Assembly: GCF_003340495.1 (NCBI RefSeq)
Contig: NZ_QASA01000001.1
Span: 682,001 to 746,000, forward strand
Origin: Adhaeribacter pallidiroseus
Lineage (GTDB): Bacteria; Bacteroidota; Bacteroidia; Cytophagales; Hymenobacteraceae
Reading direction: 5' to 3'
Length of the DNA stretch: 64,000 bases
The notes under the pieces were generated by a model, which was not told the origin of the DNA, did no database searches, and was given only the letters and a program-made list of their open reading frames with translations. This document shows positions 1 to 64,000 of this stretch, in pieces. Position 1 is the first letter of the stretch. Each line of letters starts with the position of its first letter. The position numbers and the translations under genes were made by a program.

Positions 1-1268
1 TAAAATATAGGAGTGCGTGCCGGGCTGGGTGGCGGGCGAAAGGCGTTGTGCCGGGCCTTTGCCGTTCAGGGGCGTACGGTACAAGTAAGCCTGCGTGGCG
101 TTTTCCGGCGAGGCCATAAAATAAATCATTCCTTCGGGCTCGGCTACTTTTACAATTTCCATCACGTCGTAATTGCCGCGGGTTACCAGCGTTTCTTTTT
201 TGCCGTCCCGACTGATCCGGTATAAGTGACGCCAACCGTCTTTCTCGCTAGCCCACAAAAACTCCTGGCCATTTTTCAACCAATCCCAACCGCCATTGGT
301 GTATTTCTGATCCCAGGCGGGCAAAATATCAATCCAGGCAGCATCTTTTTCCTGGTAAATCGGGGTAACCTTACCGGTACCGGCCTGACCAATAAATAAC
401 CGGCTTTCGTTTTGTTTGCGGTTGAGCTGCTGCAAAATAACCTCGTTCGGGTTAGCCGTCCACTCGAGGCGCGGCACGTAGTGCTGGCGCGGGTCGCCGG
501 GAATTTGCAGCCAGGTGGTTTTGGCCGTAGCTATTTCTACGATCCCGATTTTATAAGGCGAAGGCGCCTGGCCAGCCACCGGGTATTCCACGGGCTGTAT
601 CTGCGAGTAAACCGAATCCGTCAGGTTGATCATGTAGTAATCTTTTACCTGGTTGGCATCAATCTGCCAGTAAGCAATTTTTTTGCCATCGGGGCTCCAC
701 CGGAAACCGTTCCGGCAGAAAAACTCTTCTTCGTAAGCCCAATCAAAAGTGCCGTTAATTAACTTGCGGGTGCCATCGGTGGTGAGGGGCTTGGTAGTTT
801 GGGTGCTTAAGTCTTCTACGTAAATATTATGCTGGCTCACGTAGGCCACCTGGTTGCCATCCGGCGAGAATTGCGCAAACATTAAACTGGCGGTTAGCTG
901 GTTCTTTCCGATTTGGGCTAAAGTTTGGTTTTTTAAATTGTACACCCAGTAATCGCCCCGGGTATGCTCCCGCCACACTTTGCGGGTATTGGTAAACAGT
1001 AAAATTTTTTGCTCATCCGGAGAAAATGCAAAGCTGCGAAACGCCAAAGGAGTTGTTTGTCCAACCGGAATTAACTTTTCCTGCGCCAGCATTACTTGTT
1101 TTTCGCGCCCCGGCAAGGTGAATCGAACAATATTGCCCTCTTCCTGTTGCACAAAGGCATTACCAGCTTTCAGCCAGGTTACAGTTCCGCTGTTTTGGGC
1201 CCAAGCCGGATGCATTTGGAAAGCTATGGCAAGCAGAAGTAACCATTTTTTAAAAATTTACCTTTCAT
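1..1268 (-). CDS. DPP-IV-like serine peptidase (S9B), N-terminal part, cut by window edge
   Basis: I read this frame directly. It opens with ATG at 1268 and stays open for 422 codons to the window edge. A signal peptide (MKGKFLKKWLLLLAIAF, ending near AWAQN) implies export to the periplasm. The body matches the N-terminal beta-propeller of dipeptidyl peptidase IV family proteins: FSPDGNQVAYV, a WAYEEEFFCRNGFRWSPDG segment, and later WLKNGQEFLWASEKDGWRHLY. The WVYEEE-type segment is the part that in DPP-IV binds the substrate N-terminus, here WAYEEE. The catalytic alpha/beta-hydrolase domain (Ser-Asp-His) lies outside the window, so activity cannot be judged. These enzymes remove N-terminal dipeptides, preferring Pro or Ala in position two. 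The call is strong for the family; substrate preference is inference. Confidence 0.85.
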
Positions 1269-1969
1269 GCAGTAAGATTAAGGGGGTATTTAGGGGCAAG
1301 TAAATGTTTTACTGGATAAGTATAAGCCTTCTTCTTGATTTTTTTCTGAAGTATTTGGTTCTGAATTTATTGCAAGGTTAAAATGTAGCTTTCAGGTTAT
1401 TCTGTCCATAAGTGTAGCCAAGCTGGCGTGCCTGCCATATAACTAAAACTTACCGGCTATGGCCTCTGGAGGGAGTAGGGTAGGGAGTAATACGGCTGCC
1501 GCCATAACCGGGAATATTTTAAATAATTTTTAAAAAAGATGCGCGTTTGTAACAAGCCCCGGCTAAATGTAACAAACCCATTGCCTATCACCAGCAATAC
1601 CAACACAAGAAACCGGTAAATTATTTTAATTCTAACCCTATTTTAAGGCCTTTGTTTACCAGAACTAACCCCTCTGCATTGGTAACAGAAATGGCAAAAA
1701 TCAGTTGGTAATACCGGCGAGTAAGTTAAGCCGGATAGGTAAACGGTTTCCGTTTGTAAAATGCAAGTGGTTAAAAATAAACTTTTCGGGTTAAATCTGG
1801 TTTGTTTTTGCAACAAGGTTTGTAACGGGTTTAGGTAAAATCTACCAGAGTCGCCGCGCGTATCAGGGCTAGAGCACTGAAGAATATTTTGCCTTTTTTT
1901 TAATTAAAACTTTAACTAGTGAGCCGCTAATAAACCAGTAATTAGTAGTTTATCTAAAAAACAAATAGC
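1269..1969. other. Intergenic region between divergent genes, nothing recognised
   Basis: About 700 bases separate the peptidase (leftward) from the SDR gene (rightward). Both promoters should lie here, but I found no TAnnTTTG element at a convincing distance from either start. There are no open frames with coding character and no clear hairpins. Confidence 0.5.
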
Positions 1970-2584
1970 ATGAAAATAGTTGTATTGGGTGCTACCGGTA
2001 CCATCGGCAAAGCCGTAGCGCAGTTATTTCGGGAAAAAGGCCATGAAGTTATTGCCGCTTCGCGGTCTTCGACGCCAGCCGTGGATATTGCTAATCCAGC
2101 CAGCATTCCGGCTTTTTTTGAACAGGTAGGTGAAGTAGATGCCATTGTTAGTGCGGCGGGCAGTGCGGCCTTTGTGGCCCTACCGGACCTGACCGAAGAA
2201 CAAATTCAGTTGAGTTTAACGAGCAAACTCATGGGGCAGATTAATATGGTACGGCATGGCTTACCCAAACTGCGCCCCAAGGGGGTAGCCGTAATTACCG
2301 GTGGTTTTCTGGCGTATGCGCCTGCGCCTAAAACCAGTATGATTGCCATGGTGAATGCCGGCCTGGAAGGTTTTACCAAAGCCGCCGCTTTGGATTTAAC
2401 TGATGGTCGCCGGGTGGTTATTGTGCACCCGCCTTGGGTAGCCGAAACCGCCGAGCAATTAGGAATGGACCCCACGCCCTGGCCCAATGCGGCTAAAACC
2501 GCCGAAGCTTACCTGGCAGCCGTAGAAAGTTCGCAGAATGGGGTACCGGTTTTTGTAGAAGGCTATGCTCCCGGTGATATTTGA
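1970..2584 (+). CDS. Short-chain dehydrogenase/reductase, small atypical type
   Basis: A 204-residue Rossmann-fold protein with the nucleotide-binding motif GATGTIGKAV at residues 8-17 and the NAG-like segment VSAAGSAAF near residue 60. It resembles the small SDR group typified by the conserved domain PRK07578, which is about 200 residues long. The usual catalytic Tyr-x3-Lys is not visible: the matching stretch reads TSMIAMVNAGLEGFTKA, as in that group. It is probably an NAD(P)-dependent oxidoreductase of unknown substrate, or a nucleotide-binding protein without classical SDR chemistry. It stands alone and is followed directly by an intrinsic terminator, so it is likely monocistronic. The start at 1970 puts the glycine motif at the expected distance from the N-terminus. 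Confidence 0.85.
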   Translation: MKIVVLGATGTIGKAVAQLFREKGHEVIAASRSSTPAVDIANPASIPAFFEQVGEVDAIVSAAGSAAFVALPDLTEEQIQLSLTSKLMGQINMVRHGLPKLRPKGVAVITGGFLAYAPAPKTSMIAMVNAGLEGFTKAAALDLTDGRRVVIVHPPWVAETAEQLGMDPTPWPNAAKTAEAYLAAVESSQNGVPVFVEGYAPGDI

Positions 2585-2595
2585 AAAACTGAAAG

Positions 2596-2626
2596 ACTGC
2601 TCCGGAACAAGGAGCAGTTTTGTTTT
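2596..2626 (+). terminator. Intrinsic terminator after the SDR gene
   Basis: A perfect 8-bp stem, ACTGCTCC (2596-2603) with GGAGCAGT (2611-2618), has a 7-base loop and is followed by a T-rich tract to 2626. It begins 11 bases after the stop codon. Confidence 0.8.
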
Positions 2627-2763
2627 ATGAATTTTCCTTACGTTTCGGTGTGTTTTGTTTAGCAAGAGAGCGGCAGGTATTACCTTACCCGCCGAAGCAC
2701 CCGCTATTCTATAAACCGACTACTAAGAGCAACTCGTAACGCCCGCAGCATCTAGGGAAAAAT

Positions 2764-3333
2764 CTACTCAATTACTAGGTCGTATTTAACGAGTAAACCG
2801 CTTAAACCCGCCGCGGAGAATTTGGTTTTTTTTGCGGTATTTAGCTCTAAATCAATCGCGTAATTATAAGCCGTCCGGAAGTCGGTTTTGGTGAGATTGG
2901 TACGGTTAAACAAGGTTTGGTATAAGTCGCAATTTAAAAACGCCGCTTCGCTCAAATCGCATTCGGCAAAGTTAGCTTCTTTAATGCTGCACGTATCGAA
3001 AATAGTTTTTTTTAATTTTTTGCCCACGTAGGCCGTATAATCCAGGTTGCAGTGGTAAAAAGAAACGGCAAACAAAAAATCAGCGCAGCGGCTAAAGTTC
3101 AAACCCAGCAACTTGGAGTTCCGAAAGGCTACCGTTTGCAGTTTCGCCTGGTCTAGTTTAACTAAACCCAGGTTACAGGTCTCGAAAGTACAATCAACAA
3201 ACAAAGCCCCGGCAAAAAGGCTTTCGGCAAAATTGCAGTTTTTAAACGTACAGGCATTAAACTCCGTACCCGCCAGCTTCTTTCCCGAAAAATCAATTTT
3301 ATCAAAGAGTTCTTCTTCGTGCAGTAATTTCAT
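2764..3333 (-). CDS. Pentapeptide-repeat protein
   Basis: A 189-residue protein built almost entirely of A(D/N)LxX-type pentapeptides, for example TEFNACTFKNCNFAESLFAG and later AEFNACTFK-like units around residues 20-150. Such repeats fold as a right-handed quadrilateral beta-helix. The best known members (Qnr, MfpA) mimic DNA and protect gyrase, but most are of unknown role; nothing here singles out a Qnr. There is no signal peptide or membrane segment, so it is probably cytoplasmic. It is monocistronic, with a good Bacteroidota -7 element just upstream of the start at 3333. Family call is firm; function unknown. Confidence 0.85.
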   Translation of the reverse strand: MKLLHEEELFDKIDFSGKKLAGTEFNACTFKNCNFAESLFAGALFVDCTFETCNLGLVKLDQAKLQTVAFRNSKLLGLNFSRCADFLFAVSFYHCNLDYTAYVGKKLKKTIFDTCSIKEANFAECDLSEAAFLNCDLYQTLFNRTNLTKTDFRTAYNYAIDLELNTAKKTKFSAAGLSGLLVKYDLVIE

Positions 3334-3351
3334 AAGCGCGTTTTAGGTCCG

Positions 3352-3359
3352 CAAACTTA
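3352..3359 (-). promoter_or_regulatory. Bacteroidota -7 promoter element for the pentapeptide-repeat gene
   Basis: On the minus strand the sequence reads TAAGTTTG, a full match to the TAnnTTTG -7 consensus of Bacteroidota housekeeping promoters. It lies 19 bases upstream of the ATG at 3333, giving a short leader. A clear -33 TTG is not present at the ideal distance. Confidence 0.45.
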
Positions 3360-3479
3360 TGGGTTTTATTTTTTTGGAGTAGCTTTTAAAAGGAGAAATT
3401 TAGGTACAGCGGCTATTTAGAAGGCAAAGCAAATATAGATAAAGCCAACTAGTCGAAGCTTGTAGCTGGTTTCAACTAT

Positions 3480-3502
3480 GGCGCGGAAGTTACTTCCGTG
3501 CC
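3480..3502 (+). repeat. REP-like palindrome, copy 1 (RAYT-associated)
   Basis: A 23-base imperfect palindrome whose core is GGAAGTTACTTCC with GGCGC/GTGCC outer arms. It is preceded by a GTAG tetranucleotide at 3462-3465, the type of mark that sits beside REP hairpins recognised by REP-associated tyrosine transposases. It lies just downstream of the transposase gene at 3520-4071. The same sequence recurs at 4156 and, inverted, at 4297. Confidence 0.75.
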
Positions 3503-3519
3503 TTTCTCTATTAACCAGA

Positions 3520-4071
3520 CTATTCCATAAACTTTATTGGTAATAAACCTTTCCCACTAGCATAATCCAAAGCGCTGCTGTATACATAATGTTCGGCTTC
3601 GGCTACCATCCCAGCTTTTACGGGATTCTGATGTATATAATCCAGACAGCGTTGCTGTTTGCTGTTATCCAGAAGCGCAACCGGGTGATATTGGTTTTGC
3701 CAGAATTGGTATTTCTGGTGTTTGCTGCTACTTTCCGCCGCTTTTTGAAAAATAGCCAGCATCCATTCTTTTCGGCTTTCCTGCTCGTTCGCCTGAATGG
3801 CTCGAATTAAGGCAACGGAAGTATATTTTTTAAAATCCCGGATAATATTGTTTAACGGTTCTTGCCCGGTGGTTCCTAAAGCCAAATGCAAGTGGTTCGA
3901 CATAATAACCCAAGCGTATACTTCCAGTCCTTTCTTTTGCTGGCAATATTGTAAACTTTCTATTAGTAAGTCATTGTATTCGCGACGGGTAAATACATCC
4001 ACCCAATGCACCACGGCAAAAGTGATAAAGTAGATTTTATCGGCATCCCGTATTTTGTACTTTTCACTCAT
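3520..4071 (-). CDS. REP-associated tyrosine transposase (IS200-like Y1 fold)
   Basis: A 183-residue Y1-transposase-fold protein. The HUH metal-binding motif is visible as VIMSNHLHLAL (His-Leu-His near residue 62). The C-terminal segment DYIHQNPVKAGMV followed by YVYSSALDY is characteristic of the REP-associated tyrosine transposase (RAYT) family rather than of autonomous IS200/IS605 TnpA. RAYTs cleave and join single-stranded DNA at hairpin (REP) sequences through a tyrosine. The gene is flanked by two direct copies of the palindrome (3480 and 4156), with a third, inverted, copy at 4297, which supports a domesticated REP/RAYT module. It appears intact. No partner tnpB or IS ends are visible. 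Confidence 0.88.
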   Translation of the reverse strand: MSEKYKIRDADKIYFITFAVVHWVDVFTRREYNDLLIESLQYCQQKKGLEVYAWVIMSNHLHLALGTTGQEPLNNIIRDFKKYTSVALIRAIQANEQESRKEWMLAIFQKAAESSSKHQKYQFWQNQYHPVALLDNSKQQRCLDYIHQNPVKAGMVAEAEHYVYSSALDYASGKGLLPIKFME

Positions 4072-4155
4072 GCTTGCCAGACAAAGCCTGTTTGGGTCTT
4101 AGTTCTCCGTGATTCGGAAGATACGTTTAGGAAGGCACTACTGTAGCTCCATTAT

Positions 4156-4178
4156 GGCGCGGAAGTTACTTCCGTGAC
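4156..4178 (+). repeat. REP-like palindrome, copy 2
   Basis: This copy shares the first 21 bases of the 3480 copy and ends GTGAC instead of GTGCC. It is again preceded by GTAG (4143-4146) within a similar TGTAGCT...ATGG context. It lies upstream of the transposase gene and pairs with the inverted copy at 4297. Confidence 0.75.
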
Positions 4179-4296
4179 TAACTATAAAATAACAGGATAA
4201 ATAGCATAAAAATAAGGAGGAACGGTTGTTAATCCAAGTAGGAAAAAGAATAAAGAGGTACTTATTTCCCGCTGATTAGGAAGGCTCGTTTAATAA

Positions 4297-4319
4297 GGCA
4301 CGGAAGTAACTTCCGCGCC
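4297..4319 (-). repeat. REP-like palindrome, copy 3 (inverted)
   Basis: On the minus strand this matches copy 1 exactly over the palindrome and a few bases on each side (CTATGG before, TT after). It lies 34 bases beyond the stop codon of the reverse transcriptase. Copies 2 and 3 face each other 118 bases apart, the inverted pairing seen in BIME-type REP doublets. Confidence 0.75.
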
Positions 4320-4353
4320 ATAGAAGGATTAATTAAACAATAAAATCAATCGA

Positions 4354-6465
4354 CTATATTATGATGTTTTTTATATTCCAATTAAAATTACAAAGTTCTT
4401 CTATAGATTGTTTTTCTTTTCCTATTAAATCTTTAAGCTCATTAAATGTAATTAAGCTTCTTATATTTCCAACTTTGTCATATGAATGTGCTTCGGTTCT
4501 TTGGTTTCTTTTTTCATTTATTTCTATCCAATACCTATTGCAAATTGGTAATATGTACTCGATTCTATTAGAATTTAAATTAGAGCCATATTCTAAAGTT
4601 TTAAATCCTATTTTAAGGCACTTGCATATTTTATCAAATATCAAGTTGTTTACTAAATTTAAATTTAACAATGATTTAGAGGCATCTATATCTGCAGATT
4701 TAACAAATATTAGGAATGAATTTAGTAGTTCCTCATACATTTCCTGTTCATGCCATATTAATGGGTTGAAAAACGCTTCAGGGTTCATTATTCCCCATTT
4801 GTCTTTCAATGTATGATGAATAATATCTAACGGCTGTTTTGTTAAGATATACCTAATATAATCGTTTTGGTCTGAATTGTATTTTAAACCCACAATGTAA
4901 GCTACATCACTAAACAATAAATATAATCCTTGTAGTGAAATTAAGTTGTTTTTATTTTCAAGCAACTTAGTTGCAAAAAATTTTCTAAATGATGGATCTT
5001 TTGATATGATAAATTTATAATTATTTAATTCTCTTTCAATAAAATAGTTGTCTAGGCTATTAGAGATCAAAATTAATTCTATTTTGTTGTTTTGGAATAA
5101 CCATCGTACCATGTAAAACCTCACTAACCAATGTCTATGATTGCCATTAATATACCGTGAGTAAATTGATTCATTAAAAGGAATATCAGGGAAATGCTTA
5201 AATATCAAAGCTATTAAGTGATGAAATAATATATGTTCATCATTAATTAAAGATTCCAAAAAGTATATTACATCCTTATCTAAGGCAAAATGCTTTTTAA
5301 AGTAGAATAGTACACCATCAAAATGAGTTAGAATGAAAACGTAATTTTTAATCAGAGTTATTTTTACTTCATTATCTTGATTTAATTTATATAACGAAAA
5401 ACTAATAAGTGATTTATCTAAGTAGATTTCTGATGAATTTTCATTAAAGCAGTTTAGAAATCGATCTCTAAGTTTTTTATGTGTTTTAGATTTAAGTTTA
5501 CCAGCTTCTTTACCGATTGTTAGTTCATAAAATTCTTTAGATATTGATGAAAATTTATTGTTTTGTAAATTTAACTCTTTATCTATATCGGTGATTTCCT
5601 TTATAAGGACTTTGCTTCCTTGAGGGATCAGACCCAAATCGCGTGAAAATAGATCCAGAGCTGCTATTATTTTTTGACTTGAAATCCTGTCTTTAGCAAA
5701 GATCCTTATATCATCTACATATCTAATATATTTAAATTGAACATTCTTAATTCTTAAAACTTCTAAATCTAAATGCATTAAATATAAATCAGCTAAAAAG
5801 GGGGAACTTAATGGTCCTTGGGGAATACCGTGTTTGCTATTGAAAGTCGAATGATTAGAATCAGCTGTCCAAGTTTCTAAACAATCAGCTAATAAATTTA
5901 ATATTTGTTTTTCTATCTTATAATTGTTTTCGAGAATTTGACATAAGATATTGTGATCTATTGTGTCGAAAAATGAAGCTATATCAAATTCACTTAGATA
6001 TTTATAACCTTCATTAAAGTATGTTTTAGAAACATCATTAAACCTTTTCCAACGAGTTTTCCAAGATTTATAAAAGAAGGCTCTATCACTAGGGCGAGCT
6101 GTTGAAGTATTTATTATATTACCAAAGATTACACTATTATAGAACGGGGCAATTTTATCATATGCATTGTCAGCAATTATATTAACTATTGCTTGATAAA
6201 CTAATAAGTCAATAAAATTTAGCATTGACAATGGCCTAACCAAATTGTCTTTTTTAGGAATAAAAATTTTATGGCATTTTTCTGGTCTATAGATTCCTCG
6301 TTTTATATGATTTATTATATTCTCAATATTCTCATCTAAAAAGTATCCAAAGATTCTTAAATCATCATAATAGATGGTTTTATAAAAAGTTTTTGAGGCT
6401 GTTTTTAATCTGGAGTAAGCTAATTGAAAATTGTCTATACTTAAAAATGCCTGAAACTGAATCAT
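4354..6465 (-). CDS. Reverse transcriptase with long helical C-terminus, candidate defence RT (Abi/DRT/UG-like)
   Basis: A 703-residue protein with a complete RT palm. Visible motifs are the fingers motif IPKKDNLVRPLSMLNFIDL (residues 69-87), the first catalytic Asp in SEFDIASFFDTIDH (158-171), GIPQGPLSSPFLADLYL (213-229), and the catalytic box YIRYVDDIRIF (246-256) with YVDD at 249-252. There is no group II intron maturase or endonuclease domain, no DGR-type context and no msr/msd-like retron structure that I can recognise. Residues from about 290 to 703 show no known catalytic motif and look helix-rich, as in Abi-type RTs with HEAT-like repeats. The gene is far more A/T-rich than its neighbours and lies beside a RAYT/REP module, both signs of acquisition. 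RT activity is strongly supported; a phage-defence role is inference, and the subclass is undetermined. Confidence 0.85.
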   Translation of the reverse strand: MIQFQAFLSIDNFQLAYSRLKTASKTFYKTIYYDDLRIFGYFLDENIENIINHIKRGIYRPEKCHKIFIPKKDNLVRPLSMLNFIDLLVYQAIVNIIADNAYDKIAPFYNSVIFGNIINTSTARPSDRAFFYKSWKTRWKRFNDVSKTYFNEGYKYLSEFDIASFFDTIDHNILCQILENNYKIEKQILNLLADCLETWTADSNHSTFNSKHGIPQGPLSSPFLADLYLMHLDLEVLRIKNVQFKYIRYVDDIRIFAKDRISSQKIIAALDLFSRDLGLIPQGSKVLIKEITDIDKELNLQNNKFSSISKEFYELTIGKEAGKLKSKTHKKLRDRFLNCFNENSSEIYLDKSLISFSLYKLNQDNEVKITLIKNYVFILTHFDGVLFYFKKHFALDKDVIYFLESLINDEHILFHHLIALIFKHFPDIPFNESIYSRYINGNHRHWLVRFYMVRWLFQNNKIELILISNSLDNYFIERELNNYKFIISKDPSFRKFFATKLLENKNNLISLQGLYLLFSDVAYIVGLKYNSDQNDYIRYILTKQPLDIIHHTLKDKWGIMNPEAFFNPLIWHEQEMYEELLNSFLIFVKSADIDASKSLLNLNLVNNLIFDKICKCLKIGFKTLEYGSNLNSNRIEYILPICNRYWIEINEKRNQRTEAHSYDKVGNIRSLITFNELKDLIGKEKQSIEELCNFNWNIKNIII

Positions 6466-7048
6466 TTATATTTTATATTGACTTAATTGTTTTTACCAAT
6501 CTAATTAATATTCCTAAATTTGTATATGTATTTTTAAAATATATTTATCAATTTATATGAATGTCATATTAGTTGAGAATTTTTATTTTAACCTGCTTCT
6601 GACATCAATCAACCCCAAAACTGAAGTTTAGCATAAGCCTCTTGCGAATATTTGTGGTGTTCTAAAACGCACACGCATCTATTTCCGCAAACCATCGCGC
6701 TGCCCAATCAGCCGCTTTACACCCAGCAGGACCGTTTACCAGTTAAATTTTATAAATAAGTTAATCTAGCTCGTGCCAAGGCTTATTTTCCGGTATCGTT
6801 GCCGGTAGAATCGGTATCGTTACCGGTAAAAAATGCGGCTTTAAGCTCTTTTTGGTAGTTATTATCATCTATATTAGCAAATAAACAATACTATTTACCG
6901 GATTAAACTGCCCGGAAAAAAGCTAATTTCTTGGCTTAAGGCCGGGAGCTATTGATTGATTTTTGATTTTCCGGGAGTTACTGATTCAACCGTAAGATCA
7001 GACTTGGCAGTTTGTTTTCCGGCATTTATTTAAAAAACTAAAGACACC
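6466..7048. other. Intergenic region: RT upstream segment and uxaB leader
   Basis: The first 125 bases continue the A/T-rich composition of the RT gene, including a small palindrome ATATGA-ATG-TCATAT at 6555-6569. The composition changes abruptly near 6590. The rest is the leader of uxaB and contains the paired operator candidates at 6790-6825. No supported gene lies here, though the A/T-rich segment directly upstream of the RT is where several defence RTs carry a non-coding RNA. Confidence 0.5.
6790..6825 (+). promoter_or_regulatory. Paired palindromic operator candidate upstream of uxaB
   Basis: Two direct copies, 21 bases apart, of a short palindrome: CGGTATCGTTGCCG at 6791-6804 and CGGTATCGTTACCG at 6812-6825. 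The second has perfect CGGTA/TACCG arms around TCGT. The size, symmetry and central CG-containing core resemble LacI-family operators, which control hexuronate genes in many bacteria. It lies about 220 bases before the uxaB start. The binding protein is not encoded in the window. Confidence 0.45.
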
Positions 7049-8569
7049 ATGATTTTAAATCAGGAAAATTTAAAAAATATCGCCCCGACGAACGTGCAGG
7101 TTCCCACTGCAGACTCCCGGCAGCTGCCCGAAAAAGTATTGCAGTTTGGTACCGGCGTTTTGCTGCGCGGCTTACCCGATTATTTTATTCACCAGGCCAA
7201 CCAGGCCGGTATGTTTAACGGCCGCATCGTGGTGGTAAAATCCACGGACCACGGCGACACCAGTGCTTTCGAGCAGCAGGATAATTTGTATACGCTTTGT
7301 GTGCGGGGTATTGAAAACGGACAAACCGTAGAAGAAAATATTATTTGTTCGGCCATTAGCCGGGTAGTTTCGGCAAGCACCCAATGGCCCGAAATTTTAA
7401 AATTTGCGGCCAGTCCTGATTTAACCGTAGTCATATCCAATACCACCGAAGTAGGCATTCAACTGGTAGAAGATTCTATTCAGGCCCAGCTGCCCGTTTC
7501 TTTTCCCGGCAAATTAGTAGCGGTTTTGCGGGCCCGGTACCAGGCTTTTGCCGGCGACCCGAGTAAAGGTTTAGTTATTGTGCCCACCGAACTGATTCCG
7601 GACAACGGTACCAAACTAAAAGATATCGTGTACCAACTCGCGCAGCAACTCGAAGCAGAACCCGGTTTCCGGAAATGGCTGGATACCAGCATTATATTCT
7701 GCAATACCCTCGTGGACCGCATTGTGCCGGGCAAACCCGATCCGGAAAAACTAGCGGCCCTGGAGCAAGAGCTGGGTTACCACGACGAACTGCTCACCAT
7801 GTCGGAGGTATACCGGTTGTGGGCCATTGCGGGCGATGAAAAGGTGCAAGAAGTATTGTCGTTTGCGCCAGTAGATGCCGGAATTATTATTGCCCCGGAT
7901 ATTGATATCTATCGGGAGTTAAAGCTACGACTTTTAAACGGCACGCACACTTTAAGCTGCGGGGTAGCTTTTCTGGCCAACCAGGTAACCGTGAAGCAAG
8001 CCATGGGGCAGGAGTTGGTAGCGGGTTTTATCAGCAGCTTAATGCAAAACGAAATAGCGCCGGCCATTCCGTACCCGGTAGAACCCGCCGTTTCCCTCGA
8101 TTTTTCCCGGAAAGTACTCGACCGGTTCCGGAATCCGCACTTGGAACACCAGTGGCTCAGTATTACTATGAATTATACTTCGAAATTAAAAATGCGGGTA
8201 ATTCCGGTTTTATTAAAGTATTACGAATTGTTTAACCAGGTGCCGCAACAAATAGCGTTTGGCTTTGCGGCGTATCTGCAGTTTATGCGGGCAACCAGTA
8301 TAGAAAACAATAAGTATTATGGTAAGCTGGCCGGAGAAAAATACCTGATTAACGATGATCAGGCCTTGCTTTTACATACGTATTGGCAGCAAGCTACACC
8401 AGCGGTGGTAACTCAACAAGCTTTGCAGAACCCGGATTTATGGGGAGCGGATCTAACAACTTTACCTGGTTTTGCCCCGACGGTTGCTGCTTACTTAACG
8501 CAAATTCAGGAAGCAGGTATAGCGCAAGCGTTGCAGCACGTAGTCGCTAAAAAAACAGTGGTCTCGTAA
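7049..8569 (+). CDS. uxaB: Tagaturonate reductase (altronate oxidoreductase)
   Basis: A 506-residue mannitol-dehydrogenase-family protein. It would catalyse NADH-dependent reduction of D-tagaturonate to D-altronate in the galacturonate branch of hexuronate catabolism, in the cytoplasm. The N-terminal dinucleotide-binding segment reads VLQFGTGVLLRGLPDYF (residues 30-46), followed by VVVKSTDHGD and the conserved VISNTTEVGI (about 128-137). The later NTLVDRIVPGKP and LRLLNGTHTLS segments are hallmarks of the family's catalytic half. Length is slightly above the typical 480-500. It is followed 130 bases later by uxaC, which makes its substrate. The altronate dehydratase gene (uxaA) is not in the window. 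A paired operator candidate lies upstream. Confidence 0.92.
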   Translation: MILNQENLKNIAPTNVQVPTADSRQLPEKVLQFGTGVLLRGLPDYFIHQANQAGMFNGRIVVVKSTDHGDTSAFEQQDNLYTLCVRGIENGQTVEENIICSAISRVVSASTQWPEILKFAASPDLTVVISNTTEVGIQLVEDSIQAQLPVSFPGKLVAVLRARYQAFAGDPSKGLVIVPTELIPDNGTKLKDIVYQLAQQLEAEPGFRKWLDTSIIFCNTLVDRIVPGKPDPEKLAALEQELGYHDELLTMSEVYRLWAIAGDEKVQEVLSFAPVDAGIIIAPDIDIYRELKLRLLNGTHTLSCGVAFLANQVTVKQAMGQELVAGFISSLMQNEIAPAIPYPVEPAVSLDFSRKVLDRFRNPHLEHQWLSITMNYTSKLKMRVIPVLLKYYELFNQVPQQIAFGFAAYLQFMRATSIENNKYYGKLAGEKYLINDDQALLLHTYWQQATPAVVTQQALQNPDLWGADLTTLPGFAPTVAAYLTQIQEAGIAQALQHVVAKKTVVS

Positions 8570-8699
8570 AAAAGTAAACCAAAGATAAACCGGAACACCG
8601 GTGGGCAAAAGTGGCGCTACTCTTCGCAACTGTTTGGTTGGTAGGGAGAAGCGAATACAGCATTAAATTTAAAAAAAAGTAAATTTTATCCCAAAAAGC

Positions 8700-10145
8700 A
8701 TGAACCAGGCATCGTTCGCGGCTTTCCCGGAAGCAACCAAAAACCGGCAAAAGTTTTTAGACGAGAACTTTTTGTTACAAACCAAAACGGCCCAGCGGTT
8801 GTACCACGAATTTGCCGCGCATTTGCCCATTATTGATTACCACAACCACCTCCCGCCCGAGCAAATTGCCCGCGATCACCAGTTTCAAAACCTCACGCAA
8901 ATTTGGCTTTACGGCGACCACTACAAGTGGCGGGCTATGCGCACCAACGGCATTCCCGAAGCGTATTGCACCGGGGATAAACCGGATTATGAAAAATTTG
9001 AAAAATGGGCCGCTACCGTACCCTATACGCTACGTAATCCCCTGTATCACTGGACGCACCTGGAGCTGCAGCGTTACTTTAACGTGTCCGACGTATTAAC
9101 AGACCAGAATGCCCGCGACATTTACGAAACCTGTACCAGCTTGCTGCAAACCCCGGATTACTCTGTTCGTTCGCTATTGCGCCGCATGAACGTAGAAGTT
9201 GTTTGTACCACCGACGACCCATTGGATTTGCTGGAACATCACCAGCAAATAAAACAGTCCGGTTTCGCGATAAAAGTATTACCCGCTTTCCGGCCCGATA
9301 AAGCCATGCAGGCCGAAGATGTACTGGCACTGTCGGCTTATATTCAAAAACTGGAAGCGCTCACCAATACCAATATTGATTCTTATGATACGTATCTGGC
9401 GACTTTAAAACAACGTCACGATTATTTTGCGGAGCAAGGCTGTAAAGTATCGGATCATGGCCTGGAGCAACTGTACGCCGAGGAGTATACCATGGTCGAA
9501 ATAGAACAAATTTTTAAAAAAATTAAGAATCAGCAAGCGCTTACACCTTCGGAAGTACGGCAGTTTAAGTCAGATATGTTGTTTCAGTTTGCGCTCTGGG
9601 ACCACGAGAAAGGCTGGGTACAGCAATACCATTTGGGCGCTTTGCGCAATAACAATCCCCGCATGCTCCGCCAAATAGGACCCGATACCGGTTGGGACTC
9701 CGTCGGCGATTTCCGGCAAGCCCAAGCCTTATCTACATTTCTGGCCCGGCTGGACAGCGAAGATCGCCTGGCCAAAACCATTTTGTATAACCTTAATCCC
9801 GCCGATAACGAGCTCATGGCGACTATGGTAGGAAATTTTAACGATGGCTCAGTACCGGGGAAAATTCAGTTTGGCTCAGGCTGGTGGTTTTTAGACCAAA
9901 AAGACGGCATGATCAAACAAATAAACGCGCTCTCCAACATGGGTTTACTCAGCCGCTTTGTGGGCATGCTCACCGATTCGCGCAGCTTCTTATCGTTTCC
10001 ACGCCACGAGTACTTCCGCCGCATCTTGTGCAACTTGTTCGGCGACGATGTGGAGAACGGCGAACTGCCCGCAGATCTACCCTGGATTGGCAAAGTCATT
10101 CAGGATATTTGCTACTACAACGCTAAAAACTACTTTAATTTTTAA
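8700..10145 (+). CDS. uxaC: Glucuronate/galacturonate isomerase
   Basis: A 481-residue uronate isomerase of the amidohydrolase superfamily. It interconverts D-glucuronate with D-fructuronate and D-galacturonate with D-tagaturonate. The metal-binding His-x-His motif is in IIDYHNHLPPEQIA (His48, His50). Also visible are WLYGDHYKWRAMR (substrate-binding region), VEVVCTTDDPLD, GWWFLDQKDGM and GMLTDSRSFLSFPRHEYFRR, all characteristic of UxaC. The length matches the family. It lies downstream of uxaB on the same strand and is closed by a hairpin at 10174, so the two probably form one operon feeding pectin-derived uronates into the Ashwell pathway. Confidence 0.95.
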   Translation: MNQASFAAFPEATKNRQKFLDENFLLQTKTAQRLYHEFAAHLPIIDYHNHLPPEQIARDHQFQNLTQIWLYGDHYKWRAMRTNGIPEAYCTGDKPDYEKFEKWAATVPYTLRNPLYHWTHLELQRYFNVSDVLTDQNARDIYETCTSLLQTPDYSVRSLLRRMNVEVVCTTDDPLDLLEHHQQIKQSGFAIKVLPAFRPDKAMQAEDVLALSAYIQKLEALTNTNIDSYDTYLATLKQRHDYFAEQGCKVSDHGLEQLYAEEYTMVEIEQIFKKIKNQQALTPSEVRQFKSDMLFQFALWDHEKGWVQQYHLGALRNNNPRMLRQIGPDTGWDSVGDFRQAQALSTFLARLDSEDRLAKTILYNLNPADNELMATMVGNFNDGSVPGKIQFGSGWWFLDQKDGMIKQINALSNMGLLSRFVGMLTDSRSFLSFPRHEYFRRILCNLFGDDVENGELPADLPWIGKVIQDICYYNAKNYFNF

Positions 10146-10173
10146 AAATAAAAAATTGTACCGGGTACCATTT

Positions 10174-10203
10174 GGTTTCTCAGGCTAAGAAACCCGGCTT
10201 TTT
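10174..10203 (+). terminator. Intrinsic terminator after uxaC
   Basis: A stem GGTTTCT (10174-10180) with AGAAACC (10188-10194) and a 7-base loop is followed by CGG and a short T-run. A competing outer pairing CCGGGT/ACCCGG (10161/10192) may strengthen it. It starts 28 bases after the uxaC stop. Confidence 0.6.
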
Positions 10204-10396
10204 GGTAAATATTTCAAAATTTGATCAAATAGGTGGATGAGCTTCTGGTATGTAGTTGCCAAGAGGGTACTATGGTCTTTATGGTGATACTGTATTTGAG
10301 AAAAGCGTTACCGGACAATCCGCAAAAAGGACGGGTACTCTTTTTAATAAAAGCTTAACCCGTTTGAAAGACGAAAACAGGATTCCGGAAAACGTG

Positions 10397-10404
10397 TATC
10401 TTTG
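10397..10404 (+). promoter_or_regulatory. -7 promoter element for the Rpn nuclease gene
   Basis: TATCTTTG matches the Bacteroidota -7 consensus TAnnTTTG and lies 16 bases before the ATG at 10421. A TTTG at 10363-10366 is too far upstream to be an ideal -33 element. Confidence 0.4.
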
Positions 10405-10420
10405 AGTAAAGTTATCAGAA

Positions 10421-11305
10421 ATGGCTGAGTTTGTAGAAAGATACATCAACCCCTTTACCGATTACGGATTTAAGAAGCTGTTCGGCGAAGAACCGAACAA
10501 GGACCTACTACGGGACTTTCTGAATGTGCTTTTACAAGAAGAGCAGGGCGAGATAATTGATTTAACGTACCTGAAAAGTGAGCACTTAGGAACTGGAGAA
10601 TTAGACCGCAAAGCCATCTTTGATTTATATTGTGAAAATAACCGGGGCGAAAAATTTATTGTGGAACTGCAAAAAACCAAGCAGAATTTCTTTAAAGACC
10701 GCACTGTTTATTATTCTACTTTTCCCATTCGGGAGCAGGCCAAACGGGCCGACTGGAACTACGAGCTAAAAGCGGTTTATACCATTGCCATTCTGGACTT
10801 CGTGTTTGATGAGGATAAAAAGGATCACAATAAATTCCGGTACGATATTAAACTGACGGATACCGAAACCAAGGCCGTATTCTATGACAAGCTCACGTTC
10901 ATTTACTTAGAAATGCCAAAATTTAACAAAACCGTGGAGGAACTGGAAACCCGGTTTGACAAGTGGTTGTATGTAATACGCAATCTTAACCGGTTAGACA
11001 AAGTGCCGGAGAAGTTAAGAGAGCGGGTATTTGAAAAATTGTTTGAAACTGCTGAAATTGCCCGGTTTACCCCTGACCAAGTCCGTTCTTACGAAGATAG
11101 CTTGAAATACTACCGCGATTTAAAAAACTCCCTAGATACGGCCCGAGAAGAAGGTTTACTGGAAGGAATAGAGAAAGGAATAGAAGAAGGTAAAATTGAA
11201 GTAGCTTCCGAAATGCTGAAGGAAAATGAACCTCTCGCAAAAATAATTCGATTTACAGGCTTGTCACGGGAGCAAATCGAAAGGTTGAAAACAAACCAAG
11301 CGTAA
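10421..11305 (+). CDS. Rpn-family PD-(D/E)XK nuclease / putative transposase
   Basis: A 294-residue protein of the Rpn (recombination-promoting nuclease, formerly transposase_31/PDDEXK_2) family. The N-terminus INPFTDYGFKKLFGEEPNKD is the family signature. The nuclease core is visible as FDLYCENNRGEKFIVELQK, with Asp68 and Glu82-x-Gln84 forming the D...ExQ active site. The C-terminus is a charged helical stretch (GLLEGIEKGIEEGKIEVA) of the repetitive type often seen in this family, and ends in a short LSREQIERL helix. E. coli homologues are DNA endonucleases that raise RecA-independent recombination; a link to mobile DNA or defence is suspected for the family but not shown here. It appears intact. 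Confidence 0.9.
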   Translation: MAEFVERYINPFTDYGFKKLFGEEPNKDLLRDFLNVLLQEEQGEIIDLTYLKSEHLGTGELDRKAIFDLYCENNRGEKFIVELQKTKQNFFKDRTVYYSTFPIREQAKRADWNYELKAVYTIAILDFVFDEDKKDHNKFRYDIKLTDTETKAVFYDKLTFIYLEMPKFNKTVEELETRFDKWLYVIRNLNRLDKVPEKLRERVFEKLFETAEIARFTPDQVRSYEDSLKYYRDLKNSLDTAREEGLLEGIEKGIEEGKIEVASEMLKENEPLAKIIRFTGLSREQIERLKTNQA

Positions 11306-11370
11306 CTAGTTCTGCAAAGCCACTAAAGGCTTTTACCCTCAACTGCTATAGTCAATTTAAAAATATCAAA

Positions 11371-11928
11371 ATGGAGCTAGAATACCTGCAGAGCGTTACG
11401 AAGCAATTCGAGTATTATAAATTGCTGGGCGAAAAAACTTTTTACCAACTCCAGGGAAATGATTTTTTTTGGCAGTACAACGAAGAAAGTAACTCGATAG
11501 CCATTATCGTAAACCACCTGTGGGGCAACATGCTATCCCGCTGGACTGATTTTCTGACTTCGGACGGAGAAAAAGAATGGCGAGACCGCGATCTGGAATT
11601 TGAATCGATTATACAAACCAAAGAGGAGCTATTTGCCAAATGGAACGCTGGTTGGGAAATCTTGTTTGCCGCATTAAGCACAGTTAACCACGAAAATTTT
11701 AATACCGAAATTTACATCCGAAACCAGGCTCACTCCATAATGGAAGCCATTAACCGGCAATTGGCGCATTATTCTTATCACGTTGGGCAAATAGTGTACC
11801 TGGGGCGCATGATTAAAGGGCAGCACTGGGAAACCTTAACTATTCCAAAAGGAAAATCGGTAGAGTTTAACACCGAGAAATTTGCCAAAGGCAAACACAA
11901 GGGTTATTTCTCAGATGATTTAAAGTAA
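11371..11928 (+). CDS. DUF1572 (DinB-like) protein
   Basis: A 185-residue protein of the DUF1572 family, a branch of the DinB/YfiT four-helix-bundle superfamily. Conserved family segments are visible: SIAIIVNHLWGNMLSRWTDF with a His near residue 49, a TSDGEKEWRDRD loop, and the C-terminal SYHVGQIVYLGRMIKG with a His near residue 138. The His residues are placed as expected for a divalent-metal site. The family has been linked to thiol/metal chemistry, but the specific reaction is unknown. It follows the Rpn gene by 65 bases; co-transcription is possible but not obvious functionally. Confidence 0.85.
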   Translation: MELEYLQSVTKQFEYYKLLGEKTFYQLQGNDFFWQYNEESNSIAIIVNHLWGNMLSRWTDFLTSDGEKEWRDRDLEFESIIQTKEELFAKWNAGWEILFAALSTVNHENFNTEIYIRNQAHSIMEAINRQLAHYSYHVGQIVYLGRMIKGQHWETLTIPKGKSVEFNTEKFAKGKHKGYFSDDLK

Positions 11929-12149
11929 AAAAGCTAGCTAAATACGAACAAAGCAGGAGTGTTTTTTAAATTTTAGAATTGATCGTTCAGCTATCATCAT
12001 AGAAAAACAGGCTGTTCTAATATAGCAGTCCTTACAATCTGCAATAAAGAATTTTGAATTAGCGTGCGTTCGAAATAAGCCCTTCATTACACTAAGAATA
12101 GTACTACCAAGAAATATAAAATTCTATTTTAGGTTTCTTGGTATCCATT

Positions 12150-12210
12150 TCAGTCATCCTGGAAGGATCTAACCAGTAGGTAACCGATAAGATCCTTCCA
12201 GGATGACTGA
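12150..12210. repeat. Perfect 22-bp inverted repeat
   Basis: Arms at 12150-12171 and 12189-12210 are exact reverse complements around a 17-base loop. The arm contains CATCCTGGAAGGATCT, which is itself partly palindromic (ATCCTGGAAGGAT). It has no T-run, so it does not look like a normal terminator. It resembles dispersed intergenic palindromes (REP-like) more than a gene-specific signal, and differs in sequence from the RAYT palindrome at 3480. Confidence 0.7.
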
Positions 12211-12410
12211 TTAAAGAGAATGAGCCTCCTTTTAACATATAAGTACTCGGACAAAATTAATTAAGTGCATAACTTAGAATAAAACATTGACTAGTAGTGT
12301 CTTATGAATCGAACAACCAACAACTACTAACGAACAACTACTTAGTTATTTTTATCTCGAACTCACCTTAAATTAACCAACCTCAACAAAGCCCGTATTA
12401 TTCTAAATTT

Positions 12411-12449
12411 TAAAAAAAGCCACTTACCGGTTTTATCTGGTAAGTGGCT
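12411..12449 (-). terminator. Intrinsic terminator of the TPR-CHAT gene
   Basis: On the minus strand an 11-bp stem (AGCCACTTACC with GGTAAGTGGCT) closes a 10-base loop and is followed by a run of seven T. It lies 75 bases past the stop codon of the gene ending at 12524. Confidence 0.8.
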
Positions 12450-12523
12450 CTTCTCTGGAATTTAATTTAACAGGCTAATCTGGCCTAATTAGCAAGGCTT
12501 TGACTAGATCAGAACAATAATTT

Positions 12524-15500
12524 TTATTGACCGATTAAAATAAAGGGCGCCCAGTAAAAGGGCGATTTATGCTGACTCTTTCGTACAAGCTTGCGTTTAG
12601 CCGTTTGGAGCGCTTCTGTTTTGTTCTTGCCCGAGAGAAGTGCCTGGTAAAAGTATTTCATTAAATCAGCGGTAGATTCATCTGATACTTTCCATAAAGA
12701 TACTAATACGTTTTTAGCGCCCGCAAATAATAAGGCTCTGGTAATACCAATTACTCCTTCCCCTTGGGCTAATTTTCCTAAACCAGTTTCACAAGCCGAA
12801 AGCGTGACTAAATCGGCTTTTAAATGTAAATTATAAATCTCCCCGGTATACAGTATTCCATCTTCATGACTGGTGTTTTCTTGCGAAAGCAGTAAACCCG
12901 ATAGTTCCGGAAAATTTTCGTTAACAAAACCGTGCGTAGCTAAATGAATATAATTATAAGTAGAAACCGTCGGGCTCTTAACCCGATCTTCGGTGGCTTT
13001 ATGGTACAGGTATAGCTGGGTTTTAGCTCCTTTGGCCCGGAATAACTGCCCTATTGTTTTAACTTCCCTTTCCGAGGCAATTAAAGGCGTTACGTACCCA
13101 CCCTCAAGCACTGAACTGCGGCGAATCTTCTCGGTAATAATTGGTAAATCAAAGTTGCTTGCCGTAAGAGGCTCAAATTTTTGAAAGGCATTACTGGTTG
13201 ATTCAGAATTGAGAATTGTATAGTCAGTATTTAGGCCGACAGTATTTTTACTTCTCAAAACAGAAATAGGAAGATGACTTTTAAGGCGGGTAGAAAGTAA
13301 ATTTTTAGCAAGTGCAGAATCAGCAAAAACAGGCGCCAGAGCTAACAACCGCTTCTTAGAATTTTCCTCCGGATGGCTTAATCGTTCATACAGCAGCCGT
13401 CCGGAATAAGCATAGCTAATGTGGTATTTGTGCACCAGGTACGCACGGGTTTTGTTTAAATTAACTTTGCCGGACTGCGTGAGCAATGCCTCAAATGGAA
13501 AAGAGGCTAATTTCCCTTCCGGAATAATAATTAAAGATTTTATATGGCGCGGAATAGCCGGCGGTAATAGTAATTTGTAGAGTTTATGAGCTACTTGTTG
13601 GTAAAGATCCGGATCTTTTAAAATAATGCCATCCCTAAAAGCGGTTAATTGCCGGTCAAAGAGGCTATCCAGGGGAATAGATTTTACCTCAAAAAAACTT
13701 TTACCCAAGATAAATATTTGAAGAACATTGGGTTTAAGCGCATACTCTAACACAACCGAACTGGAGTTAAGTTTACGCTGCAATTGCTCCGGCGTAACGG
13801 TAGATGGTTGATATTTTAAATTATAATATTTTGGATAAAATCTTTCGTACTGGCTAACCAAGTTTTCCTTTTGGCGATTGGCGTCAAATAATTGATTTTG
13901 ATAGGTTAATAGCTTCGTGCTATCTGCTTCAGTACCTTTATTAAGTTCTTTTGCTAAACGCTGCGTATTTTGGGCAATTTGGTTACGTAAAGTTTGATCT
14001 TGTTTTAACAAGGAGTCCGGGATACCCGCAAATATTTTGGCCTTCGACTCAGTTAGGGAAGCTAAGAGCACGCCGGATTTTCCTTGCTCCGAAAAGTAGA
14101 AAGCTTTATCCAGGTAAGTTTGTTCCTGCGTGAGGCGATGGAGCTTTAAACATAAAGAAAGCGCTTGATGATATAAAGCTGCCGTATTGGCAGTGGAGGC
14201 AACTTTATCGGTCTCATTTTCCTGGTTGCGCTGAATAATTTTGGCTAACGAATCGGCGGTAAAGGAGGTGTGATAAGCCAAGAGTAGGTCTGTAATCTTG
14301 CCGGACTGGTCAAATAACTTCTCCAGAACTTCTGCTTTTTTCTGAAGAGAAGTAAGTAAAGTTTTAGAATTTAAAAAAGTAGTAGCTTGGCTTTTTAATG
14401 CAGGATTATGCGCAATAAGGGTATCTTGAAAAGTGGGTACATTCGCCAGCATGGCTTGTTGAAAGTGCTTTAATGCTTTTGGGTAATCGCCTTTTTGCAA
14501 ATATACCTTACCTAAATAATTATAGGTATCGCCAACATTGGGATGCGTTTTACCCAAAGATTTTAAATAACTCTGGAGAGCCTTTGTATGGTATTCGGTG
14601 GCTTTCTGGTAATTCCCGCTGGCTTGGTACAAGATACCGTGTTGGTTATACGTATCGGCCACACTGGGGTGCGATTCACCTAAAGCGGCGCACCTAATTT
14701 GTAAGGCCATCTGGTAGTATTCCAGGGCTTTTTGAAAATCTTTTTTAATTTGATGCACATTGCCCAAACTGTAATAAGAATCAGCTACTTTAGGATGTTT
14801 TTCCCCTAATACAGCACACCTGATTTGTAAAGCTTTTTGGTAATATTCCAATGCTTTCTCGTAATTTTCTTTTGCCTCGAAAACATTTCCTATATCGTTG
14901 TACGAGTTGGCTACATTGGGGTGGGCTTCCCCTAAAGCAGAACGCCGGATCTGCAATGATTTTTGATGGTACTCCAGAGCTTTGTCGTATTCGCCTTTTA
15001 AAAAGTAAATACTGCCTATTGTTTGATGCGAGCTAGCTATACCGGGATGCGTTTGGGCTAAAACAGCGCTTCTGATTTGCAGCGCTTTCTGGTAGTATTC
15101 CAAGGCTTTATCGTACTCGCCTTTATCACCGTATATATTGCCAAACAAATGATAAGAATCGGCAACATCCAGGTGATTTTCGCCTAAAACCGAGCGCCGG
15201 ATAAGTAAAGCAATTTGGTGGTATTCCAGCGCTTTGTCGTATTCTCCTTTGTTGAAGTAAACGTTGCCGATATTGTTGTAGGAACCGGCTGAACTAGGGT
15301 GGTCTTCGCCTAAAATAGAGCACCGGATCTGCAAGGCTTTCTGGTGGTATTCTAAAGCTTTATCGTATTCTCCTTTATAGTGGTAGTTATTCCCAATGCT
15401 GTTAAAAGAATTAGCTACATCCGGATGAAATTCGCCCAAAGCAGCGCGCCGGATTTGGAGTGCTTTAAGGTGGTATTCCAGTCCTTTATCGTACTGCCCG

Positions 15501-16135
15501 GTAATAAAGTAATCATTACCTATAGCATAGTAAGAATTGCTGATTCCCACATGCGTTTCATTTAAAGTAGCGCGCCGGATTTGTAATGCTTTTAGGTGAT
15601 ATTCCAAAGCTTTGGGATACTCTCCTTTTCCGAAATAAACATTACCTACCAAGTGATAAGAATCGGCTACCTCCGGATGATCTTCACCAAAAACCGAGCG
15701 CCGGATGCGCAAGGCTTTTTGCTGGTATTCCAGCGCTTTGTTGTGGTTACCTTTAACCAGGAGAACATGACCTAAATTAATGTAGGAATAAAGCGTTTTA
15801 GTTGAATCTTCTTTGACCTTCGCAATGGTTTCCAGTAAAGTCTGGTTTGCCTGGTCCAGCGCCTCGTTGTACTTACCCATGGAATATAGGTTATAAGTAA
15901 GTCCATTGTCACAATCTATTTTTTTCGCCCATTGCTGGTGCTCCCGGTACAATTCTGAGGCTTTTTTAAAATATACGATAGAATTCCCGTATTTTCCTTG
16001 TTCTTGTAAACTTAAGCCTTGATTATACAATTGGTGCGCACGCTTAATAGCCTTTTCTTTAAGCTGGTTCTGTGCCTGCACCTCCTGTATACCTAAACAC
16101 ATTAAAACAAAGATTATTACTAAAGAAGCTTTCAT
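12524..16135 (-). CDS. Secreted TPR-CHAT caspase-like protein
   Basis: A 1203-residue protein. A signal peptide (MKASLVIIFVLMCLGI, ending VQAQ) is followed by two divergent TPRs and then ten near-identical 42-residue kinesin-light-chain-type TPRs (about residues 119-545, unit DKALEYHQKALQIRR...). A helical linker follows, and a C-terminal CHAT domain (about 880-1203). The CHAT catalytic pair is intact: His1068 in HLATHGF and Cys1115 in LSACETG, with the closing GITRALLFAGAKNVLVSLW and FYWAPFILIG motifs. CHAT proteins are clan CD (caspase/separase) peptidases; TPR-CHAT also occurs as Csx29 in gRAMP CRISPR systems. Here the signal peptide points to the envelope instead. It is divergent from a HExxH peptidase gene. 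Substrate and trigger are unknown. Confidence 0.9.
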   Translation of the reverse strand: MKASLVIIFVLMCLGIQEVQAQNQLKEKAIKRAHQLYNQGLSLQEQGKYGNSIVYFKKASELYREHQQWAKKIDCDNGLTYNLYSMGKYNEALDQANQTLLETIAKVKEDSTKTLYSYINLGHVLLVKGNHNKALEYQQKALRIRRSVFGEDHPEVADSYHLVGNVYFGKGEYPKALEYHLKALQIRRATLNETHVGISNSYYAIGNDYFITGQYDKGLEYHLKALQIRRAALGEFHPDVANSFNSIGNNYHYKGEYDKALEYHQKALQIRCSILGEDHPSSAGSYNNIGNVYFNKGEYDKALEYHQIALLIRRSVLGENHLDVADSYHLFGNIYGDKGEYDKALEYYQKALQIRSAVLAQTHPGIASSHQTIGSIYFLKGEYDKALEYHQKSLQIRRSALGEAHPNVANSYNDIGNVFEAKENYEKALEYYQKALQIRCAVLGEKHPKVADSYYSLGNVHQIKKDFQKALEYYQMALQIRCAALGESHPSVADTYNQHGILYQASGNYQKATEYHTKALQSYLKSLGKTHPNVGDTYNYLGKVYLQKGDYPKALKHFQQAMLANVPTFQDTLIAHNPALKSQATTFLNSKTLLTSLQKKAEVLEKLFDQSGKITDLLLAYHTSFTADSLAKIIQRNQENETDKVASTANTAALYHQALSLCLKLHRLTQEQTYLDKAFYFSEQGKSGVLLASLTESKAKIFAGIPDSLLKQDQTLRNQIAQNTQRLAKELNKGTEADSTKLLTYQNQLFDANRQKENLVSQYERFYPKYYNLKYQPSTVTPEQLQRKLNSSSVVLEYALKPNVLQIFILGKSFFEVKSIPLDSLFDRQLTAFRDGIILKDPDLYQQVAHKLYKLLLPPAIPRHIKSLIIIPEGKLASFPFEALLTQSGKVNLNKTRAYLVHKYHISYAYSGRLLYERLSHPEENSKKRLLALAPVFADSALAKNLLSTRLKSHLPISVLRSKNTVGLNTDYTILNSESTSNAFQKFEPLTASNFDLPIITEKIRRSSVLEGGYVTPLIASEREVKTIGQLFRAKGAKTQLYLYHKATEDRVKSPTVSTYNYIHLATHGFVNENFPELSGLLLSQENTSHEDGILYTGEIYNLHLKADLVTLSACETGLGKLAQGEGVIGITRALLFAGAKNVLVSLWKVSDESTADLMKYFYQALLSGKNKTEALQTAKRKLVRKSQHKSPFYWAPFILIGQ
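14500..15785 (-). repeat. Tandem 126-bp coding repeats (TPR array)
   Basis: Ten consecutive 126-base units encode the 42-residue TPRs of the CHAT protein. Adjacent units are visibly similar at DNA level (for example repeated CTTTATCGTATTCTCCTTT-like segments on the plus strand every 126 bases). The array can expand or contract by recombination. Confidence 0.8.
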
Positions 16136-16431
16136 CTGGCCAGAATGGATACGTAAGAATGAATATCTTCAAAACTTTAATCTAAATAATAAGGAAATGA
16201 CCATTTCTGTAGCGAATGACTATAAAACCTTATAAATTTAATATTATTTGTAATTTACTGAAGTTAAGTCAGATATTTTAAAAAACGCGGTAAAAACATA
16301 ATGTTTTTCTCCTAATTATCTTTCCGTTGTTTATAAGAAATCTGTACAAAGCGGCATTAATCTATAATAGGGGAAAGCAGATGAAAACACTAAGGAATAC
16401 CCGATGTATTTTTAAAACAAGAAATACTAAC

Positions 16432-18057
16432 ATGATAAATCTCCGCCAAATTATAAGTAGTTTGCTGCTATTTTATGGCTTAGCTGTAAAGGGATATGGA
16501 CAAGAGTTATTGCCCACCACTTCCTATAAATACCAGGTAACCCGCCATGTATTTGATCGCTTGACATACGCATTTGCTAATACCCGTCCGCAACCCCGGT
16601 TAGAAATAATTGCGCGTAACTTGAAGAAGCCTCAAATTATTGCCCAATACCGGCCCGGCAGCCAACCGGTAGTGCAAATAGATGAAGAGGTTTATGATTT
16701 ATGCCTAAAGCTACAAAGTGATTCATTAAACGCTTTGGCCGTTTTACTCAGTCATGAACTGGCCCACCATTACGAAAAACACGAATGGTATTTTACTTTT
16801 GGTATTAGTCAGTCCTATAATAAAATTCCGAAAGAAAGCATCCAACAGTTTGAATCGGAAGCTGATTTTTACGGGTGCTTTTACGGCGAACTGTCCGGTT
16901 TTGCAACCGGGCGGGTGTTTCCGCGCATCCTTGATTTAATTTATCAGCATTTTAATCTGGCAAACGTTTTAGAGGGTTATCCCACCAAAGAAAACCGAAA
17001 AGCTATTTATGCCGCTAAGCAAAAGGATGCCATTAAAATGGTTTCGGTTTTTAAGGCCGGTTTATTTCTTTACTTAATGCAAGAATTTGAATCGGCGGCC
17101 ATGTGCTTTGATTACCTGGTAAATCAATTCCCAAGCCGGGAGATTATCAATAATTTGGCAGCGGCTAAACTGCAGCAAGCCTTATGGTTATACACGAGCC
17201 AAGAGCAGTCAAGTTTTGTGTACCCCGTAGAGTTAGATGCGCAAAGTCGTTTGGCCTCTTTAAGGCGCGCCCTACCCGGCGAGGTGAGCGATAAGCAATA
17301 TGTGCAATTGTTAACCGATGCCCGCAAATATGCCGAAAAGTCTCGGGAGATTGATCCTACTTATGTACCCGCTTATATTAATCTGGCTTGTATTTATTCG
17401 TTACAAGGAAATCAGGCAGCGGCCATTGGTGTTATTAATGAGCTAAAACCAAGCAATATAACCGGCAATGCTTATTCCATCCGGGCTATCGCTTATCATA
17501 AAGATAATCAATTAAGTAAAGCGCAAACCGATTTTGAATTAGCTTTCCAGAAAGGAGCCTACCAGGGAAAGTATAATCTGGAACTGTTTAATAAATTAAA
17601 TGAATCTTTGGCCGGGACTTTAACTACCTGGATGAGAAGTTGGTTTGCGGAAGAAGAGTCGGCCAGTGGTTTTGTAAAATCCGTTGCCAAAGAACAAATA
17701 GGCGCCCCCATCACTAACACGTCCTTGCCGGCACAAGCCTCCCGAATAAGTATTAGCAAAACGCCGCACCTGGTTGTTCAATGGAATGAGCAAAAGGACT
17801 ATTCTCAATTAGGAATTCAAAATGGTACCCGGAACTACCTGGTGCATCTTACGCAGGATAATTACGCCAAACAAACAGCCCGTAAGGTAAAACGAGGTGC
17901 TCATCTGGAAACTTTAAAAAGCAAATACGGAGATCCGGCTTATTCTTTTTCGGGAGCTAAAGGGGAGTATCTGGTTTATCCCAATAATAAAATTGCTTTT
18001 ATCATAGATAGAAGTAATCGGGTAAATAGCTGGTTTGTTTATGGTCGAATTTTTTAA
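16432..18057 (+). CDS. Secreted M48-like zinc metallopeptidase with TPR-like repeats
   Basis: I chose ATG 16432 (541 residues) because it begins a good signal peptide, MINLRQIISSLLLFYGLAV...YGQ; in-frame ATGs at 16327 and 16381 add an unlikely N-terminal tail. The gluzincin motif HELAHH is at residues 108-113, and FESEADFYG downstream supplies the third ligand Glu, the arrangement of M48 peptidases. From about residue 190 on there are TPR-like segments (SAAMCFDYLVNQFPSREIINNLAAAKL and, further on, YVPAYINLACIYSLQG and AYSIRAIAYHKDNQLSKAQTDFE). The C-terminal 100 residues are a separate unknown domain. It is divergent from the TPR-CHAT gene with a 296-base gap, and upstream of a sigma factor. 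The role is probably protein processing in the envelope; substrate unknown. Confidence 0.82.
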   Translation: MINLRQIISSLLLFYGLAVKGYGQELLPTTSYKYQVTRHVFDRLTYAFANTRPQPRLEIIARNLKKPQIIAQYRPGSQPVVQIDEEVYDLCLKLQSDSLNALAVLLSHELAHHYEKHEWYFTFGISQSYNKIPKESIQQFESEADFYGCFYGELSGFATGRVFPRILDLIYQHFNLANVLEGYPTKENRKAIYAAKQKDAIKMVSVFKAGLFLYLMQEFESAAMCFDYLVNQFPSREIINNLAAAKLQQALWLYTSQEQSSFVYPVELDAQSRLASLRRALPGEVSDKQYVQLLTDARKYAEKSREIDPTYVPAYINLACIYSLQGNQAAAIGVINELKPSNITGNAYSIRAIAYHKDNQLSKAQTDFELAFQKGAYQGKYNLELFNKLNESLAGTLTTWMRSWFAEEESASGFVKSVAKEQIGAPITNTSLPAQASRISISKTPHLVVQWNEQKDYSQLGIQNGTRNYLVHLTQDNYAKQTARKVKRGAHLETLKSKYGDPAYSFSGAKGEYLVYPNNKIAFIIDRSNRVNSWFVYGRIF

Positions 18058-18576
18058 ATTTTAACTGTTTATAATTTCTCCTCAATCAAAAATTATTAAA
18101 CAGAAAAAAAAGTGCCCGGAAAGAAGTTGTACCATATTCGCATTAATCAATCTTCCTGAAATATATACCTCCCTATTATTAACAACCTTTCTAAACGGGT
18201 TGTATCTGTTTATTTGCCGGTCGTTGTTTGTTAAAATGACAACTTTCTTCTTGCTTCGTTTAGTTTACAGAATAAGCTTCAATTAGAGTAAAAGCTTCTT
18301 TACTATATATTAAAAATTATTTTTTAATTTTTTAAAAAAGTAAGGTAACAATTATGAAGTAAGGAGTATGTATACAAGTACGGTCTTTAAGGCTACTCCA
18401 AATATTAAAAGGTATTGAAGTTTTAAGAACCGTTTCTAAAATAAACTCAAAAATTATTTACAACTAAGCAGCATGCAATTTAATGTCTGATAAATCTAAA
18501 AAATATTCTCAGAAATAACCTCATAATTTCGACTCCTTCTTTTTTTTAACTTAAAACTTTATATAATTTAGGCTGG
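18058..18576. other. Intergenic region before the sigma factor gene
   Basis: An A/T-rich 519-base stretch with no convincing gene, hairpin terminator or TAnnTTTG element. Because the next gene is a sigma factor, a non-standard promoter read by that factor could lie here, but I cannot identify one. Confidence 0.4.
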
Positions 18577-19146
18577 ATGGAGCATTCAGACCAAAAATAT
18601 ATAAAAGCATTAGTAACGAATGATGAAGTCTTGGTTAAAGAGATTTATCGAAAATTCTCCGGTAAAATCAAATGGATGGTTTTAAAAAATAACGGGACAG
18701 AAACAGCAGCGGGGGACATATTTCAAGAAGCTTTATTGTCTATTTGTCATAAAGCAAAAATGTACGACCTGGTTCTGTCGTGTCCTTTCGATGCATTTAT
18801 TTATACTATTTGTAAAAATCTTTGGCTAAAAGAATTAAGCAAACAAAAAGCACATCCCGTAATTTCCGACGACGAAGGATTGGAGATAGGAGAAGATAAT
18901 ACAAAATTGGCGGAAGAATGCCTGATGCAGGAGCAACGGGTGAACTTATTGAATGAAAAACTCGATGAATTAGGTGGAGATTGTGCTAAACTGCTTCGCT
19001 TAAACTGGGGAGGTAAATCAATGGGGGAAGTAGCGCAAGAATTAAAGATGACTTACGCGTATGCCCGCAAAAAAAAGGTAGGCTGCATGGAAAAATTAAT
19101 CGGGCTAATAAAACGAACCCCGCAGTTTAATTCATTGAAATGGTAA
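18577..19146 (+). CDS. ECF-like RNA polymerase sigma factor
   Basis: A 189-residue sigma-70 family protein with only regions 2 and 4. Region 2 is seen in IFQEALLSICHKAK with the following FDAFIYTICKNLWLKELSKQ (-10 recognition helix). Region 4 is a helix-turn-helix in LLRLNWGGKSMGEVAQELKM and YARKKKVGCMEKL. A charged linker lies between. It is read just ahead of a membrane TPR protein, with 4 bases between stop and next start, so the two are co-transcribed and the partner may act as an anti-sigma or sensor. The target promoters are unknown; the adjacent CHAT and metallopeptidase genes are natural candidates. Confidence 0.88.
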   Translation: MEHSDQKYIKALVTNDEVLVKEIYRKFSGKIKWMVLKNNGTETAAGDIFQEALLSICHKAKMYDLVLSCPFDAFIYTICKNLWLKELSKQKAHPVISDDEGLEIGEDNTKLAEECLMQEQRVNLLNEKLDELGGDCAKLLRLNWGGKSMGEVAQELKMTYAYARKKKVGCMEKLIGLIKRTPQFNSLKW

Positions 19147-19150
19147 AAAT

Positions 19151-19981
19151 ATGAACCAAGATTATTTAGAGCAAATTGAGGCGTACTTAAATGGCGAAAT
19201 GAGCCCGGTAGATCAATCTCTTTTCGAATCGGCTTTAGCTTCGGACAAAGAACTATCTCATACTTATAAGATGTACCGCACTATTGAAGCAGATATGCGC
19301 GGCTTTGAAAAATACAAGCTGGAGGATGACCTTCTAAAAAACACCTTAAGCACTTTAAATAAGGAATATTTTAAAAATGAACCGCAGCCAGCCACCAGAG
19401 TAATTCCTTTATATTCTAATCGGATTTTTAAAATGGCTGCTGCTATTGCGGCCAGTATAATTTTTGTTTTGGTTAGCTATTTTGCCTTTTTTCGGCCAGC
19501 AGAAAACATGCAAGTTCTGGCGGATGCTTACCTGAAAGAGCATTTACAACAAATTAGCCAAACGGTGAGTGTGCCGGACGACACGCTGCAATTTGGTGTG
19601 GCCGGAAAGCACCACGCGAAAGATACCAATCAGGATAGCCTGGCCATTGGCATTACTGCTTATAATAATCAGGAATTTAATACCGCTCTGGGCTATTTTC
19701 GGGGAGTTTTAAAAAAATATCCCAATGATAAAAACGTTAAAAAGTACACCGGTCTCGTTTACCTGCATACGCAGGCGTATGATCAAGCCTTGCGGGAGTT
19801 TGATGAACTAGCCAATAACCCGGACCTAGAAAACAATTCTGCCCTTTTCCTGAAAGCAGTAACTTTAATGCTGCGGAACCAGCCAGGCGATAAAAAAGAA
19901 GCTAAACAACTACTGCAACAAGTAGTAAAAACGCATGCCGAAGGAAGCAAAGAAGCGGCGGAGTGGTTGCAAAAGTTGTAG
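19151..19981 (+). CDS. Membrane-anchored TPR protein, candidate anti-sigma/sensor
   Basis: A 276-residue protein in three parts. Residues 1-90 are cytoplasmic and resemble the N-terminus of Bacteroidota anti-sigma proteins (YLEQIEAYLNGEMSPVDQ...FESALASD), without a zinc-binding HxxxCxxC. Residues 94-114 are one transmembrane helix. Residues 160-276 hold TPRs (AYNNQEFNTALGYFRGVLKK, YTGLVYLHTQAYDQALREFDE, KEAKQLLQQVV) in the periplasm. It starts 4 bases after the sigma factor, so translation is likely coupled. An anti-sigma role fits topology and position but is inference. Confidence 0.8.
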   Translation: MNQDYLEQIEAYLNGEMSPVDQSLFESALASDKELSHTYKMYRTIEADMRGFEKYKLEDDLLKNTLSTLNKEYFKNEPQPATRVIPLYSNRIFKMAAAIAASIIFVLVSYFAFFRPAENMQVLADAYLKEHLQQISQTVSVPDDTLQFGVAGKHHAKDTNQDSLAIGITAYNNQEFNTALGYFRGVLKKYPNDKNVKKYTGLVYLHTQAYDQALREFDELANNPDLENNSALFLKAVTLMLRNQPGDKKEAKQLLQQVVKTHAEGSKEAAEWLQKL

Positions 19982-20904
19982 AATAAAGTGTTATAAAAAT
20001 GGGTATTTCCTCACTTACAGATGGCTTTTTACAAATGCAATTGCCTGATTGTTGCCTCAATAAAAGCTTCGCGTAAGTTAAATCAATGACGTTCTTTTTT
20101 ATTCTTTTGACAATTTTTCATTAAACCTTTTCTTCTCAGCCAGCGCCTTGGAACCTGCACCCAAGGACACAAACGGCTTATTTCATCTAAAATTTATTTT
20201 TTCGGGCAAAAAATCAATAAAAAAGGGTAACAATCCTGGCGCTACCGGAATCTATAAACGGAAATGCTTCGGAATCAACTATTGTGCTTGGTTTGCTTGT
20301 AAACTTGCAGAAATATCAAAATAAAGTTTTTTTGATCTGTCACCTTAGTAAGGTTTAGGAGGCATTGCCTGGAGCACTATATTTTACAAATACCTGGTTA
20401 ATCCTAGTAATGCTGCCGCTCTCCGTAGTTCCGTTTTTTAGCATCTGCGCAGAAGGTTACGAACAAAAGTCTGGACTACCTACCAAAATAGCCTATGGTA
20501 ACGCTCATCCTTAGGGGTGTATCTTACTCCGTGGAATAAGAAGATGGCGATTGGATAGTACCGACCGGAGAGCGGCCAGCATGGAGGGTTTAAAATTTAA
20601 AAAAACATGCCATTTGAACTCAGATGATACATGCCGCCGGATGGTTTAAATGCCTGGGTTGTTCCCAGATAAGCGCCTTTTTATCTAGTAGCAAACAAGC
20701 CGGTAGCGGCAGTATCAAATTATTTTAACTGGTTAATGATGCATCAACCGTTCTTAAATAATAAGATAAAGCAAAGCCTTGTTTATGTCTCTATTTGGGT
20801 AGTTGATGCATTAATTATTTAAAAATTTAAAAAAACTTGGCTGTTCTATTAATAGCCAAGTTTTTTTAAATTTTTAAATAGATGGAGTACGGCCCTATTT
20901 ATTT
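19982..20904. other. Long intergenic region, no gene seen
   Basis: About 920 bases between convergent genes. Apart from the bidirectional terminator at 20834-20862 I see nothing: frames are short and broken, and there is no RNA-gene signature. Its moderate GC around 20100-20700 would allow a decayed gene, but I recognise none. Confidence 0.5.
20834..20862. terminator. Bidirectional intrinsic terminator
   Basis: A 9-bp stem AACTTGGCT (20834-20842) with AGCCAAGTT (20854-20862) is flanked by an A-run on the left and a T-run on the right, so it can act on both strands. It closes the leftward gene that ends at 20905. Confidence 0.8.
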
Positions 20905-22467
20905 TTATTTACCTGCTACCGTTGGCATGGGCTTATCAGAATAGGTGATAATATCTCCTAGTTGGCAGGTGTTTTCCGGAGTGGGATTAAGTAATTTAAT
21001 TTTTACACTGTGTTGGCCATTCGGTAGTTTATATTTCCAGAATAACTCAGGACGGCGGCCGGTAAAGCTGGTGGGTAGTTCTACGGTTTCCAGCAGTTTG
21101 TTATCCAGGTATATTTCTGCTTTACATACGTACTCCGATTTAGAATCCCATTTGGCTGTTTCGCCGGTTACTACAAAGCCGTTGCCATCAAAAGTAAAAG
21201 TATACTCATCTTTTAAAGGTTTATTAACGTTTAAGCGTTTAGCCGGAAAATGGCCCCCAAAACTTTGTTCTAAACGCACGGGTTGAGGTTGTTGCAGCTG
21301 GATTGTAACGTTGTTGCCCACTACTTTGCCACCATTGCTGGTTATTTGTTGTAAAGCATGCTTTAAACCTATATCGTAAACTTCATTCAGCGACATGGTA
21401 GTATATTTGAAATCTAAAGACTCGACTTCTTTTAAACCTTGTTTCCAGTACGGGGGTATTTTGCTGTAACCCAACATGGTTCCTAAAATACCGGCCGCCG
21501 AGGATGGATTACAATCGGCATCTTGTCCGCAGCGAGTAGCAATTTCCACTGTTTTCCCGAAATCGCTGTTTCCATAGAGTAAACCAATAATCACGTACGC
21601 TGAATTTACGGTAGCATCAATATTAAAAGGTTTATAAATGCCATCCGGGCAACCTGTATCGGAGGTCCATTTTTTTTGTACCTCAAACCAGGTTTGTTTC
21701 CAATCGTTAGGGTATTGCTCGTGCCACCGGATTACATCGCTCATACATTGATAGTAATTGCTTTTAGCCGGAATTGTTTTCAAGGCTTCTTTTACAATAT
21801 ATTTTATGTCGTTAGAAGTAAAAGCAAGCGTATACAAAGCGCCCATGTAAACTCCACCGTACCAACCGTCGCCGTAGTTCATGATATGCCCAATTTTATC
21901 GCTTATCTGGGAAGCGGTATTAGGCATGCCCGGCGACATCAGGCCAGCAAAATCGGCTTCTATCTGATAATCAATACAATCGGCGTGCGGGTTATTTAAC
22001 CAATGACCGGACTCCGGTGCGGCTATACCGTGTAAAATATTGTACCGGCCAACTTGGTTTGCGTGCCATAGGGCATAACCCGCGTTAGCGTACGATTTAG
22101 CAAAAGAACTCACCGGCGCATCTAAACCTTCTTTTTCTAACACATCCACAAAGGTGAGATCCATGTAAATATCATCGTACAAACCAGGATTTTCGGTCAT
22201 GGTTTTTTTCAGATATCCATCGTACCAAACAATAGGTTGATATTCCTGAATGAGCGTACCATTGTAGCGAAACTCCATAGGGCCGCCGTATGTAACCCCA
22301 ATAGTCTGACCAGCCCAGCCCCCTTTAATTTTATCTTGTAAAGCATCTTTCGTAAGGGTTATGGTTTTGTGATTAGAACTACTAGTTGGGCCATTGCCTG
22401 ATTTAAATGTTTGGGAAAAGACGCTACTATAACAGAGTAGTAATAAGATTACAAAGGTTTTGTTCAT
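20905..22467 (-). CDS. Secreted ADP-ribosylglycohydrolase-fold protein
   Basis: A 520-residue protein with a signal peptide (MNKTFVILLLLCYSSVFSQ). The body is an ADP-ribosylglycohydrolase (DraG-like) all-helical domain: DKIKGGWAGQTIGVTYGGP near residue 47, DDIYMDLTFVDVLE near residue 98 (first pair of metal-binding Asp), and ATRCGQDADCNPSSAAGILG near residue 311 (second metal-binding Asp set). Known relatives remove ADP-ribose from proteins, but many exported Bacteroidota members sit near carbohydrate genes and may act on other N-glycosidic substrates. The last 130 residues look like a beta-rich accessory domain. It stands alone with its own terminator. Confidence 0.88.
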   Translation of the reverse strand: MNKTFVILLLLCYSSVFSQTFKSGNGPTSSSNHKTITLTKDALQDKIKGGWAGQTIGVTYGGPMEFRYNGTLIQEYQPIVWYDGYLKKTMTENPGLYDDIYMDLTFVDVLEKEGLDAPVSSFAKSYANAGYALWHANQVGRYNILHGIAAPESGHWLNNPHADCIDYQIEADFAGLMSPGMPNTASQISDKIGHIMNYGDGWYGGVYMGALYTLAFTSNDIKYIVKEALKTIPAKSNYYQCMSDVIRWHEQYPNDWKQTWFEVQKKWTSDTGCPDGIYKPFNIDATVNSAYVIIGLLYGNSDFGKTVEIATRCGQDADCNPSSAAGILGTMLGYSKIPPYWKQGLKEVESLDFKYTTMSLNEVYDIGLKHALQQITSNGGKVVGNNVTIQLQQPQPVRLEQSFGGHFPAKRLNVNKPLKDEYTFTFDGNGFVVTGETAKWDSKSEYVCKAEIYLDNKLLETVELPTSFTGRRPELFWKYKLPNGQHSVKIKLLNPTPENTCQLGDIITYSDKPMPTVAGK

Positions 22468-23497
22468 ATGTCAGTACGTTTTAAGCTATACAACTTTGTT
22501 ACAATGGTTAGTAAAAATTTAAAAAACAGACAGGCGTATGATTATTCAACAGCCTTTACACTTTTATAGATGAAATAGAGCAGCTAAAGGAATGCTTTTT
22601 ATACCTAGAGTTAGTGTAAAGAGCGTGTTGCTTAATTCAAACTACAAACAAGAAATCAATTTACTTCCGCTATAAAGTTGACCGACCAAGAATTTAATTA
22701 AAGTGCTTGGCTTAAATTGATTTACTAAGATAATTGTCCCGGTCGGGAATAAAATGCTGTAATTTCAACTTTCAGACATTCCTATTCATTATAAGCAACT
22801 TAGCTTAACTTAAAATTAGCTGCTTAACTGCAAGCAATTTTTCGAGGTATTTTTATATCAAGTAATTCCCTGAAATGCTACTGAGCCGGAGTAAATTTTA
22901 AAAATACTTTAAGCTGGGGCTTCTTTACTTGGTAAATAGGTTAAACAAATAGCTGCTCTTTGCTAAACCTATTTACCATTGTGCATTTTCCCACTCATTC
23001 AAAAATAAATATGTCTTGCATTTTAGTTGCAATATTTTAAACATCTTATTTTCATCGGGGTTTATTTGAATTGTGCAATTATGTTATTATTATGTTTAAA
23101 TTGTTGATATTGGTTATTTACTAAATGCTTAAAAGTGTCTGGTAATATTTACTTTTTAATAAAAGCTGTATTTAATTATATTAAAATTAAAAAATTAATA
23201 AGTGTTTGGTATTTTAATAAAGTATGCTTCACTGTAAAATTGTTGTAAATATCTTATAAATACTGATCAGTGTAGATAAAAGCCGTTTTTTTAAGGTCTA
23301 GTTATTTGTGGCAAGTTTGTATAAATTGTACTTTTTTGTTTTTTATGTATTATATATTTTTAATATAATTGTTTTTTAATTTTTAATATAACCTCCATGT
23401 TCATACTTTAAATACCAGTTGATACATTTGTAATATAAATAAAAGTACAAAAAAATAGTTGGTATAAATTTAAGCGTGTTACTGTAATCTTTATTTT
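22468..23497. other. A/T-rich divergent intergenic region
   Basis: About 1 kb between the leftward ADP-ribosylglycohydrolase gene and the rightward T9SS-exported protein gene. The composition is strongly A/T-rich, especially 23000-23490, with poly-T and poly-A runs. The only signal I can support is the -7 element at 23423-23430. No gene is visible. Confidence 0.5.
23423..23430 (+). promoter_or_regulatory. -7 promoter element for the T9SS-exported protein
   Basis: TACATTTG matches TAnnTTTG and lies 67 bases upstream of the ATG at 23498, leaving a leader of about 60 bases. No clear -33 TTG at the preferred spacing. Confidence 0.4.
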
Positions 23498-26350
23498 ATG
23501 ATAAAAACTTCTACAATTCTGATTTATTTAGTTAGCCTTTTTTGTCTGATTTTTACTAATGATAGTGTGGCGCAGACCTGGTTAGATGTAAATTCAACAG
23601 AGCTTGCCGGTGGAAGAGGGGCTAATCTGGTCTTTGCCTTGGCTAAGAATGGTACCCCTTATGTAGCTTATTCAAACGGATTATTAAGCGGCCGGGCTAC
23701 AGTTAAAAAATTTGATGGAGCACACTGGGTGAAAGTAGGTGCCGAAGGTATTTCGGTAGATTATGCTGGTGAATTAGCCCTAGCGGTTGATGCTAATAAT
23801 GTTCCTTACTTAGCTTACACGGATAATGCCACTAATGGACAATTAAGTGTAAAAAAGTTTGACGGAACCAATTGGGTTGCAGTTGGTACAGGACTGCAAA
23901 CAAACAAATATCCGAACGGACTTCGATTAGTATTAACTTCAACGGGTACACCTTACCTCGCTTTCACGGAGAATGGTAAAGGCTGGGTAAAACAATTAAA
24001 TGGTGCTACCTGGCAAACAGTAGGTACCGGTAGCTTTCCTTTGCCACAAACTGAAAAGTTAGCATTAGCTCTGGATCCAAAAAATACGCCTTACGTAGCA
24101 TTTACTGATATCACTAAAAACGGACAAGCTGCCGTACAGCGCTGGGATGGTAGTAACTGGGTAAATGTGGGTACCAGCGGAATAGCCGTTGGTGCAGCCT
24201 TTGATCTTTCCATTAACATAGCTCCTAATGGCATTCCTTACATCACCTTCCGGGAATTTCAAGCCGCAGCTATTAATAAATTAGGAGTAACTAAAGTAAA
24301 ACAATTTAATGGTACCACCTGGGAAGAAGTAAGTGCTTCTAACTTTTCTGATTCGTGGGTATATTTTGCCTCATTAGGAATCGATAACAATAATAACTTA
24401 TACGTGGCTTACCGGGAAAGTGCTGCCGGAATGGGCAATCCGGGTCAGACAAAAGTAAAACGTTTGATTGGTGAAGAATGGGAAGAAATTGGTACATCAA
24501 ATCTTACTTCCGGAGCCGTTAATGATGTTTTTCTTGCCCTTACCGATACTGGTTTAATGTACGTTGCCTTTGCGGATGGCGCAAAGGCCCGGGCAGCAAC
24601 GGTCTTAAAAATTGATGTTTCTACTCTGGTAGTGACCGCAAAAGCTCCCACTAAATTAGATTTAACAACTAATAGCGATAAAGGAACCAGTGCCACTGAC
24701 AATATCACGAATGTAGCTTTACCAACTATAACCGGTATAGCCGGCTCAAAAGCTCTGATTACTGTTTATGTTGATGGAAAAAGTGCCGGCACCACAATAG
24801 CTGATAGTATTGGTAACTGGAGCTTTACTTTTACAACAGCTTTAGCAGCCGGTAACCGGAATCTGGCGGCTACTGCCACCTATAATAATGGTTTAATTAG
24901 TGCTTTTAGTAGTACATTATGCATTAACCTGGACTTTACAGCCCCTGTTGTAAATGGTATAGCCAATAACGGAATTTATAAAACAAATAAAACTATTACT
25001 TATAGCGGCGGAACAGCAACCTTAAACAACGAAGCTTATGTAAGCGGTACCTTGGTTAGTGCAGATGGCGTATATAATTTATTAGCGAGCGATGTAGCAG
25101 GTAATACCACTGCTGTACAATTTACAATTGATCAAACAATTCCGGTCGCTAGCCTGGTAATAAATAACAATGCAGCCACTACTAACCAGAACGAAGCAAC
25201 GCTTACGATTACTGCTCCGGATGCTACCTCAATGCGTTTTTACGATAACGACGATAATATAATATGGTCGGCTTGGGAGCCAGTAAACGCTACTAAAACC
25301 TGGACCTTATCAAGCGGTAGCGGCAGCAAGTGGATAAAATTACAAGTACGCGATGCCGCGGGTAATGTATCTGCATCGGTTTCTGATAATATTACTTTAG
25401 ATCAATCAGCGCCAACGGTTTCTTTTAGCAGTACCGTAATCAGTCCTACTGGTACTAATAATATTCCCGTAAAAATTAATTTTTCTGAAGAGGTAATCAA
25501 CTTTACTGCTGCTGCCGTTACGGTAACCAATGCTACAAAAGGTACCTTTTCCGGAAGTGGCAAATACTACACTTTATATATTAAACCGGTTAATGTGGCC
25601 GGAGGAGCATCCGCTGTGATTTCTCTCAACGTTCCGGCCGGCGTAGTAGCCGATGCCGCTACCAACAAAAATCTGGCATCTTCTACATTTACTATTACTT
25701 ACGTTGCCCCCATCACGGCTCCGCAGGTGGTAAATCTTCCTTTCACGGTATTATCTGCTTCTACGGTAAGTTTAGGTGGTAATGTTACTTCCAGTGGAGG
25801 TAGCCCAGTAGTAGCAAGAGGTATTGTGTACAGCGCTACCGCCACCGCACCATCTATTAATAGCGCGAAAATTTTAATGGGTGCCGGAGAAGGATCGTTT
25901 ACTACAACCTTAAGTAACTTAAAACCAGGTATTACCTATTACGCTCGCGCTTATGCTACTAACTTGGTCGGAACAACTTACGGAGCAGTTCAAAAAATTA
26001 CAACCACTCCCTTAACTTCACTTGAAACCGGAACTACGGGTGTACCGGCTACTAACGTTAGCGAACCGGTAACCAACGCTACAACTACGCAAGCTAGCTT
26101 AAATGCTTATCCAAATCCTTTTCAGCAACAAGCTACTATCGAGTTTACCTATAACACAACTACTACCTATAGCATCGCCGTTTACGATATGAACGGAACA
26201 CAAGTACAAACTTTACCTACAGGTACTGCTCAAGCCGGCGAAAAAGTTCAGGTTAGTTTATCCGCTGAAAAATTAGAAAGTGGTATTTATACCATTCGTC
26301 TCAGCACTCCAAAAAGCGTTCAAAATTTAAAATTAATCTGTAAAAAATAA
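23498..26350 (+). CDS. T9SS-exported multidomain surface protein
   Basis: A 950-residue protein. An N-terminal signal peptide (MIKTSTILIYLVSLFCLIFT, ending VAQ) is followed by about six repeats of a roughly 60-residue unit (VKKFDGTNWVAVGT..., YVAYxD...), probably a beta-propeller, to residue 370. Then come Ig-like modules: TNVALPTITGIAGSKALITV (about 400), a HYR/Big-like segment (DFTAPVVNGIANNGIYKTN), repeated IDQTIPVA and LDQSAPTVSF junctions, and a fibronectin-type SGGSPVVARGIVYS module. The last 80 residues are a type IX secretion sorting domain (LNAYPNPFQQQATIEF, IAVYDMNGTQV, SGIYTIRLS). It is exported through T9SS to the surface or medium. Binding target unknown; an adhesin or stalk role is inference. 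Confidence 0.85.
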   Translation: MIKTSTILIYLVSLFCLIFTNDSVAQTWLDVNSTELAGGRGANLVFALAKNGTPYVAYSNGLLSGRATVKKFDGAHWVKVGAEGISVDYAGELALAVDANNVPYLAYTDNATNGQLSVKKFDGTNWVAVGTGLQTNKYPNGLRLVLTSTGTPYLAFTENGKGWVKQLNGATWQTVGTGSFPLPQTEKLALALDPKNTPYVAFTDITKNGQAAVQRWDGSNWVNVGTSGIAVGAAFDLSINIAPNGIPYITFREFQAAAINKLGVTKVKQFNGTTWEEVSASNFSDSWVYFASLGIDNNNNLYVAYRESAAGMGNPGQTKVKRLIGEEWEEIGTSNLTSGAVNDVFLALTDTGLMYVAFADGAKARAATVLKIDVSTLVVTAKAPTKLDLTTNSDKGTSATDNITNVALPTITGIAGSKALITVYVDGKSAGTTIADSIGNWSFTFTTALAAGNRNLAATATYNNGLISAFSSTLCINLDFTAPVVNGIANNGIYKTNKTITYSGGTATLNNEAYVSGTLVSADGVYNLLASDVAGNTTAVQFTIDQTIPVASLVINNNAATTNQNEATLTITAPDATSMRFYDNDDNIIWSAWEPVNATKTWTLSSGSGSKWIKLQVRDAAGNVSASVSDNITLDQSAPTVSFSSTVISPTGTNNIPVKINFSEEVINFTAAAVTVTNATKGTFSGSGKYYTLYIKPVNVAGGASAVISLNVPAGVVADAATNKNLASSTFTITYVAPITAPQVVNLPFTVLSASTVSLGGNVTSSGGSPVVARGIVYSATATAPSINSAKILMGAGEGSFTTTLSNLKPGITYYARAYATNLVGTTYGAVQKITTTPLTSLETGTTGVPATNVSEPVTNATTTQASLNAYPNPFQQQATIEFTYNTTTTYSIAVYDMNGTQVQTLPTGTAQAGEKVQVSLSAEKLESGIYTIRLSTPKSVQNLKLICKK

Positions 26351-26366
26351 ATTCGCTTCCTTAAAC

Positions 26367-26430
26367 AAACAAACCAGAATAAAAAACGGCCACTCCAGAT
26401 AGAGTGGCCGTTTTTTATTCTGGTTTGTTT
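26367..26430. terminator. Very long perfect hairpin terminator between convergent genes
   Basis: Arms at 26367-26395 and 26402-26430 are exact reverse complements over 29 bp with a 6-base loop. The core GGCCACTC/GAGTGGCC is bordered by A-run and T-run, so the hairpin works as an intrinsic terminator on both strands. It ends 2 bases before the stop codon of the leftward gene. Confidence 0.85.
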
Positions 26431-26432
26431 AA

Positions 26433-27356
26433 CTATAAATCGGTAGAACGGCGGTTATCTAAATCCGTAGTTCGCCTATTTTCTAAATCTACATCGGTAT
26501 CCAAATTATCGATTTCTACATCTGTACGGCGGACAGTATCTCGGATGGTTTCTTCCCGTTCTTCCACTTCTTTTTCCAGCGAAATCTCTTCTACTACCCG
26601 AGCTTCTTTAGCTACAACCGGTACTTCGGCGTGTTCAGTAATTTCAATTTCTCCTTCCTGGAAGTTAGATAAGTCGGCCTCAGTGGCGGGGCGGTTAACT
26701 GGAGTACGCTCCACATGCACATGTTCTTCGCGCAAGTTAATACTTTCTTCCACTGGTTTTTCAATAACGCGGCTGCGCAAGCGGGCTCCTCCAGTTTCAA
26801 CTACCCGTTTACCAAGGTGTAGTTCTTCTTCTATAATCGGAATAGCACCTGTTTCGGTGGCGGTTGTAGTGGCACCAGCTTGACGGTTGCGGTAAAAATT
26901 ATCTTCGTTGTAAAAATCGTGATTATAATAGTCATCGCCTCCAGCACCGGCCAAGGCGGCTCCAGTTCCTATTCCGGAAAAAGCATTCCGTACGGAATCT
27001 TCGTAATCGCGGGTTAGCATGCCTTTTTTATACCGAGGCAAGGAGCTTAATTGAGAAGCATCCAGGTTAGACAATATTACGTCATCATTCGACTCGTGTA
27101 ATTCGGCTATTCCAATGGGGATAAGCACATCATTGTCATCGGTATCTAACATGCTGGTGTCTTCCAGGTCAAGTACCAAATAACGTACCTTTAGCGATTG
27201 CGGATCGAAAATAAGTTCATCTACTTCGCCAATCGTTTTACCCTGACGGTCCTTCACATCCCAACCCCGAATATCCGGTTGACCTTCGGCAATTTCGTAA
27301 TCGCTGTCACTTAGTTCCAGCAGTTGATTGTTGTTATTATTATCGTTTAAAGCCAT
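26433..27356 (-). CDS. PRC-barrel and DUF2382 (YsnF/AvaK) protein
   Basis: A 307-residue acidic protein. Residues 25-110 form a PRC-barrel (RGWDVKDRQGKTIGEVDELI, LKVRYLVLDLED). Residues 165-275 match DUF2382, the YsnF/AvaK stress domain (LHLGKRVVETGGARLRSRV, ESINLREEHVHVERTPVNRP, EIEITEHAEVPVVAKEARV). The C-terminus is a short low-complexity tail with NRRTTDLDNRRSTDL repeats. This architecture is common in desiccation- or salt-stressed bacteria, and expression under general stress is expected from the family. It has no signal peptide. An OmpA gene lies 80 bases upstream on the same strand. Confidence 0.88.
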   Translation of the reverse strand: MALNDNNNNNQLLELSDSDYEIAEGQPDIRGWDVKDRQGKTIGEVDELIFDPQSLKVRYLVLDLEDTSMLDTDDNDVLIPIGIAELHESNDDVILSNLDASQLSSLPRYKKGMLTRDYEDSVRNAFSGIGTGAALAGAGGDDYYNHDFYNEDNFYRNRQAGATTTATETGAIPIIEEELHLGKRVVETGGARLRSRVIEKPVEESINLREEHVHVERTPVNRPATEADLSNFQEGEIEITEHAEVPVVAKEARVVEEISLEKEVEEREETIRDTVRRTDVEIDNLDTDVDLENRRTTDLDNRRSTDL

Positions 27357-27436
27357 GATTTTAAGGTAATTAAATTAAACATTAAAATGAATAATACTGT
27401 AATTTCCCAACTTGGGTTTATTAATTTTTTAATTAA

Positions 27437-28072
27437 TTAGCCTTGGTCTCCACGCCGAACTACAATTTCTACCCGGCGATTCTGCTGACGGCCTTCGGCA
27501 CTGGCATTAGAAGCTACCGGCTGCGACTCGCCTACGGGATGCAACGAAATCCGGTCTTCGGTAATATTACCATTTTGCGTCAGCCAATTCTTAACGGCTT
27601 CAGCCCGTTGTTCCGCTAATTGCATGTTGTATCCCGCCGATCCTTGCGCATCGGTGTGTCCGTAAATACGCACTTGGCCATTTGCAAAACGTTTTCCCAT
27701 CGATTCAGAAACTTGCTTTAACTTATCTGCAGCGTTAGCTTTAATGGTATTTTTGTCAGTATCGAACAAAATAGTTTCATCCACGGAGTAGATAGCGTAT
27801 TCATCATTACCGCGTACGGAAATACCAGCATCAGTAATTTCTTCGTAAGTTGCAGCAGGAGCTCCAAAATCTATTCCTTCCCAATCTAGCGTGTTTCCTG
27901 TAGGAGCCATTGCGGTAGAATCAGCGGGGGCGCCAGTATTAGTTGGGGTAGTTGCTTCTTCCCGGTTGCAACCACGCAACAAGAAAAATAATAGGGCTAG
28001 CGCCAGAAGAGCTAAAAGAAGCCAGAGCCACCAGGGACGCTTACTTTTGGGTTGTACATTTAATTCGGCCAT
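27437..28072 (-). CDS. OmpA-family peptidoglycan-binding protein
   Basis: A 211-residue protein with a short cytoplasmic tail, one transmembrane helix (PWWLWLLLALLALALLFFLL, about residues 14-33), a linker rich in Thr/Pro/Ala, and a C-terminal OmpA domain (about 95-210). The peptidoglycan-binding motifs are seen in RIYGHTDAQGSAGYNMQLAE and in the LSE-like EQRAEAVKNWL, plus the closing NRRVEIVV. It would tether the inner membrane to the cell wall, acting as a stress or envelope-integrity protein. It precedes the PRC-barrel/DUF2382 gene on the same strand, and the two are probably co-transcribed. Confidence 0.88.
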   Translation of the reverse strand: MAELNVQPKSKRPWWLWLLLALLALALLFFLLRGCNREEATTPTNTGAPADSTAMAPTGNTLDWEGIDFGAPAATYEEITDAGISVRGNDEYAIYSVDETILFDTDKNTIKANAADKLKQVSESMGKRFANGQVRIYGHTDAQGSAGYNMQLAEQRAEAVKNWLTQNGNITEDRISLHPVGESQPVASNASAEGRQQNRRVEIVVRRGDQG

Positions 28073-28533
28073 AATTGTAGTTTTTTAATAGTTAGTTAGA
28101 GTTGGTAGAACAATCGTAATTTTTATTAAGTGAGGTGATGTACGATTTAATAGAAAAATATGTTATCATTATTGCATTTTTTCATCTAATTAGATAAAAG
28201 GTTAACTTTAGTACTCGTATATATAAATTATTCTTCTCTGAATAATACTATTACGAAGTGTTAATTTTTTGAATTTTTTTAGGTTGGTAGAGTAAAAATT
28301 TAAAAAATTTACCTGAATAGGTGTTATGATCACTGCCTTGGGTATAAGGTAGGACAGTAATCAGTAGGTATCATGTTAAAACAAAGCTTAAAAATTAGAT
28401 TTTAGTACTAAAATAATACCATAAGGCAGCAGTCCGGGCCATTACTGCATGCTTCCAGTTTTAAAATAAATGGTGTTAGGAGTAAACTACCCGATATTAA
28501 TTTGTTGATAAAACCTTTTATTTAAATAGGCTG
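28073..28533. other. Intergenic region, nothing recognised
   Basis: About 460 A/T-rich bases upstream of the OmpA gene and downstream of the AraC gene. No coding frame, strong hairpin or standard -7 element was found. Confidence 0.4.
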
Positions 28534-29406
28534 CTAGATAGCTTTTAGGTATTCTTTTTTATACGCGTACGGTGTTTTATGAGTAACTTCTTTAAACTGC
28601 TTGTTAAAGTTAGATAGGGTATTACAACCACTTTCATAACAAATTTGGGCAATGGTATTATCATCTTCCAACAAAAGTTTGCAGGCATAACCTATCCTTA
28701 GTTCTGTTAAAAAGGAAGTAAAAGATTTGTTAGTCCTGACTTTAAAAAATCGGCTGAAAGAAGTGGGGGACATACTGGCGATTTCGGCAACTTCTTCCAG
28801 TAAAATATTCTTCCGGTAGTTTTGCATAATAAAGGTGTATACTTCATTCATGCGATCTTTTTCTCCTTCTTTAACATTATTGGTATAACCTAGACTAGAT
28901 ATATATTGGTATTCCGTGGACTCGGACAATACATTTAAAATGGACAGTAGTTGAATAATCCCTTCCAGGCCCGGCAGGTACAACAAGTCTTTCATCATGT
29001 TGGCTATTTTTTTTCCGGTTTGGCCCTGGAATTCAATTCCGCGATTTGATCTCTCGAGTAGCTGCTTAATGCCTAACATTTCGTCTTTGTTTAGCAGGCA
29101 ATCTCCAAATAAATTGTTAGGGAAGTAGATTACTATGCCTTGTGCACGTAATTGACTGTTTTTATTAAAAAAAGCGTCATCATTCCGCCACAAATGGGGC
29201 ATATTAGGAGCGATAAATACCACTTCACCTTCCTGAAAATGCGCAATATTATCGCCAATAAACCGCGTACCCCGGCCTTCTAAAACAACGAACAATTGGT
29301 ATTCGGAATGAAAATGCCAATTAGTATCAAAAAAAGGATCGTCTAAATAATTTATTACAAAAGCTTTCGACTCTCGAATTTCAGATTTGCGAATAGCAGA
29401 TTTCAT
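28534..29406 (-). CDS. AraC-family transcriptional regulator
   Basis: A 290-residue protein with an N-terminal cupin-like sensing domain (DTNWHFHSEYQLFVVLEGRG, residues 28-47; FQEGEVVFIAPNMPHLWRND) and a C-terminal AraC/XylS double helix-turn-helix (about 190-288: ILLEEVAEIASMSPTSFSRF and IAQICYESGCNTLSNFNKQF). The HxH-containing cupin is the usual sugar-binding module of this family. It lies upstream of, and divergent from, the SusC/SusD genes, so it is a good candidate for their regulator, probably sensing an arabinose- or uronate-containing signal. The ligand is inference. Confidence 0.9.
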   Translation of the reverse strand: MKSAIRKSEIRESKAFVINYLDDPFFDTNWHFHSEYQLFVVLEGRGTRFIGDNIAHFQEGEVVFIAPNMPHLWRNDDAFFNKNSQLRAQGIVIYFPNNLFGDCLLNKDEMLGIKQLLERSNRGIEFQGQTGKKIANMMKDLLYLPGLEGIIQLLSILNVLSESTEYQYISSLGYTNNVKEGEKDRMNEVYTFIMQNYRKNILLEEVAEIASMSPTSFSRFFKVRTNKSFTSFLTELRIGYACKLLLEDDNTIAQICYESGCNTLSNFNKQFKEVTHKTPYAYKKEYLKAI

Positions 29407-30089
29407 AGTAATACTTATATATCTTATAACTATATTTAAAATTTAATTAATGCTAAAATACAGTCAGTATTTGGTGAAAAACAGAAAGATTCTTAAAAAA
29501 TAAATAAGGAACATTGTAAAACGCTCTAGTATTTATTGGAGGGTAATTTGAAACCTTTATTCTATTAATTTCTGGATGGCAATTATTAGAAAGTTGTCTT
29601 GTAAATAAGAAAATATAAAACAACCATAATACTGGTAGAACTGCGCAGTTTGCTGCAAGCTATTTTTAAGATGCACAATCTCAACTTCTACTAATCTTAT
29701 ACTAGTAGAAAATATTTATAACAAGATAATAACGTGGTGAAAAAATCAGTGACAATGAATAATAGTTAACTGATTAAACAAAGAGAGAAAGTTGATTTTA
29801 AAAGCTCAGATGGAGGATAATTTAAGTTGTTGACGGGTGCTGTTAATTATATCGAGCAAATTTTTTTTATTTTCTACTGCTTTATTGCTTGTAAGTCTTT
29901 CTCAAAAGTGATTTAGAAATAAAAATATCTTAAGCAATTATATGCAAATAATACAGCCATTTTAAACTAAATGGCCTTAAAAGCATGCTAAAATTTAAAA
30001 ATGTATAGTTTACACTTAATTAAAACTTACTAGTGTCGGATTTACATTTACTCGTTGCTATTATTAATTCACCCTTTAATTTTTTTATT
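29407..30089. other. Divergent regulatory region between araC-type gene and susC
   Basis: About 680 A/T-rich bases expected to hold the promoters of the regulator and of the PUL operon. Near 29630-29720 there are several short TAGTAGAA/TTCTACTA-type motifs (ACTGGTAGAACTG, TTCTACTAATC, ACTAGTAGAAAA) that could be binding half-sites, but I cannot define a consensus. Confidence 0.35.
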
Positions 30090-33000
30090 ATGAAACACTT
30101 CGTACAGAAAATTCTACCTCCTCCCGGAGCTTGGTTCCATCTGAGGCTTCTAAAAAGAAAACTCCTTTATGCCAGTTTGCTGCTTGTTATGTCGGGGTTC
30201 ATCAGTAAACCTAGTTTTGCACAGCAAACTACGGTGACTGGAAAAGTAACCGGAGAAAAAGAAGAAGGTTTACCTGGAGTAACGGTATTGTTAAAAGGAA
30301 CATCCAATGGTACAACAACAGATCCGGATGGTAATTATTCGTTGAATGTACCTAATGGCAGCGGTACGTTGGTGGTTTCTTTTGTAGGTTATCTTACGCA
30401 AGAAGTGCCAATAAATAATCGCTCTGCTATCAACGTAGCCCTGGCCCCAGATACCAAGGCCTTAGAAGAAGTAGTGGTTGTGGGATATGGAACACAATCC
30501 CGGGGAACGGTTACCGGAGCTGTAAGTCAAATACAAGCCAATGATATTACCCGTACTCCGGCCGTAACTACTTCGGGCGCTTTGGTGGGTAAAGTGCAGG
30601 GCATTACCAGCCGCCAAACCGATGCCCGGCCCGGTGGTACTACCAATATTCAAATCCGAAATTTAGGTGACCCATTGTATGTCATTGATGGGGTGCCTTC
30701 CGATGCGGGTCAGTTTAATAACCTGGGAATTAATGATATTGAAAATATTTCCATTTTAAAAGATGCTTCGGCGGCCATTTACGGTTTACGGGCGGCTAAT
30801 GGAGTAATATTGGTTACCACTAAAAAAGGCAAGGCCGGCGAAAAAACTAAAATTAACTTATCGGGTTATTACGGCTTGCAAAATTTTACCCGCTTTCCCC
30901 AACCGGCCAATGCGTACCAACACCAGCGGGCCTTAGTGGAGTCGGCGCAGAACCGCGGTGAAACCTCCAACATCACGCCGGAAGAACTGGAAAAATGGCG
31001 CATCGGTACCGAAAAAGGTTATCAAAGTACCGATTATTATGATTTTATCATGCGCCCCAACGTGCCGCAATACTTTTTAAACGGGAGTGCTTCCGGCGGT
31101 TCCGAAACCATGAATTATTACTTATCGGTTACCCACCTGAACCAGGAGGCGTTAATCAAAGACTTTCGATTCGATCGGACGAACATCCAGGCTAATTTAG
31201 ATGCGGGTATTGCCAAAGGTTTACGGGTGGGTACGCAAATCAGCGGACGAATTGAGAAACGCCACCAGGCTGGTTTACCGGGGCTGGACGATTATTTTAA
31301 TCCTTTTCTGAGTATTTTTACCATGTGGCCCACCGAAAGACCTTATGCGAACGACAACCCGAAATACATCAATCAGACGCACAACGTAAACGTAAACCCG
31401 GCTACCTACGACGAAGATATTACCGGACCAATAGATGAAATCTGGCGCGGTATCAAAGGCAACGTGTACGCGCAGTACGATTTTAATTTTGGTTTAACTG
31501 CCAAGGCCACCTATTCTTACAATTTTACCAATTTTGATTTTGATGGTTTTGAGTACACCTACGATGCCTATACTTACGACGCAGCTACCGATACCTATAA
31601 TAAAGTACCCGGCGGTGGAAATCAAAATCCGTGGCGGGAGCGGCGCAAACGCAATGTAATCGACCGGTTTGCCCAGGTTCAGTTAAACTGGAACAAGCAA
31701 TTCGGTAGCCACGGTGTATCGGCGGTAGCGGCTTACGAACGGTCGGATGTAGACAATAAATACATGATCGTGCATACCGTACCACCCAATAATTACATCC
31801 CTATCCAGTATTTTGCTAATCAGGATTTTCTGTTGGACGAGTGGAACGTAGAAGCCCGGGCGGGTTACATTGCCCGTTTATATTATAACTTTAAAGAAAA
31901 GTATTTACTCGAAGTACTGGGCCGCTACGATGGATCTTTCGTGTTTAGAAAAGATAGCCGATGGGGCTTATTTCCGGGAATATCCGTGGGCTGGAAACTT
32001 TCGGAAGAGAATTTCTTAAAAGATCGCGTTTCGTTTTTAAATGATTTAAAACTGCGGGCTTCTTACGGTAAAACCGGTAGCGACCGGTATCAGGATCCCG
32101 GCAATCCGGCCAATACCTTGTGGGTAGTTAACCCTTTTAGTTACTTATCGGGTTATAATTGGGCCAGCGGTAACGCCGTATTTAATGGGAACCTGGTACG
32201 GGCCTGCAGCCCAGAGGATTACCAATAACAACCCTTTCGTGGGTCGAAAATACCTCAACCAACATAGGTCTGGATTTTGCGGTTCTCGACAATAAGATTA
32301 GTGGTCAGTTTGATGTATTTGAACGTAAGCGGAGCGGCATGCCTGCTTCTAAATACGATGTGTTGCTACCCAGTGAGGTAGGCTATACCCTTCCATTGGC
32401 TAATTTAAATTCCGATGCCCATCGGGGAATGGAGGGCGTGATAAACTACAGGGGTAAGGCAGGAGAACTGAGCTATACTCTAGGGGTGAATGGTACAGTT
32501 TCGAGAAGGAGAGACCTGGAACAATATAAACCCCGGTTCGGGAATTCCTGGAACGAATACCGCAATTCATTTACTGATCGTTGGGCCAATATCAACTGGG
32601 GTTACCAGGTAGCTGGTCAGTTCCAATCGCAGGAAGAAATTGACAGTTATGCGGTGGATAACGATGGTCAGGGAAACCGTACCCAATTGCCCGGTGATTT
32701 AATATTTAAAGATGTAAACGGCGATAAAGTAATTAACGACTTAGACCAAAGGCCAATTGGTTACGCCGAAGGAGCCAACCCTTATTTTAGCTACGGTATT
32801 AATACCAGTTTCGCTTATAAAGGATTTAGTTTGTTCGTCGATTTTTCGGGAGCAAGTATGCAATCTTTCCTGCGCGATTGGGAGTTACGGTACCCTTTCC
32901 AGAACAATGGTACTTCGCCGGATTATATGTTCGAAGACCGTTGGCACCGGGCCGATCCGTTTAACAACGATAGCCCGTGGGTACCTGGTAAGTATCCGGC

Positions 33001-33286
33001 CATCCGCAAAGACAATGCCGGCCATGCCAACTTTCAACGGAGTGATTACTGGGTGACCAACGTGCGATACATCCGCCTGCGAAACCTGGAATTAGGGTAT
33101 ACTGTGCCCCAAAAAGTAATTAACAAAGTAGGTATTTCTAACCTGCGGGTGTATGCCAATGCCTCTAATCTTTTCTCGATTGATAACACCAAAGAGTTTG
33201 GGGTAGATCCGGAAATCTCTTCGGCCAACGGCTTGGTATATCCGCAGCAACGCTCATTTAATTTGGGTTTTGTTTTAGGTCTTTAA
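30090..33286 (+). pseudogene. SusC/RagA-type TonB-dependent receptor, broken by a one-base frameshift
   Basis: The outer-membrane glycan importer of the PUL. The start at 30090 gives a plausible signal region ending in SFAQ; an upstream ATG at 30033 adds an unlikely tail. The N-terminus has a CarboxypepD-like domain (VTGKVTGEKEEGLPGVTVLL), the TonB-linked EVVVVGYGTQ, and a plug (LYVIDGVPSD, ISILKDASAAIYGLRAANGV). The first frame ends at 32228; the receptor continues in another frame to 33286 (ITTLSWVENTSTNIGLDFAV... then the C-terminal LRVYANASNLFSIDNT and NLGFVLGL). At 32199-32202 the run GGG needs one more G to restore the frame, which then gives about 1065 residues, the normal SusC size. 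It may be a homopolymer sequencing error, a recent inactivating mutation or, less likely, programmed slippage. The intact SusD downstream favours the first two. Confidence 0.85.
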
Positions 33287-33297
33287 TTCACGAATAC

Positions 33298-35142
33298 ATG
33301 AAAAGTATTTATAAATTTTTAATTTTTGGTGCCTCTTTACTGCCTCTGTCGGCTTGTCAGGACGATTGGCTGGAGAGAGAAGCGCCTAACGTAATTCTGG
33401 AAGAACAGGTCTGGAACGATCCCAAAATGATTACCAGCTTACTGGCTAATTTTTACAATCGTTTGCCTGCGCACTCGCAAATAAATGCCGGTTGGGAAAA
33501 CTTTGCGGCTTACGATGAAGCCATGTGGTCGGGTAATGGCGAGGGTTCCAATAATATCTTTGCTTACGGTTTTGACCGCTGGCGTTTATGGGATTACGCT
33601 TTAATCCGGGATATCAACTTATCGCTGGAAAGCATGGAAAAGTTTGGTACAACGCTTACACCAGCCGAGAAAACCCAGTTTGCCGCCGAACTCCGGTTCT
33701 TACGAGCATATCAGTATTTTGAACTGGTGAAAAGAATGGGCGGCGTACCGCTCGTTACTACCCAACTCATTTACGATTTTAGCGGCGATGCTTCGGCGTT
33801 ACAACAGCCCCGGGCGAAAGAAGCTGAAGTGTATGACTTTATTGCCAGCGAACTCGATGCGATTAAAGACCAGCTGGGTAACACGGGCAGTAATACCCGG
33901 GCGAATAAATTTACCGCCCTTGCTTTAAAAAGCCGGGCTATGCTGTACGCCGGTTCCATTGCTAAATACAACAGCCGGTTACCCGCTCCGATTGCTACCC
34001 CGGGAGGTGAAGTAGGTATTCCGGCCGATAGAGCTACGGAGTATTACACCAAAGCCTTGGAAGCCTCCCGCGAAATTATCACCAGCAATACGTATCAGCT
34101 ACATACGGGCAATCCTAACCTGGGCGAAAATTTCTACGAAGCAGTATCGCGCAAGGCCAACAACAATGAAGTAATTCTGGCACAAGACTTTTTAGTATCC
34201 AAAGACAAGCGCCACGGCTTTACTTACGATAACATTGCCCGGAACATTCGCGAGGATAATTTATCATCTTCCATTATTACCCCGGTTTTAAACTTGGTAG
34301 AAGATTACGAATACCTGGATGGTACTTCGGGAGAGTTAAAGCTCCGCACGGTCAACAACAGCGATTATATTTATTATGATAATTTACAGGATGTTTTCGC
34401 CAATAAAGATGCCCGTCTATACGGTACCGTTATTTACCCCGGTACTTCCTTCCGGGGGCTGGAGGTGCAGGTACAAGCCGGCGTAAAAGTCTGGAATGGC
34501 AGCGACTACCAAACCGTAGAATCCGATGTATTAGGTTCCAGATACACCGATGGTGGTTTACTGACCGGGGCTTCCGGTCCGCAGCGTTCGCAAACCGAAG
34601 TGTCTAATACCGGTTTTTACCTGCGCAAATACATTGATCCGGCCCCGGGTGCCAGTACCCGCGGAATCCGGAGTGATATGTGGTGGGTCCGGTTCCGGTA
34701 CGCCGAAGTGTTACTGAATGCTAGCGAAGCAGCTTTAGAATTAGATTTATTACCCGAAGCATTGGGCTACGTGAACCAGGTAAGAGAAAGAGCCGGCTTT
34801 GGCTCTAATAGCTTAACCGAGCTAACCTTAGGAAGACTCCAGAACGAGCGACGGGCAGAGTTTGCCTTTGAAGACCACCGGGTATGGGATTTAAAACGGT
34901 GGCGCATTGCCCACGAAGTCTGGAATGGCAGTGAGGCTAGTCCGGATGCAGTGCTCTATGCTTTATACCCTTACCGGGTAGTTCGGCCGGGGCACCCCAC
35001 GCATAATAAGTACGTGTTCGATAAACTTCGGGCTCCCCGGTTCCGGGCACCGCGTAACTTTCAGATGGGCAACTATTATTCTTCCATCGACCAAGGAGTG
35101 TTAAACAATAATCCGAAAATCATCAGAAATCCATTCCATTAA
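33298..35142 (+). CDS. SusD/RagB glycan-binding lipoprotein
   Basis: A 614-residue surface lipoprotein: signal sequence with lipobox LSACQ (Cys at about 20), then the SusD N-terminal helical region (ELRFLRAYQYFELVKRMGGV, about residue 125, a classical SusD signature) and a C-terminal RagB/SusD domain (FRYAEVLLNASEAALEL, RLQNERRAEFAFEDHRVWDL). It caps the SusC barrel and binds glycan at the cell surface. It follows SusC by 11 bases and precedes a DUF3823 gene by 9, so the three genes form one operon closed by the terminator at 35842. Confidence 0.95.
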   Translation: MKSIYKFLIFGASLLPLSACQDDWLEREAPNVILEEQVWNDPKMITSLLANFYNRLPAHSQINAGWENFAAYDEAMWSGNGEGSNNIFAYGFDRWRLWDYALIRDINLSLESMEKFGTTLTPAEKTQFAAELRFLRAYQYFELVKRMGGVPLVTTQLIYDFSGDASALQQPRAKEAEVYDFIASELDAIKDQLGNTGSNTRANKFTALALKSRAMLYAGSIAKYNSRLPAPIATPGGEVGIPADRATEYYTKALEASREIITSNTYQLHTGNPNLGENFYEAVSRKANNNEVILAQDFLVSKDKRHGFTYDNIARNIREDNLSSSIITPVLNLVEDYEYLDGTSGELKLRTVNNSDYIYYDNLQDVFANKDARLYGTVIYPGTSFRGLEVQVQAGVKVWNGSDYQTVESDVLGSRYTDGGLLTGASGPQRSQTEVSNTGFYLRKYIDPAPGASTRGIRSDMWWVRFRYAEVLLNASEAALELDLLPEALGYVNQVRERAGFGSNSLTELTLGRLQNERRAEFAFEDHRVWDLKRWRIAHEVWNGSEASPDAVLYALYPYRVVRPGHPTHNKYVFDKLRAPRFRAPRNFQMGNYYSSIDQGVLNNNPKIIRNPFH

Positions 35143-35151
35143 TTTAGCAAC

Positions 35152-35832
35152 ATGAAAAGTAATTTTTTAATTTTTATAACCCTTGCTGTGATTACTTTGG
35201 TTACCGGTTGCCAAAAAGACAACTACGACCCGCCATCCTCCACTTTATCGGGGCGGGTGGTGTACGAAGGCCAACCCATTGGCGTCAGATCGAACGGGGT
35301 GCAACTGGAATTATGGCAGCCCGGTTACAATTTGTTTACCAAAATACCGGTATATGTAGCCTGGGATGGCACTTTTTCTGCATCCTTGTTCGACGGCGAT
35401 TATAAATTGGTTCGTTTAAGAGGCAATGGTCCTTGGTTAGACAATGCTGATACTATTAATGTGCAGGTAAAGGGTTCCACGGTAGTAGATGTGCCGGTAA
35501 CGCCGCATTTTATTGTCAAAACCTCCACCTTTCAGAAAAATGGCAATGCGGTAACAGCTACCATTAATTTGCAACAGATTAATGCGGGCAGCAAACTGGA
35601 GCGGGTAAACCTGTATTTAGGAACTACCACTATTGTGGACCAAAATAACAATGCCGGTGGCGCCGAAGTATTGGGTACCGCTATAACGGATTTATCGCAA
35701 CCCATTACGCTAACGGTAAATGCACCGGCCAATTTAGTAAGCAAGGGCTATACTTACGCCCGTATTGGCGTAAAAACCGAAGGTGTTGCCGAAAGGCTGT
35801 ATTCGGTGCCGCAGCAAGTATCTTTAAAGTAA
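35152..35832 (+). CDS. DUF3823 surface lipoprotein
   Basis: A 226-residue lipoprotein (lipobox VTGCQ) of the DUF3823 family, found almost exclusively next to SusC/SusD pairs in Bacteroidota. The N-terminal beta-sandwich (STLSGRVVYEGQPIG, VQLELWQPGY, WDGTFSASLFDGDYKLVRL) resembles carboxypeptidase-regulatory-like folds, and a second beta domain follows (about 115-226). It is assumed to be an auxiliary surface glycan-binding protein. It is the third gene of the susC-susD operon. Confidence 0.9.
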   Translation: MKSNFLIFITLAVITLVTGCQKDNYDPPSSTLSGRVVYEGQPIGVRSNGVQLELWQPGYNLFTKIPVYVAWDGTFSASLFDGDYKLVRLRGNGPWLDNADTINVQVKGSTVVDVPVTPHFIVKTSTFQKNGNAVTATINLQQINAGSKLERVNLYLGTTTIVDQNNNAGGAEVLGTAITDLSQPITLTVNAPANLVSKGYTYARIGVKTEGVAERLYSVPQQVSLK

Positions 35833-35841
35833 AAAATTTAA

Positions 35842-35891
35842 AAAAAATATTCCGGAATAAGTTTTTATAAGCTTATTCCGGAATATTTTTT
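35842..35891 (+). terminator. Intrinsic terminator of the susCD operon
   Basis: A perfect 20-bp stem (35842-35861 with 35872-35891; core ATTCCGGAATAAG) with a 10-base loop, flanked by A-run and T-run. It lies 9 bases past the DUF3823 stop. Confidence 0.85.
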
Positions 35892-36099
35892 TATCCCTAT
35901 CCTAATAAATTATGGTGCTTTGGGAAATAGCAATTCTATAAAAAATTTGGTTGAGAATAATAAATAAACCAAGTTTATAATTATGTTGGTTACCACTTTT
36001 TACTTTTAAATTATTTTAACCTTAGCTTCAGCCATAATTATTACTAAAGGACCAGGTGGGCTTGTTTAATTTGATGTTTCAAACTGAAAATTTAAAAAA

Positions 36100-37950
36100 A
36101 TGAAATATTGGTTTTTGTTTTTAGTCTTTGTTTTTGCGGTACCGAGTAGTAAGGCCCAAACAGGCAACTGGCAACCAGTCGGTAATAAGATCCGGACCGA
36201 GTGGGCCGCCAAAGTTAATCCTGCTAATCCTTTACCGGAATACCCGCGTCCGCATATGGTGCGCGAAAACTGGCAGAACCTGAACGGATTGTGGGACTAT
36301 GCTCTGCAACCCAAAAGCCAGGAAAGCACCCGACCTACCACCTTTAACGGAAAGATTCTGGTACCTTTTGCCGTAGAATCTTCTTTATCCGGGGTAGGCA
36401 AAACCGTCGGCAAAGACAGTGTTTTGTGGTACCGCAGAACCATTATGGTTCCGGCTAAAATCAAAAAGCAAAATGTATTGCTGCACTTTGGCGCCGTAGA
36501 TTGGTTAACCGAAGTTTTTGTAAACGGCCAATCCGTAGGAACCCACCAGGGTGGTTATGATCCGTTTTCGTTTGATATTACTTCGGCATTAAAATCGGGT
36601 ACGCAGCAGGAAATAGCCGTGCGGGTTTGGGACCCAACCGATGATGGCCCCCAACCGCGTGGCAAACAAGTTAAAAAACCCGAAAGCATCTGGTATACCC
36701 CGGTAACCGGTATCTGGCAAACCGTGTGGCTCGAAGGCGTACCCAAAACCTACATTACCGCTACGAAACAAACTCCCGATATCGATAAGCAAACCTTGAA
36801 CGTAAGCGCCCAAGTGCAGAATGCGCAAAGCAGCGACAAACTTCGGGTAAGTGCCTGGGACGGTAAAAAGAAAGTAGCGGAACAAGAAGTGGCCAGTGGT
36901 GCGGAAGCCGCCCTGAGCGTGACTAACGCTAAATTATGGACGCCCGAATCGCCGTTTTTGTATGATTTACGGGTGGCCGTGGTGCGTAACGGCAAAGTAG
37001 TAGACGAAATAAAAAGTTATTTTGCCATGCGAAAAATCAGCATGGCGCCCGATGCCAATGGTACCCAGCGCATGCTGCTAAACAAAAAATTTGTATTTCA
37101 ATACGGCCCCCTGGACCAAGGCTGGTGGCCCGATGGCTTGTATACCGCTCCCACCGACGAAGCTTTGGTTTTTGATATTCAGAAGACTAAAGACATGGGC
37201 TTTAACCTGATCCGGAAGCACGTAAAAGTAGAGCCGGCACGCTGGTATAACTACTGCGATAAAATGGGCATGCTGGTGTGGCAGGATATGCCGAGCGGCG
37301 ACTTAGGCGCCCGTTGGGTAAATAATCCCGCCCTCGAAATGCTGAACGCCGACATGACCCGTACCCCTGAATCGGAGAAAATATACCGGCAGGAGTGGAT
37401 CGAGATTATGCAGGATTTACACAACTTCCCGAGCATTGTGGTGTGGGTGCCGTTTAACGAAGCCTGGGGCCAGTTTAAAACCGCCGAAATTACCAACTGG
37501 ACCATGCAGAAAGACCCTTCGCGGTTAGTAAACAGCGCCAGCGGCGGTAACTTTCACCCAGTAGGGCATATCATCGATTTGCACAATTACCCGTCTCCGG
37601 CCATGCCTCGGACGGATTTGTTTGGGGCTAAACAAGTTATTGTGTTGGGGGAGTTCGGAGGATTAGGCTTGCCGCTGACCGGCCACACCTGGCAGCAAAA
37701 AGATAACTGGGGCTACCAGAGTTTTAAAAATCCCGAGGAGTTATTTGCCCGCTATTCCAAGTTTATGGATACCATGTCGGAGTTAATTAAAACCGGCTTA
37801 TCAGCCGCGATATATACCCAAACCACCGATGTAGAAATAGAGACCAATGGCCTCATGACTTACGACCGCAAAGTTATTAAAGTGCCTACGAACCGCTTAA
37901 AAGAAGTGCATACCAAATTGTATAATCCGGGTTTGGTTAGTTTAAAATAA
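36100..37950 (+). CDS. Exported glycoside hydrolase family 2 enzyme
   Basis: A 616-residue secreted protein (signal MKYWFLFLVFVFAVPSSKAQ). It has a GH2 sugar-binding domain (residues 50-215: NLNGLWDYAL, LHFGAVDWLTEVFVNGQSVG), an Ig-like domain (about 216-315) and a TIM barrel (316-616). The acid/base Glu454 lies in VVWVPFNEAWGQ and the nucleophile Glu518 in VLGEFGG. GH2 includes beta-galactosidases, beta-glucuronidases and beta-mannosidases, and also alpha-L-arabinopyranosidase activity; the particular substrate cannot be read from these motifs. In this locus a galactan or arabinogalactan side-chain is plausible. It has its own terminator hairpin at 38016. Confidence 0.88.
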   Translation: MKYWFLFLVFVFAVPSSKAQTGNWQPVGNKIRTEWAAKVNPANPLPEYPRPHMVRENWQNLNGLWDYALQPKSQESTRPTTFNGKILVPFAVESSLSGVGKTVGKDSVLWYRRTIMVPAKIKKQNVLLHFGAVDWLTEVFVNGQSVGTHQGGYDPFSFDITSALKSGTQQEIAVRVWDPTDDGPQPRGKQVKKPESIWYTPVTGIWQTVWLEGVPKTYITATKQTPDIDKQTLNVSAQVQNAQSSDKLRVSAWDGKKKVAEQEVASGAEAALSVTNAKLWTPESPFLYDLRVAVVRNGKVVDEIKSYFAMRKISMAPDANGTQRMLLNKKFVFQYGPLDQGWWPDGLYTAPTDEALVFDIQKTKDMGFNLIRKHVKVEPARWYNYCDKMGMLVWQDMPSGDLGARWVNNPALEMLNADMTRTPESEKIYRQEWIEIMQDLHNFPSIVVWVPFNEAWGQFKTAEITNWTMQKDPSRLVNSASGGNFHPVGHIIDLHNYPSPAMPRTDLFGAKQVIVLGEFGGLGLPLTGHTWQQKDNWGYQSFKNPEELFARYSKFMDTMSELIKTGLSAAIYTQTTDVEIETNGLMTYDRKVIKVPTNRLKEVHTKLYNPGLVSLK

Positions 37951-38015
37951 AATGTATGACAGCATCTAGTAATATAAATTTTGTGAATTGGCCGCTGTTT
38001 ATTCAATCTGTTTCT

Positions 38016-38056
38016 TACGCTGGTAGGTGCTTTATGCCTTACCAGCGTAGGATTTT
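38016..38056 (+). terminator. Intrinsic terminator after the GH2 gene
   Basis: A 10-bp stem TACGCTGGTA (38016-38025) with TACCAGCGTA (38040-38049) and a 14-base loop, followed by a run of six T. It lies about 65 bases past the stop. Confidence 0.75.
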
Positions 38057-38112
38057 TTAAAAATTTATCGGCTAAACTGCTTTTATAACTGCGTTATGCC
38101 ATATTTTAAAAT

Positions 38113-38760
38113 ATGAAATCCATATCCTTTTACCTTGTACTGTTGATATTTCTATCCTGTGGCTGCAATCGCACAAACAAAAATGAGGCGGCTATTAAAA
38201 TAGTAGATAATCCAGTAGAAGAACAATCAAAATTTATCGACAGCCAGAGATTCAAGGTAGAAAAGCAAACCTACTTTAGTTTAAAAGAGTGGAATTGGGA
38301 AGACAGAGAATCAAAGCTTACTGAACTAAATAAAGAAGAGGTAAATAAATACTTCCAAGCACCACTAGACTCGGAAAAAACTTATAATACTTTTTACTTC
38401 TTTTCTATTCAGGAGAACACGCCGACCAGAAAATCAATAACCATCTTAGAATCGGATGAGTCTTGTTGTAACACTTTGCATTTGCTAACATATGACAGGA
38501 ACGACAAGCTTGTCGGGAAAAGCATTGTCGCTGGTTCAGGAGGTGATGGCGGCTGGGGATATGATGCTTACGGCAAATTTGACTCAGATTCAACGTACTA
38601 CTTTACACATGTGGAGTTAGAAACAATAAGGGATGACTCTATTGGCTGGGAAGCTGAAGTTGACTCTCTCGTGGTTAGGTTTACAGTTGATAGAAATCTT
38701 AATTTCAAGCAGCTATCAGAGAAGAAGTTTGAGTACAACAAAGTGCACGTATCAAAATAA
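38113..38760 (+). CDS. Hypothetical lipoprotein
   Basis: A 215-residue protein with a lipoprotein signal (MKSISFYLVLLIFLSCGC; Cys in the lipobox near residue 17). I recognise no family. The mature part is polar and acidic, with a Gly-rich turn SGGDGGWGYDAYGKFD and an ESDESCCNTLHLLTYD segment. It is somewhat more A/T-rich than the PUL genes around it and sits between GH2 and the DUF4964/4965 gene without obvious operon linkage, suggesting an insertion into the cluster. Coding is supported by the signal peptide and frame; function unknown. Confidence 0.65.
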   Translation: MKSISFYLVLLIFLSCGCNRTNKNEAAIKIVDNPVEEQSKFIDSQRFKVEKQTYFSLKEWNWEDRESKLTELNKEEVNKYFQAPLDSEKTYNTFYFFSIQENTPTRKSITILESDESCCNTLHLLTYDRNDKLVGKSIVAGSGGDGGWGYDAYGKFDSDSTYYFTHVELETIRDDSIGWEAEVDSLVVRFTVDRNLNFKQLSEKKFEYNKVHVSK

Positions 38761-38986
38761 AAACAAGGCAGAACAAGGTGCATAAGCCATGCTACGGCCG
38801 CCGGCCTTCTACACCTCATGCAATAGCCGGTTTTTTCTATTTGCAGGAATATCGATACCAGAATCTTTTTCGAGAAGCAAGATTTTTAAATTTTAAACAT
38901 GAACGCTTTTGCTAAAACTAACTTCCCTCAAGTAATGATTACAAGCTTTTTAAATTCAATCTAAATTCCAGAGTAATCCTTTTATA

Positions 38987-41455
38987 ATGAAAAAACTAGT
39001 TGCCAGCTTTATAGTCTTCTTGCAAGTTCTGGGGCTCCAAGCCCAGGACGTTCGTCCGCCGGCGGTGCCCTTGATTACCATTGATCCGTATACCAGCGTT
39101 TGGTCGTTCACGGACAAGTTAAACGAAGAACCAACCAAGCACTGGACTGGCCGCAATCAGCCGATAAACGGATTAATCCGGGTGGATGGGAAAACGTACC
39201 AGTTCTTAGGGGCGGAAGCACCGGTTTACCAAACCATTGTACCTACGGCCGTTTCGGAAGCTTATCCGGTGCATTATACTTTTGAAAAACCCGGCAATGA
39301 CTGGATGAAACCAGGTTTTAGCGCCACTGCCTGGCAAGCTGGTAAAGGTTCTTTAGGTTCCGATAACATGAACCCGAAACCAACTACCTCCTGGAACACC
39401 GAGGAAGTTTGGCTGCGGCGGGAAATAAACCTGCCCGCCGTAAATCCGGAGCAAATAATTTTAACCATGTTTCACGACGATAACGTGGAATTATACATTA
39501 ACGGCTTGCCCGCTTACGAATGTGCCTGCTTTACGAACAAATACCAGCAATATTCTTTAACACCGGAAGTAAAAGCTTCCTTGAAAAAAGGCAGAAACCT
39601 GGTAGCGGCGCACGTGAAAAATACCGCCGGCCCTTCGTTAATTGATTTTGGCTTGGTAAAAGAGTTACCCGTTACCGTTACGGTAGATAAGGCTGCTCAG
39701 AAATCGGTGCAGGTAAACGCCACCCAGAGCATTTATGATTTCACGGTGGGGCCAGTAGATTTAAAAGTAACTTTTACCTCTCCTTTGCTTTTAAACAAAC
39801 TCGATATTCTGTCGCGGCCGGCTTCTTACATTACCTGGCAAGCCCAAGCCAACGATCGTAAAACCCACGACGTTAAAGTTTACTTTGATGCATCCGCCGA
39901 TTTAGCCGTAGACCAACCCGATCAGAAAGTTACCTGGCAAAAAACCACGGCTAATAATTTAAACGTACTGCGCGTAGGTACCAGTGAGCAAAAAGTTCTG
40001 GGTAAAAAAGGCGACGATGTGCGCATTGACTGGGGTTATTTGTACGTAACCACTCCGGTAGCTGCCCAAACCGGCACCACCATTACCATTGGCACGGCGG
40101 CCCGCACCGCATTCACCAAGTCGGGAGTTTTAACCACCACCCTGGATACCAACAAACCTCGTTCCGCCAACGATAAACCCGTAGTATTAGCTACCGTTCA
40201 AAATTTAGGCAAAGTTGGCTCTACCCCGGTAAGTAATCACGTAACGGTGGGGTACGACGATATTTACGCCGTCGAGTTTTTTGGTAAAAAATTGCCGGCC
40301 TGGTGGCGCCGCGATGGCAAAGCTACCGCCGAAACCATGCTGGCTGCCGCCGAAAAAGATTATGCCGATTTAGTAACGCAATGCGCCGCTTTTGATAAAC
40401 GTCTATCCGCCGATGCTACGCAAGCCGGCGGCGAAGCTTACGCAAAACTCTGTGCCTTAAGCTACCGCCAAGCCATTGCCGCGCATAAATTAGTGGCTAA
40501 TACCAATGGCACGCCGCTCTTTTTCTCTAAAGAAAATTTTAGTAACGGTTCTATTGGTACCGTAGATATTACTTACCCGTCGGCACCGCTGTTTTTGTTG
40601 TATAACCCGGTGTTGCTGCAAGGCATGATGGAACCAATTTTCTATTATTCCGAAAGCGGTAAATGGACCAAACCTTTTGCCGCCCATGATGTGGGAACCT
40701 ACCCAATAGCCAATGGCCAAACCTACGGCGAAGACATGCCAGTGGAAGAATCCGGCAACATGCTTATTTTAACTGCCGCCATTGCCAAAGCCGAAAAAAA
40801 CGCCAACTACGCCAAAAAACATTGGCAAGTACTAACCACCTGGGCCGAATATTTAAAAAAAGAAGGTTTTGACCCGGCCAACCAATTATGTACCGACGAT
40901 TTTGCCGGCCACATTGCCCGCAATGCCAACTTATCTATTAAAGCTATTCTGGGTTTAGCCAGTTACGGCCAGTTGGCCGGGCAGTTAGGCGATGCTAAAA
41001 CCGCCGAAGCTTACCAGAATACCGCCAAAGAAATGGCCCAAAAGTGGATGCAGCTCGCCAATGCCGGCGACCATTACAGCCTGGTTTTTGAAAAACCCGA
41101 TACCTGGAGCCAGAAGTATAATCTGGTGTGGGACGAACTCTTGGGTTTAAATATTTTCCCGGACGAAGTAGAAGAAAAAGAAATAAAGTATTATTTAACC
41201 AAGCAGCAAAATTACGGTTTACCGCTCGACAGCCGTAAAACGTACACCAAAAGCGATTGGATTATCTGGACCGCCACTATGGCCAATAATCCCGCCGATT
41301 TCCAGAAGTTAGTACAGCCGGTATTCCGTTACGTAAACGAAACCACTACCCGCATGCCCGTAAGCGATTGGCACGAAACTACCGATGGGAAATCGGTCGG
41401 TTTCCGGGCGCGCTCCGTAGTAGGAGGGTATTTTATCAAAATGCTTCCGAAATAG
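38987..41455 (+). CDS. Secreted DUF4964/DUF5127/DUF4965/DUF1793 protein (glutaminase A-like)
   Basis: An 822-residue exported protein (signal MKKLVASFIVFLQVLGLQAQ). The order of domains matches the DUF4964 (VRPPAVPLITIDPYTSVWS), DUF5127, DUF4965 (RQAIAAHKLVANTNGTPLFF, LFLLYNPVLLQGMMEPIF) and DUF1793 (NYAKKHWQVLTTWAEYLKKE, DFAGHIARNANLSIKAILGL) family, which fungi use as glutaminase A. The C-terminal half is an alpha/alpha barrel like those of glycoside hydrolases. In Bacteroidota this family is common in PULs, so a carbohydrate-active role is likelier than glutaminase. An extra beta-sandwich insertion (about residues 100-230) resembles a GH2-type sugar-binding domain. It is followed by a strong terminator. 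Confidence 0.88.
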   Translation: MKKLVASFIVFLQVLGLQAQDVRPPAVPLITIDPYTSVWSFTDKLNEEPTKHWTGRNQPINGLIRVDGKTYQFLGAEAPVYQTIVPTAVSEAYPVHYTFEKPGNDWMKPGFSATAWQAGKGSLGSDNMNPKPTTSWNTEEVWLRREINLPAVNPEQIILTMFHDDNVELYINGLPAYECACFTNKYQQYSLTPEVKASLKKGRNLVAAHVKNTAGPSLIDFGLVKELPVTVTVDKAAQKSVQVNATQSIYDFTVGPVDLKVTFTSPLLLNKLDILSRPASYITWQAQANDRKTHDVKVYFDASADLAVDQPDQKVTWQKTTANNLNVLRVGTSEQKVLGKKGDDVRIDWGYLYVTTPVAAQTGTTITIGTAARTAFTKSGVLTTTLDTNKPRSANDKPVVLATVQNLGKVGSTPVSNHVTVGYDDIYAVEFFGKKLPAWWRRDGKATAETMLAAAEKDYADLVTQCAAFDKRLSADATQAGGEAYAKLCALSYRQAIAAHKLVANTNGTPLFFSKENFSNGSIGTVDITYPSAPLFLLYNPVLLQGMMEPIFYYSESGKWTKPFAAHDVGTYPIANGQTYGEDMPVEESGNMLILTAAIAKAEKNANYAKKHWQVLTTWAEYLKKEGFDPANQLCTDDFAGHIARNANLSIKAILGLASYGQLAGQLGDAKTAEAYQNTAKEMAQKWMQLANAGDHYSLVFEKPDTWSQKYNLVWDELLGLNIFPDEVEEKEIKYYLTKQQNYGLPLDSRKTYTKSDWIIWTATMANNPADFQKLVQPVFRYVNETTTRMPVSDWHETTDGKSVGFRARSVVGGYFIKMLPK

Positions 41456-41814
41456 GTAAAATAATCTATCCAGGAAGCAACCCGGATTTAAAAAATTTAA
41501 AAAAACAGCCCGCCCCAGTCGTAAGATTTGGCGGGCTGTTTTTTGGCTAATTAATTTTGAGCGTTCCTACCGCTACTTGCAAAAATTGTATTAGTTTGGC
41601 TCTTTCTTTTTAAAGCAAAATCACCGGAAAAAGAATCGGCTTAGCTGTATTTTTAAATTTTAACTCAGTTTAGGGAACTGGCTGGTCAGCAAGTCGATAA
41701 ATTAGAGGTAACCGGTTGATAATGCGTAATTGGCAAAGCCACCGTATCTTTTACTGGATTTTTTAAAAATTTATCATCAACTTAAAGGTTCCCTCTTAAT
41801 AATAGTAACTCTAT
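41456..41814. other. Intergenic region with terminator
   Basis: Holds the terminator at 41499-41544 and then about 270 bases of leader of the dehydratase gene, with no recognised operator or -7 element. Confidence 0.45.
41499..41544 (+). terminator. Intrinsic terminator after the DUF4965 gene
   Basis: A 15-bp stem, AAAAAACAGCCCGCC with GGCGGGCTGTTTTTT, with a 15-base loop. It is rich in GC at the core and ends in a T-run. Confidence 0.85.
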
Positions 41815-43530
41815 ATGGCAAAATTCAGAAGTAGCGATTGGTTTGGCAAAACCGACAAAATGGGATTTATTTACCGGAGCTGGATGAAAAACCAGGGCTA
41901 TCCGGAAGATATGTTTGATGGCCGGCCAGTGATTGGAATATGTAATACCTGGTCGGAGTTAACGCCGTGCAATGCGCATTTGCGCGATATTGCCGAAGTG
42001 GTAAAACGCGGCGTGTACGAAGCCGGTGGTTTCCCGTTGGAGTTCCCGATTATGTCGTTAGGCGAAACTTTGTTGAAACCAACGGCGATGCTGTTCCGAA
42101 ACTTAGCCAGTATGGATGCCGAGGAATCGATCCGGGGTAATCCGATTGACGGGGTAGTACTTTTAACCGGTTGCGATAAAACCACGCCGTCCACGGTAAT
42201 GGGCGCTGCCAGTGTAGATTTGCCTACCATTGTGGTGCCCGGCGGACCAATGCTGAACGGTAAATTTCAAGGCCAGGACATTGGCTCGGGTACGCACGTC
42301 TGGAAATTTGCCGCCGACGTGAAAACCGGCAAAATGCTGCAGGAAGATTACATGTTCGCCGAAAGCTGCATGTCGCGGAGTGCCGGCCACTGCATGACCA
42401 TGGGTACGGCTTCCACGATGGCCTGTATGGTTGAATCGTTGGGATTGACCTTACCGGGAGCGGCGGCTATTCCGGCCGTTGACTCGCGGAAAAAAGTATT
42501 GGCGCATTTGTCCGGTCGCCGGATTGTGGAAATGGTAAAAGAAGATTTGCGGATTTCTAAAGTTTTAACCCGCGAAGCTTTCGAGAATGCCATTAAAGTA
42601 AACGCGGCCGTTGGCGGATCTACCAATTTAATCATTCACCTAACGGCTATTGCGGGCCGCATCGGGGTAGAGTTAAACTTGGAAGATTACGATGATTTGG
42701 GCAGTAAAATTCCGCTACTTTTAAATCTAATGCCTTCCGGTAAATACCTGATGGAAGACTTTTTCTACGCGGGCGGTTTGCCGGTTATATTAAACGAATT
42801 GCGGGAACACCTGCACATGCATACCACTACCGTAACGGGCAAAGGCCACGCCGAAAATATTGTGGGTAAAATAAAATCGTATAACCCGGAAGTAATTGCC
42901 CCCATTTCCAACCCCCTGATTAAAGAAGGCGGTATTGCAGTGTTAAAAGGTAATCTGGCCGAGAATGGTGCGGTAATTAAACCTTCGGCCGCATCGCCCG
43001 AGCTGATGGTGCACCGTGGCCGGGCTGTGGTTTTCGAAACCATCGAAGATTACCATGCCCTCGTGGATGATCCGGATTTAGACATTGATGAAACTTGTAT
43101 TATGGTTTTAAAAAATGTAGGACCAGTAGGCTACCCCGGCATGCCCGAAGTGGGTAATATGACCTTACCGAAAAAAGTTCTGGAAAAAGGCGTGGTAGAT
43201 ATGGTGCGGATTTCGGATGGCCGCATGAGCGGTACGGCTTATGGTACGGTAGTGCTGCACGTTTCGCCGGAAGCCGCCATTGGCGGAACGTTGGCCGTGG
43301 TGCAAAACGGGGACTTTATTGAGCTCGACGTACCCAACCGCCGTTTGCACCTGGATGTATCGGAAGAAGAAATTGCCCGACGGAAGCAAAACTGGCAAAG
43401 ACCGGCGCCGGTAGCCGACCGCGGCTACGTGAATATGTACATAAAACACGTGCAGCAAGCCGATAAAGGCGCCGACCTGGATTTTCTGGTAGGTGGCTCC
43501 GGCGATAAAGTCAGCCGCGATTCGCATTAA
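41815..43530 (+). CDS. IlvD/Edd-family sugar-acid dehydratase, probably L-arabinonate dehydratase
   Basis: A 571-residue dehydratase. The N-terminus SSDWFGKTDKMGFIYRSWMK and ICNTWSELTPCNAH closely follow the L-arabinonate/D-xylonate dehydratase branch rather than IlvD or Edd. Three cysteines, Cys52, Cys120 (LLTGCDKTTPS) and Cys193 (SAGHCMTMG), sit exactly seven residues before the [2Fe-2S] ligands of the Rhizobium L-arabinonate dehydratase. Lys122 matches its Mg-binding carbamylated lysine, and Ser472 (ISDGRMSG) its catalytic serine. The reaction would be L-arabinonate to 2-keto-3-deoxy-L-arabinonate. With arabinofuranosidases nearby and a GntP permease directly downstream, an oxidative arabinose or aldonate pathway is likely. 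No dehydrogenase or aldolase partner is in the window. Confidence 0.88.
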   Translation: MAKFRSSDWFGKTDKMGFIYRSWMKNQGYPEDMFDGRPVIGICNTWSELTPCNAHLRDIAEVVKRGVYEAGGFPLEFPIMSLGETLLKPTAMLFRNLASMDAEESIRGNPIDGVVLLTGCDKTTPSTVMGAASVDLPTIVVPGGPMLNGKFQGQDIGSGTHVWKFAADVKTGKMLQEDYMFAESCMSRSAGHCMTMGTASTMACMVESLGLTLPGAAAIPAVDSRKKVLAHLSGRRIVEMVKEDLRISKVLTREAFENAIKVNAAVGGSTNLIIHLTAIAGRIGVELNLEDYDDLGSKIPLLLNLMPSGKYLMEDFFYAGGLPVILNELREHLHMHTTTVTGKGHAENIVGKIKSYNPEVIAPISNPLIKEGGIAVLKGNLAENGAVIKPSAASPELMVHRGRAVVFETIEDYHALVDDPDLDIDETCIMVLKNVGPVGYPGMPEVGNMTLPKKVLEKGVVDMVRISDGRMSGTAYGTVVLHVSPEAAIGGTLAVVQNGDFIELDVPNRRLHLDVSEEEIARRKQNWQRPAPVADRGYVNMYIKHVQQADKGADLDFLVGGSGDKVSRDSH

Positions 43531-43839
43531 TTTAGTTGGAAGGTTGGTAAGTTAGAAGGTTTAAAAGTTGTAAGGTGGGAAGAATGAGTGTAGGTAGGGT
43601 ACAAGGTAGGAGCCTGAAAGGCTAAGACAACTTAAAATGACAACCTGCCTTATTTTAGCGCTGGGATTTTAAAATTTTAGGGGAGTAGGGTATCCGGCAA
43701 CTCGTTATTTTAATTGAAAAATAATTATTCAACCTTCCAGCCTTAAAACTTTCAACTTTCTAACCTTTCAACTTACTAACCTTTCAACTTACTAACCTTT
43801 CAACCTTACAACTTTTCAACTTTCCAACCCTCCAACCCA
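43531..43839. repeat. Intergenic segment bounded by inverted purine/pyrimidine-rich repeats
   Basis: The left end (43534-43580) is a G/A/T-rich run of TTGGAAGGTTGGTAAG-like words; the right end (43730-43838) is its C/T/A-rich counterpart (CCTTACAACTTTTC, TTTCCAACCCTCCAAC). A 16-base unit, TAACCTTTCAACTTAC, is repeated at 43761-43776 and 43777-43792, with a partial third copy. The ends can pair imperfectly, giving a long stem over the whole gap. The permease ATG follows directly. It could be a miniature element or a dispersed repeat. Confidence 0.6.
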
Positions 43840-45156
43840 ATGACGATACTCGTTGTTCTTCTCTGCATTATTTCGCTTATTTTATTAATTACCTGGGGTA
43901 AAGTAAATGCCTTTCTGGCCTTTTTAATCGTTTCTATTTTTACGGGTTTGGGTTTAGGTATTCCTTTATCGGCTATTAATGCGTCGGTGCAGAAAGGGAT
44001 TGGCGACACTTTGGGTTCGTTGGTAATTGTGGTGGTGTTAGGGGCCATGCTGGGTAAGTTAGTGGCCGAAAGTGGAGCCGCCCAACGCATTGCCAACGCC
44101 ATGATGTCGGCGTTTGGGGAGAAATACATTCACTGGGCTTTAATGATTACGGGGTTGGTAGTGGGTATTCCGTTGTTTTACAACGTGGGCTTTGTGCTCA
44201 TGATTCCGTTAATCTTTTCGGTGGCTTATACCTACAAACTGCCTTCGGTGTACATTGGCGTGCCCATGTTGTCGGCCTTATCGGTAACGCACGGGTTTTT
44301 GCCGCCGCACCCTTCGCCCGCAGCCTTAGTAACGCAATTTAAAGCCGACATGGGCTGGACTTTGGTGTACGGATTAATGGTATCGGTACCAGCCATTATT
44401 GTGGCGGGACCACTATTCGCGAAAACTTTAAAAAATATGGTATCCAAACCCCTGGAAGGTTTCGTGGTGCAGAACATTCCCGCCGAGAAACTGCCGGGTG
44501 TTACCAATAGCTTGTTGTCGTCGTTATTTCCGGTATTCATGCTCATGTTTACCACCTTGTTTTTGGTTTTCGTGCCGAAAGATAGCCTTCTGAGTCAAAC
44601 CCTGAAATTTGTGGGCGAACCCAATATCGTGATGTTGCTGGCCGTAATTCTAGCTACCGTTACCTTAGGTCTGAACCAGGGCCGCAGCATGGCTTCCATC
44701 ATGGGCGTTTACGGCGATGCCGTGAAAGACGTAGCTATGATCTTACTAATCGTGAGCGGGGCCGGTATTTTAAAACAAGTTTTACTGGACAGCGGCGTCA
44801 GCGCCGAAATTGCTTCGGTATTGCAAGGCTGGACCTTGCATCCTTTACTATTAGGCTGGCTGATTGCCGCTATTATCCGGGTTTGTCTGGGATCGGCCAC
44901 GGTGGCCGGTTTAACTACTGCCGGTATTATCTCGCCGCTCATGAAACAAATATCTGTAGATCCTAATCTAATGGTTTTGGCTATTGGCGCCGGTAGTCTC
45001 ATGTTTTCGCACGTGAACGATGCTGGTTTCTGGCTTTTTAAAGAATATTTTAATCTATCCATTAAGCAAACCATCCGGTCCTGGTCCCTGATGGAAACGT
45101 TGGTTTCTATCGTGGGTATTATGGGCGTGATGGTAATTGACTATTTTATTCAGTAA
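43840..45156 (+). CDS. GntP-family gluconate/aldonate:H+ symporter
   Basis: A 438-residue inner-membrane transporter with about 12-14 hydrophobic segments. Family motifs of the gluconate permease group are clear: GLGLGIPLSAINASVQKGIGDTLGSL near residue 27 onward, VTHGFLPPHPSPAALVTQF (about 147-165), RVCLGSATVAGLTTAGIISP, and FSHVNDAGFWLFKEYFNLS near the C-terminus. GntP proteins import gluconate and related aldonates with protons. Lying 309 bases after the arabinonate-type dehydratase, it is the obvious candidate importer of an aldonate such as arabonate or gluconate. Confidence 0.92.
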   Translation: MTILVVLLCIISLILLITWGKVNAFLAFLIVSIFTGLGLGIPLSAINASVQKGIGDTLGSLVIVVVLGAMLGKLVAESGAAQRIANAMMSAFGEKYIHWALMITGLVVGIPLFYNVGFVLMIPLIFSVAYTYKLPSVYIGVPMLSALSVTHGFLPPHPSPAALVTQFKADMGWTLVYGLMVSVPAIIVAGPLFAKTLKNMVSKPLEGFVVQNIPAEKLPGVTNSLLSSLFPVFMLMFTTLFLVFVPKDSLLSQTLKFVGEPNIVMLLAVILATVTLGLNQGRSMASIMGVYGDAVKDVAMILLIVSGAGILKQVLLDSGVSAEIASVLQGWTLHPLLLGWLIAAIIRVCLGSATVAGLTTAGIISPLMKQISVDPNLMVLAIGAGSLMFSHVNDAGFWLFKEYFNLSIKQTIRSWSLMETLVSIVGIMGVMVIDYFIQ

Positions 45157-45170
45157 TAGGTTTCTGAATT

Positions 45171-45587
45171 ATGAAGCTTATTATTATAGCTTTTATACTA
45201 TTTTATCCATTATATCAATACAATAATTTTAAAATTAGTGGAGATTATACGGTTATACTCGATAAGAAAAACAGGAACAAGATCAGTCAAAATTATATTA
45301 TAACTTTCCGTGGAAGCACATACACGAAGGAAGTAAACAATGGCAAAAAGATTAATGGGAAGATTGTTCGAGTTACACAAGTTGATAAAAACTCACCAGT
45401 GACTTATTTAATTGATGCTAAGGATTATCCATCAAAAAATTATTTAGATAGTTCATTTAATAAATCTTTTGGAGATGTTGTTATTGAATTTAAAGAATCT
45501 GAGAAGGATACTTTAAATTTTAGACTCACTTATTATTCTAATTTACATATAACCATAAATACAGGTAAATTAATTAAAGTTAAATAA
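45171..45587 (+). CDS. Small hypothetical exported protein, A/T-rich
   Basis: A 138-residue protein starting 14 bases after the permease stop. An N-terminal hydrophobic stretch (MKLIIIAFILFYPLYQY) may be a signal or anchor. The rest is a predicted beta-rich fold (ISGDYTVILDKKNRNKISQN, FRGSTYTKEVNNGKKINGKI, VVIEFKESEKDTLNFRLTYY). I recognise no family. Codon use is clearly more A/T-rich than in the enzymes on either side, which suggests a recent arrival. It could be translated from the permease transcript. Existence as a gene is likely; function unknown. Confidence 0.65.
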   Translation: MKLIIIAFILFYPLYQYNNFKISGDYTVILDKKNRNKISQNYIITFRGSTYTKEVNNGKKINGKIVRVTQVDKNSPVTYLIDAKDYPSKNYLDSSFNKSFGDVVIEFKESEKDTLNFRLTYYSNLHITINTGKLIKVK

Positions 45588-45648
45588 AGATTAATTGTGC
45601 CTGATTCAATTTGATTAAGTCCAATAAATAAATAATTAATAGTTAATT

Positions 45649-46665
45649 ATGAATTTTTTAAAATTTAAAGAATCTTTATTTGCCTGCTGCATTTTTCTTT
45701 ACTCAGCGTTCCCCGTACTTTCGCAGCAAACGGTAAAATCTCCATTAAGCAAAAAAACATCAGGTAACCCTATTTTCCCGGGCTGGTACGCCGATCCGGA
45801 AGGCATTATTTTTAAAAATAAGTACTGGGTGTATCCTACTTATTCAGCTCCGTACGAACGGCAAGTGCACCTCGATGCTTTTTCGTCGCCGGATTTAGTA
45901 ACCTGGACCAAACACAGCCGCATTATCGATACGGCATCGGTAAAGTGGGTGAAAAAAGCGATGTGGGCGCCGGCCGTTATTCAAAAAGGTAATAAGTATT
46001 ACTTGTTTTTTGGGGGTAACGATATTCACGACGATGCCAAGGAAGTAGGGGGTATTGGTGTAGCGGTAGCCGATAACCCAGCCGGACCTTTTAAGGATTT
46101 ACTGGGTAAACCCTTAATTGGCAAAATCCACAACAAAGCGCAACCCATCGACCAGTTTGTGTTTAAAGATAAAGATGGCCAGTATTACATGATCTACGGG
46201 GGATGGGGCCGCTGCAACATTGCCAAGTTAAAAAGTGATTTTACTGGATTTACCCCGTTTTCGGACGGCGTTACTTTTAAAGAAATTACGCCCAAAGGCT
46301 ACGTGGAAGGTCCATTCATGTTTATCCGCAACGGTAAATATTACTTCATGTGGTCGGAAGGTGGCTGGACCGGCCCGGATTATCGGGTAGCCTACGCCGT
46401 TAGCGATTCGCCCTTTGGCCCTTTTCAACGGATTGGTACCGTGTTGCAGCAAGACCCCAAAGTAGCTACTGGCGCCGGGCACCACTCGGTTATTCAGGTT
46501 CCCGGCAAAGACGAATGGTACATGGTGTATCACCGCCGCCCGCTGGACGAAACCGATGGCAACCACCGCGTAACCTGCATCGACCGGATGTACTTTGATG
46601 AAAAAGGCCTGATTAAACCGGTTAAAATTACGTTTGATGGAGTAGCCAGCAGGCCTTTGAAGTAA
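45649..46665 (+). CDS. Secreted glycoside hydrolase family 43 enzyme
   Basis: A 338-residue single-domain GH43 with an N-terminal signal region (ACCIFLYSAFPVLS, about residues 12-25). The five-bladed propeller motifs and the three acidic residues are present: catalytic base Asp in NPIFPGWYADPEG (about residue 44), a pKa-modulating Asp in QPIDQFVFKD, and the acid Glu in GYVEGPFMFIRNGKYYFMWS. GH43 enzymes release alpha-L-arabinofuranose or beta-xylose from arabinan, arabinoxylan or arabinogalactan. Length and lack of an accessory domain fit an exo-acting arabinofuranosidase or xylosidase; the exact linkage is not readable. It starts the second glycosidase run of the PUL. Confidence 0.9.
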   Translation: MNFLKFKESLFACCIFLYSAFPVLSQQTVKSPLSKKTSGNPIFPGWYADPEGIIFKNKYWVYPTYSAPYERQVHLDAFSSPDLVTWTKHSRIIDTASVKWVKKAMWAPAVIQKGNKYYLFFGGNDIHDDAKEVGGIGVAVADNPAGPFKDLLGKPLIGKIHNKAQPIDQFVFKDKDGQYYMIYGGWGRCNIAKLKSDFTGFTPFSDGVTFKEITPKGYVEGPFMFIRNGKYYFMWSEGGWTGPDYRVAYAVSDSPFGPFQRIGTVLQQDPKVATGAGHHSVIQVPGKDEWYMVYHRRPLDETDGNHRVTCIDRMYFDEKGLIKPVKITFDGVASRPLK

Positions 46666-46688
46666 CCGGTTTTTGATAAAACAGTTTT

Positions 46689-46706
46689 AACAAACCTTGG
46701 TTTGTT
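46689..46706. promoter_or_regulatory. Short palindrome between the two GH43 genes
   Basis: AACAAACC and GGTTTGTT are exact reverse complements separated by TT. It may be an operator or weak structural element; no T-run follows. It lies 24 bases after the first GH43 stop and 116 before the second GH43 start. Confidence 0.3.
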
Positions 46707-46821
46707 GACCAGGTAGTAGTCCGGAAGTTTGATCGTTTGAAAATTTTTGGAGCAAAAGGAAGGTAGTATAATCTGTAAGTGGCCGTCTTGCTGCTTGAAT
46801 TACGAAAAAATTTAAAAAATC

Positions 46822-48435
46822 ATGAGAAACATTTTGCTTGTACTTTTCAGTTTAGGTGTTTTTTCCTGTAATACCAACCAAACCAAGGAAGCTACTTCCG
46901 GACAAACCAATACTACCAATTCATCTGCTAAAAGCACAGCCGTTACTTACAACAATCCGGTTTTACCCGGCGATTACGCCGATCCATCGGTGGTGCGGGT
47001 AGGCGACGATTATTGGGCCACGGCTACTTCGTCGGAGTGGGCGCCTTTGTACCCCATTCTGCATTCTAAAAATCTGGTGGACTGGGAAACAGTAGGGCAT
47101 GTTTTTCCGGAAAAAGGACCTGCCTGGGCCGATGCTCATTTTTGGGCTCCCGAAATTACTTACGATAACGGTAAGTATTATATTTACTACACCGCTCAGA
47201 AAAAAGGCGGTAATTTATGTGTGGGAGTTGCCAGCGCCACCCAGCCCACCGGCCCTTATACCGATCTTGGTCCGTTGGTTTGCCAGGAAGTAGGCTCCAT
47301 TGATGCTTTCCCGATTCGCGACGAAAAAGGCGAGTTATACATGGTCTGGAAAGAAGACGGCAACAGCCAAAAGTTACCTACTCCCATTTGGGGGCAAAAA
47401 TTAAAAGAAGATCGTACCGCCTTAGTTGGTGAAAAATTTGAACTGTTCCGCAACGACCCGAAAACCTGGGAAGGCGGCCTGGTAGAAGGGCCTTTTATAT
47501 TAAAGCAAAACGGTTATTTCTATACTTTCTATTCCGGCGATGCTTGTTGCGGCCGGGGCTGTACCTACGGGGTAGGAGTAGCCCGCTCCAAAACGTTACG
47601 CGGACCTTGGGAAAAATACGCCGCTAATCCTATTTTAAAGCAAAGCGACAACTGGAAGTGTGCCGGTCACGGCTCGGTGGTTTCGGATGCGCAAGGGCGG
47701 GACTTTTACCTGTATCACGCTTATAAAAAGGATGATTTTGTGTATCCGGGCCGGCAGGGCCTACTCGACGAAATTACCTGGAACAAAGATGGTTGGCCGC
47801 AATTTGCCAAAAATGCACCCAGTACCGCCGCTGCTGCCCCTTTAAACCAGAATGCGCCCGATATTTACAACCTAAACGATGAGTTTAACCAAAAAGCTTT
47901 GTCCGAAAGCTGGCAATGGCCGGTTAATCAAAAACCAGCATACCAGTTAAAACCGGAAGCAAACGGCCAACTGCTGGTAAAAGCTTCGCCGGCTGCTCTG
48001 GGTACCGTATTGGCTCAACGCACTTTAACCGGCGATTATGCCACTACCACTTTGCTGGATAAAAGCAGCCTCACCAATGGTGCTACCGCCGGCCTGGCCG
48101 CCGTAGGCGATAACAGCAACGCCGTTGGGGTAAGCGTCAGCAAAGGCGATCTGATCCTTTGGTCCGTGAAAGACAATAAATTAACCACACTGGATAAAAT
48201 AAAGGCTCCTGCCGAAAACACAGTACAATTAAAACTAACCGCTCGGAAAGGCGACCAATTAGAATTTGCCTGGAGCACCAACGGCACGGCCTGGAACCAG
48301 TTCAACAAAGGCCAAGCCATTGATGCGGCCTACTTGCCGCCCTGGGACCGGGGCGTGCGTACCGGACTATTCGCCAAAGGCCCAACTAACACCACGGCTA
48401 CTTTCGACTGGTTTAAAGTAGAAAATCTGGATTAA
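46822..48435 (+). CDS. GH43 lipoprotein with C-terminal ConA-like domain
   Basis: A 537-residue surface lipoprotein (lipobox GVFSC near residue 17) with a Thr/Ser-rich linker. The GH43 catalytic propeller spans about 40-345: base Asp in NPVLPGDYADPSVVRVGDDY, HFWAPEITYDNGKYYIYYTA, GSIDAFPIRDEKG (second Asp) and acid Glu in GLVEGPFILKQNGYFYTFYS. Residues 350-537 form a beta-sandwich (DEFNQKALSESWQWPVNQKP, RTGLFAKGPTNTTATFDWFK) like the GH43 C-terminal module of beta-xylosidases and arabinanases. It probably removes arabinose or xylose side groups at the cell surface. It shares strand and context with GH43 upstream and GH127 downstream. Confidence 0.9.
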   Translation: MRNILLVLFSLGVFSCNTNQTKEATSGQTNTTNSSAKSTAVTYNNPVLPGDYADPSVVRVGDDYWATATSSEWAPLYPILHSKNLVDWETVGHVFPEKGPAWADAHFWAPEITYDNGKYYIYYTAQKKGGNLCVGVASATQPTGPYTDLGPLVCQEVGSIDAFPIRDEKGELYMVWKEDGNSQKLPTPIWGQKLKEDRTALVGEKFELFRNDPKTWEGGLVEGPFILKQNGYFYTFYSGDACCGRGCTYGVGVARSKTLRGPWEKYAANPILKQSDNWKCAGHGSVVSDAQGRDFYLYHAYKKDDFVYPGRQGLLDEITWNKDGWPQFAKNAPSTAAAAPLNQNAPDIYNLNDEFNQKALSESWQWPVNQKPAYQLKPEANGQLLVKASPAALGTVLAQRTLTGDYATTTLLDKSSLTNGATAGLAAVGDNSNAVGVSVSKGDLILWSVKDNKLTTLDKIKAPAENTVQLKLTARKGDQLEFAWSTNGTAWNQFNKGQAIDAAYLPPWDRGVRTGLFAKGPTNTTATFDWFKVENLD

Positions 48436-48559
48436 TCAAATAGTTGCTACCAACGGGTAAGTTCCAGTAGGTACTTTCTTATGGCAGGTTGCAAAACTTC
48501 GCTGTAGGTATATCTCTTGCTTTCTAAAAAAACAAAAATTTTAAATTTTTTCCATTTTT

Positions 48560-50611
48560 ATGAGGTATAAAATGCTCGCTTCTTCTTTAACCTTCCTGTT
48601 TTGTACTTCATTTAAGCCCGTTGAACTTTATCAAACCGAGAGTAGCGCGATAGCACCCTCGTACGTTGCGCCAGTCTATAAGGCCTTGCCCTTAGGCGCC
48701 ATTAATCCCAAAGGCTGGTTGCACCACCAATTGCAGATTATGCGCAAGGGCACTACTGGCCATCTGGACGAAATTTACCCGAAAGTAAAAAACGATAATG
48801 GCTGGCTCGGCGGCAAAGGCGATGCCTGGGAAGAAACACCTTACTGGCTCGACGGGGCCGTGCCCTTGGCCTACTTACTCGAAGATAAAGTTTTACAAAC
48901 CAAAGTGCTCCGCTACATTAACTGGACCCTGGATAATCAGCGGCCCTCCGGCTATTTTGGCCCGATCACTAAAGAAGAACGGGAAAAAGGCGTAAAAGTA
49001 ACCGCCGAAAATTGCGGGCAAGGGGAAGATTGGTGGCCCAAAATGGTAATGTTGAAGGTAATGCATCAATATTACACCGCCACGCAAGACTCGCGGGTAA
49101 TTCCGTTTTTCACCAAGTATTTCAATTATCAGCTTAAGTCTTTAAAGCAATGCCCGATTGGTAAATGGACAGACTGGGCCGAATCGCGGGGAACCGAAAA
49201 TGTAATGCTGGTGCAATGGTTATACGGCATCACCCAAGACCCTTCTTTATTGGAACTGGCCGGTTTAATTGAGTCGCAATCTTTTGCCTGGAGTACCTGG
49301 TTGGGCAACCGCGATTGGGTAATTGGGGCGGCCACGCAGCAAAACGATGAACAGTGGATGCGTCGGCACGGCGTAAATGTAGCTATGGCGATAAAAGCGC
49401 CCGCCATTAATTACCAGCGTACACAAGATAAAAAATACTTGACGGCTTTAAATACCGGTTTTAACGATTTAATGACTTTGCACGGCTTACCCATGGGTAT
49501 TTTTTCCAGCGATGAAGATTTGCACGGCAACGATCCAACGCAAGGCACTGAACTATGCACGATCGTGGAAACCATGTTTTCGCTGGAAGAGATAATTGGC
49601 ATCACCGGTGATCTGCGCTACGCCGATGCTTTGGAACGCATGACTTTTAATGCGTTGCCGACGCAAACTACCGATGATTATTATGCCAAGCAATATTTTC
49701 AGATCGCGAACCAGGTGCAGGTAAAGCGGGGCGTTTTTAATTTTTCGTTACCCTTTGAACGCGAAATGAACAACGTGTACGGCATGCGCAGTGGTTATAC
49801 GTGTTGTTTAGCCAACATGCACCAGGGTTGGACCAAATTTACGCAGCATTTATGGTACGGCACCGCGGATCAGGGAGTAATTGCCATGGCTTATAGTCCC
49901 AACCAGTTAAAAACCAAAGTCGGCAAAAACAACACCGCGGTAACCATTAACGAGGTTACCAATTATCCTTTCGAGGATGTTATTAATTTTGAAATTTCTA
50001 CCAAAAACACTGCTGCATTTTCTTTGCAGCTGCGCGTACCCGCCTGGTGCCAGGCACCAGTAGTTAAAATAAACGGACAAACCGTGGAAGCCCAGCAAAA
50101 TGCCGGGGTTATTACCCTGAATCGTACCTGGAAAAATAAAGATAAAGTACTCTTGCAATTACCCATGGAAGTAACCACCAGTAACTGGGGCCGTAATTCC
50201 CGGAGTATCGAACGGGGCCCCTTAGTTTACGCGCTAAAACTGGAAGAAAAATGGGAAAAAGGAACCGATGAAAAAGAAGGCAATTACTGGAATGTGTTTC
50301 CAAAATCGGCCTGGAACTACGGTTTGCTGCAAAATACAGTGAAAGAACCTGCCAAAAACCTGCAGGTTAAAAACAGTAAACCCGTATCGGATTCCTTTGT
50401 CTGGAACCTGGCCAATGCTCCCCTTGAAATTACGGCTATGGCCAAGAAAATACCGGATTGGCAAATTGTGAACGATGTAGCCCCTCAACCAGTAACCGAT
50501 CGTACCGGAATTTACCGCGGTAAAGTAGAATCTAACGTAGAGAAGATAACCTTGGTGCCGTATGGTTGTACCAAAGTCCGGATTGTAGCTTTTCCGGTGG
50601 TACCAAATTAA
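48560..50611 (+). CDS. GH127 beta-L-arabinofuranosidase
   Basis: A 683-residue member of GH127 (formerly DUF1680). The zinc/cysteine active site of this family is fully visible: Glu331 and Cys333 in QGTELCTIVETMF, and Cys415-Cys416 in SGYTCCLANMHQGW, matching Glu338, Cys340, Cys417 (nucleophile) and Cys418 of Bifidobacterium HypBA1. The N-terminal (alpha/alpha)6 barrel spans about 35-430 and is followed by beta-sandwich domains. The enzyme releases beta-L-arabinofuranose, found in hydroxyproline-linked arabinans and pectic side chains. An N-terminal hydrophobic stretch (MLASSLTFLFCTS) may direct export. It ends 23 bases before the epimerase start. Confidence 0.93.
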   Translation: MRYKMLASSLTFLFCTSFKPVELYQTESSAIAPSYVAPVYKALPLGAINPKGWLHHQLQIMRKGTTGHLDEIYPKVKNDNGWLGGKGDAWEETPYWLDGAVPLAYLLEDKVLQTKVLRYINWTLDNQRPSGYFGPITKEEREKGVKVTAENCGQGEDWWPKMVMLKVMHQYYTATQDSRVIPFFTKYFNYQLKSLKQCPIGKWTDWAESRGTENVMLVQWLYGITQDPSLLELAGLIESQSFAWSTWLGNRDWVIGAATQQNDEQWMRRHGVNVAMAIKAPAINYQRTQDKKYLTALNTGFNDLMTLHGLPMGIFSSDEDLHGNDPTQGTELCTIVETMFSLEEIIGITGDLRYADALERMTFNALPTQTTDDYYAKQYFQIANQVQVKRGVFNFSLPFEREMNNVYGMRSGYTCCLANMHQGWTKFTQHLWYGTADQGVIAMAYSPNQLKTKVGKNNTAVTINEVTNYPFEDVINFEISTKNTAAFSLQLRVPAWCQAPVVKINGQTVEAQQNAGVITLNRTWKNKDKVLLQLPMEVTTSNWGRNSRSIERGPLVYALKLEEKWEKGTDEKEGNYWNVFPKSAWNYGLLQNTVKEPAKNLQVKNSKPVSDSFVWNLANAPLEITAMAKKIPDWQIVNDVAPQPVTDRTGIYRGKVESNVEKITLVPYGCTKVRIVAFPVVPN

Positions 50612-50634
50612 TTAGATGTTTACAATCGTATAAA

Positions 50635-51843
50635 ATGAACAATTTTTTAAAAAATTCTTTAATGCTCCTGGGTTTAGGCACCAGTAGTTTCGTAATGCCC
50701 GCTTGCAATGCCAAGCAGAATCAAACGGAATCAGTTACTACCGCTTCAGGCACTCAAACCGATTCTTCGGCTACTACGGTTTCAACTGATTCCACAAATA
50801 ATACATCTTTCGGAAAATTAAAAAATGGTACCGAAGTACAGCAATATACTTTAACCAATAGCAAAGGCACCCAAGCCGTTTTTACCAATTATGGTGGCCG
50901 TTTGGTAAGTTTAATCGTGCCGGATAAAGATGGTAAACCGACCGATGTGGTAGTGGGTTTTAAAAACGCCGCCGAATACGAAGCGTCGACCGAGCCGTAT
51001 TTTGGGGCTACCATTGGCCGGGTAGGTAACCGCATTGCCAATGGTAAATTTACCCTCGATGGTAAGGAGTATAAGCTTTTTACCAATAACGGACCCAATA
51101 CTCTGCACGGCGGTAAAAACGGGTTTCAGGCGGTAGTCTGGAACGCTACCCAACCCAACGATCATACTTTGGAACTGACCTACTTGTCGAAAGACCTGGA
51201 AGAAAACTTCCCGGGTAACCTGAACGTGAAAGTTACTTACGCTTTAACCGACAACAACGAATTGAAAATGGACTATGAGGCCACCACCGATAAAAAAACA
51301 CCGGTGAACCTGACGAATCATGCTTTTTTTAATTTAAACGGCGAAGGCAGCGGTACCATTCTAAACCATATCATCCAAATAAACGCCAACCGTTATACGC
51401 CGGTAGATGCCACGTTAATCCCGACGGGTAAAATAGAACCGGTAGCCGGCACTCCTTTTGATTTCCGGAAAAAGCTGGCCATTGGTACCAACATCGAAGC
51501 AAAAAACGAACAATTAAAAAATGGCGGCGGCTTCGACCACAATTATGTACTTAACGAGAATAAAGCCCAGGGTTTAAACATGGCCGCCCGGGTAACCGGC
51601 GATAAAAGCAACATAACCATGGATGTGCTTACTACAGAACCCGGCTTACAATTTTACAGTGGTAACTTTATGCAAAGTAAAAACACCTTTAAAGGTGGGG
51701 CCAAAGACGATTTTCGGACTGCTTTCTGTTTAGAAACCCAGCATTTCCCGGACGCACCTAATCAACCAAATTTTCCTTCTATAATGCTGGAACCCGGTAA
51801 AACTTACCGCACTAGCTCGGTTTACCGGTTCTTTAGCAAGTAA
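50635..51843 (+). CDS. galM: Aldose 1-epimerase (galactose mutarotase), lipoprotein
   Basis: I start at ATG 50635 (402 residues) because it begins a lipoprotein signal (MNNFLKNSLMLLGLG, lipobox MPACN); the upstream in-frame ATG lies inside the GH127 gene. After a Thr/Ser-rich linker the galactose mutarotase fold is clear: GGRLVSLIVPDKDG, YFGATIGRVGNRIANGKF, NTLHGGKNGFQAVVW (first active-site His), NLTNHAFFNLNGEG (second His), and GGGFDHNYVL with the catalytic Glu in FCLETQHFPDAPNQPNFPS. It interconverts alpha and beta forms of released sugars in the periplasm. Closest upstream neighbour is GH127 (23 bases), so it is likely in the same operon. Confidence 0.92.
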   Translation: MNNFLKNSLMLLGLGTSSFVMPACNAKQNQTESVTTASGTQTDSSATTVSTDSTNNTSFGKLKNGTEVQQYTLTNSKGTQAVFTNYGGRLVSLIVPDKDGKPTDVVVGFKNAAEYEASTEPYFGATIGRVGNRIANGKFTLDGKEYKLFTNNGPNTLHGGKNGFQAVVWNATQPNDHTLELTYLSKDLEENFPGNLNVKVTYALTDNNELKMDYEATTDKKTPVNLTNHAFFNLNGEGSGTILNHIIQINANRYTPVDATLIPTGKIEPVAGTPFDFRKKLAIGTNIEAKNEQLKNGGGFDHNYVLNENKAQGLNMAARVTGDKSNITMDVLTTEPGLQFYSGNFMQSKNTFKGGAKDDFRTAFCLETQHFPDAPNQPNFPSIMLEPGKTYRTSSVYRFFSK

Positions 51844-51860
51844 ATAGTAAAAATAATAAA

Positions 51861-51914
51861 TCCTTGTGGCGGAATCTATTTAACAAGTCAGCTAAATAGA
51901 TTTCACCGCAAGGA
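51861..51914 (+). terminator. Long hairpin after galM
   Basis: Arms 51861-51882 and 51893-51914 pair over 22 positions with two G-U wobbles and one C-A mismatch on the plus strand. There is no T-run, so it is a transcript-end or stability hairpin rather than a textbook intrinsic terminator. Confidence 0.5.
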
Positions 51915-52068
51915 CATTAAAAATGTAGTTCTGATTTTTATTTAGAGCTTTTGGTTCTGAGATCAAGTTTACCTGAATCGCCATCACGGATAATACCAGG
52001 CTCTTTATAATCACCTATTTTTCTAAAAAATTTTAAAAAATGAAGAAAAAAGCACTGGCTTTATTGGC

Positions 52069-52572
52069 TTAGTAAGTGCTCCAGGTGTGGTGTGCGTATT
52101 GCCACAAAAAGCTTCCGAGCTCCCACAAGCCGTAAAATATAAGCCCAAGTACCAGCAGTAAAGACACCATAATAAGAATCAAAACTCCCGTACCGGTGCC
52201 ACTATATTTTCCTTCCTGGTAATGCCGGCGCAGCAAACGCACATTGCGATCGTTGGCCTTGTAAGCAAAATCAAAAATGTTCCCGATTAACGGAATGCTG
52301 CCTAATAGGGCATCCAGAATTATATTAAAACACATCAAAATTACCACTTTCCGGCTTACCCCGTAACGCGCCATGGTAAAGACCAGTATACCCGAAACTG
52401 CGTAGGTAGAAAGTGTACCGGCCAACGGAATAAAACCCAGTATGGGATCTAACCCGAATTTAAAACTAGTACCCGGGAACCGGAACTGACTGTCCATTAA
52501 ACGAGCTACAGATTCTACCCATCTTAATCGTTCGTCGGGTAAAGGAGTGAGTGGTGATTCGGTATTTTTCAA
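52069..52572 (-). CDS. DUF4112 membrane protein
   Basis: A 167-residue protein of the DUF4112 family: VARLMDSQFRFPGTSFKFGL, DPILGFIPLAGTLSTYAVSG and ALLGSIPLIGNIFDFAYKAN are the family hallmarks. There are two to three membrane helices (about 45-110 and 130-152). Function is unknown; the repeated D-P-x-L-G-x-I-P-x-x-G motif suggests two re-entrant or paired segments. It is a single gene, divergent from the LpxR-like gene 104 bases away. Confidence 0.9.
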   Translation of the reverse strand: MKNTESPLTPLPDERLRWVESVARLMDSQFRFPGTSFKFGLDPILGFIPLAGTLSTYAVSGILVFTMARYGVSRKVVILMCFNIILDALLGSIPLIGNIFDFAYKANDRNVRLLRRHYQEGKYSGTGTGVLILIMVSLLLVLGLIFYGLWELGSFLWQYAHHTWSTY

Positions 52573-52676
52573 AATCTTTTAATTTTAAAGGTGGTTATAA
52601 AGTTTTGTAACGTTTTTTGCCGGTTCGCAGCGGTTTAGTAGTTCTAAACCTTTAGGTAAGTAGGCAGTTTTCTAAT

Positions 52677-53738
52677 ATGATGGCGTATATTTTTAAATTT
52701 TTTCGCAGTTGGTCTGCACCTGACGCATTATTTTTAAATTTTTTGTTCAAACCGATTATTGGTTTATCGCTGTTTTTCTGTTTTCTACAAGTTTCTCTAC
52801 CAGCCTTTGCTCAATACTCCGCTGATTCTGTTTTTGTAAATCAGGATAAGCTGTTCTACTTTATTTTTGATAACGATGCTACTTTTAAGGTGGATTATTA
52901 TTATACGCAAGGGATTGGCGTAATTCATTTTAACCCGGTTTTTCAAAAATCAATAATTAATAAAATCTTGCTTACGTCTAAAAACACGGGGGCTGAAAAG
53001 TTTTACGGGTTGGCTTATAAATACGACGGATTTACTCCCACGAACATCCGGGACCCGGAAATACGGATCGGCGACCGGCCCTATGCTTCGTATATGTTTT
53101 TAAATCAGTTAGCCGGTTCTACTCATAAAATTAAAAAAGAACGAATTACCAGTTCTTTAGACTTAGGTATAATCGGGCCGGCTACCGGGGCAGGTAAGTT
53201 TCAACGAAAAATTCACGAGTACCTGCACCACGGGATACCGCAAGGCTGGAAATACCAGATTAAAACGGATTTAATCTTAAATTATAATGTATTATATCAG
53301 AAAGGAATTGTACATACTAAACCACTGGAAATAATCGGGGAAGCAGGAGGGAGTCTGGGTACTTTATATACCCATGCAACGGCCGGGGCTATGGTCCGGT
53401 TGGGGTGGATGAACTCTTATTTTTCAGATCTGGGCATCAGTAATAAAACAACAAGGAACCAGGCCAATTTACGCAAATGGCAACTGTATGCTTTTGGCCG
53501 CACCCAAGGAAGGTTGGTGGGGTATAATGCTACCATGCAGGGCGGTTTTTTAAATGCAAATAATGTATACACTCTGGAAGCCTCCCAGATTTCGCGCACC
53601 GTGCTGGAAAGTCAAACCGGCTTGGCTCTAATTGTTAAAGGTTTACGACTCGAAACAGCTGTTAACTTTATTTCGCCGGAGTTTACCAACAGCCGCCGCC
53701 ATAAATGGATGCACTTTAACGTAGGTTTCGCATTTTAG
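52677..53738 (+). CDS. LpxR-like lipid A deacylase family outer-membrane protein
   Basis: A 353-residue protein with an N-terminal signal (SLFFCFLQVSLPAFAQ). The mature part matches the LpxR/DUF2219 family: FIFDNDATFKVDYYYTQGIG (the N-terminal beta strand with Asn/Asp active-site residues), RIGDRPYASYMFLNQLAG, SLDLGIIGPATGAGKFQRKI, and a C-terminal strand ending NVGFAF as expected of an outer-membrane barrel. LpxR removes the 3'-acyloxyacyl group of lipid A. Activity on lipid A here is likely but unproven. Two in-frame ATGs at the start differ by one codon. Confidence 0.82.
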   Translation: MMAYIFKFFRSWSAPDALFLNFLFKPIIGLSLFFCFLQVSLPAFAQYSADSVFVNQDKLFYFIFDNDATFKVDYYYTQGIGVIHFNPVFQKSIINKILLTSKNTGAEKFYGLAYKYDGFTPTNIRDPEIRIGDRPYASYMFLNQLAGSTHKIKKERITSSLDLGIIGPATGAGKFQRKIHEYLHHGIPQGWKYQIKTDLILNYNVLYQKGIVHTKPLEIIGEAGGSLGTLYTHATAGAMVRLGWMNSYFSDLGISNKTTRNQANLRKWQLYAFGRTQGRLVGYNATMQGGFLNANNVYTLEASQISRTVLESQTGLALIVKGLRLETAVNFISPEFTNSRRHKWMHFNVGFAF

Positions 53739-53905
53739 CTAACCGATTGTTAATGATTGACCTATAACAGCAGTTCTATTGAATATTTAAAAAATGGCCG
53801 AATCGCGGAGATTTCAATTAACAGTTTTACCCATTTATTGCGGGTTAGTCATTGGTAATTAATTACCTAATATTTGGCTGTTGTCTCGTTAAAATTTAAA
53901 AAAAT

Positions 53906-53948
53906 AAGGTCGTGCCCGGAGTTAGTAAAACCCTCTGAGCACAACCTT
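53906..53948 (-). terminator. Intrinsic terminator of the dienelactone hydrolase gene
   Basis: On the minus strand a 10-position stem (AAGGTTGTGC with GCACGACCTT, one G-U pair) with a 23-base loop is followed by a T-rich run. It lies about 57 bases past the stop at 54005. Confidence 0.6.
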
Positions 53949-54004
53949 GATTTTTTAAAATTTAGCACAAATACCGGGTACTTGGAAAACCAATAATTAC
54001 TCGT

Positions 54005-54868
54005 TTACGCTTTTAACTTAAATTTGCCCGTGAAATATTTAACGGCTTGTTGGTGGGTTTCGGTGGCAAATTGCTTGTTATAATCCGGGTTACTGGGGTT
54101 TGCAAAAGCGTGCGGTGCATCGTAGATTTTGTAAGTCAGTTTTTTGCCCGCTTGTTTCATGTTGGCATCAAACTGCTGTACTACCTCTTGCGAAATCATT
54201 TTCTCGGTGGCAAAAAATCCCAGTACATCGCTGTTTAAAGTTTTCAAGCGGGCTACTTCTTTCTCGGGCATTCCGTAAAACATTACACAGCCTACATTTT
54301 GCTTACCCGTAATTATGGCTGATTGCAAGGACCACATGCCGCCAAAGCACCAGCCAATAGAAGCTATTTTGGCCTGAGGTCCAGCATACGACTGTGCACC
54401 TTTGATGATATTTTCGAGCCGGGCAGGTTTAACTCCCTGCACGTATTTCATGGCATCTTCGCGGGAGGCCGCCACTTTGCCATCGTACAAATCCACGGCA
54501 ATTACATTTACTTCTTGTTTTAAATCATTGTAATAACTCTCGGCTTCTTTCTTGATGTGATCATTTAAACCCCACCATTCCTGGTAAACGAACAAGTAAT
54601 TGTTTGATTTTTTCGAAGCTTTTAATTCGTAGCCTTTGCCAGTCTGGCCATCAGCGGTGGTAAAGGTAATCATTTTACCAACTTCGCTTTGGTGCGTGTA
54701 GGGTAGGGGATTTGCGTGGTCCATCACAAATTTTTTATCAGTGCTTACCAGCATCGCAAAAGTTTGCGAAACTTCACTAGGCTTGGTGCAACAGCTAGCG
54801 TGTTGGGCCAGAGCAGCCGGAATAGTGGTAGCCGATAAGAAGAATAGTAGCGTAAAAAGTTTTTTCAT
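54005..54868 (-). CDS. Exported dienelactone hydrolase-family protein
   Basis: A 287-residue alpha/beta-hydrolase of the dienelactone hydrolase family with a signal peptide (MKKLFTLLFFLSATTIPAAL). The nucleophile Cys is in SIGWCFGGMWSLQ, and the catalytic His in IYDAPHAFANPSNPDY. The triad Asp, normally in a GxxDxxI context, is not evident: the matching loop reads GFFATEKMISQEVV, so Glu may take its place. Family members open dienelactones in aromatic degradation, but most exported forms are of unknown substrate. Two upstream genes on the same strand encode T9SS-related proteins, probably not functionally linked. Confidence 0.88.
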   Translation of the reverse strand: MKKLFTLLFFLSATTIPAALAQHASCCTKPSEVSQTFAMLVSTDKKFVMDHANPLPYTHQSEVGKMITFTTADGQTGKGYELKASKKSNNYLFVYQEWWGLNDHIKKEAESYYNDLKQEVNVIAVDLYDGKVAASREDAMKYVQGVKPARLENIIKGAQSYAGPQAKIASIGWCFGGMWSLQSAIITGKQNVGCVMFYGMPEKEVARLKTLNSDVLGFFATEKMISQEVVQQFDANMKQAGKKLTYKIYDAPHAFANPSNPDYNKQFATETHQQAVKYFTGKFKLKA

Positions 54869-54915
54869 AGTATTTTTTTAAATTTTTATCGAACATCTAA
54901 CATCCAACATCTAAA

Positions 54916-55917
54916 TTACTGCATCCACTGTGGACAAATAACCTTGCCTTTATTAAATAACTTCAAGCCCAGTACAATTTCGTGCGAACCGGTGTTACTT
55001 ATGCTTAGATCGGAGTTGTTATAATCGTAGGAATACCCAATATCCATGAGGTAGCTAATGTTTAAGCCCACCAATCCGGCAAAAGACTCCTGGCTCCGGT
55101 ACGAAACACCAGCCCAAACCCGGTCCGCGTAAATAGCCCGTAAATTAGCATCTACCGAAAAAGGGCTGGGGCCCGCCATTTTCATCATCACCGAAGGAAC
55201 TAAGGCCAAATCGTTGCCTAAACGGAACTTGTAGCCGGCTGTGGCGTAAAAATGTCGTTGTATTACACCGGGGGTTTTCTGGATGGGTGAATTATTTAAA
55301 TCAGTACGGCCCCGGGCGAGTTGGGCGCCAGCTAAACCCACGAAAAAATCTTGGGAGTAAATCCAGGTGCCTAAGTTCAAGTCTAAATACGTTTTGTTTA
55401 CAAAGTCAGCGGTAATAGCCGGATCAGCCGGGTTAATGAACGTTGCCTCCGCAGTATTTAAACTATTCCGGATCATCCCGGCCGAAAGCCCCACCGAAAC
55501 GTTAATGGTATGGCTAACCGGTAAATGAAAAGCGTAACTACCGGTTAAATTGGTACGGCGCAAAACTCCGGTTTTATCTACGTTGGCCATAATACCCACA
55601 CCGTGGTGCGGCCGGGCTTTGTAAAAGCGATTGCGATTAACCGTATGCGTTTTGTTATTATACCGGTTTTTAACGCTGGCCGCTTCTTTGTTGAGCGGGG
55701 TGTGAGCACTCACGTAATACGTAACGGGCGCCCCATCTAGGCCCACCCATTGGTAGCGCGTGCCCATTCGTACATCGGTATAATCTTCTATCCCCGTGAC
55801 AGCCGGATTAAACAAATATTGATTTAGCATGTATTGGCTAAATTGCGGCCGTTGCTGCGCCTGTACTCCCGTTACCCAACCAACCAATAGAGCAGTAATT
55901 AATAAAATTCTTTTCAT
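54916..55917 (-). CDS. PorP/SprF-family type IX secretion membrane protein
   Basis: A 333-residue outer-membrane beta-barrel of the PorP/SprF family. After the signal (MKRILLITALLVGWVTGVQA) the hallmark start is PQFSQYMLNQYLFNPAVTGI, with LRRTNLTGSYAFHLPVSHTI and the closing GSHEIVLGLKLF. SprF-type proteins bind one dedicated large T9SS client through its type B C-terminal domain. It lies 9 bases after the gene for such a client (55927-59667), so the two form a secretion pair in one operon. Confidence 0.92.
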   Translation of the reverse strand: MKRILLITALLVGWVTGVQAQQRPQFSQYMLNQYLFNPAVTGIEDYTDVRMGTRYQWVGLDGAPVTYYVSAHTPLNKEAASVKNRYNNKTHTVNRNRFYKARPHHGVGIMANVDKTGVLRRTNLTGSYAFHLPVSHTINVSVGLSAGMIRNSLNTAEATFINPADPAITADFVNKTYLDLNLGTWIYSQDFFVGLAGAQLARGRTDLNNSPIQKTPGVIQRHFYATAGYKFRLGNDLALVPSVMMKMAGPSPFSVDANLRAIYADRVWAGVSYRSQESFAGLVGLNISYLMDIGYSYDYNNSDLSISNTGSHEIVLGLKLFNKGKVICPQWMQ

Positions 55918-55926
55918 ACAATAATC

Positions 55927-58900
55927 TTAACGGACGAGCGTAACATTACCCGAAATAGGTTTAGAAATATTATCCAGGCGGATAATGTAATAATAGGTAG
56001 CTAACGGAAGATCCTGGCCATTATACGTACCATCCCAAGCTTTTTTATAGCCGGTATCAGAGGTAAATACTTTGGTACCCCAGCGATTAAAGATCTCCAC
56101 GGTTGCTTGCGGATAATTTTCTATTTGCTGAATTTCCCAGGTTTCGTTAATGCCGTCGTGGTTCGGGCTAAAAGTGTTCACAATTATTACCCGTGGAATA
56201 ACCGTAATAGTTACCTCATCGGTAGCGGAACAGCCTTCTTCGGAGTAAGCGGTAACTTTGTAGGTAGTAGTTTTGGCTGGGCGGGCCACCGGCCGCTGCA
56301 CATTCGGGTCGTTTAAGCCCGCGGCGGGTTCCCATTGGTACCGTACCCCGCCCCGGGCAATCAGTTCCATGGTATTGCCTTCAATAATGGTGGTATCGCG
56401 GCCTGCATCGGCGGTAATGGAAACAATATTTACCGTAACTGGGGTACGGGTTGGACTCACACACTGGTTTTGATTAACCGTTTGCACGTAGTACGTGGTG
56501 GTTTGCCGTAACCGCGACGTTACAAAAGTAGCTCCTTCAAAAAGTATGTTACCACCCGTAGCTGTTTCGAACCATTGGTAGGTGCCACCCGGACCAGTAG
56601 CTACCAGGGTGGCGGTACTATCGGTACAAGTGGAAACATTGGCAGCCTGCACCACCGGTGCGGTAGGTAAAGGCGTAACATCTATCTGTACCGTTTCCGA
56701 AACACTGGAGCAATTATCCGAAATCACGGTCCGCCGGAACCAGGTAGTGCGGGTAATAACCGGCGGTGTGTAATTTTGGGTGTTATTGGTACCAGCGGCT
56801 GGCGCAAAAGCCGCGGTAGCGCTGGTAATACTGCTTTCCCATAAATACGTGTAAGTGCCATTGCCGCCCGCCGGGGCCGAACCATTTAAGGTTTGGGGTG
56901 CCGTATTCTCACACACGGCCGGCTCGGTGCCACTGATGGTATTAGCCGTAATAGCCGGTAAAACCGTTATTTGTACAGCATTGCTGTAATTGGTATCGCA
57001 CCCTCCCGAAAGAACACCGCGCCGGAACCAGGTAGTAATGGTAATTGCCGGTGGGTTGTAGTTAGCGGTATTGTTGGTGCCGGTGGCGGCAGTAAAGCCA
57101 CTGGTTGGCCCGGTGGTACTGCTTTCCCAGATAAATTGCAGCGGCTGGGTGCCCCCTTGCGGAGTTGAACCCGTTAACGGCGCCGGCCGCTCCCCACCGC
57201 ACAGCGATTGATCGGCCAGAATGGTGTTATTTGTTACCGGTTGCGTAACCGTAACTTGTACCACATTCGAAGAATCGACGCAACCGCCGCCAGCCGAGAG
57301 AACATAACGCCGGAACCAAGTAGTTTGACTCAGTACACCCGGTTCGTAATTTTCTTCGTCATTTCTATTGGTAGCAGGTCCAAAGCCGGCGTTAGCACTA
57401 CTGGTACTGCTACGCCACTGAATAATACCAGTAGGTAAAGCACTACCGGTAAGCGGCAGTACGGGTTCGTTAACGCAAACTTGCTGTTCCCCGCTGATAG
57501 TACCGCCGGCCACTCGGGGACTTACGGTAATAGCAACTACGTTACTGGTATCAGGCTCACAGGAGGCAGAGATTACCAAGCGCCGGAACCAGGCATTGCT
57601 CTGCAGAACCGGTGGGGTATAATCGCGACCGTTACTAACACCGGGAGCGGTATTATAAGTACCATTTAATCCAGCCTGACTAAATTGCCAGGTGTACCGG
57701 TAACCGGTGGAGTTGTCGTCGCCGGTAGGCTGAGTGCCAGATAATAAAACGGGAGCCGAACCCTGGCATACTTCCTGATCCTGAGAAATGGTATTATTTT
57801 CTATAGCCGGAAAAACATTTACATCAAAGCGGGTACGAGGGCCGGTGCTTTCGCAGCCGTTCGGACTAAGGGTAGTTACATAAAAGGTAGTAGGAAGCGT
57901 TAATTTACCAGTGGTGTAGGTAGCAGCAGTAGCTACTGGGGTACCTCCCGTAGCAACGGTATAATAATTAAAAGTATTACCCGCCGGACCGGTTGGCGTA
58001 ATAGTAGCGGTTTCTCCAGCGCAAATGGCTAGGCCGGCTACCGCAATAGTGGGTGGATTTGGAATCTGATTTATCGTGATGACGGTTTGGCTCGGATCTC
58101 CTTGTTGCGCAATGGAAGGATCGTTAGATCGGCCGCACTCATTCGCAAAACTGACAGAGACTTGATAATCCCCTATATTGGGAAACCGGATTACGGGATA
58201 TTTTGAAGTAGCGGATGTTCCTTCTACATAAGTAGCCCCACTGGTACCCGATACTACCCACTGGAAGGAGCCAGCGACTTCGGTACCCAAATTGGCATCG
58301 TAATTTACGTTTTGAGCCGTGAACGCAATAGTGGTGTCGCCGCAAACCGGACCAATGCCGCTTAATTGCACTTCGGGGAAGGCAATCAATACACTTTGCG
58401 AGGTAGTGTCGCGGCCGCAGCGGTTCTCTACGATCAATTGAATCTGGAACCGGCCTTGAGCGGTAAACTGGTAAACCGGCGTAGCGGACGTGTCGGTAGT
58501 GTTGTCAATGTAAATAAACCCGGTGGCAGGCTGGCCCTGATTATTCAATACCGCCCATTTACGGGTTATTTTGCCGCCTCTGGCCTCGGTAGTATCCGAT
58601 ACAGTTACGTTTACCGGTACACAAGGAGCCGGATCTAAAGGGTTTGCGGCAGGTGGTTCGGCCCGTTCTTTTTTCACGATTTCCATACCGGCCACCGGTT
58701 TAGTAGCAATCTGATACAACTTTGTTACGGTGGTACTGCAAGCAGCCGTTACAGCGGTTATGCTGATGGGGAAAGTACCTGTAGTGTCAAAAGGAATGGT
58801 ATTCCGGATAAAGTTCTGGGCCGTGAACAATGAAGGATCGTAGCTTTCAGGCGTTCCGTCCGGAGTCCAGCGAACAATATACTGGGTAATATTGGCCGCA

Positions 58901-59667
58901 TTCGCCGCCGAAATATTGTTAAATAATTTTGCTCTCACGTTCACTGAGGAATCCTCCGGAATGCAAATTTCAAAATTAGCACTGTCAATAACATCGGCCG
59001 GCGTAAAAACAGGCCCGCCATCAATGGTTACCGATTGCGGTGCAGATGCTGCCGAACGACAACCTGCCCCCGGCGTAGCGGCTACTACGGTTACGTTAAA
59101 TTGTTTGGAACCAGCGCCCAAATAAATAAAAGGATGCGCCACTGTGAAACCTTCGGCGGTAGTGCCATCGCCAAAATCCCAGATATAATCTAAATTCGGA
59201 TCTTCCGTTCCATTAACCCGGAAGTTCATGGGAACGCCGGAACACTGAGGACTAGCGGTAGTTATGGTAAATTGGGGAGCTACTAAATCAGCAGTCCTGC
59301 GGGATACAGTTACGGGCTTGGAAGTGTTAGCCCCACCGGGGCAAGACCCGCTTCTACTCGTAACTTCGTAATAAATATCGGCGATCCGGCCTTGTTGGGC
59401 TTCTATAAAGGCTTGGGTAACGGTAAAGGTTTGGTTGGTATCTCCGGGAGCAGCGTCTCTTCCGCTGATCTTCCATTTGTATTTTAAATCCGGATTGTTA
59501 AGACCTTCGTTGGCAGTGATAGTAATCGAGCCGCCATTACAAACAAAAAGCGAAACAGGGCCTGCTGGAGTTATTCTATTTGGAAGGGGACATTGTTGCG
59601 CGTAAGTAAAAACCGAGAAAAGTACAAAAACCAGAGATAAGTATAAGTAACGTAAAAGCTGCTGCAT
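55927..59667 (-). CDS. Large T9SS-exported adhesin with gliding-motility C-terminal domain
   Basis: A 1246-residue secreted protein. The signal (YLYLSLVFVLFSVFTYA) is followed by PKD-type domains (YIWDFGDGTTAEGFTVAHPF near residue 165), Ig-like modules and about five repeats of an 80-90-residue unit with shared NYTPPVITRTTWFRRTVIS-like endings (roughly residues 630-1000). Then an Ig module and the C-terminal type B sorting domain (IVNTFSPNHDGINETWEIQQ, YPQATVEIFNRWGTKVF, LPLATYYYIIRL). These SprB-like proteins are carried to the surface by T9SS with a SprF partner, which is encoded next. A role in adhesion or gliding is likely. Confidence 0.9.
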   Translation of the reverse strand: MQQLLRYLYLSLVFVLFSVFTYAQQCPLPNRITPAGPVSLFVCNGGSITITANEGLNNPDLKYKWKISGRDAAPGDTNQTFTVTQAFIEAQQGRIADIYYEVTSRSGSCPGGANTSKPVTVSRRTADLVAPQFTITTASPQCSGVPMNFRVNGTEDPNLDYIWDFGDGTTAEGFTVAHPFIYLGAGSKQFNVTVVAATPGAGCRSAASAPQSVTIDGGPVFTPADVIDSANFEICIPEDSSVNVRAKLFNNISAANAANITQYIVRWTPDGTPESYDPSLFTAQNFIRNTIPFDTTGTFPISITAVTAACSTTVTKLYQIATKPVAGMEIVKKERAEPPAANPLDPAPCVPVNVTVSDTTEARGGKITRKWAVLNNQGQPATGFIYIDNTTDTSATPVYQFTAQGRFQIQLIVENRCGRDTTSQSVLIAFPEVQLSGIGPVCGDTTIAFTAQNVNYDANLGTEVAGSFQWVVSGTSGATYVEGTSATSKYPVIRFPNIGDYQVSVSFANECGRSNDPSIAQQGDPSQTVITINQIPNPPTIAVAGLAICAGETATITPTGPAGNTFNYYTVATGGTPVATAATYTTGKLTLPTTFYVTTLSPNGCESTGPRTRFDVNVFPAIENNTISQDQEVCQGSAPVLLSGTQPTGDDNSTGYRYTWQFSQAGLNGTYNTAPGVSNGRDYTPPVLQSNAWFRRLVISASCEPDTSNVVAITVSPRVAGGTISGEQQVCVNEPVLPLTGSALPTGIIQWRSSTSSANAGFGPATNRNDEENYEPGVLSQTTWFRRYVLSAGGGCVDSSNVVQVTVTQPVTNNTILADQSLCGGERPAPLTGSTPQGGTQPLQFIWESSTTGPTSGFTAATGTNNTANYNPPAITITTWFRRGVLSGGCDTNYSNAVQITVLPAITANTISGTEPAVCENTAPQTLNGSAPAGGNGTYTYLWESSITSATAAFAPAAGTNNTQNYTPPVITRTTWFRRTVISDNCSSVSETVQIDVTPLPTAPVVQAANVSTCTDSTATLVATGPGGTYQWFETATGGNILFEGATFVTSRLRQTTTYYVQTVNQNQCVSPTRTPVTVNIVSITADAGRDTTIIEGNTMELIARGGVRYQWEPAAGLNDPNVQRPVARPAKTTTYKVTAYSEEGCSATDEVTITVIPRVIIVNTFSPNHDGINETWEIQQIENYPQATVEIFNRWGTKVFTSDTGYKKAWDGTYNGQDLPLATYYYIIRLDNISKPISGNVTLVR

Positions 59668-59720
59668 TGAGGTGAAATTATAAATCGCCTGAATCTACTA
59701 GTAAATTTGATAAATTTAAG

Positions 59721-59749
59721 CAAAACTAGGAGAAAATATGCGAATGCAA
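59721..59749 (-). promoter_or_regulatory. Promoter of the adhesin-SprF operon
   Basis: On the minus strand TAGTTTTG (59721-59728) matches the -7 consensus TAnnTTTG, and a TTG (59747-59749) lies 18 bases upstream in the -33 position. The start codon is 54 bases downstream of the -7 element. Confidence 0.5.
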
Positions 59750-59778
59750 TTTTAAAATTTTTATAACGTTATTAATGA

Positions 59779-61104
59779 TTACTGGTTATTTTTGAATGTA
59801 GCTAACGCCTCTTTATAGGTGTTTATGGCCCTTTTTCGCGCTAATTCGTGGTTAACCAAAGGCTTATTATAATTGGAACTTTCCCATTCGGGCACCCAGT
59901 GCTGCACGTATAATTTTTGCCGGTCGAATTTTTGAATTTGTGCGCTGGGGTTAAATACCCGGAAGTAAGGGGCTGCATCGCAGCCCGAACCGGCGGCCCA
60001 CTGCCAGCCGCCGTTATTCGCTGCTAAGTCGTAATCCAGTAATTTACCGGCAAAATAAGCTTCGCCCCAGCGCCAATCAATGAGTAAATGTTTGCACAAA
60101 AAACTGGCAACTACCATCCGGACCCGGTTGTGCATAAACCCGGTAGCGTTTAACTCGCGCATGCCGGCATCTACCAGCGGGTAGCCGGTAGTACCGGCGC
60201 ACCAATGCGCAAATTCATCTTCGTTGTTGCGCCAGGGAATGTGGTTGTAGGCGGGTTTAAAGGCCTGGATCGCCACCTGCGGAAAATGGTACAGGATCAT
60301 GTGGTAAAAGTCGCGCCAAATAAGTTCATTCAGCCAAGTAGAATTTAAACGTTGCGCCAACCGTACTGTTTCGCGGATGCTGATCGTGCCAAAGCGTAAA
60401 TGCAAGCTTAACCGGGAGGTTCCGGACTGGGCCGGGTAATCCCTTGTTTGGTCGTATGTTTTAATAATTGCTTCCGGCGCTATCTTACCCGGAAACCTGA
60501 TAGAAGTAGGTTTAAACCCGATCTCGGCCAGGGTAGGCAGGGGAAAAGGAGCCGTACCTACTAAATTTTTAAAATATTGCTCGGTAGGGTACGATTGCAC
60601 GTAAAAGTTATTCAGGGTCAGGAACCAGCGTTTTTTGTAGGGCGTAAAAACCGTGTAAGGTTTGCCGTCGGGTTTAACTACCTCGTTTTTCTCGAAAATT
60701 ACCTGGTCCTTAAACGTATGAAAAGAGATGTTTTCTGCCGCTAGTAAATTCCGGATTTCCGTATCGCGTTGTTCGGCGTAGGGTTCGTAGTCGTGGTTGG
60801 TGTATACAGCCGCAATTTTTAAATTTTGCATCAGATCCGCGAATACAGCCCGGGGTTGGCCCTTTTTCACTAAAAGCCCGGAACCTGCCTGCTGCAAACT
60901 GCGGGCGAGTTCCGTAATGGTATCGTGAATAAATTGTACCCTTGGGTCGTGCGTATCCGGGAGTTTATCCAGGATATCCGTATCAAAAATAAATAAAGGT
61001 AATACGGGCGTTCCGCCTTTTAAAGCGTGGTACAAGCCAGCGTTATCCGGAAGGCGTAAATCGCGGCGAAACCAAAAAATGGCAACGGGAGTAGTAGACA
61101 GCAT
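59779..61104 (-). CDS. phr: Deoxyribodipyrimidine photolyase
   Basis: A 441-residue class I CPD photolyase. The N-terminal antenna domain begins AIFWFRRDLRLPDNAGLYHA, and the C-terminal FAD domain has the conserved LNELIWRDFYHMILYHFP, GYPLVDAGMRELNATGFMHN, RVRMVVASFLCKHLLIDWRW and LDYDLAANNGGWQWAAGSG motifs, including the Asn/Trp residues for cyclobutane-dimer binding and the FAD-binding loop. It repairs UV-induced pyrimidine dimers in light. Length is a little short but complete. It follows the SDR gene by 14 bases in the same direction, so the two form one operon. Confidence 0.95.
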   Translation of the reverse strand: MLSTTPVAIFWFRRDLRLPDNAGLYHALKGGTPVLPLFIFDTDILDKLPDTHDPRVQFIHDTITELARSLQQAGSGLLVKKGQPRAVFADLMQNLKIAAVYTNHDYEPYAEQRDTEIRNLLAAENISFHTFKDQVIFEKNEVVKPDGKPYTVFTPYKKRWFLTLNNFYVQSYPTEQYFKNLVGTAPFPLPTLAEIGFKPTSIRFPGKIAPEAIIKTYDQTRDYPAQSGTSRLSLHLRFGTISIRETVRLAQRLNSTWLNELIWRDFYHMILYHFPQVAIQAFKPAYNHIPWRNNEDEFAHWCAGTTGYPLVDAGMRELNATGFMHNRVRMVVASFLCKHLLIDWRWGEAYFAGKLLDYDLAANNGGWQWAAGSGCDAAPYFRVFNPSAQIQKFDRQKLYVQHWVPEWESSNYNKPLVNHELARKRAINTYKEALATFKNNQ

Positions 61105-61118
61105 TTTTTAAATTATGA

Positions 61119-61829
61119 TTACCGAAGCGACGATAAACCGCCATCCATAGCAATTACCTGGCCCGTCATCCAAGCGGCTGCGTCGGATAATAAAAATTGA
61201 GCAAGCGCGGCTACTTCTGCGGGCGTGCCGGTGCGGTTAAGCGGATGTCTTTTGCCGGCCGCTTCGCGTTTTTCGGGCGTAGCTAGTAAGTGGCCGGCTA
61301 AAGGTGTATCGGTAAGCGAAGGCGCAATAACATTTACCCGGATTTTTAACGGGGCCCATTCGGCCGCCAAGGCTTTGCCTAAACCTTCTACGGCGGCTTT
61401 GGCCGAAGCCGTGGAGGCGTGAAAACTCATGCCGGTTTGGGCTGCCACCGAACTAAACAAAATAACCGCAGCTTCCCCGGCTTTTTTTAAGTGCGGTAAA
61501 AAAGCTTGTAAATGCGTAATGGCGCCTAATACATTTAGCTCCCATTCTTCCCGGAAATCGGCGGGAGTAAGCCGGTGAAAAGGTTTTAAATGAATGCTGC
61601 CCGGCAGGTAAATACAGCCGTGCAGCGTATCTGGTAACTGGTTTATTAATTCCGGGGTAGGGGTTTGCCGCACATCCCAGGAAATAGGGGTTACGTTGGG
61701 CAAAGGTAAAAAATCAGGCTGATGCCGACTCAGGGCAAACACCCGGTAATTTTCGCGATTAAGTAATTGGGTGAGCGCCGCCCCAATGCCGGAACTAGCG
61801 CCAATCACTAAAATATTTTTTTCCGCCAT
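61119..61829 (-). CDS. SDR-family protein clustered with photolyase, atypical active site
   Basis: A 236-residue SDR with GASSGIGAALTQ at residues 9-20 and a normal C-terminal MTGQVIAMDGGLS. The active-site segment reads SSVAAQTGMSFHASTASAKA, so the Ser is present but the expected Tyr-x3-Lys has Thr in place of Tyr (STASAK). Photolyase-linked SDRs with this change are seen in other bacteria; they may use another residue or act as nucleotide-binding partners. It starts the photolyase operon, so a UV or oxidative-stress link is possible. Substrate unknown. Confidence 0.85.
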   Translation of the reverse strand: MAEKNILVIGASSGIGAALTQLLNRENYRVFALSRHQPDFLPLPNVTPISWDVRQTPTPELINQLPDTLHGCIYLPGSIHLKPFHRLTPADFREEWELNVLGAITHLQAFLPHLKKAGEAAVILFSSVAAQTGMSFHASTASAKAAVEGLGKALAAEWAPLKIRVNVIAPSLTDTPLAGHLLATPEKREAAGKRHPLNRTGTPAEVAALAQFLLSDAAAWMTGQVIAMDGGLSSLR

Positions 61830-62092
61830 ACGGGGAGTCTGGTTCTATAGAAAAATTTAAAAAAATAGTCGGATCGATAATTTATGGAAACTACAACTCT
61901 TAAGTAAGTGTAAATAACGCATGTTAAACTGCCAGGTAGTAAATTTGTTTACGACCAATCGCTTTATTCTATAGCCTCTATTTTTATTTACTTCTCCGGC
62001 TGCCTTTTTTGCTTTTACCTGGTTCTAGGAAGGGTAAAATTTTTAAATAAATTGCAGCATTGTTTTCCTATTTCTTATCATAATCTGCCATC

Positions 62093-63391
62093 ATGAAATA
62101 TCTTTTTTATACCGGCGCTTTTTGCTTGTTACTGCTGCGCCAGGTTTCGGCCCAAAATACCATATCGGCCGCGGAAGTAAGCCGGATTGTAAAAACCTTA
62201 GCCGCCGACGACATGCAGGGGCGCCAAGCTTTTACCCCGGGCAATACCAAGGCGGCGCAGTTTATTCAGTCAGAATTTAAAAAAGCGGGCTTGCAACCCA
62301 TGCCGGGACTTTCTTCTTTCGAGCAAAAGTTTCATGTTTACCAAGTAGAATCCGTGCAAAACAGCTTGGTTCTGGATGGGGATAATTTGCCCCAGGAATC
62401 TTATTTTATACAAACCAGCGCCCAAAAGGTAGTTTTAAACCAAAGTAGCCCGGCTTTAACCAACATAACCCGGATTGCGGCCCAGGATAATTTGAGTCAG
62501 AAGTTTCAGGCGGTTTTAGCGGCAAAGAAAAGTAGCCTGGTGCTGATCGATACCGCCCACGCCGAAATGTTTAAACGTTACCGCCATTACCTCGGCCGGA
62601 ATAATGTGCACCTGCAGTTAGACAGCACTACCTTGGTTTTTGCGCTTACCAAAAACCTGCAGCCCAAACAAGTACAGGTTACCGCCATAAACAAAATTAC
62701 CCCGAAAAGTTTGCAAAACGTAGTGGCCTATTTACCCGGTAAATCGCGCAAAAACGAGTTTGTTATTTTCTCGGCGCATTACGATCATATTGGCGTATTG
62801 CCGGCCGTTAACAACGATTCCATCGCCAACGGGGCCGATGATGATGCTTCCGGAACTACCGCCGTGATTGCTTTGGCCCGGTATTTTAAAAAATTAAACA
62901 ACAATGCCCGCAGCCTGATTTTTGTAGCTTTTACCGCCGAAGAAATTGGTGGTTACGGCTCCCAGTATTTCTCGAAGCAACTAAATCCGCAGCAAATTAC
63001 GGCCATGTTTAACATCGAAATGATTGGCAAAGTAGCGCAGTTTGGCAAAAATGCCGGCTTTATGACCGGTTTCGATAAATCGGATTTAGGTACGATTTTT
63101 CAAAAAAACCTCAGCGGTACCAAGTTTACTCTTCACCCGGACCCGTATATTAAAGAAAACTTATTTTACCGTTCCGATAATGCCACGCTGGCCCGGTTGG
63201 GCGTACCGGCCCACACCATCTCTTCCGATAAAATTGATACCGATCAGTTATACCACTCCGTAGAGGATGAGTTTGCCAGCCTGGATGTAACCAACATGAC
63301 CCACCTGATTGAGGCCATTGCCCAGGGAGCCCGCAGTGTAATAGCCGGTAAAGCTACGCCTACCCGGATACAAGCTAAGGATGTAGAATAA
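62093..63391 (+). CDS. Exported M28-family zinc aminopeptidase
   Basis: A 432-residue protein with signal MKYLFYTGAFCLLLLRQVSA. The M28 two-zinc site is visible: His229 in SAHYDHIG, bridging Asp in NGADDDASG (about 249), catalytic Glu and zinc Glu in TAEEIGGYGS (283-284), a later Asp/Glu near ITAMFNIEMIG, and the last His in YHSVEDEFASL. A PA-like insertion lies at about 95-200. It would cleave N-terminal residues from peptides in the periplasm or outside. It stands alone. Confidence 0.92.
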   Translation: MKYLFYTGAFCLLLLRQVSAQNTISAAEVSRIVKTLAADDMQGRQAFTPGNTKAAQFIQSEFKKAGLQPMPGLSSFEQKFHVYQVESVQNSLVLDGDNLPQESYFIQTSAQKVVLNQSSPALTNITRIAAQDNLSQKFQAVLAAKKSSLVLIDTAHAEMFKRYRHYLGRNNVHLQLDSTTLVFALTKNLQPKQVQVTAINKITPKSLQNVVAYLPGKSRKNEFVIFSAHYDHIGVLPAVNNDSIANGADDDASGTTAVIALARYFKKLNNNARSLIFVAFTAEEIGGYGSQYFSKQLNPQQITAMFNIEMIGKVAQFGKNAGFMTGFDKSDLGTIFQKNLSGTKFTLHPDPYIKENLFYRSDNATLARLGVPAHTISSDKIDTDQLYHSVEDEFASLDVTNMTHLIEAIAQGARSVIAGKATPTRIQAKDVE

Positions 63392-63640
63392 AGGGTTACA
63401 GTTGATTTTTAAAAAAATAGGTAGTAGCCGGCGTTTTTCTTTTTGTGGTAGATAAATACGGGTTTTATTTACTTGATTTAGTGCTAGATATCCGTAGAAA
63501 TATTTTAAGATCAGGGTTTTTACTACTTAATCTGTATTTTTTTCGCAATAGTGTTAACTTTTTGTTAAGCTTTTGCGTATCGCCATAAATTAGTAATAAA
63601 AAAGGTGAAAGTGGTCTAGGTAAAAATCGCAGTTGTTTTA

Positions 63641-64000
63641 ATGATGAAAGATAGCGTACCCCCTAAGGGTGAATTAGTTTTATTATGTAATAATGGCTAT
63701 TTCGTAGAAAAAATTTTATACAGCAACATCCAGTTTGAACAACGCGAAATTTTGTTTAAATCACTTATTTCATTAGCTGAAGTGCAATCTTTTGATGCTG
63801 TATTACAGTTGGTAAGCGAAATCAGAGCTAAAGGCAGCAGTGTAGATTGGCCCATTCAAATTATTCTGGGCGACCACGCCTATAACTTTACTTTCTCGGG
63901 TACCTGCATGAACGAGCACGTGGTGCTAACGGCTCAAGTAGAAGGTACTAATTTAAAATTAATTTCCTCTGCCACCCAAAGCAATAAATTTAAAGGTAAT
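63641..64000 (+). CDS. Unrecognised protein, N-terminal part, cut by window edge
   Basis: I read this frame directly: ATG at 63641 (a second ATG follows at once) and 120 open codons to the window end. The visible sequence (MMKDSVPPKGELVLLCNNG, ILYSNIQFEQREILFKSLIS, then WPIQIILGDHAYNFTFSGTC) has no signal peptide and looks like a cytoplasmic mixed alpha/beta sensory domain. Segments like SYFTFSGTCM and HVVLTAQ recall the N-termini of sensor or SpoIIE-type regulators, but this is not enough for a call. The codon use matches the neighbours. Confidence 0.6.
   Translation, partial: MMKDSVPPKGELVLLCNNGYFVEKILYSNIQFEQREILFKSLISLAEVQSFDAVLQLVSEIRAKGSSVDWPIQIILGDHAYNFTFSGTCMNEHVVLTAQVEGTNLKLISSATQSNKFKGN

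Follow-up and report, generated by a model that had tools for sequence, protein, structure and literature searches.

A UG19-family reverse transcriptase gene in a variable slot next to a RAYT/REP unit of Adhaeribacter pallidiroseus

The reverse transcriptase gene and its slot

The window analysed here is a stretch of 64,000 nt of Adhaeribacter pallidiroseus (NZ_QASA01000001.1, positions 682,001 to 746,000). On its minus strand at 4354-6465 it carries a gene for a reverse transcriptase (RT) of 703 residues, which was matched by the PADLOC profile RT_UG19. The catalytic motifs are intact, with DIASFFD starting at residue 161, GIPQGPLSS at 213 and RYVDD at 248, so that YVDD occupies residues 249-252 (5710-5721, minus strand). 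An earlier note on this DNA had described an RT of this length with these three motifs, and its position for YVDD agrees. The strong A/T-richness that it saw was found as well: the GC content is 0.266 in the gene and 0.258 in the segment 4324-6584, compared to 0.427 in the whole window.

The slot is bordered on the left by a pentapeptide-repeat gene (2764-3333, minus strand; Pfam Pentapeptide_4, 4e-26), which is 90% identical in G003, 91% in G004 and 88% in G006. It is followed by a resident RAYT gene (TnpA_REP; 3520-4071, minus strand) with matches to Pfam Y1_Tnp and to NF047646 (7.8e-33; 113.4 bits at an NCBIfam cut-off of 80). The single-strand transposase that had been noted beside the RT is this REP-associated tyrosine transposase. 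Its motifs NHLH, WQ and YIHQNP, read by eye, fit the RAYT subclass 2.6 of the excerpted text of PMC6006769. We regard the RAYT as a resident neighbour, outside the RT system.

Three REP palindromes flank or adjoin the RAYT. By the REP pattern, palindrome 1 lies at 3476-3504 (plus strand; core 3480-3502; also present in G003) and palindrome 2 at 4153-4179 (plus strand; core 4156-4178). Palindrome 3 is inverted (4295-4323, minus strand; core 4297-4319, G000:C1:686297-686319) and adjoins the left edge of the segment that holds the RT. Between its core and the nearer end of the RT gene lie 34 bases, as the earlier note had estimated. When the genome itself was searched with the REP pattern, allowing up to one mismatch, 9 forward and 9 reverse matches were obtained at 13 places, whereas the reversed-pattern control gave 0.

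The RT lies in an exchanged segment (4331-6584), delimited by the breaks of homology to two sister genomes. The homology to G003 stops at 4330 and restarts at 6585, and that to G004 stops at 4291 and restarts at 6582. The right flank (6585-6749) is the start region of a cbb3-oxidase gene in a degraded state, with a DNA match of 76-77% to the corresponding region in G003 and G004; in G004 this gene consists of COX1 and FixO. The next intact gene rightward belongs to the mannitol-dehydrogenase family (7049-8569, plus strand; Pfam Mannitol_dh, 9.6e-24).

The same slot was then inspected in the genus. The RT was present at this locus in one of eight genomes, one of the eight being only 78% complete; the earlier note had held that its presence there in most related genomes, with no defence neighbours, would speak against its reading. 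G003 has a RAYT of 94% identity and three REPs at the same place with another cargo, an NsnA-matching gene (1.6e-67) and a partner gene that matched nothing. The cargo is a HATPase-like gene in G004, with a Pfam match under the cut-off, and a GajA/OLD-like ATPase in G006. In G005, a RAYT of 78% identity precedes the same right flank; no cargo ORF is present and the left flank differs. The content of the slot turns over between species, and several of the cargos are defence-like.

Family assignment and domain layout

RT_UG19, a candidate DRT family, matched the protein with an E-value of 2.4e-180 over profile positions 2-561 of 562. The nearest families thereafter were UG21 (second best, 1.5e-62), UG32 and UG22, while RT_UG17 and Drt9 matched at 1.2e-21 and 5.8e-17. 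The AbiA model was absent from the best 25 of the 51 PADLOC families that matched. With the group II profile the score was 112.1 bits for a cut-off of 300, and with the retron profile 49.5 bits for a cut-off of 235. By profile, the RT is a member of the UG19 family over its full length, and no tested feature set it apart from the family. This outcome of the profile search that the earlier note had proposed supports, together with the partly defence-like slot contents, its view of a stand-alone RT of the Abi/DRT type. The suggestion of an undescribed subgroup was not upheld, since UG19 is already a named PADLOC family. The family is rare and was found in 2 of 395, 2 of 391 and 4 of 390 genomes in three genome samples. 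No functional study of it turned up in a literature search.

Selection on the protein was estimated with two homologs of 63% identity, L013 and L014. Between these two, pN was 0.10 and pS 0.74, and between the window RT and L013 pN was 0.24 and pS 0.77, where pS is saturated. The frame is intact and, judged from these values, the protein is under purifying selection.

Three domains were distinguished, with boundaries set by us. The RT domain comprises residues 1-300 (5566-6465, minus strand) and was defined by Pfam RVT_1 (3.6e-17 at residues 69-285) and the structural model. It is followed by a helical domain of residues 301-564 (4774-5565, minus strand) and by a C-terminal helical bundle of residues 565-703 (4357-4773, minus strand), which had no Pfam match and is HEPN-like at best in the predicted model. 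The model of the full protein had a mean pLDDT of 68.5, with the helical domain poorly determined. AbiA and AbiK structures appeared among the fold matches of this model (8oz7 at rank 12; 7r07 with a TMq of 0.39), and group II RTs ranked best.

The final ~135 residues were predicted to form the helical bundle. They contain the sequence R653-N-Q-R-T-E-A-H660 (R-x6-H; 4486-4509, minus strand), and R653 and H660 were unchanged in all 8 rows of alignment A3, which include close pairs. The earlier note, which saw no known catalytic motif in the C-terminal extension, had overlooked this one. Its spacing falls within the HEPN pattern R-x4-6-H and is that of the AbiA HEPN motif, given as RNSNPVSH in the excerpts of PMC11077055. 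With Pfam, no HEPN family was found at E-values up to 10 in window:4354-4830 or window:4354-5598, and a profile of the C-terminus searched against PDB sequences gave chance matches only. When the C-terminal model was searched with Foldseek, the best 50 of 77 PDB matches held 6 chains with a TMq of at least 0.47. Five of the six were HEPN proteins (1wol, 3o10, 5yep, 6m6u and 1ufb, the last of which we take to be one), as weak matches with E-values of 4.7 to 8.3, in a search where all E-values were at least 2.4. The predicted fold and the motif suggest that the C-terminal domain is probably HEPN-like. A separate ORF of 211 aa at L019 (RSAFQH; matching RTas1465) was also tried as a homolog of this domain. 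The hhalign probability was 0.1, and the reading as a split HEPN partner was dropped because no relation was found.

Of the known systems, AbiA of Lactococcus (PDB 8oz7), as described in the excerpts of PMC11077055, is built in the same order as the UG19 RT, with a helical domain after the RT and R-x6-H in the C-terminal domain, and shares RYVDD and the single-gene layout with it. It differs in four respects: the UG19 RT has no Pfam HEPN match, its helical part has ~264 residues by our boundary versus ~170 in AbiA, the priming-loop tyrosine is not conserved, and AbiA is missing among the best profile matches mentioned above. In alignment A2, no conserved priming tyrosine was found in the loop between the RT and the helical domain, and Tyr313 of the window RT had no conserved counterpart. 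AbiK, Abi-P2, DRT4 and UG15 share the RT and the helical domain, and structures of this group were among the fold matches. DRT2, DRT9 and DRT10 resemble the UG19 RT as defence RTs of the UG group but, according to the excerpted PMC12632851, need a cis-encoded ncRNA, of which no sign was seen at the UG19 RT.

Proposed function and alternative explanations

We infer that this UG19 gene acts against phages as a single-gene system with an AbiA-like layout, that its product synthesizes DNA without a dedicated ncRNA, and that it was acquired as one A/T-rich segment; we give this reading a probability of about 55%. The RT would have been gained between the resident REP/RAYT unit and the region upstream of the cbb3-oxidase gene. 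By analogy to AbiA, our best guess is that it synthesizes DNA independently of a template, so that no dedicated ncRNA would be needed. Synthesis would be protein-primed, with Tyr28 (6382-6384, minus strand) as the candidate primer; this residue is invariant in the 8 rows of alignment A2 that cover it and, in the predicted model, sits directly past the loop joining helices 10-22 and 27-41. The C-terminal domain may hold the RT assembly together, and once the cell is infected, the DNA product or the C-terminal domain would halt phage growth.

It is rather unlikely that a short cis-encoded RNA serves the RT as template for repetitive DNA, as in the Class 2 systems DRT2, DRT9 and DRT10. Such templating is the mode of Class 2 RTs in the excerpts of PMC12632851 and PMC13174585, and the RT_UG17 and Drt9 profiles do match. 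In the window, the part of the exchanged segment upstream of the start codon measures ~119 bases. The upstream gaps are longer in L014, L016 and L019. At several UG19 loci a flanking ncRNA would hardly fit: the gaps are 90 upstream and 7 downstream in L017 and L018, and 67 upstream in L021, compared to 137 nt for the ncRNA of DRT10 (excerpt of PMC12632851). Outside the ORF no DNA conservation was found between the window locus and L013/L014, and Rfam gave no credible match, only one chance match with an E-value of 0.34. It is improbable that the C-terminal domain is the effector, with DNA synthesis sensing the infection and then releasing an active HEPN RNase. The invariant R-x6-H and the HEPN-like bundle of the model would fit this, but the fold evidence is weak, and for the AbiA HEPN domain with the same motif spacing the excerpted PMC11077055 reports that RNase activity was not detected.

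Still less probable is a joint mobile element of RAYT and RT, in which the transposase with its flanking REPs would move the RT or would have captured it. The exchanged segment starts only 7 bases past REP 3, and both UG19 RTs found in the genus (window and L056) adjoin a RAYT, with just 3 RAYT matches in each genome. Against this, the RAYT occupies the same place in G003, and in G005 a RAYT comes before the same right flank, in both cases without the RT; no REP was found at the right edge of the segment; and in two genomes outside the genus (L053 and L054) the nrdA slot has RTs, with RAYTs absent from the 8 kb that were read. This explanation is already weakened. As read from the sequence comparisons, the arrival of the RT was separate from that of the RAYT, and the joint mobile island of the earlier note was not confirmed. 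That the gene encodes a retroelement RT (group II, retron or DGR), or is decaying and without present function, is scarcely tenable. Its RT core does resemble group II RTs in sequence and fold, and these are the best PDB matches. The scores far under the group II and retron cut-offs, the UG19 E-value, the intact frame and the purifying selection on the protein all stand against it, and by profile placement and pN/pS this explanation is largely refuted.

RAYT units and their A/T-rich neighbours

A second RAYT slot of the genus lies at nrdA and holds a UG19 RT in G004, Pycsar in G006 and a dGTPase in G002. In the genus, 19 of 25 RAYTs adjoin A/T-rich genes compared to 0 of 20 control regions, at a threshold chosen post hoc. 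In other genera the pattern was seen in 4 of 20 versus 1 of 20, which is not significant, and no family-wide claim is made for this reason. A tentative and rather doubtful extension of our reading is that RAYT/REP units mark defence hotspots in this genus: the transposase and the palindromes would stay fixed while A/T-rich cargo is exchanged beside them, perhaps through recombinogenic nicking by the RAYT at the REPs, and UG19 would be an ncRNA-free RT-HEPN protein using such docks. The cargo at these places includes UG19 RTs, a dGTPase, restriction-like genes, ATPases and a Pycsar pair, and much of it is defence-like.

A literature search for RAYTs linked to defence, antiphage activity, hotspots or restriction found nothing evidently relevant among the papers listed, and in PMC6006769 the words 'defense' and 'restriction' had 0 occurrences. 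Viral contigs scanned with L014 and with L006 gave no relative, and the scan with L017 matched only the L017 and L018 contigs themselves. Among the plasmid and phage records retained, none covered 80% of the query (the plasmid search gave at least 5000 records).

The benefit of the RAYT to its host is still debated. If domesticated transposases do mark the turnover of defence genes, new defence systems of this group could be found by way of RAYTs, and the hotspot role would suggest a function for the RAYT enzyme. For the UG19 copy described here, close homologs and RT-less versions of the slot are available, and a candidate active site lies in its C-terminus; it is therefore directly testable. 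At a further locus, L055, a UG19-like RT is followed by RTas1465 and TmtA.

The reverse transcriptase and its slot

The reverse transcriptase (RT) of 703 residues is encoded on the minus strand at window positions 4354-6465 and contains the motifs DIASFFD, GIPQGPLSS and RYVDD. The G+C content of the gene is 0.266, against 0.427 for the window. It adjoins the gene of a REP-associated tyrosine transposase (RAYT; 3520-4071, minus strand), and three REP palindromes lie beside it, the last one 34 bases from the gene. The earlier note had described the RT motifs, the A/T-rich gene, the RAYT neighbour and the REP at this distance, and all were confirmed when re-measured in the sequence. The profile search it had proposed was done with PADLOC, where the top match was UG19, an RT defence family, over the whole profile at an E-value of 2.4e-180. 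Among the best 25 of 51 families, UG21 (1.5e-62) followed and then UG32 and UG22. With the models of group II and retron RTs, the scores were far under the cut-offs. Four further RT matches in the same genome were each 29% identical and had equal scores. The pN/pS ratio showed that selection acts on the RT protein, with pS being saturated. In a paper on bacterial RTs found by a literature search, UG19 occurs a single time, as a label. We conclude that the window RT is a real candidate defence RT of the family UG19, and its layout is likely AbiA-like.

The same place was then compared in other genomes of the genus. G003 shares the pentapeptide gene, the three REPs and the RAYT (94% identical) with the window, and the RT was replaced by a 307-aa gene with neither a PADLOC nor a Pfam match and a 357-aa gene (NsnA 1.6e-67; GmrSD_N 1.4e-24). 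Next comes a cbb3-oxidase gene, which was assigned on the G004 copy (COX1 and FixO). The DNA homology between the window and G003 ended at 4330 and returned at 6585. In G004, the RAYT was absent, traces of the REP region were left, and the cargo was a 657-aa gene with similarity to HATPase (6.4e-5, under the Pfam cut-off) and TmtA (8e-6). G006 had an ATPase (GajA 1.4e-11) after the left flank, while its right flank was reduced to a 107-base trace. In G005, where the left flank differs, a RAYT (78%) came before three REP-like palindromes (by eye, one of them imperfect) and the upstream region of the oxidase, and no ORF of at least 110 aa was found between the RAYT and this region. The G005 stretch (L087, 4446-4995) is the cargo-free form of the right side of the slot. 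In G001 and G002, another gene came after the pentapeptide relative in the stretches that were read, and the contig of G007 was too short to show the place. From the versions in G003, G004, G006 and G005 it follows that the RT is cargo that can be replaced and that the RAYT is resident. The mobile island of RAYT and RT suggested in the earlier note was not supported, since the RAYT occurs with other cargo in G003 and without a cargo ORF in G005. Taken together, the RT is cargo of a RAYT-marked slot.

In the window, all that is left of the oxidase gene found at this place in G003, G004 and G005 is a remnant about 165 bases long (6585-6749), and the genes after it in G004 are absent from this place in the window. 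The third gene to the right of the slot (10421-11305) encodes a PD-(D/E)XK nuclease family transposase (PDDEXK_2, 1.3e-77). A lone 138-aa ORF at 45171-45587 has a G+C content of 0.25 between neighbours of 0.47 and is possibly another recent arrival.

Cargo beside other RAYTs and the nrdA slot

The association of RAYTs with A/T-rich ORFs was tested with 25 of the 30 RAYT matches in the genus. These comprised 22 RAYTs on 20 stretches and three with cargo already known before the test, in the window, in L043 and in L056. An ORF with a G+C content of at most 0.345 was found within 1.5 kb of 19 of the 25 RAYTs and in none of 20 offset control regions (Fisher 7e-8), a P value that overstates the case because the idea and the threshold arose from these same stretches, one ORF is common to two RAYTs of L099 and RAYT slots are common to several species. 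When the threshold was set relative to the control G+C and L099 was counted once, the result was 16/23 versus 0/20. In an independent sample of 20 RAYTs from other genera of the family, 4/20 versus 1/20 was not significant. PADLOC (E up to 1e-3) was run on a part of the cargo ORFs and on control ORFs that were not G+C-matched; it matched 5 of 10 hand-picked cargo ORFs (type IV restriction, dGTPase, PDC-M16A, PDC-S57 and PDC-S31) and 1 of 10 control ORFs (SNF2-type helicase, E 8.4e-146). Further matches were obtained for 4/6 ORFs from the genus and 3/4 from other genera. The slots are the part of the finding worth following. On L131 (4661-5785), from another genus, a RAYT adjoins the cbb3-oxidase gene too (by eye) and has an A/T-rich SIR2-like gene (Aga_SIR2 1.2e-9) on its other side.

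A second slot lies directly behind the ribonucleotide reductase gene, which was tested with Ribonuc_red_lgC at L006 and recognised by eye at the other loci. RTs were found there in G004 (UG19; L006/L056) and in the other-genus genomes G861 (UG19; L021/L053) and G967 (a different RT; L022/L054). A RAYT is near this gene in five species of the genus (L098, L093, L091, L056 and L090). Between gene and RAYT, G000, the window's own genome, has three A/T-rich genes, one with a weak NsnC match (8.2e-5), G002 a dGTPase (1.3e-121), G003 a weakly KAP-NTPase-like gene (1.3e-4) that has no PADLOC match, G004 the UG19 RT and G006 a Pycsar pair (PycTIR 1.1e-86, PycC 1e-88). In G861 and G967, no RAYT was present in the 8 kb read, and therefore a RAYT is not required for a hotspot.

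Occurrence and relatives of UG19

UG19 is rare. In overlapping samples, it was found in 2/395 genomes of the phylum at E up to 1e-50 and, at E up to 1e-40, in 4/390 of the order and 2/391 of the class of G115; the phylum and order counts include the window's genome. One of the four in the order, the partial match of G967 (7e-58), may be from a different UG family. At 63% identity each, L013, from a Chryseobacterium MAG, and L014, from a contig that is filed under a Woesearchaeota MAG, were the nearest relatives.

On the viral contigs L017 and L018, the UG19 RT (4001-6061) lies between an endolysin-like and an integrase-like gene (by eye) and is therefore probably prophage-carried. G+C-rich imperfect palindromes around the RT, seen by eye on L014 (about 470-600 and 2722-2870) and L019 (upstream of 1486), resemble the recombination sites of gene cassettes. 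L055 (2556-8225) has a UG19-like RT of 572 aa that does not reach the profile end. It overlaps an RTas1465 gene (211 aa, with RSAFQH), and TmtA comes next. The UG19 gene of G861 is split over two reading frames.

DNA synthesis and the C-terminal domain

According to two papers (PMC13174585, PMC12632851), no nucleic-acid template is used for DNA synthesis by Class 1 UG RTs that have a helical-repeat domain, and Class 2 UG RTs copy a cis-encoded ncRNA. The DNA match between the window and L013 or L014 began and ended within the ORF. Upstream gaps at UG19 genes were 67 bases in L021, 115 in L006, about 93 in L013, 173 in L014 and 90 in L017 and L018, the latter two with 7 downstream, taking as neighbours ORFs that are not proven genes. 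The segment exchanged around the window RT extends about 119 bases upstream and 23-30 downstream; L016 and the UG19-like L019 have more upstream room. The DRT10 ncRNA has 137 nt (PMC12632851). Judged from the sequences, the non-conserved flanks and narrow gaps lean against a flanking ncRNA for the UG19 RT.

Tyr28 was invariant in all 8 rows of the alignment A2 covering the position and directly follows the loop joining two N-terminal helices in the predicted structure. For AbiK, the priming tyrosine is reported at a similar kind of place (PMC11077055), and by this analogy Tyr28 is a candidate priming tyrosine. The AbiA-type priming tyrosine, in the loop between the RT and helical domains, has no conserved counterpart in A2.

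The C-terminus was aligned in 8 rows (A3: window, L013, L014, L016, L006, L017, L018 and the second frame of L021), with L013/L014 and L017/L018 as close pairs. W, N, G, P, R, H and I were invariant, with R and H at R-x6-H spacing. This spacing is shared with the AbiA HEPN motif, RNSNPVSH (PMC11077055). When residues 565-703 were modelled alone, four long helices and a short one were predicted (mean pLDDT 74.2). The best Foldseek E-value for this model was 2.4, which is not significant. Among the best 50 of 77 matches, six chains had a TMq of at least 0.47 without a significant E-value, 1wol (0.53), 3o10 (0.51), 1ufb (0.50), 5yep (0.50), 2awc (0.48) and 6m6u (0.47), and all except 2awc are HEPN proteins. 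The chain 2awc is a hemerythrin; 1ufb is a HEPN protein, and 5yep and 6m6u are described as HEPN proteins. A Pfam search of the C-terminus gave no HEPN match, and the comparison with PDB sequences gave chance matches alone. We describe the C-terminal domain as HEPN-like, short of HEPN.
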